Virus record (IMG/VR): IMGVR_UViG_3300023176_000591
Location: 1-42,133 of that record
DNA length: 42,133 nt
Direction: 5' to 3' (one strand)
Source of the DNA: a virus
Shown: positions 1 through 42,133 of the stretch, one piece after another
Numbering within the stretch: the first letter of the stretch is position 1
Layout of the letters: the number at the start of each line of letters is the position of its first letter
Notes under the pieces: model-generated
Databases searched by the model: none
The model's input: only the letters and a program-made list of their open reading frames with translations
Told to the model about the DNA's origin: nothing
Position numbers and translations under genes: made by a program

Positions 1-1
1 T

Positions 2-3000
2 AAGACAAATTACTATCTCTTTGATGCTTCAGAAAGAGAGGTAGTTATCCCTGGTGGTATCCAGAGAGAACAATTGATTCTCATTACCAACGTCACCGAC
101 AACAAAGTAATCTATAATTTCTCGGACCCAGAACTTACTGCTACTGAGTATCATATCTCTACTGACATTCGTAATGTTGTCACGACCAGAGTTGTCTTGG
201 CATATGATACTACATCAATGTCAGATACAGACAAACTACAAATTGTCTATGATGACTTTGAAGAAACTGTAAAACCAGCAGAGACCTACATGGACTCTGT
301 TAACAAGCAAAGAGTTTCTACTCCTCAGTCACAGATTGATACCGACTTTGAATACGGCACCCAGTCTACTAAATGGGAAGCGTTGTCGATGATCAACAAC
401 AACCCATTTGCTTATAAGTCAGATATTCCTCTTGCCATCTCACAGATGGAAGCCTTCCAAGGTAGTAAAACCATTAGAGTTTCTGTTAACGTATTAGAAA
501 CTCCCCTACCTGCCGAAGGTACTGCTATCTTTGTTCAAGATACTATTCATGATGGTGCTAATGGAGTATTCATTGTTGACGAGGTTAACACTGGAGCAAA
601 CCAGTTCAACTACACTGCTAGATATGCCTGGGCATCTGGCGACAGCGATATTGATGTCGATTCAAGAACTGCCGTATATACTGGTATTCATTACACTGGT
701 TCTGATATTGGAGGTTCAATTACATTGTCAGCCCCTGGTGATGGACAGGTAAGAGTAGTCACAACCAATGCTCATGGACTAGAAGTTGGTAACGAATTTG
801 CTATTGTTGGATCTGCTGGAAACAACGTTAATGGTTCTTGGATTGTTGCTACAGTAGAATCTCCTACAGTATTTGAATACTATCCAACTGCTGCCCCATC
901 AGGATCTGTTAACAACGGAACTATCAAACTATATCCAAGACCCCAAGGTACATCTATTCACAGAGCATTTGATGGTGGTGTTAAGTTCTCCACTAATTCA
1001 TTCTCAAAAAACCAACAATCAATCAGACAGACAAAAAGATACTTCCGTTATCAGTCTGGTAAAGGTGTAGCATTCTCTACAGGTTCTATCCTTGCTCCTG
1101 CTATTGAAAACGTCGATGAAATTTCTTCATCAGGAACTACTGTTACTGTCACATGTGCTGTTGCTCACAACTTAAGTAGAGATACTGTAGTTAAAGTTCA
1201 AGGATGTAATGACAACGTATACAACGGAGATTTTCAGGTAGTTAATGTCATTGATGCCTACAAGTTCCAATACACAGCAGCATCATCACCAACAGAATCT
1301 ATTGCTTCAGGTCAATATACAGTAACACCCATCGGTGCTAATGGTGTTAACCTTGAAATTGGTATGATGGATCAACAAAATGGTTTGTTCTTCCGTCACT
1401 CTAATGGTCACACTAGTGTTGTCCGTAGAACATCTACGTTCCAGTTATCTGGTAAAGCAACCGTAACTTCTGGAAGTTCTCTAGTATCTAGTTACACTGG
1501 TCCTAACCAGCAAGGAACTAAATTTGCTAAGCAGTTGAAGCCAGGTGACTACATTGTTCTTCGTGGATCATCTTACAGAGTTGATGGTATTATTTCTGAT
1601 ACTCAGATGGTTATCTTCCCAGACTATCGTGGACCATCTGCTATCAATGTTCCTATTACCAAGACTGTAGAAACAGAATGGGATCAATCTGAATGGAACC
1701 TAGACCGTTGTGATGGTACAGGTAAGTCTGGTTATACTCTTGATGTAACCAAGATGCAGATGTTCTATATGGACTACTCTTGGTATGGTGCTGGATTTAT
1801 TCGTTGGGGTTTCCGTGGTGAAGATGGCGACGTTATCTACGCCCACAAAGTTCCTAACAACAACTTCAACACCGAAGCTTACATGAGATCAGGTAACCTA
1901 CCTGCTCGTTATGAAGTCAATACAATTTGTCCTAAGGCAACTATCACGAAATCATTTAGCAATTCAGACACAACAGTATATGTTGACAAAGCTCCTTATG
2001 GTTTCCCTGATGCTGGAACATTAAGAATTAGACAGACCACATCTGCTACTGCTGCTAACGTAGAGTATGTAAATTATACTGGCACAATTAAGTTCCAACA
2101 AGATGTAATTTCCACAGTATCTGGTAATAATAGTATTGTTGTTAGTTCAACAACAGGTCTACAAGGAAATGGTGTTCAACCAATTACATTTGACAGACCA
2201 TTCTCTAACATTGTTGCTGAAAAAGTATATTATGTAGCACAGGTTCTTAGTTCAACAGCATTTACTATCACAGATACTGCTGGACAATCTACTGCTATTT
2301 CGTTGATTGATGAACCTGGATCAATTCTTTCTCCACTAGGTATTGCTCTATCAGGTGGTTTCACTGGACTTACTAGAGAGCAAGCAGGTGCTCTTGCTGG
2401 TGGTGTTACATTAACTATTAGCAGTGGACAATCTTCTGGTACTGCTTCTTCTTCTACTGGTATCCAAAAAGGACAACGTGTTGTTGGAAGTGACGTACCA
2501 TCAGATACTTTTGTACACGCTATTAATGGTGCTAACATTCAACTAAGTAAAGCAGTAACTGCTAATAACCCAACGGGTGTTAAGTTCCCACCACTAGGTA
2601 CTGGTGCTGCTTCAGCGTTCACCTATAGTGCTACTCAACCTATCAGTGCTGAGTTACTACAAGCAACTTCAACTCCATCGATTAGTCACTGGGGTTCTTC
2701 TGTAATTATGGAAGGTCGTTATGATGACGACAGAGCATATGTATATACGTATGGTACATCTTCTGGTGAAAAAGTTGGACCTGATGAAATTAGATCACTA
2801 CTAGCACTAAGACTAGCACCCTCAGTTGATAATGGCATTATCGGAGACTTTGGCACTAGAGAACTGGTAAACAGAATGCAGTTGGTTCTAAACAGTTGTG
2901 AGGTTAACTCGGAAGGTGAGTTCTTTGTTGAACTAGTACTCAATCCTAGAGTATCTTTTGATGCCACATGGCAAAATGTTTCTGGATCTGGCGGTAAACT

Positions 3001-3346
3001 AGACGGTGCTGGTGGCACATCACTTGCTCAGTTCTGTGACTTCACTACCCAAGGATTGTCAGGTGGTAAGATTGGTGCTCAGGTATTCGGCGGAGAAGTT
3101 ATCTATGGTTTCTATGCTGGTGCTGGAGTTTCTTCTTACGATCTAAGTAAAGTTAAAGAGATCTCCAATTGTATTTTGGGTGGTGGTACATCTGTATTCT
3201 CATCAGCACAACCACCAAACCCCAACGGTATGTTCCCAGACGGTCCAGAAGTTCTTGCTTTCCGTGTTAAAAACATCACTGTTGGTGGTGGTCAGAATGA
3301 TAAAGCAATTGATATTAGAATTTCCTGGACAGAAGCACAGGCATAA
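2..3346 (+). CDS. Large virion structural protein (baseplate or tail-fibre type), 5' end cut by the window
   Basis: The frame is open from base 2, so the true start lies to the left; the TTG at 74 is only the first start-like codon in view. About 1,114 residues are visible, rich in Ser, Thr, Gly and Asn and predicted to be mostly beta, with no membrane segment. At least three degenerate repeats of a small beta domain can be seen near nt 480-640, 745-910 and 1138-1300, each with a V-rich strand, a loop with NG, and a closing F-x-Y. Later parts contain an aromatic stretch around nt 1760-1830 and a hydrophilic tail ending in WTEAQA. Composition and length fit the very large structural proteins that T4-like cyanophages encode near their baseplate genes. 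That is family knowledge; which baseplate or fibre component this is cannot be decided here. The stop codon directly abuts the stop of the opposing gene. Confidence 0.7.
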   Translation, partial: KTNYYLFDASEREVVIPGGIQREQLILITNVTDNKVIYNFSDPELTATEYHISTDIRNVVTTRVVLAYDTTSMSDTDKLQIVYDDFEETVKPAETYMDSVNKQRVSTPQSQIDTDFEYGTQSTKWEALSMINNNPFAYKSDIPLAISQMEAFQGSKTIRVSVNVLETPLPAEGTAIFVQDTIHDGANGVFIVDEVNTGANQFNYTARYAWASGDSDIDVDSRTAVYTGIHYTGSDIGGSITLSAPGDGQVRVVTTNAHGLEVGNEFAIVGSAGNNVNGSWIVATVESPTVFEYYPTAAPSGSVNNGTIKLYPRPQGTSIHRAFDGGVKFSTNSFSKNQQSIRQTKRYFRYQSGKGVAFSTGSILAPAIENVDEISSSGTTVTVTCAVAHNLSRDTVVKVQGCNDNVYNGDFQVVNVIDAYKFQYTAASSPTESIASGQYTVTPIGANGVNLEIGMMDQQNGLFFRHSNGHTSVVRRTSTFQLSGKATVTSGSSLVSSYTGPNQQGTKFAKQLKPGDYIVLRGSSYRVDGIISDTQMVIFPDYRGPSAINVPITKTVETEWDQSEWNLDRCDGTGKSGYTLDVTKMQMFYMDYSWYGAGFIRWGFRGEDGDVIYAHKVPNNNFNTEAYMRSGNLPARYEVNTICPKATITKSFSNSDTTVYVDKAPYGFPDAGTLRIRQTTSATAANVEYVNYTGTIKFQQDVISTVSGNNSIVVSSTTGLQGNGVQPITFDRPFSNIVAEKVYYVAQVLSSTAFTITDTAGQSTAISLIDEPGSILSPLGIALSGGFTGLTREQAGALAGGVTLTISSGQSSGTASSSTGIQKGQRVVGSDVPSDTFVHAINGANIQLSKAVTANNPTGVKFPPLGTGAASAFTYSATQPISAELLQATSTPSISHWGSSVIMEGRYDDDRAYVYTYGTSSGEKVGPDEIRSLLALRLAPSVDNGIIGDFGTRELVNRMQLVLNSCEVNSEGEFFVELVLNPRVSFDATWQNVSGSGGKLDGAGGTSLAQFCDFTTQGLSGGKIGAQVFGGEVIYGFYAGAGVSSYDLSKVKEISNCILGGGTSVFSSAQPPNPNGMFPDGPEVLAFRVKNITVGGGQNDKAIDIRISWTEAQA

Positions 3347-3907
3347 TCACACATATGTGTGCCACCCCGTCACTATGTACTTGGTTTCAGTTTTACTGGC
3401 AAGTCCATAGTGTACGTGGGTGAAATATGCTGGCCAGATAACTGCTGTTCCTTTGGTAGGTTTTAGATTTAGATCTTGATACTCAAACCTAGTCTCACCA
3501 CCATCATTAACATCATTTAAATAAATCATCCAGGCTAACAATAAATCTGGAGATGATTTTCTATGCTCACAATGTGGTTTGTGAAATGCTTGTCCTGGCA
3601 CATACTTCTGTACGTTATATCTGTAGACTACATTCCATTCTGATAATTCATTCAGGATAGGGTAAGTATTAACGTAGCACTGTACTGCCTTGGACAATGT
3701 TTTTAAAACTGGCAGTGATACTTCTTTGGTATCCCTGAAGTCTAGTACCAGATCAGTAGAATCCTTTACAAATGTGTTGACAACATAGTCATTTCCATTA
3801 GAAGTTTGTCCTGGTGTCCTATCATTACTGTTCTCAAAGTATTCAATGATAGAATCACAGTCTTCGGCAGACATAACATTGTCATAGATTCCAATCAGAT
3901 TATCCAT
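3347..3907 (-). CDS. 2OG-Fe(II) oxygenase, prolyl-4-hydroxylase-like
   Basis: This 186-residue protein resembles the small 2-oxoglutarate/Fe(II) dioxygenases common in cyanophages. The visible iron-ligand pattern is His112-Cys-Glu114 (an HxE variant of HxD), a distal His at 164 or 166 in the THVH stretch, and Lys176 as the likely 2-oxoglutarate contact, followed by a terminal YIVTGW segment. The substrate is unknown; prolyl hydroxylation of a protein is the family default, but no target is evident. The frame also allows a TTG start six bases upstream at 3913; ATG at 3907 is preferred. No clear ribosome site precedes it. The gene follows a terminator, so it probably has its own promoter or depends on readthrough. 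The end is convergent with the large structural gene and has zero spacing. Confidence 0.75.
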   Translation of the reverse strand: MDNLIGIYDNVMSAEDCDSIIEYFENSNDRTPGQTSNGNDYVVNTFVKDSTDLVLDFRDTKEVSLPVLKTLSKAVQCYVNTYPILNELSEWNVVYRYNVQKYVPGQAFHKPHCEHRKSSPDLLLAWMIYLNDVNDGGETRFEYQDLNLKPTKGTAVIWPAYFTHVHYGLASKTETKYIVTGWHTYV

Positions 3908-3911
3908 AAGC

Positions 3912-3951
3912 AAAAAAATAAGGGACCTTCTGTTATGTGGCAGAGGTCCCT
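3912..3951 (-). terminator. Rho-independent terminator after the hli group
   Basis: On the minus strand an 11-12 bp stem with one bulge (arms AGGGACCTCTG and CAGAAGGTCCCT) is followed by TTATTTTTTT. It lies just after the 26-residue peptide gene and before the oxygenase gene, so it would end the transcript coming from the hli region. Confidence 0.75.
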
Positions 3952-3985
3952 ATTATAGCATAGCGCCGACGATATTCAATTCTAT

Positions 3986-4066
3986 TTATTCTTCACCAGA
4001 TTGTGTAAGAAAAGCTCCCACACTAAATGTAATAACTAAGATGCCTGCTACTACCAGGAATCCCAT
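3986..4066 (-). CDS. 26-residue single-span membrane peptide coupled to hli
   Basis: This very short frame starts at ATG 4066, sharing one base with the TGA of the hli gene (TGATG). An AGGAG lies 8 nt upstream inside the end of hli. The product starts MGFLVVAGILVITF, has one hydrophobic span of about 20 residues and ends in an acidic tail (SGEE). Size and shape resemble the tiny subunits of photosystems or cytochrome b6f, but I cannot match it to PetN, PetM, PsaM, PsbT or Psb30. Function is unknown; the coupling to hli suggests a role in thylakoid membranes. Confidence 0.6.
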   Translation of the reverse strand: MGFLVVAGILVITFSVGAFLTQSGEE

Positions 4067-4185
4067 CACCAGACTCCTGGAATGACTTGACCAGTGGTAA
4101 AGTAGGAACCGACTGCTGCTACGAAACCGAGCATGGCAAGACGGGCGTTGAGGATCTCTGCCTCAGGGGTGAATCCAAATTTCAT
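4066..4185 (-). CDS. hli: Short high-light-inducible protein (Hli, chlorophyll-binding helix)
   Basis: A 39-residue protein that begins MKFGFTPEAEILNARLAMLG and contains the chlorophyll-a/b-binding motif (E-x-x-N-x-R-x-A-M-x-G, Glu10 to Gly20) on one membrane helix. Hli proteins bind chlorophyll and carotenoid in the thylakoid and protect photosystem II under light stress; phages carry them to keep photosynthesis going during infection. A good GGAG ribosome site lies 8 nt before the ATG. The start overlaps the stop of the upstream 49-residue gene (ATGA). It is shorter than typical host Hli proteins, having almost no N-terminal extension. Confidence 0.88.
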   Translation of the reverse strand: MKFGFTPEAEILNARLAMLGFVAAVGSYFTTGQVIPGVW

Positions 4186-4331
4186 TGTTTGTTCTCCAGT
4201 GTTTTGTTTGTGATAATTATTTTCTCACCATCGTGGGTGAATTGTAACTCATCATCTGGATGCCACAGAAGTTCTTCATACATGTCATCCAGTTTCTGCA
4301 TGTCTTCATACAGTTGATTCGGGTTCGGCAT
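4182..4331 (-). CDS. Conserved small cyanophage protein, 49 residues
   Basis: The protein begins MPNPNQLYEDMQKLDDMY, is acidic and has no membrane segment or cysteine. The frame also has an ATG at 4388, but that start would overlap the upstream gene by 83 nt, so ATG 4331 (26-nt overlap) is chosen; neither start has a strong ribosome site. The sequence looks like a small protein I have seen repeatedly beside hli genes in cyanophages. That is recollection, not a search. Function unknown. The stop overlaps the start of the short hli gene. Confidence 0.65.
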   Translation of the reverse strand: MPNPNQLYEDMQKLDDMYEELLWHPDDELQFTHDGEKIIITNKTLENKQ

Positions 4332-4551
4332 TTGCTTTGCTGGGAGTGAAAGGGTCTCGGGATCTATTCTTGATGACAATAAAGGCATCTTTGTTATATT
4401 TACGAGTCCCTTTTACTGGTGCCCACTTAGTGCCAGCACCTGGAATCTCATAGACCGAGGTGCCGCCAATCTCTACATGAATGTCATCATTACGAACATC
4501 CCACTCAAGATCAGAAATTGCTTGAATGAGCACGTCTTCAGTATACTTCAT
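4306..4551 (-). CDS. Conserved hypothetical protein, 81 residues
   Basis: The product starts MKYTEDVLIQAISDLEWDV, is soluble and mixed alpha/beta, with a basic middle (KGTRKYNKDAF) and an acidic tail. No motif points to a function. Its ATG shares a base with the stop of the 28-residue membrane peptide upstream (TAATG), and its end overlaps the following small gene by 26 nt, so it is part of the same coupled hli operon. Confidence 0.65.
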   Translation of the reverse strand: MKYTEDVLIQAISDLEWDVRNDDIHVEIGGTSVYEIPGAGTKWAPVKGTRKYNKDAFIVIKNRSRDPFTPSKANAEPESTV

Positions 4552-4637
4552 TAATAAGTTTCACAGATTTTTTCAACAGATGCTGCCAACAAAACGAAGA
4601 AGGCAACTGATGTAATTGTAAAGATAGTTGCTGTCAT
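4551..4637 (-). CDS. 28-residue single-span membrane peptide between two hli-group genes
   Basis: The small frame encodes MTATIFTITSVAFFVLLAAS followed by a short polar tail (VEKICETY). One hydrophobic helix of about 17 residues spans the middle, with the charged tail at the C terminus. It starts 8 nt after the stop of the upstream hli gene and its stop overlaps the next ATG. Function unknown; position suggests a thylakoid or plasma membrane role linked to Hli. Confidence 0.6.
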   Translation of the reverse strand: MTATIFTITSVAFFVLLAASVEKICETY

Positions 4638-4645
4638 TGTCTGTA

Positions 4646-4849
4646 TCAGAAAATACCAAAGAACAATTTACCAGTGATAGCATAGGAAGCAAAACCCATG
4701 ATGAGACCCATCATTGCCCAGCGACCATTATACATTTCACGATACTGCATGGGGGAGAGGAGACCCTTACGATTGTAGTCTTCGACAACCATGGGGGGTT
4801 CAATTGCCCACATGTTTTGTTGTCCTTGCTCGTTTGTTGTCACTGTCAT
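4646..4849 (-). CDS. hli: High-light-inducible protein (Hli)
   Basis: A 67-residue protein with a soluble N-terminal part of about 35 residues and a C-terminal helix bearing the chlorophyll-binding motif (E-M-Y-N-G-R-W-A-M-M-G, roughly residues 38-48). The size and the N-terminal extension are typical of cyanophage and host Hli proteins. The predicted role is pigment binding and photoprotection in the thylakoid during infection. It is the first gene after a terminator and heads the group of six small genes reaching to the next terminator at 3912-3951. Upstream there is only A/T-rich DNA; no confident promoter could be placed. Confidence 0.92.
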   Translation of the reverse strand: MTVTTNEQGQQNMWAIEPPMVVEDYNRKGLLSPMQYREMYNGRWAMMGLIMGFASYAITGKLFFGIF

Positions 4850-4883
4850 TGTCTTTGTTATAAATCTTTACATAGTATATAGT

Positions 4884-4910
4884 AAAAAAAGAGGGGCGTC
4901 AAGCCCCTCT
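4884..4910 (-). terminator. Rho-independent terminator after the outer-membrane barrel gene
   Basis: A perfect 8-bp stem (AGAGGGGC with GCCCCTCT) and a 5-nt loop are followed on the minus strand by seven T residues. It isolates the barrel gene upstream from the hli group downstream. Confidence 0.88.
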
Positions 4911-4933
4911 CAGATTAGAAGTGGTTATAAGTA

Positions 4934-5305
4934 TCAGAAGGAATACTTAAGACCTGCCTTGGTGCCGTAACCACGGTCAACGCCAGCTTCACCCGAACCA
5001 ACGAAGGAGACTTCACCGTAAGCAGAGAGATCTTCGGTCAGACTGACGCCAAGACCTGCTTTACCAGAGGGAACCCAGTCAGAAGCACCACCGTCAGGAA
5101 GGACGACAGTAGCACCTGCCTGGACGTACCAGGAAGCGTCTTCACCCAGAGCACCTTCGTAACCAACGTGGTTGTCAATCGAAGTGCCAGTGTAGTTAGA
5201 ACCAGTGAAACCAGAGTTTGCCTCTACATTAACGTAGGGACCTGCAAGGGCGGCACCAGCGAAAAGAGGAGCAGCAGCTGCTGCAGCGAATACAGATTTG
5301 ATCAT
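4934..5305 (-). CDS. Secreted outer-membrane beta-barrel protein, host-like
   Basis: The 123-residue product begins MIKSVFAAAAAAPLFAGAAL, a clear Sec signal peptide ending near ALA-GP at residue 22. The mature part is Gly/Asn/Ser-rich with alternating hydrophobic residues and ends in YSF, a C-terminal aromatic typical of barrel proteins inserted by the BAM machinery. Picocyanobacteria carry small proteins with the same GPYVNVEAN start after the signal peptide, so host origin is likely (recollection). The start is set by an AAGGA ribosome site 8-9 nt upstream of ATG 5305; the longer frame reaching 5383 is not needed. It has its own T4-late-like promoter, a palindrome in its leader and its own terminator, so it is a single-gene transcription unit. 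Role unknown; altering the host envelope or blocking superinfection are possibilities. Confidence 0.75.
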   Translation of the reverse strand: MIKSVFAAAAAAPLFAGAALAGPYVNVEANSGFTGSNYTGTSIDNHVGYEGALGEDASWYVQAGATVVLPDGGASDWVPSGKAGLGVSLTEDLSAYGEVSFVGSGEAGVDRGYGTKAGLKYSF

Positions 5306-5380
5306 TTTAGTTTTCCTTAATTTACTTGTGGAGTGGTTACCCACAGATGAATAGAGACTCGACATGTCTCGTTTTGTAAA

Positions 5381-5401
5381 CAACTGTCACTGTGACAGTT
5401 G
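5381..5401. repeat. Perfect palindrome in the leader of the barrel gene
   Basis: Two 10-nt arms (CAACTGTCAC and its exact reverse complement) flank a single central base at 5391. It lies directly after the late-type promoter at 5409-5416, so it falls at the very 5' end of the mRNA leader, about 75 nt before the start codon. It could be a protein-binding site or a 5' stem that stabilises the mRNA. Confidence 0.7.
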
Positions 5402-5408
5402 TAACATT

Positions 5409-5416
5409 TATTTATA
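5409..5416 (-). promoter_or_regulatory. T4-late-type promoter for the barrel gene
   Basis: The minus strand reads TATAAATA, the exact T4 late promoter consensus, about 105 nt upstream of the barrel gene start and between that gene and tRNA-Gly. It is expected to be read by gp55-containing RNA polymerase. Confidence 0.65.
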
Positions 5417-5469
5417 ATACTACAGGAGCAGTATTTTGTCAAGGTGGACAGTTTTTTTAGTGTCCACCA

Positions 5470-5541
5470 AGCGGGTGATCGGATTCGAACCGACGACATT
5501 CAGCTTGGAAGGCTGACGTTCTACCACTGAACTACACCCGC
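5470..5541 (-). tRNA. tRNA-Gly (anticodon TCC)
   Basis: A full 72-nt cloverleaf: acceptor GCGGGTG pairs with CACCCGC, D-arm GTTC/GAAC, anticodon loop CTTCCAA with TCC, and the T-arm loop TTCGAAT. The 3' CCA is not encoded. It stands alone between the oxygenase gene and the barrel gene. Confidence 0.95.
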
Positions 5542-5631
5542 GGGATGGGGGCGGTCAACCCCCGAGCACATGCACGCCACCTGTTTTATTATTTCAGATG
5601 CTAAACAGGAAAACAACCACACGGAAGGGGT

Positions 5632-6111
5632 TTACCTTATATTAAAAGCAATTACAGCACGTTCTTCTTCCGAACTAGATGGATTAAAACAATGACTCAA
5701 GTAAGCGGGAAAGATAATTAAATCTCCCTCAATTACATGAGGAGTATAATCAATTAGATTACCATTAGTGTCGGGAAAAGGTGAGTAAAATGTTGTTCCT
5801 CTATGTCCTTTACCTAGTTTAGCATAGAACACAGCCGACCAACCAAGAGGTCCATGATTGTGAAGAGCATGGTACTCACCTTTACGATAAGTTTGATACC
5901 AACATTCTACTACTCTACTTCCATCAACATGTTCTTGTATTAACTCAAAGAATTGCTGGAACTTATCTAGATTTTTATCTGAATAAGAAGTAGTATAAGG
6001 AACAGAGTTTGACATAGAGAAATCTAAGTCATTCTCCAAAGAAGATATAATATCATCTTTGTGTTTCTTCCAAGAAGAAACATGCTTGTGTTTAGAAGGT
6101 ACTTTAAACAT
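5632..6111 (-). CDS. Putative 2OG-Fe(II) oxygenase, HxH type
   Basis: This 159-residue protein has the arrangement of the short phage 2OG-Fe(II) oxygenase family seen next to T4-like genes: a first metal motif His84-Asn-His86 after a GEYHAL stretch, a long middle, then His140 in LSHCFNP and Arg151 as likely 2-oxoglutarate contact before AFNI. The substrate is unknown. It is not closely similar to the oxygenase at 3347-3907, so the two are not a recent duplication. The frame can be extended to a GTG at 6132, but ATG at 6111 gives the usual family N terminus (MFKVPS). No strong ribosome site is visible. Confidence 0.72.
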   Translation of the reverse strand: MFKVPSKHKHVSSWKKHKDDIISSLENDLDFSMSNSVPYTTSYSDKNLDKFQQFFELIQEHVDGSRVVECWYQTYRKGEYHALHNHGPLGWSAVFYAKLGKGHRGTTFYSPFPDTNGNLIDYTPHVIEGDLIIFPAYLSHCFNPSSSEEERAVIAFNIR

Positions 6112-6131
6112 ACTGATAATTATGACCACCA

Positions 6132-6254
6132 CTACATTTTTGACTGGAACATAGAAACCAGGCGGGAGTTATCCCATCCGCACCACTTGCTTTTAGGAAG
6201 CAAGAAACCCGAGGGGTCGATGACCCATCCCGACCAGGGCGCTTTTAACGTCAT
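6132..6254 (-). CDS. Possible 40-residue protein, or a structured RNA
   Basis: The 156 nt between the oxygenase and the next gene hold a complete short frame beginning MTLKAPWSGWVIDPSGFLL, with two W-x-G-W motifs about 17 residues apart. No ribosome site precedes it. The same DNA forms three consecutive hairpins on the minus strand: GGGTC-ATC-GACCC, CTTGCTT paired with AAGCAAG around a short loop, and GGGA-TAAC-TCCC. So it may instead be a non-coding RNA or a leader. I recognise neither a protein nor an RNA family. Confidence 0.3.
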   Translation of the reverse strand: MTLKAPWSGWVIDPSGFLLPKSKWCGWDNSRLVSMFQSKM

Positions 6255-6267
6255 CCCGAGACGTGTG

Positions 6268-6444
6268 TCAGACAGGAACTAGATCTGCCTGAGCACCTTC
6301 TACAGCATCGTCAAGGGTAGGAAAAGGACCTACTTCACTGTCGTTGTAGACATAGTAGTAACCATCTTCATACTCTTCGATTTGAAAGTATGTAATGATC
6401 TCTTCACCGTTGTCTAGTTCTTCAACGATACGAAAGTTTTTCAT
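6268..6444 (-). CDS. Conserved hypothetical acidic protein, 58 residues
   Basis: The frame starts MKNFRIVEELDNGEEIITYF and is strongly acidic, with a tyrosine-rich central strand (GYYYVYND). It looks like a small soluble beta protein. Its ATG overlaps the TGA of the upstream 92-residue gene (ATGA), which supports both the frame and the start. It is the last gene of a chain of small genes downstream of talC. Function unknown. Confidence 0.65.
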   Translation of the reverse strand: MKNFRIVEELDNGEEIITYFQIEEYEDGYYYVYNDSEVGPFPTLDDAVEGAQADLVPV

Positions 6445-6719
6445 GCTTTGTAGTCTCCAAAAGAGATAACATCATCACTAAAACCACCAATAGCAACGTC
6501 ACCACCAGCAACAGGATACTCAAATCCACTAGTGCTGATATTAATGTTACCAAGCATATCACTGCTGGGAATAGTAGGTTCAGGAGCACGTACTTCTTCA
6601 TACAATTTGAAGAGGCGTGGAATCAGATTGTCACGCTTGCTTTCAAGGGCATCAACCAAGACATCACGAAGGAAGTCAAGATCGGAACGCTCAAAATACT
6701 CGTTAGTTTCTTCAGACAT
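6441..6719 (-). CDS. Conserved hypothetical protein, 92 residues
   Basis: Begins MSEETNEYFERSDLDFLRDV; the N-terminal half is helical and charged and the C-terminal half is Gly/Pro/Ser-rich and probably disordered. The frame opens 30 nt further upstream, but ATG 6719 gives a natural start just 7 nt after the upstream stop. No motif suggests a function. It is coupled to its downstream neighbour by a 4-nt overlap. Confidence 0.6.
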   Translation of the reverse strand: MSEETNEYFERSDLDFLRDVLVDALESKRDNLIPRLFKLYEEVRAPEPTIPSSDMLGNINISTSGFEYPVAGGDVAIGGFSDDVISFGDYKA

Positions 6720-6726
6720 AATAGGA

Positions 6727-6963
6727 TTAGGTGTATTTACGATAGGCACCGACTTCGGGGTCGGGATCTAACCATTTAGTATACTCAGGATCTTCTAAGC
6801 ATACATCAAGTTGCATCTGGTTGTCAAGGAGATACATGTCAGTGTATCGCTTGGTCCACTCGTTGAACTTTTGAATACGATAGTCTGGCATACCGTTAAT
6901 ATCTAGTGTACCACACTGGACATATCGGTAGGGAGCACGTTCAAGAATAACAGTGGGTTTCAT
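6727..6963 (-). CDS. Conserved hypothetical protein, 78 residues
   Basis: The product begins MKPTVILERAPYRYVQCGTL. It is soluble, rich in aromatic residues and Asp, with two Cys too far apart for an obvious metal site. Its ATG overlaps the end of the Phd-like gene by one base. It belongs to the talC downstream operon. I do not recognise a family. Confidence 0.6.
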   Translation of the reverse strand: MKPTVILERAPYRYVQCGTLDINGMPDYRIQKFNEWTKRYTDMYLLDNQMQLDVCLEDPEYTKWLDPDPEVGAYRKYT

Positions 6964-7187
6964 CAGTAAGAAGGTTCTCCTGGAACTCCGTCATCATAAG
7001 GCAAGTCGGGCATAATGTCAAGCAGCGGTTCCATCTCTTCTGTGATGGGTGCTGCTACAACAGCACTGCCGTCTTCACGACGAATTAAAAAGTATTCGCC
7101 GTGAGATTCAATACGTTCCATAATCTCGTCGAAGCGATCCTGAAACTCTTGTTCAGTAATCTCTGTCATTTGATCTGGATCCATCAT
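6963..7187 (-). CDS. Phd/YefM antitoxin-like small protein
   Basis: The 74-residue product shows the core pattern of Phd/YefM-type proteins: an N-terminal helix (QEFQDRFDEIMERI) followed by a short strand pair around EYFLIRREDGSAVVAAP, as in the family segment that carries a basic residue and 'pva-v-p'. An acidic proline-containing tail follows. The family consists of DNA-binding antitoxins that repress their own operon and neutralise a partner toxin. No toxin gene lies beside it; the neighbours are talC and an unrelated small gene, so if the assignment holds it is an orphan. The start at 7187 overlaps the talC stop (ATGA); ATG at 7184 or 7169 are alternatives. The similarity is by eye only. 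Confidence 0.5.
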   Translation of the reverse strand: MMDPDQMTEITEQEFQDRFDEIMERIESHGEYFLIRREDGSAVVAAPITEEMEPLLDIMPDLPYDDGVPGEPSY

Positions 7188-7828
7188 TTAATTGCTTGGA
7201 AATCTTTTTCGAAGATAGCGAGACCAGCATCCGTGAGAACATGATTGTACATCTTGTCAAACACAGCAGGTGGCAAGGTAACTACCTTAGCACCATACAG
7301 CAGGCAACGAGACACGTGGTGGACATCTCTCAAACTGGCAGCAAGCACCTGAGTCTTCATGCCTTGAGCACAATACAGACCAGCAATAGCACGTACCAGT
7401 TCAACACCACTGAAGGAGTTGTCATTCATCCTACCAACAAAGGGAGAGATGTACGTAGCACCTGCTTTAGCAGCCATGACTGCCTGAGCAGCACTAAAAC
7501 ACAGGGTAACATTGGTACTAACACCTTGAGCAGTAAGTTCTTTACATGCTTTTAAACCCTCTACAGTTAGAGGAAGTTTGATAGTAACGTTGTCAGCAAT
7601 ATCTCTATATTTAATAGCATGAGTAAGCATCTCGAAGCAAGATTCACCTTCTACTTCAGCAGAGATGCTTTCAAAAGCAAAGTTATTTGCTAGAGTTTTA
7701 ATAAATTCTACGTAATCACAACCTGCTTTTTTTACCAGGGTCGGATTAGTTGTAATACCATCTACCAAACCAGTCGAATACCGTTCGGCAATGGCATCAT
7801 AGTCGGCAGTGTCCAGAAAGATTTTCAT
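7184..7828 (-). CDS. talC: Transaldolase, TalC / fructose-6-phosphate aldolase type
   Basis: The 214-residue protein begins MKIFLDTADYDAI and has the short TalC form rather than the longer host TalB. Family landmarks are the T-T-N-P-T motif (residues 26-30), the Schiff-base lysine Lys84 in VTIKLPLT, and the STNVTLCFS strand. It moves a three-carbon unit between sugar phosphates in the pentose phosphate pathway. Cyanophages use it to push host carbon flow toward NADPH and ribose for nucleotide synthesis, consistent with zwf at the right edge of this window. The frame runs upstream through the tRNA-Pro gene; the start is set at ATG 7828, just after it. Confidence 0.95.
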   Translation of the reverse strand: MKIFLDTADYDAIAERYSTGLVDGITTNPTLVKKAGCDYVEFIKTLANNFAFESISAEVEGESCFEMLTHAIKYRDIADNVTIKLPLTVEGLKACKELTAQGVSTNVTLCFSAAQAVMAAKAGATYISPFVGRMNDNSFSGVELVRAIAGLYCAQGMKTQVLAASLRDVHHVSRCLLYGAKVVTLPPAVFDKMYNHVLTDAGLAIFEKDFQAIK

Positions 7829-7848
7829 TGTCGTGAGTATAGTGGACA

Positions 7849-7922
7849 TCGGGGCGACAGGATTCGAACCTACGACATCTCGCTCCCAAAGCGAGTGCTC
7901 TACCAAACTGAGCTACGCCCCG
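7849..7922 (-). tRNA. tRNA-Pro (anticodon TGG)
   Basis: A 74-nt cloverleaf: acceptor CGGGGCG with CGCCCCG, D-arm GCTC/GAGC, anticodon stem CTCGC/GCGAG around TTTGGGA, T-arm with TTCGAAT, discriminator A. CCA is not encoded. It lies directly upstream of talC and is probably processed from the same transcript. Confidence 0.95.
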
Positions 7923-7939
7923 ATGTGTCCATTATAAAC

Positions 7940-8188
7940 TCATCGTTCTTCAAAGTCAAGTCTCTTTACTTTACGTTGACGACGTGACTCTTGAAACTCC
8001 ATGTCTTGCTTACTAAGCAGCGGTTGCTTTTTTTCCCGTGGGTTCTGTATAATTTCCACTAGCGATAAGTTCTTCCCGCTTATACTTGTACCATGGATGC
8101 TCGTAAGATTCTCGCACTGGCAACTCTTCATCTTGGTAGGATGACTCTCTAACTGCTTCCCGCAGTTCTTGCATCTGATTACTAACAT
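7940..8188 (-). CDS. Small zinc-ribbon-like conserved protein, 82 residues
   Basis: Begins MLVIRCKNCGKQLESHPTKM and carries two cysteine pairs, CKNC (residues 6-9) and CQC (23-25), typical of a zinc ribbon. The C-terminal third is highly basic and ends RLDFEER. I recall similar small zinc-ribbon proteins, with the same ESHPTK-like spacer, in many cyanophages. The last 73 nt are read only in this frame, but the first 176 nt overlap the 75-residue gene at 8013-8240 in another frame on the same strand; both frames look protein-like. Function unknown; nucleic-acid binding is plausible given the zinc ribbon and basic tail. Confidence 0.7.
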   Translation of the reverse strand: MLVIRCKNCGKQLESHPTKMKSCQCENLTSIHGTSISGKNLSLVEIIQNPREKKQPLLSKQDMEFQESRRQRKVKRLDFEER

Positions 8189-8240
8189 GATTTAACTTCT
8201 CTTCAATCTCTTTTAGTTTTTGGATAAATTCGTTTGTCAT
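8013..8240 (-). CDS. Hypothetical coiled-coil protein, 75 residues, overlapping the zinc-ribbon gene
   Basis: The frame starts at ATG 8240, just after tRNA-Val, and encodes MTNEFIQKLKEIEEKLNHVS followed by more heptad-like helix, then HPWYKYKREELIASGNY and a short Lys/Ala tail. The N-terminal 50 residues should form a coiled coil. 176 of its 228 nt also encode the zinc-ribbon protein in a different frame. The N-terminal 52 nt are unique and still protein-like, so this is not simply a shadow. No ribosome site is obvious. Function unknown. Confidence 0.55.
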   Translation of the reverse strand: MTNEFIQKLKEIEEKLNHVSNQMQELREAVRESSYQDEELPVRESYEHPWYKYKREELIASGNYTEPTGKKATAA

Positions 8241-8257
8241 GTAGTATTTATGGACAA

Positions 8258-8329
8258 TGGGTGATGAGGGATTCGAACCCCCGACTGCCTCCGTGTAAAG
8301 GAGGAACTCTACCGCTGAGTTAATCACCC
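8258..8329 (-). tRNA. tRNA-Val (anticodon TAC)
   Basis: Cloverleaf of 72 nt: acceptor GGGTGAT with ATCACCC, anticodon stem CCTCC/GGAGG around TTTACAC, T-arm GGGGG/CCCTC with one mismatch-tolerant pair and TTCGAAT loop. Third of the tRNA cluster read from the promoter at 8499-8527. No encoded CCA. Confidence 0.94.
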
Positions 8330-8331
8330 GA

Positions 8332-8404
8332 CTCCTCCACCTGGGCTCGAACCAGGGACATTCTGATTAACAGTCAGACGCTCTACCGACTGAGCTATAG
8401 AGGA
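8332..8404 (-). tRNA. tRNA-Asn (anticodon GTT)
   Basis: Cloverleaf of 73 nt: acceptor TCCTCTA with TGGAGGA (one G-T pair), D-arm GCTC/GAGC, anticodon stem TCTGA/TCAGA around CTGTTAA, T-arm CCTGG/CCAGG with TTCGAGC. Only 2 nt separate it from tRNA-Val. Confidence 0.95.
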
Positions 8405-8411
8405 ATGGGCA

Positions 8412-8484
8412 CGGGACAGGTTGGGGTCGAACCAACGACCGACTGCTTAGAAGGCAGTTGCTCTATCCACTGAGCTACTGTCCC
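8412..8484 (-). tRNA. tRNA-Arg (anticodon TCT)
   Basis: Cloverleaf of 73 nt: acceptor GGGACAG with CTGTCCC, anticodon stem ACTGC/GCAGT around CTTCTAA, T-arm GTTGG/CCAAC with TTCGACC. First tRNA after the sigma70-type promoter; the predicted transcript would begin only a few bases upstream. Confidence 0.95.
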
Positions 8485-8498
8485 GTGAAGACCCTCAT

Positions 8499-8527
8499 AT
8501 TATAGAGGGTTTTCTGTTAGATGTCAA
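8499..8527 (-). promoter_or_regulatory. Consensus sigma70 promoter for the tRNA cluster
   Basis: On the minus strand TTGACA (8522-8527) and TATAAT (8499-8504) match the bacterial consensus exactly with a 17-nt spacer (8505-8521). Transcription would start near 8492, immediately before tRNA-Arg. The -35 box overlaps the stop of the lysozyme-like gene. An inverted repeat (ACCCTC/GAGGGT, 8491-8510) surrounds the -10 box. Confidence 0.88.
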
Positions 8528-9126
8528 GCTAAGATCATCTTTTTAGTGTAATCATAAGCATAATGCTCACGATATCCTTTAATGCCCCATCCTAACCAGT
8601 AGTAAGCAGGGACCATATATTGAGAGACTGTCTTACCAGGACCCTCAAACTCAGGAAGATAACGTTGGAATACAGATTCGTTGATCATGTATGCCGTTTG
8701 TCCCTCTAGTGAAGAAGGATCGTAACCATACTTGACGGCAAACTTACCAAGATTATTGTAGCGACCTATTGAGGTCCACTGAATAAGACCATACCCCCCG
8801 CTATAGCAACGGTCGTAAGGAACTCTAGCCCCTCCCTCGCAAATGTTGGGAATGAAGTTGCTTTCCGATTTAATGTTTCCCAGAATCGTAGCAAGAGCAT
8901 TACGATCTGAAATTCTGGTTTTTTCTTGGAGTTGTTGTAAGACATACTTCTCGTTTGTTGAGCAGGTGGGACAAGTCCAAGTCTTGTTGTCCACCTCAAG
9001 AACGATTGCCTTGTCTTCGTTGACGCTGACATCAACAGTGGGGGGAGCGTCAATCTGACCGATGGTCGGGTAAGCACATGCTGACCCACCTAGTAGCGCC
9101 GTAAGCGCCAAAGTTCGTTTCATCAT
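8524..9126 (-). CDS. Secreted lysozyme-like protein (phage tail lysozyme domain)
   Basis: The 200-residue product begins MMKRTLALTALLGGSACAYP, a signal peptide with cleavage likely after ACA; a lipoprotein cysteine at 17 is a weaker alternative. Residues 60-200 resemble the phage tail lysozyme domain: ATILGNIKSESNF with a catalytic-type Glu, then SGGYGLIQWTSIGRY, and a helical tail with aromatic residues. Such domains cut peptidoglycan. The signal peptide means the protein would be exported, as for a lysis enzyme or a cell-wall-acting protein, rather than built only into the tail. Four cysteines in the mature part suit the periplasm. A CTAAATAG late-type promoter sits 20 nt upstream. Confidence 0.7.
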   Translation of the reverse strand: MMKRTLALTALLGGSACAYPTIGQIDAPPTVDVSVNEDKAIVLEVDNKTWTCPTCSTNEKYVLQQLQEKTRISDRNALATILGNIKSESNFIPNICEGGARVPYDRCYSGGYGLIQWTSIGRYNNLGKFAVKYGYDPSSLEGQTAYMINESVFQRYLPEFEGPGKTVSQYMVPAYYWLGWGIKGYREHYAYDYTKKMILA

Positions 9127-9145
9127 AAGTATTTCAGAACACGAC

Positions 9146-9153
9146 CTATTTAG
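9146..9153 (-). promoter_or_regulatory. Late-type promoter variant before the lysozyme-like gene
   Basis: Minus strand CTAAATAG, 20 nt upstream of ATG 9126. It belongs to the CTAAATA group found in front of several structural genes in this window. Confidence 0.5.
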
Positions 9154-9159
9154 TATACC

Positions 9160-9384
9160 ATGAACCTCCTCCTCCGTCCACTGGACGATCCAAATAGTGT
9201 CACATGGTCCATCATCTGGTGTATGATCATCCTTTTAGCAGGGGTTGCTTACTACATATATACCATTATGACTTTAGCATACAAGGAGTTAGAAGATGGG
9301 AGCGATGACACCCCCGAGTCGGAAGAGTTGCTACAACTTCCGAGTAGTGGAGATCAACAGAGTTCTGGACGGAGACACGATTGA
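9160..9384 (+). CDS. Small single-span membrane protein, overlaps the nuclease gene (copy A)
   Basis: The 74-residue protein begins MNLLLRPLDD, has one membrane helix at about residues 15-38 and an acidic, Gln/Ser-rich cytoplasmic tail. The last 89 nt overlap the start of the nuclease gene in another frame. A near copy with the same arrangement lies at 40507-40716; there a G-to-T change ends the protein five residues earlier. The repeated gene pair, and the way the two copies differ, support both frames being real. Function unknown. It could anchor or regulate the nuclease. Confidence 0.7.
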   Translation: MNLLLRPLDDPNSVTWSIIWCMIILLAGVAYYIYTIMTLAYKELEDGSDDTPESEELLQLPSSGDQQSSGRRHD

Positions 9385-9757
9385 TGTCACCATTGATCTC
9401 GGTTTTGATCTTTATAAAAAAGAAAGAGTTAGAGTTGCTGGAGTCGATACGCCAGAAAAACGAACTAAGGACCTTGAAGAGAAAGCATTGGGATACGATG
9501 CCACCAACTGGCTTAAGGACAAGCTTGAAGGTGCTATTAATGGCGACGATGAGCTTAGTGTTAGGACTGAGCTTGTTGGCGGTGTTGGCAAATACGGTAG
9601 ACTTCTCGGGTGGTTATACATCGGAGACGCTGAACTCTCCCTCAACGAACAAATGATCACAGAAGGTTATGCTTGGGCATATGATGGTGGCACTAAGCAA
9701 AAGGACTTTGAAGAGTTAAGAGAGATTCGTAGAGCACATGGGACACTGGTTGAATAA
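9296..9757 (+). CDS. Staphylococcal-nuclease-like (thermonuclease) protein, copy A
   Basis: The 153-residue product has the SNase fold signature: LDGDTIDV with Asp25/Asp27 (calcium site), R46-V-A-G-V-D51-T-P-E54 (the RxxGxDxPE catalytic motif) and the second catalytic-type Arg102 in KYGRLLGW. The family cuts DNA and RNA with Ca2+. No signal peptide, so it acts inside the infected cell or on packaged DNA. AAGGAG 7 nt before ATG 9296 sets the start. A second copy, differing at about a dozen residues, lies on the opposite strand at 40122-40580. Possible roles are host DNA degradation, recycling of nucleotides, or a late packaging step; none is proven by the sequence. Confidence 0.9.
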   Translation: MGAMTPPSRKSCYNFRVVEINRVLDGDTIDVTIDLGFDLYKKERVRVAGVDTPEKRTKDLEEKALGYDATNWLKDKLEGAINGDDELSVRTELVGGVGKYGRLLGWLYIGDAELSLNEQMITEGYAWAYDGGTKQKDFEELREIRRAHGTLVE

Positions 9758-9760
9758 ATA
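9753..9760 (+). promoter_or_regulatory. Possible late-type promoter for the secreted-protein genes
   Basis: Plus strand AATAAATA overlaps the stop of the nuclease gene and lies 25 nt before ATG 9785. It matches seven of eight bases of TATAAATA. Confidence 0.4.
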
Positions 9761-9784
9761 TCTTTAGTGTTTAAATCCCAAGTT

Positions 9785-10243
9785 ATGAAAAAAGCATTTA
9801 TTGCTTTTGGAATGTTACTGATGACCACTACAGCAGCAAATGCTGGTGGACTTGTATCAAAACATACTTCTTCAGTTCAACTGACTGTTGATGCTGCTCG
9901 CTCTACTGCTGTAAGAATCGGTGGCAGTTATTCTGCTTCTGGTTCTAACATCTCGGTCACCACAATGGGTGGTGCTACCTCTGGTGCTGGCACATACACT
10001 GTCAATACTGCTGGTAACGACTGGTCGTTGACTGAAACATATAATGCAGCAGATAGTGTTCCTGCATCTGCTGTTAGCACAGGTGATGTTCCCAACTTCG
10101 GTAACCTTACCTCTTATGCTGCTGGCACTGCTGGTTCTCTGGCAGGTACGGTTGATAGAAGTCATGCTATTACTCTGACTGCTGGTGGTGCAGGTTCATC
10201 TGCTACAGGACAATTCGTTACTGAAATTACCGTCATCGACTGA
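9785..10243 (+). CDS. Secreted protein of unknown function, 152 residues
   Basis: Starts MKKAFIAFGMLLMTTTAANA, a standard Sec signal peptide cleaved after ANA (about residue 20). The mature protein begins GGLVSKHTSS and is made almost wholly of Ser, Thr, Gly, Ala and Val in alternating patterns, pointing to a beta-rich extracellular or outer-membrane protein. There is no cysteine or membrane helix. The frame opens 18 nt earlier at 9767; the signal peptide sets the start at ATG 9785. It is first of three plus-strand genes for exported proteins. No family recognised. Confidence 0.65.
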   Translation: MKKAFIAFGMLLMTTTAANAGGLVSKHTSSVQLTVDAARSTAVRIGGSYSASGSNISVTTMGGATSGAGTYTVNTAGNDWSLTETYNAADSVPASAVSTGDVPNFGNLTSYAAGTAGSLAGTVDRSHAITLTAGGAGSSATGQFVTEITVID

Positions 10244-10254
10244 GACTATATAAT

Positions 10255-10689
10255 ATGAATAGATTATTAGAAGCAGTCGGTCTCGGACTGGTTCTTGGTG
10301 CCTTACACGGGGCTGCTCAGGCAGTCCCCGTGGTTCCTAACTTTACCCAAGGCTCCATGACCAGCCACACAGAGACAACACAAAAAATTACAGAGACCAT
10401 CAACTCGATGGACTATAACACAGGGTATCAATACTCTGTGACAGGGAGTGGAATTTCAGCATCAGGTTCTTTACAACCAGGAACAGGTGCTAACAATGTA
10501 ACGATAGACGGAGTGACTTCAACATGGACAGGAATCAATACAAGACCAAACTTTACACAGACGACACCAGGGGGAGCGTTTCAGTTCACAGAAACGTATC
10601 AAGGTCCAGGTCTCAGCAATCAAACAATAATTCAAAGGACCACCGAGGTCACAAGCATAACCGACACTACCTCTATCTTCTCGCAGTAG
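10255..10689 (+). CDS. Secreted protein of unknown function, 144 residues
   Basis: Begins MNRLLEAVGLGLVLGALHGA with a signal peptide ending near AQA (residue 23). The mature part starts VPVVPNFTQG and is Thr/Ser/Gly-rich with regular TETTQ and TQTTPG elements, suggesting beta structure. It follows the previous secreted gene by 11 nt. The last 166 nt overlap the next frame if that gene starts at its first ATG. Function unknown; the composition is like small surface-exposed proteins. Confidence 0.65.
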   Translation: MNRLLEAVGLGLVLGALHGAAQAVPVVPNFTQGSMTSHTETTQKITETINSMDYNTGYQYSVTGSGISASGSLQPGTGANNVTIDGVTSTWTGINTRPNFTQTTPGGAFQFTETYQGPGLSNQTIIQRTTEVTSITDTTSIFSQ

Positions 10690-11408
10690 GTATCAATCTT
10701 GCTTTCCCAATTCAAGCATACGCTGAAGTCGGGGGTGTTAGTGCTACAGCTGCTCCCGTTGCTAATTCTTCAGGCTCTGTTACAAATCAGGCAATCCAAG
10801 TTTTACAAGGACCCTACATTACAAACACCTATGGGGCTGGGATCCAGTGCCAAGGTCCAACCCTAAACTTCACACCTTATGTAACTGGAAGTGCATCTGC
10901 TACCAAACCATACGAACCATATTATTATGATCCTGTGTATGATATGCGGGATCTCGATGAGGATGGTGCCCCTGATAATCCTGGGTCTGTTTTGTATCGT
11001 GTTCCTGTAAGGACTGGTCAGAAAGATAACTACAACCTGGGTGTAGGTTTCTCTGCTACTTGGTCTCGTCCTCTCGATAAGAAGTTGCAGGATCAATGTA
11101 AAGAAGCAGCTGCTGCTAACATCGCTTTGATGCAACAGCAAACTGCTAACAAGAGATTAGATTTTGAGATTGCCAGACTCAAGAATTGTGGTGAGTTAAT
11201 TCAAAAAGGAATCATGTTCCACCCCAAGAGTCCTTACTATAAAGTGTGTGCTGATGTAGTGGTTATGAATAAGAACAAGATTGCTCCCCACAGGCATACT
11301 ATCCCTTCGGCTTCAGCACCTTCTTCAAAGCCCGAATCGCCTCTGTCCTCTCGCGCTGAAGATCTCGGCGCTCCGTTACAGACAGGACGGGAACAGACTT
11401 CCCCCTGA
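10524..11408 (+). CDS. Exported protein of unknown function, start uncertain
   Basis: The frame encodes 294 residues from ATG 10524. A hydrophobic signal-like stretch (YLLAVGINLAFPIQAYA) lies at residues 50-67, unusually far in; no in-frame ATG, GTG or TTG is closer, so either the long N terminus is real, a rare start codon is used, or the ribosome shifts from the upstream gene. The mature part begins EVGGVSATAAPV, has a Tyr/Pro/Asp-rich middle (residues 130-165), a helix with Gln/Ala repeats (about 185-215) and cysteines at 192, 222 and 242. The last 110 nt are antisense to the gene at 11299-12090. Function unknown. Confidence 0.55.
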   Translation: MDRNQYKTKLYTDDTRGSVSVHRNVSRSRSQQSNNNSKDHRGHKHNRHYLYLLAVGINLAFPIQAYAEVGGVSATAAPVANSSGSVTNQAIQVLQGPYITNTYGAGIQCQGPTLNFTPYVTGSASATKPYEPYYYDPVYDMRDLDEDGAPDNPGSVLYRVPVRTGQKDNYNLGVGFSATWSRPLDKKLQDQCKEAAAANIALMQQQTANKRLDFEIARLKNCGELIQKGIMFHPKSPYYKVCADVVVMNKNKIAPHRHTIPSASAPSSKPESPLSSRAEDLGAPLQTGREQTSP

Positions 11409-12090
11409 TAGCAGCAATCTTCTTCATTACTTTCTTAACCGTTGGTTTGATAACCTTTAGTAGGATATCTGCCAGCGGTTTTGCCATAAGTGCTGATGCT
11501 GTAGCAACAACAGCAATCGTAGCAGTCGTAGTGACCACACCAGGAGCAGGAAGACCAGCAACAATCTGTTGAGGAATAGGCACTGCTTCTGTTATCTGAA
11601 CACACTCATTACCTATGAGTTTATATTCAGTAACCTTCTTTCGGAAACCTTCTACATATGTTCCAACAGGTTCCTTTGCTTCCTGTGCTGGTGTGGGGCA
11701 ATCTACCTTGGCAGTAGTAGGTGGTGCTGCCTGGGGTACTTCTACTTGTCCTGGTGGTTCTGGTTTTTCTTTTCGTCTGGTATCAACTCCAGCAGGAGCA
11801 GTAGGAATTATCTGCTCTGGTTCAAAATTGATAGGATTATAACTTGGGATACCAGAATCGCAGTAAGTAACCAATCCTCTCTCGTCATCACTTCCGAGAG
11901 TTTTGGAGTTGTTGTTTGCTTCGTGGGCTTCGACACAACCAGGCACATCAACAATAGGCACACCAATATTTACTGTTACAGGTGGTGCTAGTGGTACAGA
12001 CGTATAGTTTTCTGAAGATGTTACGACCTGTGGAATATCAATCTCCCTGATGTTAATATTGGGTGATACAATTTCAGGAATTTCAGGCAT
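11299..12090 (-). CDS. Membrane-anchored proline-rich protein, 263 residues
   Basis: Begins MPEIPEIVSPNINIREIDIP. The first 180 residues are Pro/Val/Glu-rich with few long hydrophobic runs and four Cys. A hydrophobic segment at about residues 184-210 (VVTTTATIAVVATASALM) could span the membrane and is followed by a very basic C-terminal tail. The layout suggests an anchored protein with a long extended outer part; a virion-associated role is also possible. The 3' end overlaps the opposing secreted-protein gene by 110 nt. It is coupled to the upstream 38-residue gene by TGATG. Not recognised. Confidence 0.6.
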   Translation of the reverse strand: MPEIPEIVSPNINIREIDIPQVVTSSENYTSVPLAPPVTVNIGVPIVDVPGCVEAHEANNNSKTLGSDDERGLVTYCDSGIPSYNPINFEPEQIIPTAPAGVDTRRKEKPEPPGQVEVPQAAPPTTAKVDCPTPAQEAKEPVGTYVEGFRKKVTEYKLIGNECVQITEAVPIPQQIVAGLPAPGVVTTTATIAVVATASALMAKPLADILLKVIKPTVKKVMKKIAAIRGKSVPVLSVTERRDLQRERTEAIRALKKVLKPKG

Positions 12091-12206
12091 CAGTCATCTT
12101 TGAATAAATTAGAAATCGCAGTGAAAACTGAATGAAATGCTACGTAAAGAAAGAAAGTTTCAGTTGCTTCTTTCTTTGCTTTCTTTTTATATGTACTTTG
12201 TGACAT
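12090..12206 (-). CDS. 38-residue membrane peptide
   Basis: The frame encodes MSQSTYKKKAKKEATETFFL and continues with a weakly hydrophobic helix (YVAFHSVFTAISNLF) and KDD. The basic N terminus and single amphipathic or membrane helix resemble small membrane-active phage peptides. Its stop shares a base with the next ATG. A TTAAATAG promoter-like element lies 24 nt upstream. Function unknown. Confidence 0.5.
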   Translation of the reverse strand: MSQSTYKKKAKKEATETFFLYVAFHSVFTAISNLFKDD

Positions 12207-12229
12207 GATAATAAATTCGTATTACATTA

Positions 12230-12237
12230 CTATTTAA
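12230..12237 (-). promoter_or_regulatory. Late-type promoter variant before the 38-residue peptide
   Basis: Minus strand TTAAATAG, overlapping the stop codon of the upstream gene and 24 nt before ATG 12206. One base differs from the CTAAATAG form seen elsewhere. Confidence 0.4.
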
Positions 12238-12872
12238 CAATCATTGAATACTTGACCAACTTGTGACCCTGCTTCAGATCCAATCTTCTGACCTAAGAGC
12301 AATGCCCAACCGCCTGCCAACCATCCGATGTATGGGATGTTGACAACAGCAGGAACAATAGCACCAGCGGCAACAGCACTACCTGCCATTGCACCTTGTG
12401 TGCGTGCTCCAGCGTCCGCCACTATGCACTCTACGTCTTTTGCAGACTTTCCCTCGGCGTCTACAGCACCACCCCCTAGGTTTCTAGCACCCTCTCTGGT
12501 GTATTGGTCACGACGATACTCATTGCGATTTGTAGTACCACCACCAAATAAACCTCGCTTCTCTTGCTCCAAGCGTAAAGATTTTTCAGACTCTAAAACT
12601 TTAGGGTCATCGGCACGAAACTCAATCTCGTATCCATCCTTACCAGCTTTGATTTTGTATGATGAATATGGACCGTAAGGGATATTGATAGTAGGAGGTT
12701 GATGCACAGATTCCTGTGGTCTAATAATATAACCTAGAAGTCCAATGTGAGATACACCCACCAGGGCACCTAATGCCAACGCTGCCACCTTCATGGGTGA
12801 TCTTTTCTTTGTTGGAGTTTCCATTGGTAGTTTCTCGGTAGGTGTTACATTAGACTTCCAGGGTAGTTTCAT
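12234..12872 (-). CDS. Membrane protein with N-terminal anchor and glycine-zipper C terminus, 212 residues
   Basis: Begins MKLPWKSNVTPTEKLPMETP; a membrane helix lies at about residues 28-50 (VAALALGALVGVSHIGLLGYII). The middle is hydrophilic, with a charged helix (residues 85-130). The last 55 residues are rich in small residues in a G-x-x-x-G/A pattern, like glycine-zipper segments that pack in membranes. Such shapes occur in pore-forming or tail-associated proteins; no specific family is recognised. Its start overlaps the stop of the upstream 78-residue gene by 4 nt. Confidence 0.6.
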   Translation of the reverse strand: MKLPWKSNVTPTEKLPMETPTKKRSPMKVAALALGALVGVSHIGLLGYIIRPQESVHQPPTINIPYGPYSSYKIKAGKDGYEIEFRADDPKVLESEKSLRLEQEKRGLFGGGTTNRNEYRRDQYTREGARNLGGGAVDAEGKSAKDVECIVADAGARTQGAMAGSAVAAGAIVPAVVNIPYIGWLAGGWALLLGQKIGSEAGSQVGQVFNDC

Positions 12873-13105
12873 GGCATTGGTAGAGCAGGACCAGTTGTTT
12901 TAGGTAACTCAGGAACTTCAGGCATTGCAGCATCAAGCATACCAGGAAGTGCTTCAGTGATTGCTGCAGTAGCAGCCTTCGTGACATTCTCTCTAGCAGT
13001 TTCGATAAGTGTATCTTTGTTTAGCAAAAGATAAGCACCACCTCCGATCAGACCAAGAGAGGTCAGACCAGATAGCAGTGCTACAACGTTAATCAGTTTT
13101 TGCAT
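12869..13105 (-). CDS. Small single-span membrane protein, 78 residues
   Basis: Begins MQKLINVVALLSGLTSLGLI; one helix spans residues 4-28, followed by an amphipathic Ala-rich region and a Pro-rich end. The frame opens upstream to 13132, but ATG 13105 leaves only a 17-nt overlap with the upstream gene and gives a natural N-terminal anchor. It is one of five membrane proteins in a row. Function unknown. Confidence 0.6.
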   Translation of the reverse strand: MQKLINVVALLSGLTSLGLIGGGAYLLLNKDTLIETARENVTKAATAAITEALPGMLDAAMPEVPELPKTTGPALPMP

Positions 13106-13412
13106 CTTTCTTTGGCTCGATAGCGGAAACAACAGGAACCTCCTCTTTTTTCGCTACTGGTTTGGCAGCGGCACCACCTGCTTTAGCAGGAGACAGTCCA
13201 AACGCAGCTAACGATCCAGAAAAGACCGATGCAATGAAGGTGGGATCAAAATCTAAGATCTTTTGACCATTAGGAAGTCTTACATAGCTAAAGGTGAGAA
13301 GAGAGGCAGACCAAATAAGCACAACAACTTTCACCAGATTACCAAGAACTTCACTCTTATCTTCATCATGGTCTTTCTCTTCTACCTTTGCTTTGGATTT
13401 ATTTCCGAGCAT
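13089..13412 (-). CDS. Two-helix membrane protein, holin-like in shape, 107 residues
   Basis: Begins MLGNKSKAKVEEKDHDEDKS, a charged cytoplasmic N terminus. Helix one is at about residues 25-46 (LVKVVVLIWSASLLTFSYV) and a weaker second helix at 57-75 (FIASVFSGSLAAFGL); the C terminus is Lys/Ala-rich. Size and topology are those of many phage holins, but short two-helix proteins are common and the sequence does not match the T4 holin. It is the first gene of the membrane cluster, with CTAAATAG 22 nt upstream. Confidence 0.6.
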   Translation of the reverse strand: MLGNKSKAKVEEKDHDEDKSEVLGNLVKVVVLIWSASLLTFSYVRLPNGQKILDFDPTFIASVFSGSLAAFGLSPAKAGGAAAKPVAKKEEVPVVSAIEPKKDAKTD

Positions 13413-13433
13413 TGGTATATGAGTAAGGCTCTA

Positions 13434-13441
13434 CTATTTAG
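13434..13441 (-). promoter_or_regulatory. Late-type promoter variant for the membrane-protein cluster
   Basis: Minus strand CTAAATAG, coinciding with the regA stop codon and 22 nt before ATG 13412. It would separate late expression of the membrane cluster from the early replication genes upstream. Confidence 0.5.
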
Positions 13442-13859
13442 TTTTTTTCTTGCCAATATTGTACTTAGTTTCCAGGGTCCACTCACCCTTTTCTTTGAAT
13501 GCAATAACTTTGATTTGATTCAGGGGTGCAATATCAGTGATTACTTCTGCATTGACGACGACGATAAGTCCCCAATCAGACAAGAGCTGAACGATACGGT
13601 TACGACGTTGAACATCGTTAGCAGTAAGATTTGCTTTCTTCCCATCGAGCGCAAAAAGTTCCTTGAAGTGTACGATATAGTATTTACCCTTCTTGTGCAG
13701 AATGTGACAAGATTGGTAAAGTTTCTTTTCTTTGCGAGAAGCAACACCAATTCGAGTCAATGTCTCACGCACTTTTAGGAAATCATCTGGTTCTTTCAGA
13801 GTAACTTCAATCATATGAGATTCAGTCCACTGAATCTCTGGTTCTGTAATAGTGGTCAT
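13434..13859 (-). CDS. regA: RegA translational repressor
   Basis: From residue 16 on, the product follows T4 RegA closely: MIEVTLKEPDDFLKVRETLT, then a YQSCHIL strand, YYIVHFKE, and the late FKEKGEWTL segment. RegA binds the ribosome region of early phage mRNAs, including gp44, gp45 and its own, and blocks translation. The gene lies after gp62, as in T4-like phages. ATG 13859 overlaps the gp62 stop (ATGA) and gives 141 residues; the T4-like start would be Met16 at 13814, so there may be a 15-residue N-terminal extension. Confidence 0.93.
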   Translation of the reverse strand: MTTITEPEIQWTESHMIEVTLKEPDDFLKVRETLTRIGVASRKEKKLYQSCHILHKKGKYYIVHFKELFALDGKKANLTANDVQRRNRIVQLLSDWGLIVVVNAEVITDIAPLNQIKVIAFKEKGEWTLETKYNIGKKKTK

Positions 13860-14242
13860 TTCAATCCCCCAATATCAAGTTTAGATCTAATGTAGTTTAT
13901 TTGGTCGGTTGATAAAATCCTAAGTGCTTGGAGTGCTTTGGTGTCACTATAACCATAGTAACGTTTGATACAATCTAAGTCTTCAACTTTATCTTTTTTT
14001 ATCCAAGGAGAAAAACGTTTCTTTTTCCTAACGGTATTTATAAAGAAAGAGTATTGCATGTCTTTGGGAAGATCATGATACATATTCATTTCATTAGCAA
14101 AAAGAAGCGTATCAATATGACCAGACAAACATCTATTCACGATGAATGGGGGATACTTCTTGATGGCATCAGGATCATTCTCAGTCAGATCCTCTTTAGT
14201 ATGATTGATAGAGTTCAACCAATCTTTCAACTCATACTTCAT
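13856..14242 (-). CDS. 62: Clamp-loader small subunit (gp62)
   Basis: The 128-residue product begins MKYELKDWLNSINHTKEDL and is all-helical. Position between gp44 and regA, and the CLSGHIDTLLFANEMN segment typical of cyanophage gp62, identify it. It joins gp44 to form the complex that loads the gp45 sliding clamp onto primed DNA. It is shorter than T4 gp62 (187 residues), as is usual in cyanophages. A TATAAATA octamer at 14035-14042 lies inside the gene on the coding strand and may be chance. Confidence 0.85.
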   Translation of the reverse strand: MKYELKDWLNSINHTKEDLTENDPDAIKKYPPFIVNRCLSGHIDTLLFANEMNMYHDLPKDMQYSFFINTVRKKKRFSPWIKKDKVEDLDCIKRYYGYSDTKALQALRILSTDQINYIRSKLDIGGLK

Positions 14243-14382
14243 TTGAACACTGCAGTAACACCAACAACTTTTGCACCAGGGTTACGGGCGAGAGCAACCT
14301 TACGTGCATCTTGATAATCAACAGCAATCACTTCTTCTTTGAATACTGTGCCTGCTTTGAACAAAGTAACTTCACACTTCAT
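14239..14382 (-). CDS. Conserved small protein between dam and gp62, 47 residues
   Basis: Encodes MKCEVTLFKAGTVFKEEVIA and then a helix with ARKVALARNPGAKVVG. It looks like a small alpha/beta protein. The start overlaps the Dam-like gene by 11 nt and the stop overlaps the gp62 start (ATGA), so it is firmly within the replication operon. Small proteins at this position occur in other cyanophages (recollection). Function unknown. Confidence 0.65.
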   Translation of the reverse strand: MKCEVTLFKAGTVFKEEVIAVDYQDARKVALARNPGAKVVGVTAVFK

Positions 14383-15199
14383 AATTTAGTAGTAGAATCT
14401 CTTTACGATCTTTTTGCTCTTTCATGTACTGACCAACCGATCTCATGGTATATGTAAGATCAAACTCATAGGTCTTCCAGTCTTTGAATCTTTCTCTTAC
14501 AAGTTGACTTGAGTTGTAACTCACCATGCACTTAGAGTCACAGAAATCCATACGCTTAGCAAAGAGATCATGATCAAACTTCTTGTGCATAGCACCCTTT
14601 TTACCATACAGATTGTCCTTGATATCGTATGGAGGATCAAGATAGATAAAAGTTTCAGGATCACCACTCAGCATTTCTTCATATGAAAGATTTGTGATGG
14701 TCCAGTTACCAATTAGTTGCTGATAGAACTTTAGATTGTCTATCCCTCTAAGACTGAAGTTACTGTCTGAGGCTTGCTTTGAGAAGGAACTTGCTTCTGT
14801 AAGACCTGAGAAACTGCACTTATTGACAATATAAAAAGACACAGCACGATGAATGTCCTCGCTATCAGAAAGGTCTTTGGCAAGGTACTTCTTTGCATCA
14901 TTGAAAAGATGCCTCGCGGAATTGGGGTCAGGGTGCCTTTGTTTGAGTTGGAGTAGGATGTTCGCAATTTCATTACCATTCTGTTGAAGTTGTTTCCAGA
15001 AATTATATAGGGGTTCATACAAATCGTTGACCCAGATCTTAGTGCCTGGGAAACGTTTTGTCACTTCGATAGCAACAGAACCTCCACCAAGAAAAGGTTC
15101 TCTGTACTCACCTAGACCTTGAGGAAACCTAGGAATAATGTACTTAGTTGCTCGACTCTTGCCGCCTGGATATCTCAATGGGGTTTTTGGGGATTTCAT
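14372..15199 (-). CDS. dam: Dam-like DNA N6-adenine methyltransferase (D12 class)
   Basis: The 275-residue product begins MKSPKTPLRYPGGKSRATKY; the PGGKS motif (11-15), the cofactor motif EPFLGGGSV (34-42) and catalytic DPPY (188-191) are those of D12-class enzymes such as Dam and T4 Dam, which methylate adenine in short sites such as GATC. No restriction gene is adjacent, so it is an orphan, probably shielding phage DNA or tuning replication. It overlaps the upstream 70-residue gene by 56 nt, longer than most overlaps here. Target specificity cannot be read from the sequence. Confidence 0.9.
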   Translation of the reverse strand: MKSPKTPLRYPGGKSRATKYIIPRFPQGLGEYREPFLGGGSVAIEVTKRFPGTKIWVNDLYEPLYNFWKQLQQNGNEIANILLQLKQRHPDPNSARHLFNDAKKYLAKDLSDSEDIHRAVSFYIVNKCSFSGLTEASSFSKQASDSNFSLRGIDNLKFYQQLIGNWTITNLSYEEMLSGDPETFIYLDPPYDIKDNLYGKKGAMHKKFDHDLFAKRMDFCDSKCMVSYNSSQLVRERFKDWKTYEFDLTYTMRSVGQYMKEQKDRKEILLLNYEV

Positions 15200-15356
15200 A
15201 ATCAGGTTGGTGATACTTCAAGTATTCCCAGAAAGTCATTTTCATTTCTTTCTGAGACATGCCGCAATGAGCAGCGGCAGCAGGTAAGTTCATTGTAGCA
15301 TGAAACAATCCTTCATGCGCTTCCTTTACGTTTTCAGGTGTTGTCTTGACGGTCAT
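15144..15356 (-). CDS. Conserved hypothetical protein with helix-turn-helix-like core, 70 residues
   Basis: Begins MTVKTTPENVKEAHEGLFHA. Residues 20-45 (MNLPAAAAHCGMSQKEMKMTFWEYL) have the spacing of a helix-turn-helix, with a short turn at HCGMS. The C terminus is Pro- and Arg-containing. It overlaps the upstream Sm-like gene by 4 nt and the dam gene by 56 nt. A DNA-binding role is only an inference from shape. Confidence 0.6.
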   Translation of the reverse strand: MTVKTTPENVKEAHEGLFHATMNLPAAAAHCGMSQKEMKMTFWEYLKYHQPDYEIPKNPIEISRRQESSN

Positions 15357-15646
15357 ACGATCAACTTCTTAGATGATGGTGTGACAATCTTGCTACCAAA
15401 CATTTCATTGTACTTCTTGGCAACATCTTCTTGCAACTCAGCAATATAAACAATGTGAGTTTTGCTAACAGTAATCTCAGGTTTATCCTTACTGATCACT
15501 GTTGCCCAGGGAGCGAATCCAACACTAGATTGTGTCGGGAGAACTACCAGTGCGTTCTGGACTGTGATGAGATAATCAGTTTCAGAGAGAACCTCTGCAA
15601 CAATCTCTTCACCAGTAATAATACGAATCAGTTTTGCATCAATCAT
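15353..15646 (-). CDS. Sm-like protein, cyanophage type (first of two)
   Basis: The 97-residue product begins MIDAKLIRIITGEEIVAEVL. The opening K-L-I-R-I-I-T-G-E-E-I-V-A-E-V pattern followed by bent beta strands is the Sm1-like motif seen in small cyanophage proteins whose fold was solved as Sm-like. A second, longer relative lies at 26873-27286. Sm proteins form rings that bind RNA, as Hfq does; a role in phage RNA metabolism is therefore possible but unproven. It overlaps the gp44 stop (ATGA). Confidence 0.65.
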   Translation of the reverse strand: MIDAKLIRIITGEEIVAEVLSETDYLITVQNALVVLPTQSSVGFAPWATVISKDKPEITVSKTHIVYIAELQEDVAKKYNEMFGSKIVTPSSKKLIV

Positions 15647-16587
15647 TTGAATTCACACTCCGCCATAATTTCAGTTAGACACGCTAGGAGATTGATCTCC
15701 TGATCTGCCACGAAGGCAGTTTGATATTGGTACTTAGCAATGACCAGGACAGCAGCAGGGATGCTAGACCCCTCCAGAGCGGCGTACAGGGCATCATAGA
15801 CACGCCTCAGGATGGTTGCAGGATCGTTGTCTAGGTTGTTGACCACCCACTTCCTGACCTCACCAAACCGCTTCTCCTTGAGATTCTTGACCAGAGTGTT
15901 GGTATCAACGTCAGTGATCTGAACCAGGATAGAGGTATCGATAGACCCACCAGTGCCGTGTCGTTGACACTCATTGAGAACACGTCGCCAGTCAGGGAAG
16001 TGTTTGTTGATCAGTTCGGCAAGTACCTTTGGATCATATTGTACATTCTCTTCCTCAAGTATAGTCCTGAGACGGTTGAAAAACTGTGCTGCGATTGCAG
16101 GTTTGTCTTTACCACCGATTGAGAAGTCAATGACTGCACATCGGGAGTGCAGGGGTTCGATGATTTTGTTTTTGTAGTTGCAAGTGAAGATGAATCTACA
16201 GTTGCTATAAAACGCCTCAATGTTTGCCCGTAGTAGGAGTTGAACATCGTGGGTCGTGTTGTCAGCCTCATCAATAATGATGACCTTTGGTTTACCAGTT
16301 GCTTGAAGTGATACGGTCGATGCAAAATTCTTTGCTTGGTTCCGTACAGTGTCAAGAAATCGTCCTTCATCTGATCCATTGATAACAATATAATCACACC
16401 CAAGTTCTTCACACAACGCTCGGGCAACCGTTGTCTTGCCAATACCTGCAGGACCTGCAAGCAGTAGATTAGGAATCTCCCCAGTCTCTACGAACTCAAG
16501 GAGAGGTTTCTTGATTGCATTTGGCAGGATGCAATCGTTCACAGTTTTGGGTCGATACTTCTCAACCCAAAGAAAATCATTACGCAT
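15643..16587 (-). CDS. 44: Clamp-loader large subunit (gp44), AAA+ ATPase
   Basis: The 314-residue protein begins MRNDFLWVEKYRPKTVNDCI, the usual clamp-loader start. Walker A GPAGIGKT is at 45-52, Walker B VIIIDEAD at 102-109, and the SRC arginine-finger motif near 150. Four gp44 subunits with gp62 open the gp45 clamp and place it on DNA. A TTG six bases upstream also opens the frame; ATG 16587 fits the family. It follows the gene at 16594 by 6 nt. Confidence 0.97.
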   Translation of the reverse strand: MRNDFLWVEKYRPKTVNDCILPNAIKKPLLEFVETGEIPNLLLAGPAGIGKTTVARALCEELGCDYIVINGSDEGRFLDTVRNQAKNFASTVSLQATGKPKVIIIDEADNTTHDVQLLLRANIEAFYSNCRFIFTCNYKNKIIEPLHSRCAVIDFSIGGKDKPAIAAQFFNRLRTILEEENVQYDPKVLAELINKHFPDWRRVLNECQRHGTGGSIDTSILVQITDVDTNTLVKNLKEKRFGEVRKWVVNNLDNDPATILRRVYDALYAALEGSSIPAAVLVIAKYQYQTAFVADQEINLLACLTEIMAECEFK

Positions 16588-16593
16588 AATCAA

Positions 16594-17121
16594 TCATACC
16601 CAATTCGGTTTTCGGGATTCGTCACGAAGATAATTAGATGCAACCCAAGGTTTGCTGCTAATGTACATCTTGTAAGCAGTAAAAGTGTCAATGCTTGTGT
16701 CATGTTTATATTCATCGGGCATTGCTCTGGCGAAGTTGTCTGCTAGAGAATAACAAGTAATTGATTTCTCAGAATGTCTGTGGAAAATTTTCTTTGCCTC
16801 AAACAAGGTATCTGCACATGAATGTGTTTTGCCATAGCGATGACTATACTCGGCACATAATGCAATGCCATGCTGAATCAACCAAGCAGTGTTGTAGTGG
16901 TTTTGTGCTGCCCAAATTGTGCATGGATGATTACGGAACGCACCTTTTGCAGTTGCATAGTAACCACCATCTTTCTTAGGCAGCGGTGCCCAGTCATAAT
17001 ACCACTTGCTGTAGATGATAGCAAGCATCTGACAGCACTCTAGTGGCATCTTGACAATGTGCTTGTCAGGCAAACACTGTGCTGACGCACCTGGGTCTTG
17101 TTGTGTAACGAAGATGTTCAA
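16594..17121 (-). CDS. Conserved phage protein of unknown function, 175 residues
   Basis: Begins MNIFVTQQDPGASAQCLPDK and continues HIVKMPLECCQML, then a NHPCTIWAAQN motif (about residues 64-74) and a helical LCAEYSHRYGK segment. This arrangement recurs in many T4-like phages as an unassigned protein. Its conserved H-P-C and the pattern of Asp/Lys residues near the N terminus make an enzyme likely; a link to pyrimidine-dimer glycosylase-like proteins has come to mind but I cannot support it from sequence alone. It sits between the clamp and clamp-loader genes and overlaps gp45 by 4 nt. Confidence 0.6.
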   Translation of the reverse strand: MNIFVTQQDPGASAQCLPDKHIVKMPLECCQMLAIIYSKWYYDWAPLPKKDGGYYATAKGAFRNHPCTIWAAQNHYNTAWLIQHGIALCAEYSHRYGKTHSCADTLFEAKKIFHRHSEKSITCYSLADNFARAMPDEYKHDTSIDTFTAYKMYISSKPWVASNYLRDESRKPNWV

Positions 17122-17780
17122 GGGGTCTCGGGTTCAAGAGCGATATAGTATTTGAGGTTCAGAGACTTGTGATTGAAAACTGAAATCAGTTTGTCGGAAA
17201 TAACAACCTCATAAGATCCAGGAAGGATACGAATGTTCTCGATCTTGTAGGAGAATTCAAACTCCTTGTCAGTATCACCGACCACAATAGAGTATTCGTT
17301 TGAGGTGTCGTTCTTCTTGTCCTTCACCACCAGACTAATCTTAGCACCATCACCGATGACGCACAAGTCAGGAAGGCTATAAATTGATGAAGCTTTCTGA
17401 AGAAGACCTAGTTGACCATCGTTGAGAACAAACTCAACATCAATAGAAGGCATCTGAATCCCACTTTCAGGAGGTGCCTTGATTAGAGATGGTTCACAGT
17501 AGAAATATTTTACACGACTACCGTTATCCTTGATAGTCAGATAACGTTGATTAGAAAACTCAAGATCAGGATCCTGATGGAGATTGAAACCATTCAGAAA
17601 TTGACCCAAGTCATAGATAGCAAAATCATTGGGGAACTCCTCAGTGATAGTTGCTTCTGCCAGAATGTTCTTCATATTGGAGATAGTGCGAAGAACATTT
17701 CCTTTCTTTACCAGTAGAGACTGGTTGATCTCACAGAAGTTACGAAGAATATTCTTAGTATCGTTAGTCAGTTTCATCAT
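17118..17780 (-). CDS. 45: Sliding clamp (gp45)
   Basis: The 220-residue product begins MMKLTNDTKNILRNFCEINQ. Length and the repeated beta-alpha pattern, with ILAEATITEEFPNDFAIYDL in the first domain, match T4 gp45 (228 residues), which trimerises into the ring that holds the DNA polymerase and, with gp33 and gp55, activates late transcription. Its position upstream of gp44, gp62 and regA is the T4 order. ATG 17777 is an alternative start. It follows the DUF3310-like gene by 4 nt. Confidence 0.93.
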   Translation of the reverse strand: MMKLTNDTKNILRNFCEINQSLLVKKGNVLRTISNMKNILAEATITEEFPNDFAIYDLGQFLNGFNLHQDPDLEFSNQRYLTIKDNGSRVKYFYCEPSLIKAPPESGIQMPSIDVEFVLNDGQLGLLQKASSIYSLPDLCVIGDGAKISLVVKDKKNDTSNEYSIVVGDTDKEFEFSYKIENIRILPGSYEVVISDKLISVFNHKSLNLKYYIALEPETP

Positions 17781-17784
17781 GCGT

Positions 17785-18117
17785 TCAGTGAGGGTAGTTG
17801 CTAGTTTGCTTGTGGAGACCAGAGAAGTGATAAAGAAGAATGCAATAGTGAATTGCTTTCAGGATGTCTTGCTTAGACTTACCATTCTTCTTGCCGAAGC
17901 GAGACAGATACTTGATCGCATTTGATCGGCAGAATGGTTCTGCATCACCGATGCTCTCGATAAGATCCAGTGTCTGAGTTTGAGACTCTTGAGAAGTGTA
18001 GTGAGCACGATAAGTTCCAGACAAATACTCACGCACTTCCTTGAGTGTCAGATCTTCTTCATACTTCCAAAAGTGAGAGGGTTCAAGATTCAATTTGAGT
18101 TCGTTTTCGTTTTCCAT
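17785..18117 (-). CDS. DUF3310-type protein
   Basis: The 110-residue protein begins MENENELKLNLEPSHFWKYE; its second half has the DUF3310 pattern: DLIESIGDAEPFCRSNAIKY followed by a basic GKKNGKSKQDILKAIHYCI helix. DUF3310 proteins are common in phages and are often called nucleotide-kinase-like, with no proven activity. The frame opens to 18168; an alternative start at ATG 18150 would overlap pebS by 8 nt. It lies between pebS and gp45. Confidence 0.75.
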   Translation of the reverse strand: MENENELKLNLEPSHFWKYEEDLTLKEVREYLSGTYRAHYTSQESQTQTLDLIESIGDAEPFCRSNAIKYLSRFGKKNGKSKQDILKAIHYCILLYHFSGLHKQTSNYPH

Positions 18118-18142
18118 AATATCAGAGAGTAGGCTCCATGCA

Positions 18143-18760
18143 TTAACCATAAGTAAACAGGAAGTCATTGACTAAACTTTCTGCTTTATCCTTACCAAAG
18201 TTAGAAGATAGATACCCTGCAACAGGATCAAGTTTCTTCATGTAAGAATCAAAGTCAGAATAGGAACTAGTATCCGTTCCAATGGGCATCTTAGATTCTA
18301 GCATATTTTTGTATACAGTCAAGTAATTCTTGAAAGAATCTAAGTAGTTGTCAACCTCTTCAGAAACACATTTGCGAATGAATAGGTTGTCAGAGAAGTG
18401 ATTGCCAGGTTCAAAGAATCTAATACCACCTTCACACTTTGGAAGTCCATCAACTGAGAAACGATAATGTTCTCTTGGATGCTGGAAGTCAAAAGTAATG
18501 ACAACTTTCTTTGGAAAGAACATCATTAGATCCATACCAAAGCAGGGTAGATCTGATCCAGTCTTTGGATAGATGATGTTATTGTAAATACAAGTCTTCT
18601 CATTCCAGATTTCAACTTCTCTAGATTTGAGAATGTGCTTGTTGCTATAGAGTTTGGCGGAAAGGGAGAGATTCTTTCCCTCCCAGTCTGCCCAATCTGC
18701 AATGTTCTCTAGGTCAGGAAATACTTCCCAAAGAACTTTTTTGTAATTATTCCATACCAT
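18143..18760 (-). CDS. pebS: Phycoerythrobilin synthase (ferredoxin-dependent bilin reductase)
   Basis: The 205-residue product begins MVWNNYKKVLWEVFPDLENI and matches the recalled cyanophage PebS sequence through most of its length: YPKTGSDLPCFGMDLM, FDFQHPREHY, the FSVDGLP loop, RFFEPGNHFS and YSDFDSYMKKLDPV. The two aspartates reported as catalytic in PebS correspond to Asp77 and Asp178 here. PebS makes phycoerythrobilin from biliverdin in one four-electron reduction using ferredoxin, replacing host PebA plus PebB. It lacks about 25 residues at the N terminus of the Prochlorococcus phage protein. It overlaps cobS by 14 nt. PcyA or PcyX are less likely from these motifs. Confidence 0.9.
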   Translation of the reverse strand: MVWNNYKKVLWEVFPDLENIADWADWEGKNLSLSAKLYSNKHILKSREVEIWNEKTCIYNNIIYPKTGSDLPCFGMDLMMFFPKKVVITFDFQHPREHYRFSVDGLPKCEGGIRFFEPGNHFSDNLFIRKCVSEEVDNYLDSFKNYLTVYKNMLESKMPIGTDTSSYSDFDSYMKKLDPVAGYLSSNFGKDKAESLVNDFLFTYG

Positions 18761-19823
18761 CTTCAGTCTCCTTGAACTCTACATCAGCATCAACCTTGTC
18801 ATACAATTCTTGGAAGGACTGCTTGGTTTCATCATCGAAACGGTTGAGGCAGATCTGAATTGCCTTTGCTTTGTCACCAAAGATGTTGTATGCCTTGATG
18901 ATGTGAACCAGGCGACGGGTGGAGATGACTTCATCGACACCACCGTCAGCAAAGGTCTTGCGGATAATGTCTGCCCAGTCAGCAAGACGCTTACAGAATT
19001 CAGCATCTGCACACAGTTTGTTGAGAATTTTGATCTCAGTAGCAGGAGTAGGATACTCTTGCTCAAAGGTAATCGGGAAACGCTCAAGGAATGCTTCGTT
19101 CAAAACGTTAGTGCCGATAAAGCGTCCGTCATCAGAACCCTTGCCTTTGGTGTTGGCAGTAGCAATCACATTGAAACCAGCAGCAGGTTGAACGTACTTG
19201 CCGATCTTCTTCAAGAACACTCCTTTGCCTTCCAGAATAGATTGTAGGCACAGAATCTTATTAGATGCAAGATCAATCTCGTCTAGAAGCAGCACAGCTC
19301 CCCTCTCCAGAGCCTCAACAACGGGTCCGTTGTGCCAAACAGTTTCACCAGCAACCAGACGGAAACCACCAATAAGATCATCCTCGTCAGTTTCGATGGT
19401 AATGTTGACACGAATCAGTTCCCGTCCCAGTTGAGCACATGCTTGCTCAACACCGAAGGTCTTACCGTTGCCAGACAGACCAGTGATAAACGTGGGGTAG
19501 AAGATCTTGGACTGAATGACTTTCTTGATATCGTTGAAGTTGCCGAACTTGATAAAGTTATCATCTTTCTCTGGGATAAGGTTTTGCTTCACACTATCCA
19601 TAGTCTGAATGTTATCTTCAAACTGCTGACGTGCTTCTTCAACAGTGAGGTTCCATTTGTTGTAACCGACTTTATATTGCTCAAGTCGCTTGCTGACAGT
19701 GGGGTAGGAAGCACCAAACTCAGAAGCAGCAGCACGGATAGCATCTGCTCCAAACTCAGATCCAAAGTTGTCCTGAAGGAAAACCGTCAGAGCGTCCATG
19801 TTGATGTTGGTTTTGCGAGGCAT
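18747..19823 (-). CDS. cobS: CobS-like / MoxR-type AAA+ ATPase
   Basis: The 358-residue protein begins MPRKTNINMDALTVFLQDNF. An N-terminal region (about 20-52) looks like a helix-turn-helix, then comes an AAA+ core with Walker A GLSGNGKT (115-122), Walker B VLLLDEID (177-184) and a sensor-like ATAN stretch. Cyanophages commonly carry this gene under the name cobS, after the AAA+ subunit of cobalt chelatase in B12 synthesis; equally it has the MoxR form that works with VWA-domain partners. Such a partner lies two genes upstream at 20648-22744, which favours a MoxR/VWA machine. It has its own promoter and an AGGGAG ribosome site. Confidence 0.85.
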   Translation of the reverse strand: MPRKTNINMDALTVFLQDNFGSEFGADAIRAAASEFGASYPTVSKRLEQYKVGYNKWNLTVEEARQQFEDNIQTMDSVKQNLIPEKDDNFIKFGNFNDIKKVIQSKIFYPTFITGLSGNGKTFGVEQACAQLGRELIRVNITIETDEDDLIGGFRLVAGETVWHNGPVVEALERGAVLLLDEIDLASNKILCLQSILEGKGVFLKKIGKYVQPAAGFNVIATANTKGKGSDDGRFIGTNVLNEAFLERFPITFEQEYPTPATEIKILNKLCADAEFCKRLADWADIIRKTFADGGVDEVISTRRLVHIIKAYNIFGDKAKAIQICLNRFDDETKQSFQELYDKVDADVEFKETEDGME

Positions 19824-19853
19824 TGTGGGGTGTCTCCCTTTGTGTATGTATAT

Positions 19854-19881
19854 ATTATACATGAAAAAACCGCCCTCACAA
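19854..19881 (-). promoter_or_regulatory. Sigma70-like promoter for cobS-pebS-clamp genes
   Basis: Minus strand TTGTGA (19876-19881) and TATAAT (19854-19859) with a 16-nt spacer. The -35 box lies in the loop of the terminator hairpin just upstream, so termination of one operon and start of the next share the same DNA. Confidence 0.6.
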
Positions 19882-19889
19882 GGGGCGGT
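19863..19889 (-). terminator. Rho-independent terminator after the methyltransferase gene
   Basis: A 7-bp stem (ACCGCCC with GGGCGGT, 19869-19875 and 19883-19889) with a 7-nt loop, followed on the minus strand by six T residues. It ends the VWA-methyltransferase transcript 10 nt after the methyltransferase stop. Confidence 0.85.
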
Positions 19890-19898
19890 GGACAGTTG

Positions 19899-20651
19899 TC
19901 AGATTGGCAGTCGAGCACCAACTAGGTCTCGGTAGCGTTCCAACGATTTGTCATAGTATGATTTGTCAAGTTCACAACCAAGAAAGTTTCTATCAGATTG
20001 TGCAGCAGCAATCATTGTAGATCCAGAACCACTAAAGATATCAAGGACAGTATCTCCAGGATTGGTATATGCTTTGATGATTCTTTCCAGTATCATCAGT
20101 GGTTTCTGAGTCGGATGCCAGTTTACATATTCTTTACTAGTGGTGTGGTTGTTTTTCTCCCACACACATGTAGGAATGGTTCCCTTTTCATATGCTTTCC
20201 CAGTCCTCAGGTTTTTAGAAACTTTTCTTTCTACACGAACATCGTCAGCGTTGAATAGAAACTGTTTACCCTTAGACCAGCACCAAGCATATTCATGCTT
20301 TCTAGCAAAGTTGTTCTTACCTCTGCCACCCCAGTTGTAACTCCAAACAATCTCATTTTGTGGGGTGAGTGCAGAGTTGTGATCAGTTGTTCTCAACTTA
20401 TAAAGAAGAAATGTCTCGGTCTTCAGAGTTCCAAAGACTACAAGCATTCTCTCAGGTTTGAGAACACGAACACATTCTTCTGTCCACTTGTCACACCACT
20501 CAAGGTATTCTATTTCACTACCCCATTGAGAGTCCCAACCTTTACCACCGTCAAATCCAATAAAATAAGGAGGATCAGTTAGAACCAGATCCACAGAGTT
20601 GTCTGGAATAGATTTGATATACTCCAGACAATCTTGATTAGATAAGGTCAT
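19899..20651 (-). CDS. DNA methyltransferase, N6-adenine/N4-cytosine (beta-type order)
   Basis: The 250-residue product begins MTLSNQDCLEYIKSIPDNSV. The catalytic DPPY motif (26-29) comes near the N terminus, and the cofactor motif DIFSGSGST lies near the C terminus (about 211-219): the beta-class order. HPTQKP (about 190) precedes it as usual. No restriction gene is beside it, so it is an orphan methylase. It differs from the D12-class Dam-like gene at 14372, giving the phage two methylases. It is coupled to the VWA gene by ATGA and ends at a terminator. Confidence 0.93.
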   Translation of the reverse strand: MTLSNQDCLEYIKSIPDNSVDLVLTDPPYFIGFDGGKGWDSQWGSEIEYLEWCDKWTEECVRVLKPERMLVVFGTLKTETFLLYKLRTTDHNSALTPQNEIVWSYNWGGRGKNNFARKHEYAWCWSKGKQFLFNADDVRVERKVSKNLRTGKAYEKGTIPTCVWEKNNHTTSKEYVNWHPTQKPLMILERIIKAYTNPGDTVLDIFSGSGSTMIAAAQSDRNFLGCELDKSYYDKSLERYRDLVGARLPI

Positions 20652-22744
20652 GCGATGATGGAGATGAATTCGGTCAGGATTTTTTTGTTTAGTGCTTTAG
20701 AAGAGAGGGACTTCTTGAAAGCGTTACGGATCTGAGTCTTGGTTGCCGACTCTTCCACATCAAATTCTACACTATTGTTGAGAGAATTGCAAGCGATAGC
20801 GAAGAATGCATCGAACCCAACTTTCTTGATCACAACAGACTTCTCTTTACGCCACTGCTTATTGACTCGCTCACGATCTTCCCAAGAAACCCAATCCCGT
20901 TGGAAGTTAGCAAAGTCACGACCACTGACCAGACGAATACCAATAATGTTAGTATTGGGAAGTGTTTCACTAAGGTCTTTGATCAAGTTAGAAGTTTGAT
21001 CACTGTAACAACCAATTTTGGTGACATGACCAGTCTTACGATTGCGAAGATAGGTTCGATCATCTACAGAATTGACTCCCCAGTAATCTTTACTGTAAAG
21101 ACTTTGCTCCTTAGGAATACAAATGGATGAACGAATTGGTGCAGACTCACCATCAGTCAGAATAATTGCATTGACCTTTTCAACACCAGTCTTATTCTGA
21201 AAGTGTGGGATGATTTGATGTAGAGTAATGATAGCATTGTTCAATGGAGTGCCACAGAGACCGTAACTAGGAGGAACACTGTAATCAACAAAGTAACGGA
21301 AACTGTATGCCATTCTCCACAGATTGAGCATCTGCTGGTCAAGTTGCTTAGTCTTCGATTCACTGCTGATAAGGTTCAGCATCTTGAAATCATTGAAGAA
21401 AGCCACAGTGTTCTCAACTTTGGGAGACATCCAGCGTTCATCATCATCGTGAGCAAACGAATTGATGAATGCATAGAGTTCAAAAGGAATCTTGACCTTA
21501 CGACAGAAAGAAATAAGATTCAAGACTTGCTTGACAGTATCAAGAATAACCTCACCCATAGAACCAGACCAGTCAAGAACAAACACAAGACCATGGTTTT
21601 TACCGTCAGGAAGGACAGTAACTTTCCTAAAGAGATCTTCATTGTACTTATAAGTGTGAAGTTTGGTGCAGTCAAGAACCCCAGTGCGAGAAGTAGTTGC
21701 CCGCGCATAAGCAGCAGCAGACTTCTTACACTCAAACTCTTTCACCATGTAGTTGACTTCTTTAGCAGAAGACTTACAAAACTGGCGATAGGATAAATCA
21801 GAATTCTCGAAGGATTCTTGAGGAAAGACACTGAAGTGGTCATTGATATCAGCAAGAACTTTGTCATGTGAATGAATCACCTTATCGAGATCAAGATTGG
21901 GAATCTCGATATACTTATTATCATTACCACCAAATCCAATCAGATCTTTGAGTTGCTCATCCAACTCACTCTGAGTTTTTACCTCTGGTTCGGGCGATTC
22001 AGCATCAGCAGAATCTGAAAGAGACTGAACACTGCCACCAGCAGTGTTGTCAGAAGTCTCAACTTGCTCCTGAGATTGATCAGAATCCTCTTCCGAATCG
22101 ATTTGGATTGATTCGGATTGGGGTTGACCGTCAGTTGATGCCTGTGGAGAACCCTGATTGGTAGGTTGCTGTTGATCTTCCTGTTGCTTCTTGTGCTGAT
22201 CCTTACAGTAGCGGTACAGTTTTTTAGCCGCATCGATAGCATCCTCAAAAGTTTCTGCGTCTTCAATAATCTTGATGATATCACTCTCTTCTTGGTTGAA
22301 GAAAGGGACTGTAACAAAGTTACCAATCTTGAAATAAAGATTGGCACGGTCGGCAAGGTTCATCTCACCAACATCTTCATCTCCAATAGAGAAGAAGTCC
22401 TGATCAGCAAGGTGATTGTAACCCTTATAGAAAGTTTTACGAAGACCACCAAACTTACGCTTCATCAGTTTCTCAACACGAACGTCCTCAGTGACATTCA
22501 GAAACTGCATAGGTACATTACATTTTTTCTTCCAGTCTTCGTTAGGGGTATACAATGCATGACCAACCTCATGGGCAACCAGCAGGTCAAACACTTGGTT
22601 GGAAGCACGTTTCCAGTTAGGCAGAGTCAACACACGCTTCTGTACGTCAAACTGAGCAGTCTCAACGTTACGGTGCTCAACGATTAGGTTCTCAGTAGCG
22701 AGCAGTTTAGCGAGTTGACCCTTGACTTCTAGATTGACGGACAT
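20648..22744 (-). CDS. Large VWA-domain protein with HExxH motif (CobT-like)
   Basis: The 698-residue product begins MSVNLEVKGQLAKLLATENL. An HExxH zinc-peptidase motif, His58-Glu59-Val-Gly-His62 (AHEVGHALYTP), lies in the N-terminal domain, followed by NVTEDVRVEKL, which could supply a third ligand. Residues about 190-280 are a Gln/Ser/Glu/Asp-rich linker. The C-terminal half is a von Willebrand A domain with a full MIDAS motif (D-W-S-G-S, near 395) and a later threonine (CGTPL) and TDGES segment. Partner proteins of MoxR AAA+ ATPases and the CobT chelatase subunit have this build. GAGAGGT sets the start at ATG 22744. Cobalt chelation, protein remodelling or proteolysis all remain possible. 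Confidence 0.85.
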   Translation of the reverse strand: MSVNLEVKGQLAKLLATENLIVEHRNVETAQFDVQKRVLTLPNWKRASNQVFDLLVAHEVGHALYTPNEDWKKKCNVPMQFLNVTEDVRVEKLMKRKFGGLRKTFYKGYNHLADQDFFSIGDEDVGEMNLADRANLYFKIGNFVTVPFFNQEESDIIKIIEDAETFEDAIDAAKKLYRYCKDQHKKQQEDQQQPTNQGSPQASTDGQPQSESIQIDSEEDSDQSQEQVETSDNTAGGSVQSLSDSADAESPEPEVKTQSELDEQLKDLIGFGGNDNKYIEIPNLDLDKVIHSHDKVLADINDHFSVFPQESFENSDLSYRQFCKSSAKEVNYMVKEFECKKSAAAYARATTSRTGVLDCTKLHTYKYNEDLFRKVTVLPDGKNHGLVFVLDWSGSMGEVILDTVKQVLNLISFCRKVKIPFELYAFINSFAHDDDERWMSPKVENTVAFFNDFKMLNLISSESKTKQLDQQMLNLWRMAYSFRYFVDYSVPPSYGLCGTPLNNAIITLHQIIPHFQNKTGVEKVNAIILTDGESAPIRSSICIPKEQSLYSKDYWGVNSVDDRTYLRNRKTGHVTKIGCYSDQTSNLIKDLSETLPNTNIIGIRLVSGRDFANFQRDWVSWEDRERVNKQWRKEKSVVIKKVGFDAFFAIACNSLNNSVEFDVEESATKTQIRNAFKKSLSSKALNKKILTEFISIIA

Positions 22745-22767
22745 CGGACCTCTCTGTGTATGCACAT

Positions 22768-22773
22768 ATTATA
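22768..22773 (-). promoter_or_regulatory. -10 box before the VWA gene
   Basis: Minus strand TATAAT, 24 nt before the VWA start. No -35 box is recognisable. The 19 nt from the -10 box resemble those at the cobS promoter (both contain TATAATAT and CATACACA with the same spacing). Confidence 0.45.
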
Positions 22774-22775
22774 AT

Positions 22776-22800
22776 ACCCCTAGGGAGATTCCCCAGGGGT
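22776..22800 (-). terminator. Strong hairpin after gp46, weak T-tract
   Basis: Arms ACCCCTGGGGA and TCCCTAGGGGT pair around a 3-nt loop with one G-T pair. It is followed by ATTATAAT rather than a run of T, so termination may be partial. It lies between gp46 and the VWA gene. Confidence 0.5.
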
Positions 22801-22810
22801 GAGTGGACAC

Positions 22811-24526
22811 TTAGTTGACTGTCACCTTCTTACTAAAGTTCTTGACCTTCTCAAACTGGATGGTGTCTGCGAACTTATCTTGTAGAACGTCACCCTTGTG
22901 TGAGATGACGAATGTATTTGCATCCCTGACAGCAAACCTAACGATCTTCAAGAAATCTTCTGTACCAGATGTATCGAGAGAACTGTCAAAGATCTCATCA
23001 AGGATAAGAAGATTGGTATTGACTGAGTTCTTGACTCTCGCAACTTCTCTCCAAGTAAACAGAAGTGCTAGGTCGATTCTCATCTTCTCACCTTCACTGA
23101 AAGAACTATATGAGAAGTCTTCATGAATAGGAGACTTGATAGTTTCATTGAATTCACCATCAAGAGAAAAGTTGATAGAGAAATCCATCTGAGTCAGATA
23201 ATCTCTACAAGTTCTATTGATAAGAGGAAGATACTTTTTGATGATACGAGTCTTGACTCCACTGTCTTTCAAAAGATAGTTGACTGCTTCATGCTCATCC
23301 TTAGCTTTCTTAGTTTCAGAAAGCATATCATTCAAAAGTTTCTTCTGACCAAGGAACTCTTGCCTTTTCTCAATCTCTTTGTCAACATTATTGTTTCCAA
23401 TACTAGAGATTTCTTTAGTGATGTAATCAACTTTGTCGTCGATGTTCACACAATCATTCTTCAACTTCCTAAAATCGTATTTCTTTTCCTGAATCTGTTC
23501 TGACAAAGATACGATGTTATCAATATTCATTTTCAATGATTGAAGTTCCACGTCAAGTTTTTCAAGTGCATTTGACATCTCATCAACACTGTCTTGATAA
23601 GTGGAGATCTTGTCCTGTTTGAATGCAGTATCAATGTGTTGACCACATGTTGGACAATCATCAGTCTGTTGGAAGAACTTCAGATCTCTAACATGAAGAT
23701 TCTTCTTAGAAGTAATCTGGAAAGAAAGAGTCTTCAATTTATCCTGCTTCTCCTGAAGTTTTTCTGGAGAAGTATACATCTTCTCCAGAGTTTCAATCGT
23801 GGTAAAACATTCATCGATTTGACCTGAGAGAGTTTTCTTTCTATCTTTTAGTCTTCTAATCTCTTCCTGTTTCTCAGAAATCTTTTTGTCTGACTGTGAT
23901 GTGAGTTCTTCAATAAACCTATCTTGAATATTGATTTTCTCATTCACCAACTCCGTGCGAGATTCCAAATCTCTAATGTCTTCATTGATCATTCTCAACT
24001 TCTCCTTCGCCAAGATATGCATGGTGGAGAAGATCTTGATGTCAAGAATATCTTCGATGACTTCACGTCTACCAGCAGCAGGCAGTTGCATGAATGGTAC
24101 AAAGGTACTGCTACCTAAGATAACAATCTGAGTAAATGACTTGAAGTTCAACTTCAATACATTTTGTTCAAACCATTTCTGTTGATCTGCGGCAGAAGAA
24201 TTCTGATCTAACTTAGTTCCATTCTTGTAGATCTCAAAGATGTTTGGTTTGATGCCACGGATAATCTTCCACTCGATAGAACCGATAGAAAATTCTACCT
24301 CAGCAACACATTCCTTTGCGTTGATTGAGTTGACAAGTTGTGGTTTATTGATCTTCCTGAATGGTTTACCAAACAGGGAGAATGTCAGAGCATCAAGAAT
24401 GGTAGATTTTCCTGCACCATTTGTACCCACAATCAACGTTGCCTGAGAACTATCTAGAGCAATCTCAGTGAAGGTATTGCCAGTAGAAAGAAAGTTCTTC
24501 CAGCGAATCGTTCTAAAAAATATCAT
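22811..24526 (-). CDS. 46: Recombination exonuclease subunit gp46 (Rad50/SbcC-like)
   Basis: The 571-residue protein begins MIFFRTIRWKNFLSTGNTFT. Walker A GTNGAGKS is at 34-41, the zinc-hook CPTC at 291-294 between two long coiled coils, the ABC signature FSEGEKMR near 480, and Walker B LLILDEIF near 515. With gp47 it forms the nuclease that resects DNA ends for recombination-dependent replication and helps degrade host DNA. The start overlaps the DUF3110-like gene by 14 nt. Confidence 0.97.
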   Translation of the reverse strand: MIFFRTIRWKNFLSTGNTFTEIALDSSQATLIVGTNGAGKSTILDALTFSLFGKPFRKINKPQLVNSINAKECVAEVEFSIGSIEWKIIRGIKPNIFEIYKNGTKLDQNSSAADQQKWFEQNVLKLNFKSFTQIVILGSSTFVPFMQLPAAGRREVIEDILDIKIFSTMHILAKEKLRMINEDIRDLESRTELVNEKINIQDRFIEELTSQSDKKISEKQEEIRRLKDRKKTLSGQIDECFTTIETLEKMYTSPEKLQEKQDKLKTLSFQITSKKNLHVRDLKFFQQTDDCPTCGQHIDTAFKQDKISTYQDSVDEMSNALEKLDVELQSLKMNIDNIVSLSEQIQEKKYDFRKLKNDCVNIDDKVDYITKEISSIGNNNVDKEIEKRQEFLGQKKLLNDMLSETKKAKDEHEAVNYLLKDSGVKTRIIKKYLPLINRTCRDYLTQMDFSINFSLDGEFNETIKSPIHEDFSYSSFSEGEKMRIDLALLFTWREVARVKNSVNTNLLILDEIFDSSLDTSGTEDFLKIVRFAVRDANTFVISHKGDVLQDKFADTIQFEKVKNFSKKVTVN

Positions 24527-24776
24527 TGGGTTCAGGAATTACAAAGTCATCAGGAGTAATAATGGAATACTTGTATCCCATGAGTTCGCATGTCTTGACG
24601 ATACTATCGTCATCCACTTCTACGATTTCTAAAGCAGGGTGATCGTCTGCTTCCAGAAGACCAGCATAGCGCACTGCATCGTCTTTGTCAATAAAAAGTT
24701 GCAAAGATCTACTTCCATCTTTAGTGCTTGAGGCATATGCTTGCTGGCCTGATCCTTGGAGAGTGAGCATGTACAT
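24513..24776 (-). CDS. DUF3110-like protein between gp46 and gp47
   Basis: The 87-residue product begins MYMLTLQGSGQQAYASSTKD. The pattern L-x-L-F-x-D-K-D-D-A-x-R-Y-A-x-L-L-E-A-D-x-x-P-A, then EIVEVDDDSI and a hydrophobic GYKYSIITP end, resembles DUF3110, a small family found in cyanobacteria and their phages. So host origin is likely. Function unknown. It is tightly coupled on both sides (TAATG with gp47, 14-nt overlap with gp46). Confidence 0.7.
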   Translation of the reverse strand: MYMLTLQGSGQQAYASSTKDGSRSLQLFIDKDDAVRYAGLLEADDHPALEIVEVDDDSIVKTCELMGYKYSIITPDDFVIPEPNDIF

Positions 24777-25816
24777 TATACTTCTGACGCTTCTACGTAA
24801 AGATTTTTTAGAATACAGGTCAAAGAAGACTTATTCAAATCCGTCTCAAGTTCATTTACATATTTTTCAAGAGTAGTCAAAGTATCTTCTACTTCAATTT
24901 CCTCTTCACTCTCTGCACTCAAATCAAAATTCTCAATGACTTTTACATCATGAGCACCAGAGTAGTAAACGTTTTCCAAAAACTTATCAAAGGTTTTGTA
25001 GTCAGTTTTCTTTTCTACAATTACTTTGATAAACTTTTCACTGTAATCTTCGTAATCATGTTCTGAATAATCATTGACTTCATCATTATAGGTGATTTTG
25101 TCGAAGATTGTATATGGATTTCTAACATACCTGAGACTCAGATCATCGGTATCGAAGATGTGGAATCCTCTCCTATCACCATAATCATTCCAATAGATTT
25201 GATATGGGTTTCCAAGATATGTTACATTACCTTTAGTGCTCTTGGTGTGATAGTGACCAGAGAATACCTTCTCAAATTTTTTATATTTATCTACGCTATC
25301 ACCACGTTGATGATTGTATCCAGGGTGTGCCTCAAACCCAGCAAGTTCTAAGTGACCCATGGCAACTCTTGCCTTTGTGCTCTTGATAAGTTTGTCAGTT
25401 TCTACGACATTTTCTTCATTGATCCATGGGATGAACAAGATAGGCAATCCACCAACCATCACTTCAGTAGCTTGCGAATAACATTCTACATTATGATAAT
25501 CTTCAAGAAGAAGTTCCACTGTGTTGATCTTATTAGTATTCTTATAGTAAGCAGTATGATTTCCAATTACTGTATGAACCTTGACATTGTGTTGTCTGAG
25601 AACATCATAGTAATTTTTCTTTGCCCACTCCAAAGACCAGAAGTCAATACTCTTTCTATTATCAAAGGTATCTCCCAAATCAATTACGTTGAAGATACCT
25701 TCTTCCTCAAGAGTAGGGAAGAATACGTCTTTGTAAAACTTACCAATAAAATTGTGGAAGATCTGACTTCCTTTTCTCATACCAAAATGTTGGTCAGTGA
25801 TGATAGCTACTTTCAT
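24776..25816 (-). CDS. 47: Recombination nuclease subunit gp47 (Mre11/SbcD-like)
   Basis: The 346-residue protein begins MKVAIITDQHFGMRKGSQIF. The metallophosphoesterase motifs are all present: TDQHFG (D-x-H), DLGDTFD (GD-x-x-D), IGNHTAYY (GNH), MGHLE and SGHYHTK (GHxH). It is the two-metal nuclease partner of gp46. Its start overlaps the stop of the small upstream gene (ATGA). Confidence 0.97.
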   Translation of the reverse strand: MKVAIITDQHFGMRKGSQIFHNFIGKFYKDVFFPTLEEEGIFNVIDLGDTFDNRKSIDFWSLEWAKKNYYDVLRQHNVKVHTVIGNHTAYYKNTNKINTVELLLEDYHNVECYSQATEVMVGGLPILFIPWINEENVVETDKLIKSTKARVAMGHLELAGFEAHPGYNHQRGDSVDKYKKFEKVFSGHYHTKSTKGNVTYLGNPYQIYWNDYGDRRGFHIFDTDDLSLRYVRNPYTIFDKITYNDEVNDYSEHDYEDYSEKFIKVIVEKKTDYKTFDKFLENVYYSGAHDVKVIENFDLSAESEEEIEVEDTLTTLEKYVNELETDLNKSSLTCILKNLYVEASEV

Positions 25817-25995
25817 TTGGTTTCGTGGTTGTACTCAATTACAATCTTTTCATGCTTTGTAGTTCTGTCAGAAACATAGTAATGTTTTGCTTCACCACCC
25901 AACAAATCCTCAATCTTTTTTACAAGATTCTCAACAATATTTTCATTAGCATACTTTTGCCAATCTCCTTTGATCATGGGTTCGTTCTCAGTCAC
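25813..25995 (-). CDS. Small hypothetical protein upstream of gp47, 60 residues
   Basis: The frame starts with GTG at 25995, sharing bases with the stop of the upstream gene (GTGA); ATG at 25977 (MIKGDWQKYANENI) is an alternative. The product is a short helix-rich protein with a C-terminal basic strand (KIVIEYNHETK). No motif is recognised. Its place between gp55 and gp47 in one coupled chain suggests early expression. Confidence 0.55.
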   Translation of the reverse strand: MTENEPMIKGDWQKYANENIVENLVKKIEDLLGGEAKHYYVSDRTTKHEKIVIEYNHETK

Positions 25996-26291
25996 AGTTT
26001 ACCTCCAACAACACCACTGTTTACAACGCGAGTATTTTCATCAAGTGATCCATCTTGCAAGCATTTGAGATGCCAACGAGTGACATCTAGAACTGTTTGA
26101 TACTCCAAACCAGTGATAAAGTGCTGACCCAGAGGTTCTTTTAGGATGCTAGTATGCATACCAAAGCGAGTTTTTTTGATGTAAAAAGCATCATCAATCC
26201 ATTCGGCATCTTCTGGAATATCTTTCTCTACTGTACCACCAAAAGAATCAGACAGTTTTGCTTTTCTTTTTGTTTCTGTTTGTTCGGTCAT
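25992..26291 (-). CDS. Conserved hypothetical protein downstream of gp55, 99 residues
   Basis: Begins MTEQTETKRKAKLSDSFGGT: a basic, probably disordered N terminus of 25 residues, then an alpha/beta part with EDAEWIDDAFYIKKTRFGMH and a helical TRWHLKCLQDG. Its position after the late sigma factor recalls gp33-like co-activators of T4, but the sequence gives no support for that. Coupled to gp55 by ATGA. Confidence 0.55.
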   Translation of the reverse strand: MTEQTETKRKAKLSDSFGGTVEKDIPEDAEWIDDAFYIKKTRFGMHTSILKEPLGQHFITGLEYQTVLDVTRWHLKCLQDGSLDENTRVVNSGVVGGKL

Positions 26292-26761
26292 CTGTTCATC
26301 CTCACTTCAACATTTTCTTTGATTGTATTCATATCTGAGATATCATATCCTACATCGTTTGAATCTGCAGTGAACACCTGATCAAAACCAGACCTCTCAA
26401 TAATTTTGTTTTTGATCTCCAACTGCTTCTTTTCTCTTTGGATTCGTCTAAGAAATGCGTAGTATATAATCTGAGTGAAGTAAGCAAACGGATTATTAGA
26501 TTTATTTGGGTCGAAATTATCTACATACTGGACACAGTTCTCCACCCCATCACAGATCATATCGTCCTTGAACATGTAGTTGACAAAGTTAGGTCGATAT
26601 GATAAATGATTAGCGATCTTCAAAAAACATTCGCCAATATAATTAGTAATTCTTGGTTTAGGTAGGTCGTTCTCTTTAGCATACGCCACCTTCGACCGAT
26701 AAACAATCAGTGCTTCTAAGAATTGTTTGTTGTTTACATAATGTTCTGGTTTTGCAGCCAT
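26288..26761 (-). CDS. 55: Late sigma factor gp55
   Basis: The 157-residue product begins MAAKPEHYVNNKQFLEALIV and shows the reduced sigma region 2 of gp55: DMICDGVENCVQYVDNFDPN, then NPFAYFTQIIYYAFLRRIQR. With host core RNA polymerase it reads TATAAATA-type late promoters, several of which are seen in this window. It is preceded by a sigma70-like promoter, so it would be made early or mid infection, before late genes need it. The GAGAGG just before ATG gives a ribosome site. Confidence 0.93.
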   Translation of the reverse strand: MAAKPEHYVNNKQFLEALIVYRSKVAYAKENDLPKPRITNYIGECFLKIANHLSYRPNFVNYMFKDDMICDGVENCVQYVDNFDPNKSNNPFAYFTQIIYYAFLRRIQREKKQLEIKNKIIERSGFDQVFTADSNDVGYDISDMNTIKENVEVRMNR

Positions 26762-26787
26762 GGAGAGGTATCCGTTTTCATGTGTAC

Positions 26788-26816
26788 ATCATAACACAGA
26801 AACCCAGGCTTGACAA
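26788..26816 (-). promoter_or_regulatory. Sigma70-like promoter for gp55
   Basis: Minus strand TTGTCA (26811-26816) and TATGAT (26788-26793), spacer 17 nt. Transcription would begin about 20 nt before the gp55 start. Confidence 0.65.
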
Positions 26817-26838
26817 CACCCTAGAATCAGTGTACAAT
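26810..26838 (+). promoter_or_regulatory. Divergent sigma70-like promoter, antisense direction
   Basis: Plus strand TTGACA (26810-26815) and TACAAT (26833-26838), spacer 17 nt. The -35 boxes of the two divergent promoters overlap. The nearest genes in its path are on the opposite strand, so it would make antisense RNA to the Sm-like gene and uvsW unless it ends early; a 5-bp hairpin at about 26856-26871 follows. Confidence 0.5.
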
Positions 26839-26872
26839 AACCTTGTGGAGGTTCAAAAGCAATATAGCTTTA

Positions 26873-27286
26873 TTACTTAGAGTCTTTATTGAATAACTTC
26901 TCTAAAGAATCTCTAGCATCATCTATCGTAGAAATATATCCAACGTTCTTTTCAGGGTTGACTTTATTTGTAGAGATAATTGATCTCTGAGATGCATATG
27001 CTTTTTCAAAACATTCTTCATAGAACTCTACTGCGCCTTCACTGAGTTCAGTAATAGTAAGAATGTTATGTCTTTCGATAACAAAACAATCTTCACCAGA
27101 GAATTTCATCCACATATTAGGAATAACAATGTTTGCAAATACTCCTGGTTGTGGGTTGATAGTATCTTCTTTGATAGTAATCGCATTAGATACCAAGAGA
27201 ACATCATCTTCAGGAATCCACATTACCTGAGCAAGAAGTTCTTCTCCTGATACTAATTTGATTGCTGCGTGAAAATCGTCTCCCAT
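26873..27286 (-). CDS. Sm-like protein, cyanophage type (second, longer copy)
   Basis: The 137-residue product begins MGDDFHAAIKLVSGEELLAQ. Residues 8-22 (IKLVSGEELLAQVMW) and the strand order match the Sm-like gene at 15353, with a longer loop and an added C-terminal helix of about 40 residues. The two are distant paralogues rather than copies. Predicted to be an RNA-binding ring protein by fold only. It lies between uvsW and gp55. Confidence 0.6.
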   Translation of the reverse strand: MGDDFHAAIKLVSGEELLAQVMWIPEDDVLLVSNAITIKEDTINPQPGVFANIVIPNMWMKFSGEDCFVIERHNILTITELSEGAVEFYEECFEKAYASQRSIISTNKVNPEKNVGYISTIDDARDSLEKLFNKDSK

Positions 27287-27289
27287 GTG

Positions 27290-28753
27290 TTATCTGAAAT
27301 CGATGTTTATAATTTGATAATCAAAATTTTCTTCATTATATATTTTTATTCTCTCAACGAGATGATTCAATGTATAGTTCTTTCTACCATTGTTATTGGT
27401 AACATCATCAGACACATCATACAAAGTTGCAAGATTTTTTGCCTGACCTTTTCTAAGAACTCTACCAATCGATTGAAGATTTCTAATCCTAGATTTAGAT
27501 GGACTAGAAAAGATTACATTGTGAAGGTTTTTGATATTGATTCCAGTGGAGAAAGTACCGTAAGATGCTACAATGATTGCATTGTTTTCAGACTCTGTGA
27601 TTTTTCTCACATCCTCTCTCTCGTCAGTATTCACTCCACCATGTATAAAAAATACTTTTCTGTCCTGAGTCTTACTACTATTTAGGAGATCATAGATAAC
27701 CTGACCATGGGTAGAAACCCTACTATAAAGAATCAAAGTATTACCTTTCAGATCTAATGCCAAGTTACTAATGAATTTATTTCTACGATCATTGTTGATA
27801 AGAAACTGAATTTCATCCTCGTAAGTTTCAAACTTCTGATACTCATGCTTCAAGATCAATACTTTGATCTCAAACTTAGAAAGATATCCCTGATCAATAA
27901 GTTCTTCTGTGTTGACAATTTTATCTGCTGGTCCAAACAAACCTTCCAGTACCCATTTATGAGTTTGAGTTCCATCCAGAGTTCCAGTAAAACCAATCCT
28001 ATACTTTGCATTATGACATTTAGTCATGATACCAGTCAGTGACTTTGCTTTGAACTGGTGTGCTTCATCACCAATCACTGTAGTAAACTCATCAAAATAT
28101 TTCTTTGGCATCTTGTAAATAGATTGCCAAGTTGTAATAGTTACATCCTTGTCAGATAATTTTTCATATCCTGCATAAATTTTATGACAGTGCGATTCAG
28201 CGTCCCAACCATAGTCAATAAAATCTTTATACATCTGCTCTACAAGAGATGTAGTGGGAACAATGATAAGAATCCTTTCTCCTTTAGCAACGTGATATCT
28301 AACTACAGAGTAAATCATCATTGACTTACCTGATGCTGTTGGTGAGATAATTAGTTTACGATTATTTTTGAGTGCTTGATATACTGCTTTGACCTGATAG
28401 TCTCTAGGTTTGAATGAAGTAATAGATGTCATGAAGGACTTGACTCCTTCCATAGTCACCATAGGATTTGATTCCAACACATCACCATAGTATTTGTTGG
28501 GTTCAAATTTCATCTTATACTCATGCTCTCCACACCATGTAATCAATCTATCGAGAAGACCACAATAGATCTCCCCTGTGTGTGGTGAAAACAAACGTAT
28601 CTTGCCATCCCAGTGTTTACTTCTATAAGATGGCATGAACGCTGCTTCAGGAACATCAAATGTAAATTGATCTGATAGTTCGTATTTGATATGTGGTTCG
28701 CATTCTATTTTCAGATATACTTCATTTTTCTTCGAGATCACTAAGTCGCTCAT
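27290..28753 (-). CDS. uvsW: UvsW recombination helicase
   Basis: The 487-residue protein begins MSDLVISKKNEVYLKIECEP; an N-terminal domain of about 110 residues binds DNA, followed by a superfamily-2 helicase core: Walker A SPTASGKS (137-144), GDEAH box near 228, GFTGTLDG, and the late QSIGRVLRKG motif VI. UvsW unwinds R-loops and branched DNA and drives the switch from origin to recombination-dependent replication. It sits next to uvsY as in T4. Confidence 0.97.
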   Translation of the reverse strand: MSDLVISKKNEVYLKIECEPHIKYELSDQFTFDVPEAAFMPSYRSKHWDGKIRLFSPHTGEIYCGLLDRLITWCGEHEYKMKFEPNKYYGDVLESNPMVTMEGVKSFMTSITSFKPRDYQVKAVYQALKNNRKLIISPTASGKSMMIYSVVRYHVAKGERILIIVPTTSLVEQMYKDFIDYGWDAESHCHKIYAGYEKLSDKDVTITTWQSIYKMPKKYFDEFTTVIGDEAHQFKAKSLTGIMTKCHNAKYRIGFTGTLDGTQTHKWVLEGLFGPADKIVNTEELIDQGYLSKFEIKVLILKHEYQKFETYEDEIQFLINNDRRNKFISNLALDLKGNTLILYSRVSTHGQVIYDLLNSSKTQDRKVFFIHGGVNTDEREDVRKITESENNAIIVASYGTFSTGINIKNLHNVIFSSPSKSRIRNLQSIGRVLRKGQAKNLATLYDVSDDVTNNNGRKNYTLNHLVERIKIYNEENFDYQIINIDFR

Positions 28754-28754
28754 A

Positions 28755-29183
28755 TCATCCGTATCCTAATGTTAGTTTTTGAAACTCAATTGCGTTCCTG
28801 ATTTGCCATTGCCTGTCACTGATTTGTTTCAGGATAGATTCTAAGAACAGCACAAGTTGTTCGTAATAGTCAATCTTTAGTTGTAGTTTTTGTATCTTTG
28901 GATCACTATCCAGATATCTATCGATGTCTTGTTTTAGAACTTTGAAGTCAAAAGGTTCTGACTCATATACTTCTGGATCTGCTTTTCCTGTATAATATTC
29001 CCATCTATGTCTCCTAAGAACTTTCAGATCAGACTCTGATTTTCTTTTTAGTAAACAGATCTCATTATAAATTTTGAAATATTTTGAATGTAGTGAAGGG
29101 ATTTTTTTAGATTCATCACTAAGTTCATCACCCAACTGAGAGTCTTTCTCCCACTTGGTTTGTAAAGATTCAAGATCAATCAT
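28755..29183 (-). CDS. uvsY: UvsY recombination mediator
   Basis: The 142-residue product begins MIDLESLQTKWEKDSQLGDE and is almost wholly helical and charged. The RWEYYTGKADPEVYESEPFD segment matches the RLDYYSGRGD region of T4 UvsY. It loads the UvsX recombinase onto single-stranded DNA covered by gp32. Neighbour of uvsW, and overlapping gp3 by 4 nt. Confidence 0.9.
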   Translation of the reverse strand: MIDLESLQTKWEKDSQLGDELSDESKKIPSLHSKYFKIYNEICLLKRKSESDLKVLRRHRWEYYTGKADPEVYESEPFDFKVLKQDIDRYLDSDPKIQKLQLKIDYYEQLVLFLESILKQISDRQWQIRNAIEFQKLTLGYG

Positions 29184-29743
29184 GCAAAGTCAAAGTAAGT
29201 GTATTTGAATGCCACTGAGGCATTTAGATATTCTACATCAGATTGTTGAGAATCAAATCTCAATGTAGAAAGTGATACTGGGAAACAGTCTTTGAAGTTT
29301 ACTGTTTTTACTCTGTTATAACTGCTGTTGAGAACAATCAAAGTAATATCAGATCTTTCATATTTTTCTCTACTTGCATATTTTATTCTGTTGGAAACAA
29401 TATCGTTTGTGTCATACTTTTGATCAAGACCTCTCTGATCAAAGTCATATTCGCCACCATACTTAGGAAATCCTAGACCTCTCATCCAGTCATGAATTTC
29501 TAAGTAGTTTCCCATGTCCTCATCTACCAAGAAATTTACTTCAAGATCTTGATAGTAAAGTTCATCACCAGGAACTGGTAAGTTCCTAAGTCTAGTTGCT
29601 TGCTCTGCAGCAATCATTGAGATTGCTGGAATGTTTGCTGTCTGACAGAAAAACTGTACCTTTGGTGCTTCTTCGATAACAAGATCAAAACCACCTGGCG
29701 ATAAAAAATTTCTGTTTGTAATTGGTGTGGTTACGTTGGACAT
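29180..29743 (-). CDS. 3: Tail completion / tail-tube terminator protein (gp3)
   Basis: The 187-residue product begins MSNVTTPITNRNFLSPGGFD. The NIPAISM, LPVPGDELYYQDLEVNFLVD and IHDWMRGLG segments and the closing KYTYF line up with T4 gp3 (pattern V-P-I-P-G ... L-I-V-R-F-I-V-D-E-E ... Y-E-W-M ... Y-T-Y-F), which caps the tail tube and fixes the tail length. The place next to uvsY agrees with other cyanophages. AGGAGG sets ATG 29743 over the GTG at 29749. It has a CTAAATAT late-type promoter 20 nt upstream. Confidence 0.8.
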   Translation of the reverse strand: MSNVTTPITNRNFLSPGGFDLVIEEAPKVQFFCQTANIPAISMIAAEQATRLRNLPVPGDELYYQDLEVNFLVDEDMGNYLEIHDWMRGLGFPKYGGEYDFDQRGLDQKYDTNDIVSNRIKYASREKYERSDITLIVLNSSYNRVKTVNFKDCFPVSLSTLRFDSQQSDVEYLNASVAFKYTYFDFA

Positions 29744-29762
29744 TCTCACCTCCTGTTATATA

Positions 29763-29770
29763 ATATTTAG
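29763..29770 (-). promoter_or_regulatory. Late-type promoter variant before gp3
   Basis: Minus strand CTAAATAT, overlapping the stop codon of the upstream gene and 20 nt before ATG 29743. Confidence 0.5.
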
Positions 29771-30081
29771 TCCCTCTGTCTCCAGTCGTCTGGTTTGTCT
29801 TGCTTGAACCAATCTACAATTTCATCCGCTCCAGAGAACCCCGACTTGTAATTAGATGGATCGGGGTCCCCAAGACCCATCTTATTCATAAAATCATCCA
29901 TACTTCCCTCCTCAATGTCTTGAGCAGCCTGGCGACGTGCTTTGTTCAACCAATCTCTAGCAGTTGTATATTGCTTGGCAATTTTTTCTGCCCAGATCAT
30001 GTCTTCAAGTTTGACTTCTTCCTTGTTCGCAATCTTCTTACAAATAAACTCTAATCTTAGTCTATATTGAGTTGACAGCAT
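29767..30081 (-). CDS. Conserved hypothetical protein downstream of gp23, 104 residues
   Basis: Begins MLSTQYRLRLEFICKKIANK; a helical bundle in the first 60 residues is followed by an acidic region with Gly-Leu-Gly-Asp-Pro and a C-terminal DWFKQDKPDDW. No motif is recognised. It starts right after the next small gene, between the head genes and gp3, so it is probably late and may be an assembly factor. Confidence 0.6.
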   Translation of the reverse strand: MLSTQYRLRLEFICKKIANKEEVKLEDMIWAEKIAKQYTTARDWLNKARRQAAQDIEEGSMDDFMNKMGLGDPDPSNYKSGFSGADEIVDWFKQDKPDDWRQRD

Positions 30082-30082
30082 A

Positions 30083-30280
30083 TTATTCTTCCGAGAGATA
30101 GTGCTCTAATTGATTGATCCGATTGAATTCTTGATACGCTGCTTCTGAGCGAGCGTGAAGAATATCTTTGATATCATCTATGATAAACGTTGGGTCAACG
30201 TAATCATCCAAATACTTATCGATTGCTTCTTTCAAATATCTTTTCCTATGCCACTCTTGCGAATATGGTTTGTAGTCCAT
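30083..30280 (-). CDS. Conserved hypothetical protein after the gp23 terminator, 65 residues
   Basis: Begins MDYKPYSQEWHRKRYLKEAI and is helical, with alternating charges and no cysteine. It is first in the unit after the gp23 terminator and has a CTAAATAA promoter-like element 26 nt upstream. Function unknown. Confidence 0.6.
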   Translation of the reverse strand: MDYKPYSQEWHRKRYLKEAIDKYLDDYVDPTFIIDDIKDILHARSEAAYQEFNRINQLEHYLSEE

Positions 30281-30305
30281 AACAAAAAATCATAAAGTTC
30301 TGAAA

Positions 30306-30313
30306 TTATTTAG
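30306..30313 (-). promoter_or_regulatory. Late-type promoter variant after the gp23 terminator
   Basis: Minus strand CTAAATAA between the gp23 terminator and the 65-residue gene, giving the gp3 region its own late start. Confidence 0.5.
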
Positions 30314-30317
30314 ACAT

Positions 30318-30344
30318 AAAAAAAGAGGGTCCTTTCGGACCCTC
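30318..30344 (-). terminator. Rho-independent terminator after the major capsid gene
   Basis: An exact 8-bp stem (GAGGGTCC with GGACCCTC) closed by a GAAA tetraloop, followed on the minus strand by seven T residues. It lies 40 nt after the gp23 stop. This is the strongest terminator in the window. Confidence 0.95.
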
Positions 30345-30384
30345 GGAGACTTCCTTCACACGGAACCTGTATTATAGCACAGGA

Positions 30385-31728
30385 TCACATGAGGTTGCGT
30401 ACAAGGACTCTTCTGTAGTAACGGTTTGCGTTTGCAGCGCCGATACCAGCAGTTGGCTGAGTGCCGTCATTGACAGCGCCAGTGCTGAATGGGTTTGCTT
30501 GCATACCGTAGCGAGTCTTGAAGCCAATCTTGGGCTGGAAGGTGTCTTCGCCAACTGCACGTACCATCTGCAGAGGTACATATGGGCAATAGAACAGACC
30601 AGCGTCATAAGGATTGGAGCCCTTATAACCAACGACGAAGTACTGATCGTTGGAAACGTTGGAGGAATATGGGTCGATGTAGACCTTGAACTTACCGTTG
30701 ATGGTGCCAGCGAAGGTGCTGCCAGTGTCATCAACATTCAGGTTAGCGTTGAGTGCTGGGGTGTAGTCCAGAACGCCTGCCATGGTCAGAGCAGATGCAA
30801 CGTCAGCAGAGCAGACGATGATGTTGCCCTTTCCTCTACGAGTCTCTTGGGCGATAGCGTTTGCTTCGCGCTCGACTTGGAACAGCAGACCCTTGAACTT
30901 CTCAACAGACCAACGACCGTTTGAATCCAGGTCCAGATCAAAGATGCCAGTAGAGGCAACGTTGTTCTGAGCACCAGTTCTAGCGGTGATGTATACTGAG
31001 CGGATAACCTCACGGTTGATTTCTGCCAGGATTTCAGTTGACAGAATGTTTGCCAACTCAGCCTCTGCATCCAGACCATGGATAGCACGGAGGTCCTGAG
31101 CCAGTTCCAGTGAGTACTCAGCTTTCAGAGCGCGTGAACGAGCGGTAACAGCAACCTTCTCGATCGAGAATGCCATCTCGCGGAAGTTGGTGCCAGAACC
31201 ATCGCCCAGTGCTTCAGACTCGGAGGTGGTCATGCCCAGAGCATCATCGGTCAGCTCATAGGTGCCTGTGTCATTCAGGAGACCTGGGTTTGAACCTTCT
31301 GCATCATTGTTTGCTGAAGATGTTGCAGTAGGATCGTAACCTGAAGTACCACCACCAGAGAAACCAGCGTTAGGCTCATTGAACAGTGCCTCTGCGCCAG
31401 ATGGGGTGTTGTAGCGTGAGCGCATTGCGAAGATCAGACCCGTAGGACCTGACATTGGCTGAACGCTAGCAATATCATAAGCGATCAGGTTAGGCATTGA
31501 GCGGCGGATCAGTGAGATCAGCACGGGGTCAAATGTTCTAACTGCGCCTGTAGGATCGGTTACGTTAGTAGGTGCCTCGGTGAGCATTTGTGACTCACGG
31601 AGGAATTTCTCTTGGTTCTCCAGAAGAACTGCTGTTACATTTCTTCTGTATGAATCTTTGATTTCGGGAAGTTCTTCATGCTTGAGGAGTGGAGCCCACT
31701 TCTCTTGAAGGTGTTCTGATTTGAACAT
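30385..31728 (-). CDS. 23: Major capsid protein gp23
   Basis: The 447-residue product begins MFKSEHLQEKWAPLLKHEEL and follows T4-type gp23. The prohead protease site LTE-A at residues 49-52 would remove the first 51 residues during head maturation. Typical later segments are SMPNLIAYDIASVQPM, AMRSRYN, SIEKVAVTARSRALKAEYS and a C-terminal YYRRVLVRNLM. It forms the hexamers of the capsid shell. AAGGAGT precedes the start, and CTAAATAA lies about 50 nt upstream; a perfect terminator follows. High expression is expected. Confidence 0.98.
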   Translation of the reverse strand: MFKSEHLQEKWAPLLKHEELPEIKDSYRRNVTAVLLENQEKFLRESQMLTEAPTNVTDPTGAVRTFDPVLISLIRRSMPNLIAYDIASVQPMSGPTGLIFAMRSRYNTPSGAEALFNEPNAGFSGGGTSGYDPTATSSANNDAEGSNPGLLNDTGTYELTDDALGMTTSESEALGDGSGTNFREMAFSIEKVAVTARSRALKAEYSLELAQDLRAIHGLDAEAELANILSTEILAEINREVIRSVYITARTGAQNNVASTGIFDLDLDSNGRWSVEKFKGLLFQVEREANAIAQETRRGKGNIIVCSADVASALTMAGVLDYTPALNANLNVDDTGSTFAGTINGKFKVYIDPYSSNVSNDQYFVVGYKGSNPYDAGLFYCPYVPLQMVRAVGEDTFQPKIGFKTRYGMQANPFSTGAVNDGTQPTAGIGAANANRYYRRVLVRNLM

Positions 31729-31777
31729 TGATCTTTACTCCTTAAAAGTTTGTTGCGATTTGTGAGTGAACTTGTTA

Positions 31778-31785
31778 TTATTTAG
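31778..31785 (-). promoter_or_regulatory. Late-type promoter variant before gp23
   Basis: Minus strand CTAAATAA in the 66-nt gap between gp22 and gp23, 50 nt before ATG 31728. Confidence 0.5.
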
Positions 31786-31794
31786 TAAAAATGA

Positions 31795-32805
31795 TTACTT
31801 GAAGCGGGAAACTGCGCGAAGATATGCGTCCATGCTTGAAGAAACTTGCTCAACTTCTTCTGCTAATACTTCCTGCTCATCAGATTGTGCGATTGGAGAT
31901 TCTGATTTGAAATATGATTCTTTCAGAGTCTCAATCTTTCCACGGTAGGTTTCTTCACTCTCAAACCCAACGCCCTCTACGATTGAAGAGAACTTATCCT
32001 TCTGGGTTTCAGTAAGACCGCGAGCAACATCATTGATGATTGACTCTTTTACAAATGTACCGATCTCCTGATTCAGATGAATATTTCTTTCAATCTGTTC
32101 GTTGAGCTTTTGCTCCATTTCATCAAGTTTTTCTACCATAGTATCGAATGCATCATATTTATCTTCAGGTACAGTTACATAATGTTCTTCAAAAAGTCCC
32201 TTGAGACCTTCCATGAAGGACTCAGAGATCTCTGACTTGATGCCAGATTCGATAGCCAGAGTATTTTCCTCTGCCCATTCTTCAGCAGCATACTGCAGAG
32301 TAGCTTCAACTTTCTCTTGCAGTTCTGCCTTTGCTTCAGCAAGCTCTTCTTCAAACTTAGCAGCGTAATGCTCTTCCAGTTCTTCCTGGATAGCATTTAC
32401 TTTGCTAACGAGAGCTGCTTCAAAAATTGTTTTTGCCTTTTCTTTGAAGTCCTCGGAGAGGTCTTCAGTTCCTACAAGAGCATCAACGTCGTCTGAGAAG
32501 TCAACGTTCTCATATGACATTCCTTTCTTGTTAGCGGATGGCATTGCTTCTGCTTTACCCCCTTTAGCGTTTACAGCAGTCTTAGACTGTGAACCGCCTG
32601 CGCTCTTCAGTTTTGAAGAGTCATCTGTAGACTTGTAGTTTTGTGGTGTTGGACCACCAAGATCTTGGATACCACCGAGTTGGGTGCCAGGGTCAGCCAT
32701 TTTTTGCATGGCGTCAGCAGGTTTTGCAGATGCATTAACCTTGTCCTTTACCTGTTTAGGTGCTTCCATTTCTTGTAATTGATTGTCAATGACCTGTTCA
32801 GACAT
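31795..32805 (-). CDS. 22: Prohead core scaffold protein gp22
   Basis: The 336-residue protein begins MSEQVIDNQLQEMEAPKQVK. The N-terminal 110 residues are Gly/Ser/Lys-rich and disordered, the rest is a long, very acidic coiled coil (many E/K pairs) ending VSRFK. Gene order gp21-22-23 and composition fit gp22, the main scaffold that shapes the prohead and is cut up by gp21. AAGGAGT sets the start at ATG 32805 rather than 32829. A TATAAATA promoter lies 46 nt upstream. Confidence 0.9.
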   Translation of the reverse strand: MSEQVIDNQLQEMEAPKQVKDKVNASAKPADAMQKMADPGTQLGGIQDLGGPTPQNYKSTDDSSKLKSAGGSQSKTAVNAKGGKAEAMPSANKKGMSYENVDFSDDVDALVGTEDLSEDFKEKAKTIFEAALVSKVNAIQEELEEHYAAKFEEELAEAKAELQEKVEATLQYAAEEWAEENTLAIESGIKSEISESFMEGLKGLFEEHYVTVPEDKYDAFDTMVEKLDEMEQKLNEQIERNIHLNQEIGTFVKESIINDVARGLTETQKDKFSSIVEGVGFESEETYRGKIETLKESYFKSESPIAQSDEQEVLAEEVEQVSSSMDAYLRAVSRFK

Positions 32806-32850
32806 TTTTGATACTCCTTGTTTAGGCAAAAATATGGTAATTTCTATATT

Positions 32851-32858
32851 TATTTATA
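32851..32858 (-). promoter_or_regulatory. T4-late-type promoter before gp22
   Basis: Minus strand TATAAATA, an exact match, 46 nt before ATG 32805 and just after the gp21 stop. Confidence 0.7.
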
Positions 32859-32861
32859 AAA

Positions 32862-33506
32862 TTAAAGACCTCTGATAAACCTTTCAAACGCTTTCACTTT
32901 GCGTTCTTGGAGGTTGATCAGAGTTGCATGATCGATTTCATGCTTCAGTTCCGCGATTTCTCTTTCTCTGAGAAGACCACCTTCCCAGACCCATTCTTTT
33001 CCTTCCATGATACCTTCAACGAAAGCATCAGGAGCGGAAGGATCGGAAACGATATCCGCTGCGGTAGCAAGCATAAAGTCTTCACCAACTACATTGTATC
33101 CATTTTCACGCTTGAGCGTACCCATGCCTCTTGAAGAGACTCCTAACTTTACACCTTCATCGAGCAAGTTCTTTGCGATATTGCCCATTGGGGTGTCCAG
33201 AAGTTTTGCCTTACCAATGAAGTTTTTACCTTCAGAAGTAAGACTAGTAATTCTGTGAGAAACACGATCGAGATTTACGGTAGGACCATCGGGGTGACCG
33301 AGTTCTCCTAACGCACGATTGGTATTGATATACTTCTCGTTATAATTTTTTACTTCTCTATCAAGAACTTGATAGGGATACATTCTCCCATTTCTGTTCG
33401 TGATATCGGACTGCAGAAAAACACCTTGAATGTAATGGGATTTTTTACCATTACTTTCTTCAGTGATAACTTCTACCTCCTCAGTCAGTTCCGTGATCAG
33501 TTTCAT
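32862..33506 (-). CDS. 21: Prohead protease gp21
   Basis: The 214-residue protein begins MKLITELTEEVEVITEESNG. Serine-protease features of the gp21 family are visible: IQGVFLQSDITNRNGRMYP, the catalytic-type His71 in GELGHPDGP and Ser124/125 in KLGVSSRGMG. It cuts gp22, gp23 and other head proteins at (I/L)-x-E sites; gp23 here has one. The start overlaps the upstream acidic gene by 26 nt. Confidence 0.95.
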   Translation of the reverse strand: MKLITELTEEVEVITEESNGKKSHYIQGVFLQSDITNRNGRMYPYQVLDREVKNYNEKYINTNRALGELGHPDGPTVNLDRVSHRITSLTSEGKNFIGKAKLLDTPMGNIAKNLLDEGVKLGVSSRGMGTLKRENGYNVVGEDFMLATAADIVSDPSAPDAFVEGIMEGKEWVWEGGLLREREIAELKHEIDHATLINLQERKVKAFERFIRGL

Positions 33507-33768
33507 CTTGTTCCTCTTCGGGTTCTTGGGTATTGTCTAATGACGCCTCAACATCAGTATCTACTTCTGCTTCCGCTTCAGTATCTACTTCTGTTTCTTC
33601 AGGTTCTGCTGGTTCTGCTCCAATAGCATCACCAAACATTTGCTGAGAGATTGCTTGTCTTTTGGCATCGATGATTTCGAGTGCTTTATCAGAAAGCATA
33701 TCTTTCATGCGCTCAACCGCTGATGCATTGTTCTGTGAAATAATTGCATCAATTACTGTAGTTTCCAT
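33481..33768 (-). CDS. Acidic protein in the gp67/gp68 position, 95 residues
   Basis: Begins METTVIDAIISQNNASAVER, with a helical first half and a second half consisting almost only of Glu, Asp, Thr and Pro. T4 has two prohead core proteins, gp67 (acidic) and gp68, exactly between gp20 and gp21, so a prohead core role is inferred from position and charge, not from similarity. It has its own TATAAATA promoter, overlapping the portal gene stop. Confidence 0.6.
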   Translation of the reverse strand: METTVIDAIISQNNASAVERMKDMLSDKALEIIDAKRQAISQQMFGDAIGAEPAEPEETEVDTEAEAEVDTDVEASLDNTQEPEEEQDETDHGTD

Positions 33769-33795
33769 ATCAATCTAAGTGAAATCCAATAGTAT

Positions 33796-33803
33796 TATTT
33801 ATA
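33796..33803 (-). promoter_or_regulatory. T4-late-type promoter before the gp67/68-like gene
   Basis: Minus strand TATAAATA overlapping the gp20 stop codon at 33799, 28 nt before ATG 33768. Confidence 0.7.
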
Positions 33804-35433
33804 TAAGTCCCTGCCCTTCTGGTGGTTCAGTTGCGGAACCATCTGACTCTGGATCCATAGGAACGTCACCTAACGCTCCACCTTCTCCGCCTTGCTGCAT
33901 TGCCATCATCTCCTCCTCAGAAGGTGGGATGATTCCTGCCTCTTTCTCCTTCTCAATTTGGTCGTCCATCTCATCCATTTCCGCATCAGTTTGATGAAGA
34001 ATCTTAGAGCGGACATACTCGACAGAGAAGTATTTGCCAACGTATGGATCTGCAGCAGATGCCAAGTTGATTCTCTCTTGCAGGAGCTCGGATTCTTTGA
34101 GTTCTGAGAAGTGGTTGTCGTAAATAAAGTCGAACTGAATGTACTCCTTCATATCTTCCCACTCCTCAACGCTAGTGATTCCTTTCAGAATCAGTTGCGT
34201 CTTCAGCATGTCAATAAAGATTTCGCTAAACTTCTTGCGGAGTCTACCGACAAACTTTGTGAACTTGATTTCATCCCTCAGAATTTCTGAGGAACGACCA
34301 AGGTTGAATCCACCCTCTGCTTCCATTCTTGAAATGGGAACATTGAGGGCACGATATAATTTCTTTTTGAAGTATTCAACGTCAGTCAGTTCGCCAAGGT
34401 TTTGTCCACCAGGCAGTGTAGAAATTTCTGTTCCGCGACCACCTTCTCTACGTGGCAACCAGAAGTCTTCAAGCATCGACATATGTTTCTTGTCGTCCTT
34501 GATTTCACCCGTGCTTGCATCATAAACAAGTTTGTTACGGTAACGTCCCATTACCTCTCTGAGGTATTGTTCTGCTTTTACCTTTGGAAGATTACCAACA
34601 TCAATATAGAAAATGCGACGTTCTGGTGCGCGTGACAAACGATAGATGACCAGAGAGTCTTCAATCATACGAAGTTGATTGAGTGCTTTGATTGCTTTAT
34701 GGAGGTATGAAAGAACCATACCCTTGTTTGCATCAAGAAGACCAGACTGCACAAAGGTGATTGCATCTTTTGCAATTTTGATACCACCACCAGTTGGTGC
34801 AGTAGCAGACTTCATTGGGTTCTGCTTTAGACCCTTTGGATTATAGATGTAATACTCAAGTACATTTCCATAATCATACTTAGCGGAAAGATCATTGTTC
34901 TTTTGATCATTTCCTTTTTGTATTTCTTTTACTAATCTAATTTTCTGAGGATCGACATATCTGATCTCCGTAATTCCTTTGGAAGGATCTTCAAAGTCGA
35001 TCATTTTATGATAATATAGTCTTCCATCAACGTACCAACGGCGGAAGATTTCATGTGCTTTCTTATCAAAGTTGAGGAGTTTTTTGATGTACTCAAACTC
35101 TTCTCTGATGAGTTTCTTTACTTTACTACTTGCGTCCAGATTTGAAAGTTCAATCTGTACTGGACTATCATACAGATCGCTTACAATTGCTTCATTGATA
35201 ATATCTTCGATAGCACCATCCACCTCAGGGTGAAGTGCCATCTCACGATAACGTCTCAAAAGTTCCTGTTCGTTTTTCCCACCACCTTCTAAATCGACAA
35301 AGTACCCATAGTGCCCTCCAGCAGCTATGGATACTACGCCGTCATCTTCATTTGGCGGCACAGGAGAGATGGATTTTTTACTTCCTTTCTCCTGCTCCGC
35401 TCTTTTGATTGAATATCCAAACAATTCAGGCAT
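33799..35433 (-). CDS. 20: Portal protein gp20
   Basis: The 544-residue protein begins MPELFGYSIKRAEQEKGSKK. It carries well-known gp20 landmarks used as marine marker regions: HPEVDGAIEDIINEAIVSD, RRWYVDGRLYYHK, RIFYIDVGNLPKVKAEQYL and DFWLPRREGGRGTEISTLPG. Twelve copies form the ring through which DNA enters and to which the neck attaches. The C-terminal tail of about 60 residues is acidic and disordered. CTAAATAG lies about 30 nt upstream. Confidence 0.98.
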   Translation of the reverse strand: MPELFGYSIKRAEQEKGSKKSISPVPPNEDDGVVSIAAGGHYGYFVDLEGGGKNEQELLRRYREMALHPEVDGAIEDIINEAIVSDLYDSPVQIELSNLDASSKVKKLIREEFEYIKKLLNFDKKAHEIFRRWYVDGRLYYHKMIDFEDPSKGITEIRYVDPQKIRLVKEIQKGNDQKNNDLSAKYDYGNVLEYYIYNPKGLKQNPMKSATAPTGGGIKIAKDAITFVQSGLLDANKGMVLSYLHKAIKALNQLRMIEDSLVIYRLSRAPERRIFYIDVGNLPKVKAEQYLREVMGRYRNKLVYDASTGEIKDDKKHMSMLEDFWLPRREGGRGTEISTLPGGQNLGELTDVEYFKKKLYRALNVPISRMEAEGGFNLGRSSEILRDEIKFTKFVGRLRKKFSEIFIDMLKTQLILKGITSVEEWEDMKEYIQFDFIYDNHFSELKESELLQERINLASAADPYVGKYFSVEYVRSKILHQTDAEMDEMDDQIEKEKEAGIIPPSEEEMMAMQQGGEGGALGDVPMDPESDGSATEPPEGQGLI

Positions 35434-35463
35434 TTCAAAAAATATGTGAGTCGAATACTATAC

Positions 35464-35471
35464 CTATTTAG
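35464..35471 (-). promoter_or_regulatory. Late-type promoter variant before gp20
   Basis: Minus strand CTAAATAG in the gap between gp19 and gp20, 31 nt before ATG 35433. Confidence 0.5.
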
Positions 35472-35478
35472 TCAGGTA

Positions 35479-36075
35479 TCAGAAGTTCGCTCCACCGATG
35501 GTTTCACCACCTTCAGAACCTGCCTGTGCTTGCCACCACTGAACTTGGAATTCAACGGTAAACTCTTCGACAGTATCATTGTTGTCGAATGCCAGGTCAA
35601 TCTGTGAAACATTGGTTGGGAAGATGCCGAAGAACTTATAAGTTCTCAGCAGATTTTCTGCCCTATCAAGTTGACCAACATATGCATCAACCTGATATGT
35701 TGATGGATCCTGGACACCAATATTGGTGTAGTTGTTGTTGATCTGGTTTGTCCAAGCTTCCATTGCTGAACGGATCTTGAAGTCAGTATCGTTGACGACA
35801 GTAACAGTCCATGTATCAAATGTTCTGTCACCAGCGACTTTCAACTGACGACCGCGATAAGGAACTTCTACAACACCAAGGTTGGAAGCAGGCAGCGCCG
35901 CTGCCTTGCAAAGGAATCTTGCATCACCCTGAACACCAGAGGCGTCATCAAAGGTGAGACCTGAAGGAAGTGAAAGTACCACTTCGAATAAGTTAGGGCG
36001 AGCGCCACCACCAGACAACCTCTGTTTGAAGGCGCTGATGTTGACGTTAGCCGCTCCAGTTGTAAATTCTGCCAT
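35479..36075 (-). CDS. 19: Tail tube protein gp19
   Basis: The 198-residue protein begins MAEFTTGAANVNISAFKQRL. PNLFEVVLSLPSG, the AALPASNLGVVEVPYRGRQL segment and VTVVNDTDFKIRSAMEAW are typical of gp19, which stacks as hexamer rings to form the inner tube of the contractile tail. It lies between sheath and portal as in T4. A GGAG ribosome site lies 9 nt upstream. Confidence 0.93.
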   Translation of the reverse strand: MAEFTTGAANVNISAFKQRLSGGGARPNLFEVVLSLPSGLTFDDASGVQGDARFLCKAAALPASNLGVVEVPYRGRQLKVAGDRTFDTWTVTVVNDTDFKIRSAMEAWTNQINNNYTNIGVQDPSTYQVDAYVGQLDRAENLLRTYKFFGIFPTNVSQIDLAFDNNDTVEEFTVEFQVQWWQAQAGSEGGETIGGANF

Positions 36076-36115
36076 TGTTTTACTCCGTTATTTTTTTATC
36101 GATAAATGGATCGGA

Positions 36116-38332
36116 TCAACCTCTGTTTGCAGCAACGACTTCACTGAAGCTGACACCAGTGCGAGTAGCAACGAATGTCAGGGTGATGAAGTTAATCGAA
36201 CGAGCAGGCTTGAGGTAGATGTCTGCTCTAAACTCGTTTGCGTCGATAACAGCTGGAGTGTTGTTAGTCTCGTCGCAAACTACCAGATAATCAGTAAGAC
36301 CTCTTCTTGATTGAACATCACGGAGGAAAGGTTCAACAATTTGAGTAAACAGAGTTCTGGTTACAACATCGTTGAATTCAAACAGTTGAGCTCTTGCTGC
36401 TCTGGAGATTGCCTTCTCAAGAACAAGGAACAGTTTACGAACGTTGATTCTATCGAATGCGCTTCTAACGGAAAGACCAGTCTTGTCTCCGAAGAGTACG
36501 GTGCCTTCGCCAGGGAAAGCAGCGACTGGGTTGATTCTGTTGGTATAAAGAGTATCTCTATGACCCTTTCTTGGATTGAATGCAAGCTTGACAGCGTTGC
36601 GGATATTACCTCTGTTCAGACCAGCAGGTGAGTACCAAGGATCAGCGACTGTTGCAGTGTTGACCAGCAGACCAGCAATATCAGCGTTCAGAGGAACGTA
36701 ACGATACTTGTCATTGAAACGGTCATACATGTACTTGTAACCGCTGTCGAATACAACATAGGAGCTGCTTCCGAGTTGGTTGAAGAAATCAACAACGTTG
36801 GTAACTTGAGTAGCTGCTGAAGGAACTCCTACGACAGCACCTCTGAATGGTGAAATGAATCCCATGCAATCTTTTCTTGCTTCGCAGATAGAAATGATCT
36901 TTTTAGCATGAGTGATTGCATCGAGTCTGGTGCCGCCACCAGGACCTTGGATGATGAAGTCAATGTCAATTGCTTCTGTATCTTCCAGTTGCTCATATGC
37001 AGTCAGCAGTTCACCAACTGTAGGTGACTGATCGTCAGCACCGTTTGCAAATGTCAGAGACTCTGTACCAATCAGATCATATCTGAGAACTGCTCCAGCA
37101 GTACCGAAGTCAGAAGAACCAATTTGACCATTGGTGTCTGTACCTGTACCAGGAGTTGCAATCAGACCAGAGATGTCTGTAATGGTGTAAGTTGTGCTCT
37201 TAGGATATACATATCCAGAGTTTGCTTGAACTACATCGAGGAAGTAGTTTGTACCACCTTGTGGAGTCTTAGCACCAGAGATCTTAGAAACGTTCAGGAA
37301 AGTTTCAAGAATTGTTCCTGAAGTACCAGTGATCTTACCGTCTACGTCATAGACAGCGATGTGCATTTCGTCATACTTGACATGCTTGTCAAGACCATAT
37401 GATGAAGTACCAGGCTTACCTGCAACTGAACCCCATGTTTTGCCTGAGTAAATTTCTTGGAGATCGTACCAATCAGCGATTCCAGCAACTGTTGCTACTG
37501 CAGGAGTACCAGCAGTATCGAGGAACGTGTCACTAACACCTACCTTGTAAGCAGGGAAGTTATCAGAGATAACGTCCAGTTCCTTAGTTGCAGTGTTCCA
37601 GTTGTAAACATACAGAGTGAATACTTGTACTGCTGTTGCTGAACCAACAGCTGCACCACCTGAAGTCTCTGACAGAGAATCTCCAACAGCGATTGATTCC
37701 CCTGCTTCCAGTCTTGCTCTTACAGTTTTTGTTTGTGCAGAAACTGAAGTGATGGTAGCAACTTTAGTTGCACCTACATACAGTTCGTCTGCTGCTGCCA
37801 GACCAGTTACGTCTGACATTACAACTTCAACCAGTGATGCCAGAGCATCGCCTTTTTCGAAGGTGTAAGTGTCTGCGTCCAGTGTCAGTCTTTGGTCTGC
37901 ACCGTAGTCAATAACCGAAACACCCAGGCTGTTACCCAGTGTACCTGCAGTTCTTGCAACAAACTTATATGAACCTGCTCCCTGTGATACTGTATCTTCC
38001 CAGTGCTCGAATGACTTGACCAGTTCACCTGATTGTGAATCAGTAACTGCGTTCAGTTGTGATGCATCAAGAATTCTGACAACGTAGCATACGCCACCAT
38101 ACTCCAGAAAGTTTGAAACTGAATACCAGTACTCGAAGTTATTGTCGTTTGGAGTACCGAAGATCTCGATAAATTCTGCCTCTGTGGTTACCAGAGTTGG
38201 GATGTCGATAGGACCCTTTTCAAAAACTCCGCAGATCGCACCGAAGTTCAAGAATGAAGGATCAATTCCACCTCTTGTAAAATCCCTCTCCTGGACGGCT
38301 ACCCCTGGAGATGCTAACTTAGCTAATACCAT
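36116..38332 (-). CDS. 18: Tail sheath protein gp18
   Basis: The 738-residue protein begins MVLAKLASPGVAVQERDFTR, the standard sheath start (A-S-P-G-V-x-V-x-E-x-D). The middle is variable and beta-rich (residues about 110-400). The C-terminal third is conserved, with RKGHRDTLYTNRINPV, then GTVLFGDKTG and NVRKLFLVLEKAISRAA. Contraction of this sheath drives the tube through the host envelope. GAGGAG precedes ATG and an exact TATAAATA lies 47 nt upstream. Confidence 0.96.
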   Translation of the reverse strand: MVLAKLASPGVAVQERDFTRGGIDPSFLNFGAICGVFEKGPIDIPTLVTTEAEFIEIFGTPNDNNFEYWYSVSNFLEYGGVCYVVRILDASQLNAVTDSQSGELVKSFEHWEDTVSQGAGSYKFVARTAGTLGNSLGVSVIDYGADQRLTLDADTYTFEKGDALASLVEVVMSDVTGLAAADELYVGATKVATITSVSAQTKTVRARLEAGESIAVGDSLSETSGGAAVGSATAVQVFTLYVYNWNTATKELDVISDNFPAYKVGVSDTFLDTAGTPAVATVAGIADWYDLQEIYSGKTWGSVAGKPGTSSYGLDKHVKYDEMHIAVYDVDGKITGTSGTILETFLNVSKISGAKTPQGGTNYFLDVVQANSGYVYPKSTTYTITDISGLIATPGTGTDTNGQIGSSDFGTAGAVLRYDLIGTESLTFANGADDQSPTVGELLTAYEQLEDTEAIDIDFIIQGPGGGTRLDAITHAKKIISICEARKDCMGFISPFRGAVVGVPSAATQVTNVVDFFNQLGSSSYVVFDSGYKYMYDRFNDKYRYVPLNADIAGLLVNTATVADPWYSPAGLNRGNIRNAVKLAFNPRKGHRDTLYTNRINPVAAFPGEGTVLFGDKTGLSVRSAFDRINVRKLFLVLEKAISRAARAQLFEFNDVVTRTLFTQIVEPFLRDVQSRRGLTDYLVVCDETNNTPAVIDANEFRADIYLKPARSINFITLTFVATRTGVSFSEVVAANRG

Positions 38333-38378
38333 TTTTTGTCTCCTCTGATAAGAGTGTCATGTGTAGATGATCTAAAAA

Positions 38379-38386
38379 TATTTATA
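38379..38386 (-). promoter_or_regulatory. T4-late-type promoter before gp18
   Basis: Minus strand TATAAATA in the 66-nt gap between gp17 and gp18, 47 nt before ATG 38332. Confidence 0.7.
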
Positions 38387-38398
38387 ATTTTCAACACT

Positions 38399-40045
38399 TC
38401 ACTGGTAGTCCCACATGTAACTCATATCACCATATTCATCTGTATGCCATCTGTCACCGTTAGCATCAACAAAACTAGTATCTTCCAATCCATCTGAGAT
38501 AAATCCAAATGGTGCCATGTCTTGTTCTAACTGATTCTTCTGCTCATCATAGAGACGTTTCCTGACATCCTGGTCAGTCATCTCTTTGAAATAGTCCTGA
38601 GCAATCAACCAAGCATAGATAACCAAACACATAGCAAGGTCATCATTACATCCTTCTTCTGCCTCAAAGGACTGGTGTTTCTGAATGAATGTGGTCAACT
38701 CACTGATAATCTCATAGTCCTTGAAGAGTAACTTATCATCTTCAATAACCGTCTTGAGGTTTGAACACCCAACCTTCTTGACTGCTTTTGACATCTTGAC
38801 ACCCAACTGTGTCTTCTTACCTGAGAATCCTTGCCCAACAATCTGTCCTGCTCTACCACGCATGGAACACATAAGAACGTTCTCATACTCAAGATCAAAG
38901 TTTAGAATAGAAGCAACCTGATCTCCAATATCATTTACCTCACATAGGATATATGCATTGTTGTATGCCTTTGCCATGTCATGAATGACACTTGGAAAAA
39001 GCATTGGTTTGATCTCATTGTTCCTATATTTTGCAACAACCTGATGAGGGAACGTTGTAATATCAAATACTACAAATGCTGAGTAGTCAATACCGACTCC
39101 TCTAGCAACGTCCACAGTCATAATATAGTCATGATCTTTTTCGGGATTATTGTAAATATCCAATCCTTTGTTAGACTTGATTGGATCTTCATAAACCAAA
39201 CTTCTAAGTTTCGATGGATTGATTAGTGTGTCAACAGATCCAAGGAACTCACACTCAAACTCAACTCGGAACTGCTGCTCAGAAGTGTTAGCAATAGTCT
39301 GTGCTTTCCATGCAGCATCTCTACCAGGAACTTCTGACCAGTGAACTTCAGTTGCTACATATTCATTCTTACCTCGTTCTGCATCATGCCAATAGCGATA
39401 GAAGTGGTTCATACCATGGGGGGTAGAAACCATGATAACCTTAGTAGATTTACCAGAGGAAATCGTAGGATATACAGACGCGAAGAACTGATCTGCAATG
39501 TGGTTTGGGATGAACGCAAATTCGTCCAAGAAAATAATGTTGAATGACATACCACGAACAGCAGATGCTGATGTAGATGCAGCAATGATCTTAGAACCAT
39601 TCTCTAGTTCCATAGATCCTTTGTTGTAAACTACAATACCCTGCTGCATCCATTTAGGGAGGTTCTCATATGCAAGTTGAAGTCTCCCTAAGAGATCTCT
39701 CGCAGTAGATGCTTTGTTTGCAAGAATGCCAATGTTTACGTTATCGTTGAAAATTAGATAATGTAGCAAGTAAGACACACACGTTGTAGACTTACCAGTC
39801 TGTCGTGGCATCTTACAGATGTTGAATCTATTTTCGTGGAAGTTTCTTACTAGTTTCTCCTGAAATGGATACATCTTGAATGGGACAAGACCCTCGTCAA
39901 GAGAAACAATTTGAATATAGTTTCTAGCAAAGTAAACTGGATCGTCTTTACATTTGATAAATTCTGCAACATTCTCTTCAGTCCATTGAATAGCAACGTT
40001 TGCTTTCTTTAGATTAGGATTACCAAGATATACACCATCAGTCAT
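38399..40045 (-). CDS. 17: Terminase large subunit gp17
   Basis: The 548-residue protein begins MTDGVYLGNPNLKKANVAIQ. Walker A MPRQTGKS is at 79-86, Walker B IIFLDEFAF near 175, and the C-terminal nuclease has MTVDVARGVGIDYS near 312 and further acidic residues at LCEVNDIGD and EEGCNDDLAM. It pumps DNA into the prohead and cuts concatemers. ATG overlaps the stop of a 27-residue peptide gene. No gp16-like small terminase is visible upstream. Confidence 0.97.
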   Translation of the reverse strand: MTDGVYLGNPNLKKANVAIQWTEENVAEFIKCKDDPVYFARNYIQIVSLDEGLVPFKMYPFQEKLVRNFHENRFNICKMPRQTGKSTTCVSYLLHYLIFNDNVNIGILANKASTARDLLGRLQLAYENLPKWMQQGIVVYNKGSMELENGSKIIAASTSASAVRGMSFNIIFLDEFAFIPNHIADQFFASVYPTISSGKSTKVIMVSTPHGMNHFYRYWHDAERGKNEYVATEVHWSEVPGRDAAWKAQTIANTSEQQFRVEFECEFLGSVDTLINPSKLRSLVYEDPIKSNKGLDIYNNPEKDHDYIMTVDVARGVGIDYSAFVVFDITTFPHQVVAKYRNNEIKPMLFPSVIHDMAKAYNNAYILCEVNDIGDQVASILNFDLEYENVLMCSMRGRAGQIVGQGFSGKKTQLGVKMSKAVKKVGCSNLKTVIEDDKLLFKDYEIISELTTFIQKHQSFEAEEGCNDDLAMCLVIYAWLIAQDYFKEMTDQDVRKRLYDEQKNQLEQDMAPFGFISDGLEDTSFVDANGDRWHTDEYGDMSYMWDYQ

Positions 40046-40125
40046 TTTCTATTCCTTACAGACCAAGTTGATTCTAATGTTATAGTCAATAGCATAATAA
40101 ATGCAAATACAAATAAAAAACTCAT
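40042..40125 (-). CDS. 27-residue membrane peptide coupled to gp17
   Basis: Encodes MSFLFVFAFIMLLTITLEST and a short basic tail (WSVRNRK). One hydrophobic helix fills residues 2-16. It overlaps the upstream nuclease stop (ATGA) and the downstream gp17 start (ATGA), leaving no spare base. The neat coupling supports it being translated, if only to carry ribosomes to gp17. It occupies the T4 gp16 position but does not resemble gp16. Confidence 0.5.
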   Translation of the reverse strand: MSFLFVFAFIMLLTITLESTWSVRNRK

Positions 40126-40580
40126 ACTAAAGTTCCATGTTGTCTGCGAATTTCCCTAAGTTCTTCGAAATCTTTCTGCTTGGTGCCACCATCATATGCC
40201 CAAGCATAACCTTCTTCAATCATTTGTTCGTTGAGTGACACTGATGCGTCCCCAATGTATAACCAGCCAAGAAGACGCCCATATTTCCCAACGCCGCCAA
40301 CAAGTTCAGTGCGGATAACAAGATCATCGTCACCAGCCACCGCGCCTTCCAGTTTTTCTTTGAGCCAGTTGGTTGCGTCATATCCTAGTTTCTTTTCCTC
40401 AAGGTCTTTGGTGCGTTTTTCTGGCGTGTCCACACCAGCAACTCTAACTCTCTCTTTTTTATAAAGGTCAAAACCGAGATCAATTGTGACATCAATCGTG
40501 TCTCCGTCAAGAACTCTGTTGATCTCCACTACTCGGAAGTTGTAGCAACTCTTCCTGTTTGGGGGTGTCATAGCTCCCAT
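40122..40580 (-). CDS. Staphylococcal-nuclease-like protein, copy B
   Basis: The 152-residue product has the same catalytic set as copy A (Asp25/Asp27, Arg46, Asp51, Glu54, Arg102), so both should be active if either is. About a dozen residues differ, mostly at residues 64-90 and 110-125, and most other codons differ silently. GAGGA 8 nt before ATG 40580 sets the start. It overlaps the membrane-protein gene by 74 nt, and its stop overlaps the 27-residue peptide start. Here the pair lies just upstream of the terminase, which may give it a late or packaging-related role. Confidence 0.9.
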   Translation of the reverse strand: MGAMTPPNRKSCYNFRVVEINRVLDGDTIDVTIDLGFDLYKKERVRVAGVDTPEKRTKDLEEKKLGYDATNWLKEKLEGAVAGDDDLVIRTELVGGVGKYGRLLGWLYIGDASVSLNEQMIEEGYAWAYDGGTKQKDFEELREIRRQHGTLV

Positions 40581-40716
40581 CGTTCAGTTCCTCAAATGCA
40601 AGTTTCATTATAGTATATATGTAATAACCAACCCCCGCCAAAAGAATGACGAGGGATATGATGATGCTCCAAGTTACATCATTGACATCATTGAGGGGGC
40701 GGAGGAGGAGGTTCAT
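40507..40716 (-). CDS. Small single-span membrane protein, copy B
   Basis: The 69-residue product begins MNLLLRPLND with one membrane helix at about residues 15-38 and the same EELLQLPSSGDQQSS tail as copy A, ending five residues earlier because of a TGA. The helix itself varies (IIISLVILLAGVGYYIY against IIWCMIILLAGVAYYIY), while the tail, which is co-encoded with the nuclease, is unchanged. It overlaps the upstream 63-residue gene by 29 nt. Confidence 0.7.
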   Translation of the reverse strand: MNLLLRPLNDVNDVTWSIIISLVILLAGVGYYIYTIMKLAFEELNDGSYDTPKQEELLQLPSSGDQQSS

Positions 40717-40879
40717 TCCAATAGTTTTTTAATCTATTGTATCTAGGATTATTTCTTACTTCTTCTGTCACCATTGTGCCGAATTCATCACAACATCGGC
40801 ACCAGTCTCTTCTAGCATCTGGTGCCCCTAATGCTTTTTTTCTCTCAAGCGAAACCACTCCCTCCAAAGTTGAGCACAT
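40688..40879 (-). CDS. Small cysteine-containing protein, 63 residues, start uncertain
   Basis: The frame from ATG 40879 contains KALGAPDARRDWCRCCDEFG, with a C-x-C-C cluster, then a helix and a C-terminal run of six prolines. The cluster could bind a metal. The proline run is encoded by the same bases that begin the downstream membrane protein in another frame. A GGAGGG lies inside the frame, so a later GTG start near 40856 is possible. I do not recognise a family. Confidence 0.5.
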   Translation of the reverse strand: MCSTLEGVVSLERKKALGAPDARRDWCRCCDEFGTMVTEEVRNNPRYNRLKNYWNEPPPPPPQ

Positions 40880-40882
40880 TCA

Positions 40883-41065
40883 TCACTCTTCTTCTGCAGA
40901 TGTTCCTCCCGATACATGGCGTGTGAATGGTTCCCAGTGCTGCCAATTATATTTATGAATTGCCCACATACCTAAAATAGGAACAAATACTAGAAGAAAC
41001 CCCATGAGTCCAAGACACCAAGGGGTATTCATAACATGTCTAACAAATAATTGAACGTGTATCAT
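40883..41065 (-). CDS. Small single-span membrane protein, 60 residues
   Basis: Begins MIHVQLFVRHVMNTPWCLGL, has one membrane helix at about residues 14-37 (CLGLMGFLLVFVPILGMWAI) and an acidic tail ending SAEEE. It overlaps the upstream 54-residue gene by 4 nt (ATGA), so it is in the zwf operon. Function unknown. Confidence 0.6.
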   Translation of the reverse strand: MIHVQLFVRHVMNTPWCLGLMGFLLVFVPILGMWAIHKYNWQHWEPFTRHVSGGTSAEEE

Positions 41066-41226
41066 TCGTTATCATCCTGATCATACGTTAGTCTACAATC
41101 CCACAAGTCCTCATCCCATTCGGGTTCATACATAGGGCATGGTTCTTCAAAGAGATGACCCATCCTAAGTTGATGAATACGTTCTCTAAGACCTTTGTAA
41201 AACTCTCTGCGTTCGTCTCTGTCCAT
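41062..41226 (-). CDS. Small acidic protein after zwf, 54 residues
   Basis: Begins MDRDERREFYKGLRERIHQL: a basic helix followed by an acidic, Trp- and Tyr-rich tail (EPEWDEDLWDCRLTYDQDDN). Its ATG 41226 shares a base with the zwf stop (TAATG), which favours this start over the frame's earlier ATG at 41244. Function unknown. Confidence 0.6.
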   Translation of the reverse strand: MDRDERREFYKGLRERIHQLRMGHLFEEPCPMYEPEWDEDLWDCRLTYDQDDNE

Positions 41227-42133
41227 TATGCTGGATAATCCCATTTAGTTATTCTTTCAGTCTTATGTGTAGGACCCCACCCACCAGTGTAGATATAAGG
41301 AGCAGTGCGAATTGGACAACTATCACCAGTACAAAGAAGGTCGTCTACAATCCTCCAGGATTCCATGACTTCTTCAGCATGAACAAAATGAGATTGATCT
41401 CCATTGATGGCATCATAGAGAAGTTTTTCATATCCATCTACTGCTCTATCCTGGGGATAGTCGTGGGTGAGTGTTGCCACTTCCAAGTCGTCATTGAGCC
41501 CAGGTGACTTAATATCCATACGGATATCGAGATGAGGATTAGGTTGTAAGCGCATGACAATACGGTCTTTGATTTCTCCTTCATATAACTTTAGTGGTGG
41601 TGCTTTGAGTTTGATAACTACCTCCACACATTGATAGGGGAGTTTCTTTCCTGTCATGACATTAAAAGGAACTCCTTCCCAACGCCAGTTATCGACGAAT
41701 AGAGTCCCAGCAAAATAGGTAGGAGTACCACTGTTAGGATCAACGCCCTCTTCATCACGGTAGCCATGATATTGTCCAAGAATAATGTTCTCTGATAGTT
41801 TAGTTGCTGCAAGGACTTTTGTCTTCTCCCTTCTGACTTCTTTTGCTGACATTCGGGACGGTGGTTCCATGGCAATCAATGCAAGAACCTGAAGAATGTG
41901 GTTCTGTAGCATGTCACGCACAGCACCAGCAGTCTCATAGTATTGAGCACGACCTTCGCATCCAAATGTTTCGGTTGCAAAGATTTGTACTTCTTCTACA
42001 TACTGGCGGTTCCAAAGTGGTTCCAAAAGAATGTTGCTGAAACGAGTAGCAAGTATGTTATTGACAGTATCTTTACCAAGATAATGGTCAATGCGATAGA
42101 CTTGTTTCTCGCGTAGATGTCTAGCAACCACAG
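41226..42133 (-). CDS. zwf: Glucose-6-phosphate dehydrogenase, 5' part outside the window
   Basis: The visible 302 or so C-terminal residues include the active-site RIDHYLGKDTV, then NILATRFSNILLEPLWN, NHILQVLALIAMEPP and a C-terminal IVDDLL and YTGGWGP. The N-terminal coenzyme-binding domain is cut off by the right edge. The enzyme oxidises glucose-6-phosphate to 6-phosphogluconolactone and makes NADPH, the first step of the oxidative pentose phosphate pathway; with TalC it would boost NADPH and ribose for phage DNA synthesis. It heads an operon of small genes that leads into the nuclease pair and gp17. Confidence 0.96.
   Translation of the reverse strand, partial: VVARHLREKQVYRIDHYLGKDTVNNILATRFSNILLEPLWNRQYVEEVQIFATETFGCEGRAQYYETAGAVRDMLQNHILQVLALIAMEPPSRMSAKEVRREKTKVLAATKLSENIILGQYHGYRDEEGVDPNSGTPTYFAGTLFVDNWRWEGVPFNVMTGKKLPYQCVEVVIKLKAPPLKLYEGEIKDRIVMRLQPNPHLDIRMDIKSPGLNDDLEVATLTHDYPQDRAVDGYEKLLYDAINGDQSHFVHAEEVMESWRIVDDLLCTGDSCPIRTAPYIYTGGWGPTHKTERITKWDYPA

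Follow-up and report, generated by a model that had tools for sequence, protein, structure and literature searches.

In this study we found that the cyanophage gene annotated as cobS and the gene of a VWA protein carrying a conserved HExxH motif constitute an obligate-looking pair. We consider it probable, largely by analogy with cellular systems, that their products make up one MoxR-vWA protein-remodelling machine of the CbbQO/NorQD/midasin type, which would act at the early or middle stage of infection and would not be directed at corrins. This reading is supported by the pairing of the two genes, by the conservation of their motifs, by the fold matches of both the VWA and the AAA+ parts, by the lack of CobN in the examined phages and in one host family, and by the absence of late motifs upstream of the genes.

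The stretch of DNA that was analysed (the window), a virus record 42,133 nucleotides long, comes from a marine cyanophage of the Kyanoviridae, and its central 11 kb is 94.5% identical to Synechococcus phage S-BM3 (Kyanoviridae). The minus-strand order of genes is gp47, gp46, the VWA/HExxH gene, a methyltransferase gene, cobS, a ferredoxin-dependent bilin reductase gene, gp45 and gp44. For the three minus-strand genes that concern us here (VWA/HExxH, methyltransferase and MoxR AAA+), the positions and protein descriptions were as an earlier note on this DNA had given them (Table 1). The VWA gene has an alternative GTG start 7 codons upstream of the ATG. The longest ORF of cobS encodes 371 aa, which is 13 codons more than the 358-aa form with the S-BM3 start.

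Table 1. Positions of the genes and sequence elements of the locus within the window.
Feature	Position	Strand	Remarks
VWA/HExxH protein (CobT-like adaptor, 'peptidase')	20648..22744	-	698 aa from ATG; phrog_459/T4-GC146
Putative metal site, HExxH (58-62) to N-x-x-E-D-x-R-V-E (83-91)	22472..22573	-	coordinates from residue numbers
VWA MIDAS motif codons: D391-W-S-G-S395, T499, D531	21152..21574	-	motif span
Orphan beta-class N4/N6 DNA methyltransferase	19899..20651	-	4-nt overlap with VWA gene
MoxR-clade AAA+ ATPase 'CobS' (phrog_249)	18747..19823	-	358 aa from S-BM3 start
Intrinsic terminator-like hairpin, methyltransferase/cobS gap	19869..19889	-	from sequence
-10-like element upstream of cobS, TATAATATATACATACACA	19841..19859	-	from sequence
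-10-like element upstream of VWA gene, TATAATATGTGCATACACA	22755..22773	-	from sequence

To count co-occurrence without bias, IMG/VR loci were fetched independently with the VWA protein alone or with CobS alone. CobS was encoded downstream on the same strand in 60/60 of the VWA-fetched loci whose flank reached 1.5 kb or more, and the VWA gene was found upstream in 64 of the 65 CobS-fetched loci (55/55 where the flank was at least 2.5 kb). The two genes were separated by 51 to 4680 bp, with median gaps of 162-301 bp, and two loci (L090 and L114) kept the pair although no gp46 or gp45 neighbour was detected in their vicinity. Named phage records contained both genes in equal counts (Synechococcus 365, Cyanophage 61, Prochlorococcus 24, Pelagibacter 3). 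Moreover, the distance matrices of the VWA protein and CobS were correlated (r = 0.80, partial r = 0.63, 0/1000 permutations). However, because the partial correlation of gp45 and gp46 was comparably high (0.60), co-divergence alone is no proof of contact. In Pelagibacter phage HTVC008M, Ochrobactrum phage OC and Stenotrophomonas phage DLP6 the two genes likewise lie side by side or almost so, and phages of Rhizobium, Pseudomonas, Salmonella (SSU5) and Vibrio (ICP2) encode cognate CobT/CobS pairs. The view of the AAA+ and VWA proteins as a pair, already expressed in the earlier note, is thus borne out.

The same note had included the methyltransferase as a third component, and this part did not hold. 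The methyltransferase was present in just 4/61 and 2/68 loci, in copies either 97-100% or about 76% identical to that of the window, and it is therefore a sporadic passenger between the pair, outside the system. The idea of a novel three-gene system, with the methyltransferase as the supplier of substrate or specificity, draws on its co-directional position and its overlap with the VWA gene; given its distribution, on which the idea was rejected, and the terminator-like hairpin that parts it from cobS, we regard this as extremely improbable. A defence system was also rejected, as neither CobS nor the VWA protein was recognised by PADLOC.

CobS is a MoxR-clade AAA+ protein with intact Walker motifs, in which a small N-terminal helical domain is followed by AAA_5 and a CbbQ_C-like lid. 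The protein matched Pfam AAA_5 with an E-value of 2.8e-18 and CbbQ_C above the cut-off. Its Walker A sequence is GLSGNGKT, and the residues of Walker A (GxSGNGKT) and Walker B (LLLDEID) were invariant in the alignment. The best matches in the fold search were NorQ/CbbQ (Z ~12), the sequence-profile matches were midasin, CobS, NorQ and CbbQ, and cellular CobS (PDB 9ujv, 2e-25) was among the top PDB sequence matches. The AF2 model of the phage protein was weak (pLDDT 71, pTM 0.44), with three helices and two short strands predicted for residues 10-60 at pLDDT ~80-90. The helix-turn-helix that the earlier note had described as an addition to CobS corresponds to this predicted N-terminal helical region, which has a weak match to DUF2089-HTH (E=0.008, below the cut-off). 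It is not particular to the window phage, since phrog_249 aligns from residue 16 of the 371-aa ORF. It might, as the note suggested, act on DNA.

The VWA protein comprises an N-terminal zincin-like domain with the HExxH motif, an acidic/low-complexity linker (residues ~196-247), a helical arm and a C-terminal VWA domain. Its N-terminal 190 residues hold both the HExxH (H58-E-V-G-H62) and an N-x-x-E-D-x-R-V/I-E motif. Residues H58, E59, H62, N83, E86, D87, R89, E91, D391, S393, S395 and D531 were at least 97% conserved across 113 homologues, which indicates that the HExxH and MIDAS motifs are not due to chance, and the second His of HExxH was followed by the downstream Glu after 21-27 residues. 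In an alignment of the 71 homologues with 41-51% identity to the window protein, T499 of MIDAS was at least 90% conserved, and D-x-S-x-S and D531 were invariant. The AF2 model built from this alignment (pLDDT 82.6) places HExxH within helix 49-65, behind a small strand set, and the Glu motif in the next helix (79-97). Judged by these predictions, the protein appears to possess the HExxH helix and the downstream ligand of a zincin, and we take HExxH with the downstream Glu to be the gluzincin-type metallopeptidase pattern. The closest folds to the VWA part were the NorD VWA and the MIDAS domain of MDN1 (midasin), both with Z 15.9; no zincin-family structure was among the matches listed, a list filled by VWA matches in which the N-domain was barely probed and obtained no fold match of its own. 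The protein had no direct match above chance in Pfam and none among PDB sequences, and genome contigs, scanned for cellular relatives using an alignment of two sequences, yielded none.

Similarly, the window VWA protein did not match the Pfam CobT models (PF06213/PF11775) or the NCBIfam CobT model (TIGR01651). Because the direct profile comparison of the cyanophage N-domain with that of cellular CobT gave no match (probability 0.4%), the link between them needs a Rhizobium-phage intermediate. The p107 protein of Rhizobium phage V1VFA-S matches the CobT VWA model (8e-36) and has the same HExxH/N-x-x-E-D motif. Its N-domain matched the cyanophage N-domain with 98% probability (E 2.6e-14) and that of cellular CobT weakly (42%, E 2.6e-4) and colinearly; the related N-domain of Pseudomonas phage hairong matched Pfam CobT above the cut-off. 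CobT-like proteins with the HExxH motif were encoded by phages of Rhizobium, Salmonella (SSU5), Vibrio (ICP2), Gordonia, Ochrobactrum, Stenotrophomonas and Pelagibacter, whereas none of the 29 cellular (alphaproteobacterial) CobTs had it. In Nickievirus-type CobTs it is gone while the CobS partner is retained, which weighs against peptidase chemistry. The simplest inference is a single family whose metal site would have been lost from cellular CobT and, likewise, from the CobT of Nickievirus. A bolder reading, which we consider possible but doubtful, is that viral CobT-like proteins are active zinc peptidases under the control of a MoxR motor, widespread among phages and unrelated to B12, and that cellular CobT is a descendant with a decayed peptidase site.

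The same gene pair has been described as cobST by Liu et al. 2021 (PLoS Biol, PMC8651126), who called it a core cyanophage cluster, considered cobT 'mistakenly annotated as a peptidase' and proposed a role in B12 synthesis. According to this proposal, a viral CobST cobalt chelatase would replace the host ChlI/ChlD-type subunits and bind host CobN, so that more (pseudo)cobalamin becomes available for ribonucleotide reductase and methionine synthesis. Cellular cobaltochelatase resembles the phage pair in its AAA_5 and VWA domains, and its N-domain is joined to the phage one through the chain of profile matches. However, the phage proteins miss the equivalog cut-offs: CobS, despite having cellular CobS among its best PDB matches, scored 62.9 bits against TIGR01650 (cut-off 558.55), and the VWA protein, although a distant CobT relative through the Rhizobium-phage intermediates, gave no CobT equivalog match and carries the conserved HExxH that is missing from 29/29 cellular CobTs. 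Cellular CobS/CobT also need CobN. A CobN/ChlH-type gene was found in a cyanobacterial control genome, but CobN was absent from 8 whole phage records. Moreover, Pelagibacter phage HTVC008M carries the pair, while a CobN-type gene occurred in 0/147 genomes of its host family, a set centred on a Pelagibacteraceae genome; the search did detect such genes in an Albidovulum genome and five control genomes. SAR11 is known to be auxotrophic for B12 (PMC9296465). Therefore, cobalt chelation cannot be the general role of the pair, and B12 synthesis cannot explain its presence in HTVC008M. The argument from CobN absence covers the HTVC008M host family. Cyanobacterial hosts make pseudocobalamin, and a B12 role may apply there. 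Overall, the role other than B12 at which the earlier note had hinted is likely, and we find a viral CobST chelatase quite improbable.

The likeness of the 19-nt regions before both units, from which joint control had been suggested, is real: TATAATATATACATACACA and TATAATATGTGCATACACA were the sole two matches in the window to the 19-nt pattern at up to 3 mismatches, although the expected count of 0.2 is an unfair test since the pattern was drawn from those two sites. In relatives (~100 distinct loci for each gene), the region upstream of both genes commonly contains a terminator, then a -10-like TATAAT/TATGAT/TATTAT, then CATAC or CAGTT. As far as sequence can tell, the 19-nt elements are a general early/middle-type promoter and not a private joint signal. 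The late motif NATAAATA, which in the window precedes gp22 and another late-region gene, though not every late gene, was present upstream of the two genes in 0/97 and 2/105 regions. The neighbours of the pair in unrelated phages are replication genes (gp46/gp45/gp44, ligase and Pol III alpha, primase). The -10-like sites without late motifs, taken together with these neighbours, point to early or middle action of the pair, which is read from consensus promoter sites, and argue against late virion assembly. Article texts, supplements aside, yielded neither expression nor virion data on the pair.

Virion assembly was proposed by Iyer et al. 2021 (PMC7824862) for pairs of MoxR and metallopeptidase-vWA proteins in group 2.2 jumbo phages, where, like here, a MoxR AAA+ gene lies beside one whose vWA product begins with a metallopeptidase domain. 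Such a chaperone with a peptidase would process or fold structural proteins, which agrees with the core status of the gene in cyanophages and with the ATV p618/p892 pair, whose members interact and are proposed to act as a chaperone in tail development. The pair studied here, however, belongs to ordinary-size cyanophages and unrelated phages, and its genes reside within a replication/recombination cluster behind -10-like, not late, promoters. The cognates in other phages also adjoin replication genes, and a halovirus pair sits within a replication/accessory module (PMC7911831). We thus regard a function in virion assembly as unlikely.

The protein-remodelling machine that we favour has among its closest known counterparts CbbQ-CbbO and NorQ-NorD, which gave the best AAA+ and VWA fold matches and share the design of a motor with a MIDAS adaptor, the mechanism of which has been described for CbbQO (PMC4660213). 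In contrast to the phage pair, their targets are rubisco or NO reductase, the alignments to the phage proteins reach ~10-25% identity, and the N-domain with HExxH distinguishes the phage adaptor from CbbO/NorD. By analogy with these two systems and with Rea1/midasin, 'CobS' would form a hexameric motor driven by ATP, and the CobT-like protein would be its adaptor, whose VWA/MIDAS would grip an acidic residue of the target protein. The N-terminal metal-binding zincin-like domain might recognise or cleave the target, and ATP hydrolysis by CobS would remodel it. We infer a physical complex of the two proteins and the direction in which it would act; proteolysis may be part of its action, its timing would be early/middle, in line with the predicted expression, and its target would most likely be a protein involved in the replication/recombination of phage DNA or in host takeover.

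Since the pairing is reported in both PMC8651126 and PMC7824862, it is not new in itself. Our contribution lies in counting co-occurrence without bias, in the conserved metal motif and how widely it is spread, in the bridge of sequence matches to CobT, in the test on a host family free of CobN and in the promoter evidence. For nearly every T4-like cyanophage, and throughout many papers on marine viromics, cobS is listed as an auxiliary metabolic gene for B12. If the pair is indeed a protein-remodelling machine, the B12 inferences drawn from cobS would be wrong, and one cyanophage core gene of unknown role would become directly testable.

The N-terminal domains of phage CobS, the MoxR-clade AAA+ protein, vary: the proteins of Rhizobium and Pseudomonas phages (loci L164 and L165) carry a zinc-finger/MucR-like N-terminus, according to weak Pfam matches, whereas a small helical domain occupies this site in cyanophage CobS. 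Among the CobT-like partners, the Nickievirus-type proteins (L165, L175-L177, L180, L182 and L183) keep the VWA domain and are missing HExxH, with SEIAK found at the position of HEVGH in the protein of Pseudomonas phage hairong. The absence of the motif is probably a loss.

The bilin reductase gene adjoins cobS in only 16 of the 101 loci. The best cellular matches of the HTVC008M ribosomal protein S21 included Albidovulum and Pelagibacteraceae.

Genes neighbouring cobS or the CobS/VWA pair (L161, Pelagibacter phage HTVC008M; other coordinates, window)
Gene	Coordinates	Position	Match
Ribosomal protein S21	L161:8810-9013	adjoins CobS/VWA pair	
Ferredoxin-dependent bilin reductase	18143-18760	immediately after cobS	Fe_bilin_red, 3.8e-17
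Small ORF	17785-18168	between bilin reductase and gp45	phrog_21972/480; weaker similarity to nucleotide kinase families

In cyanophage S-CREM1, ORF198 was described as a "unique MoxR ATPase" (PMC9964418). Since cobS goes unmentioned in that paper, ORF198 may simply be the CobS of S-CREM1.
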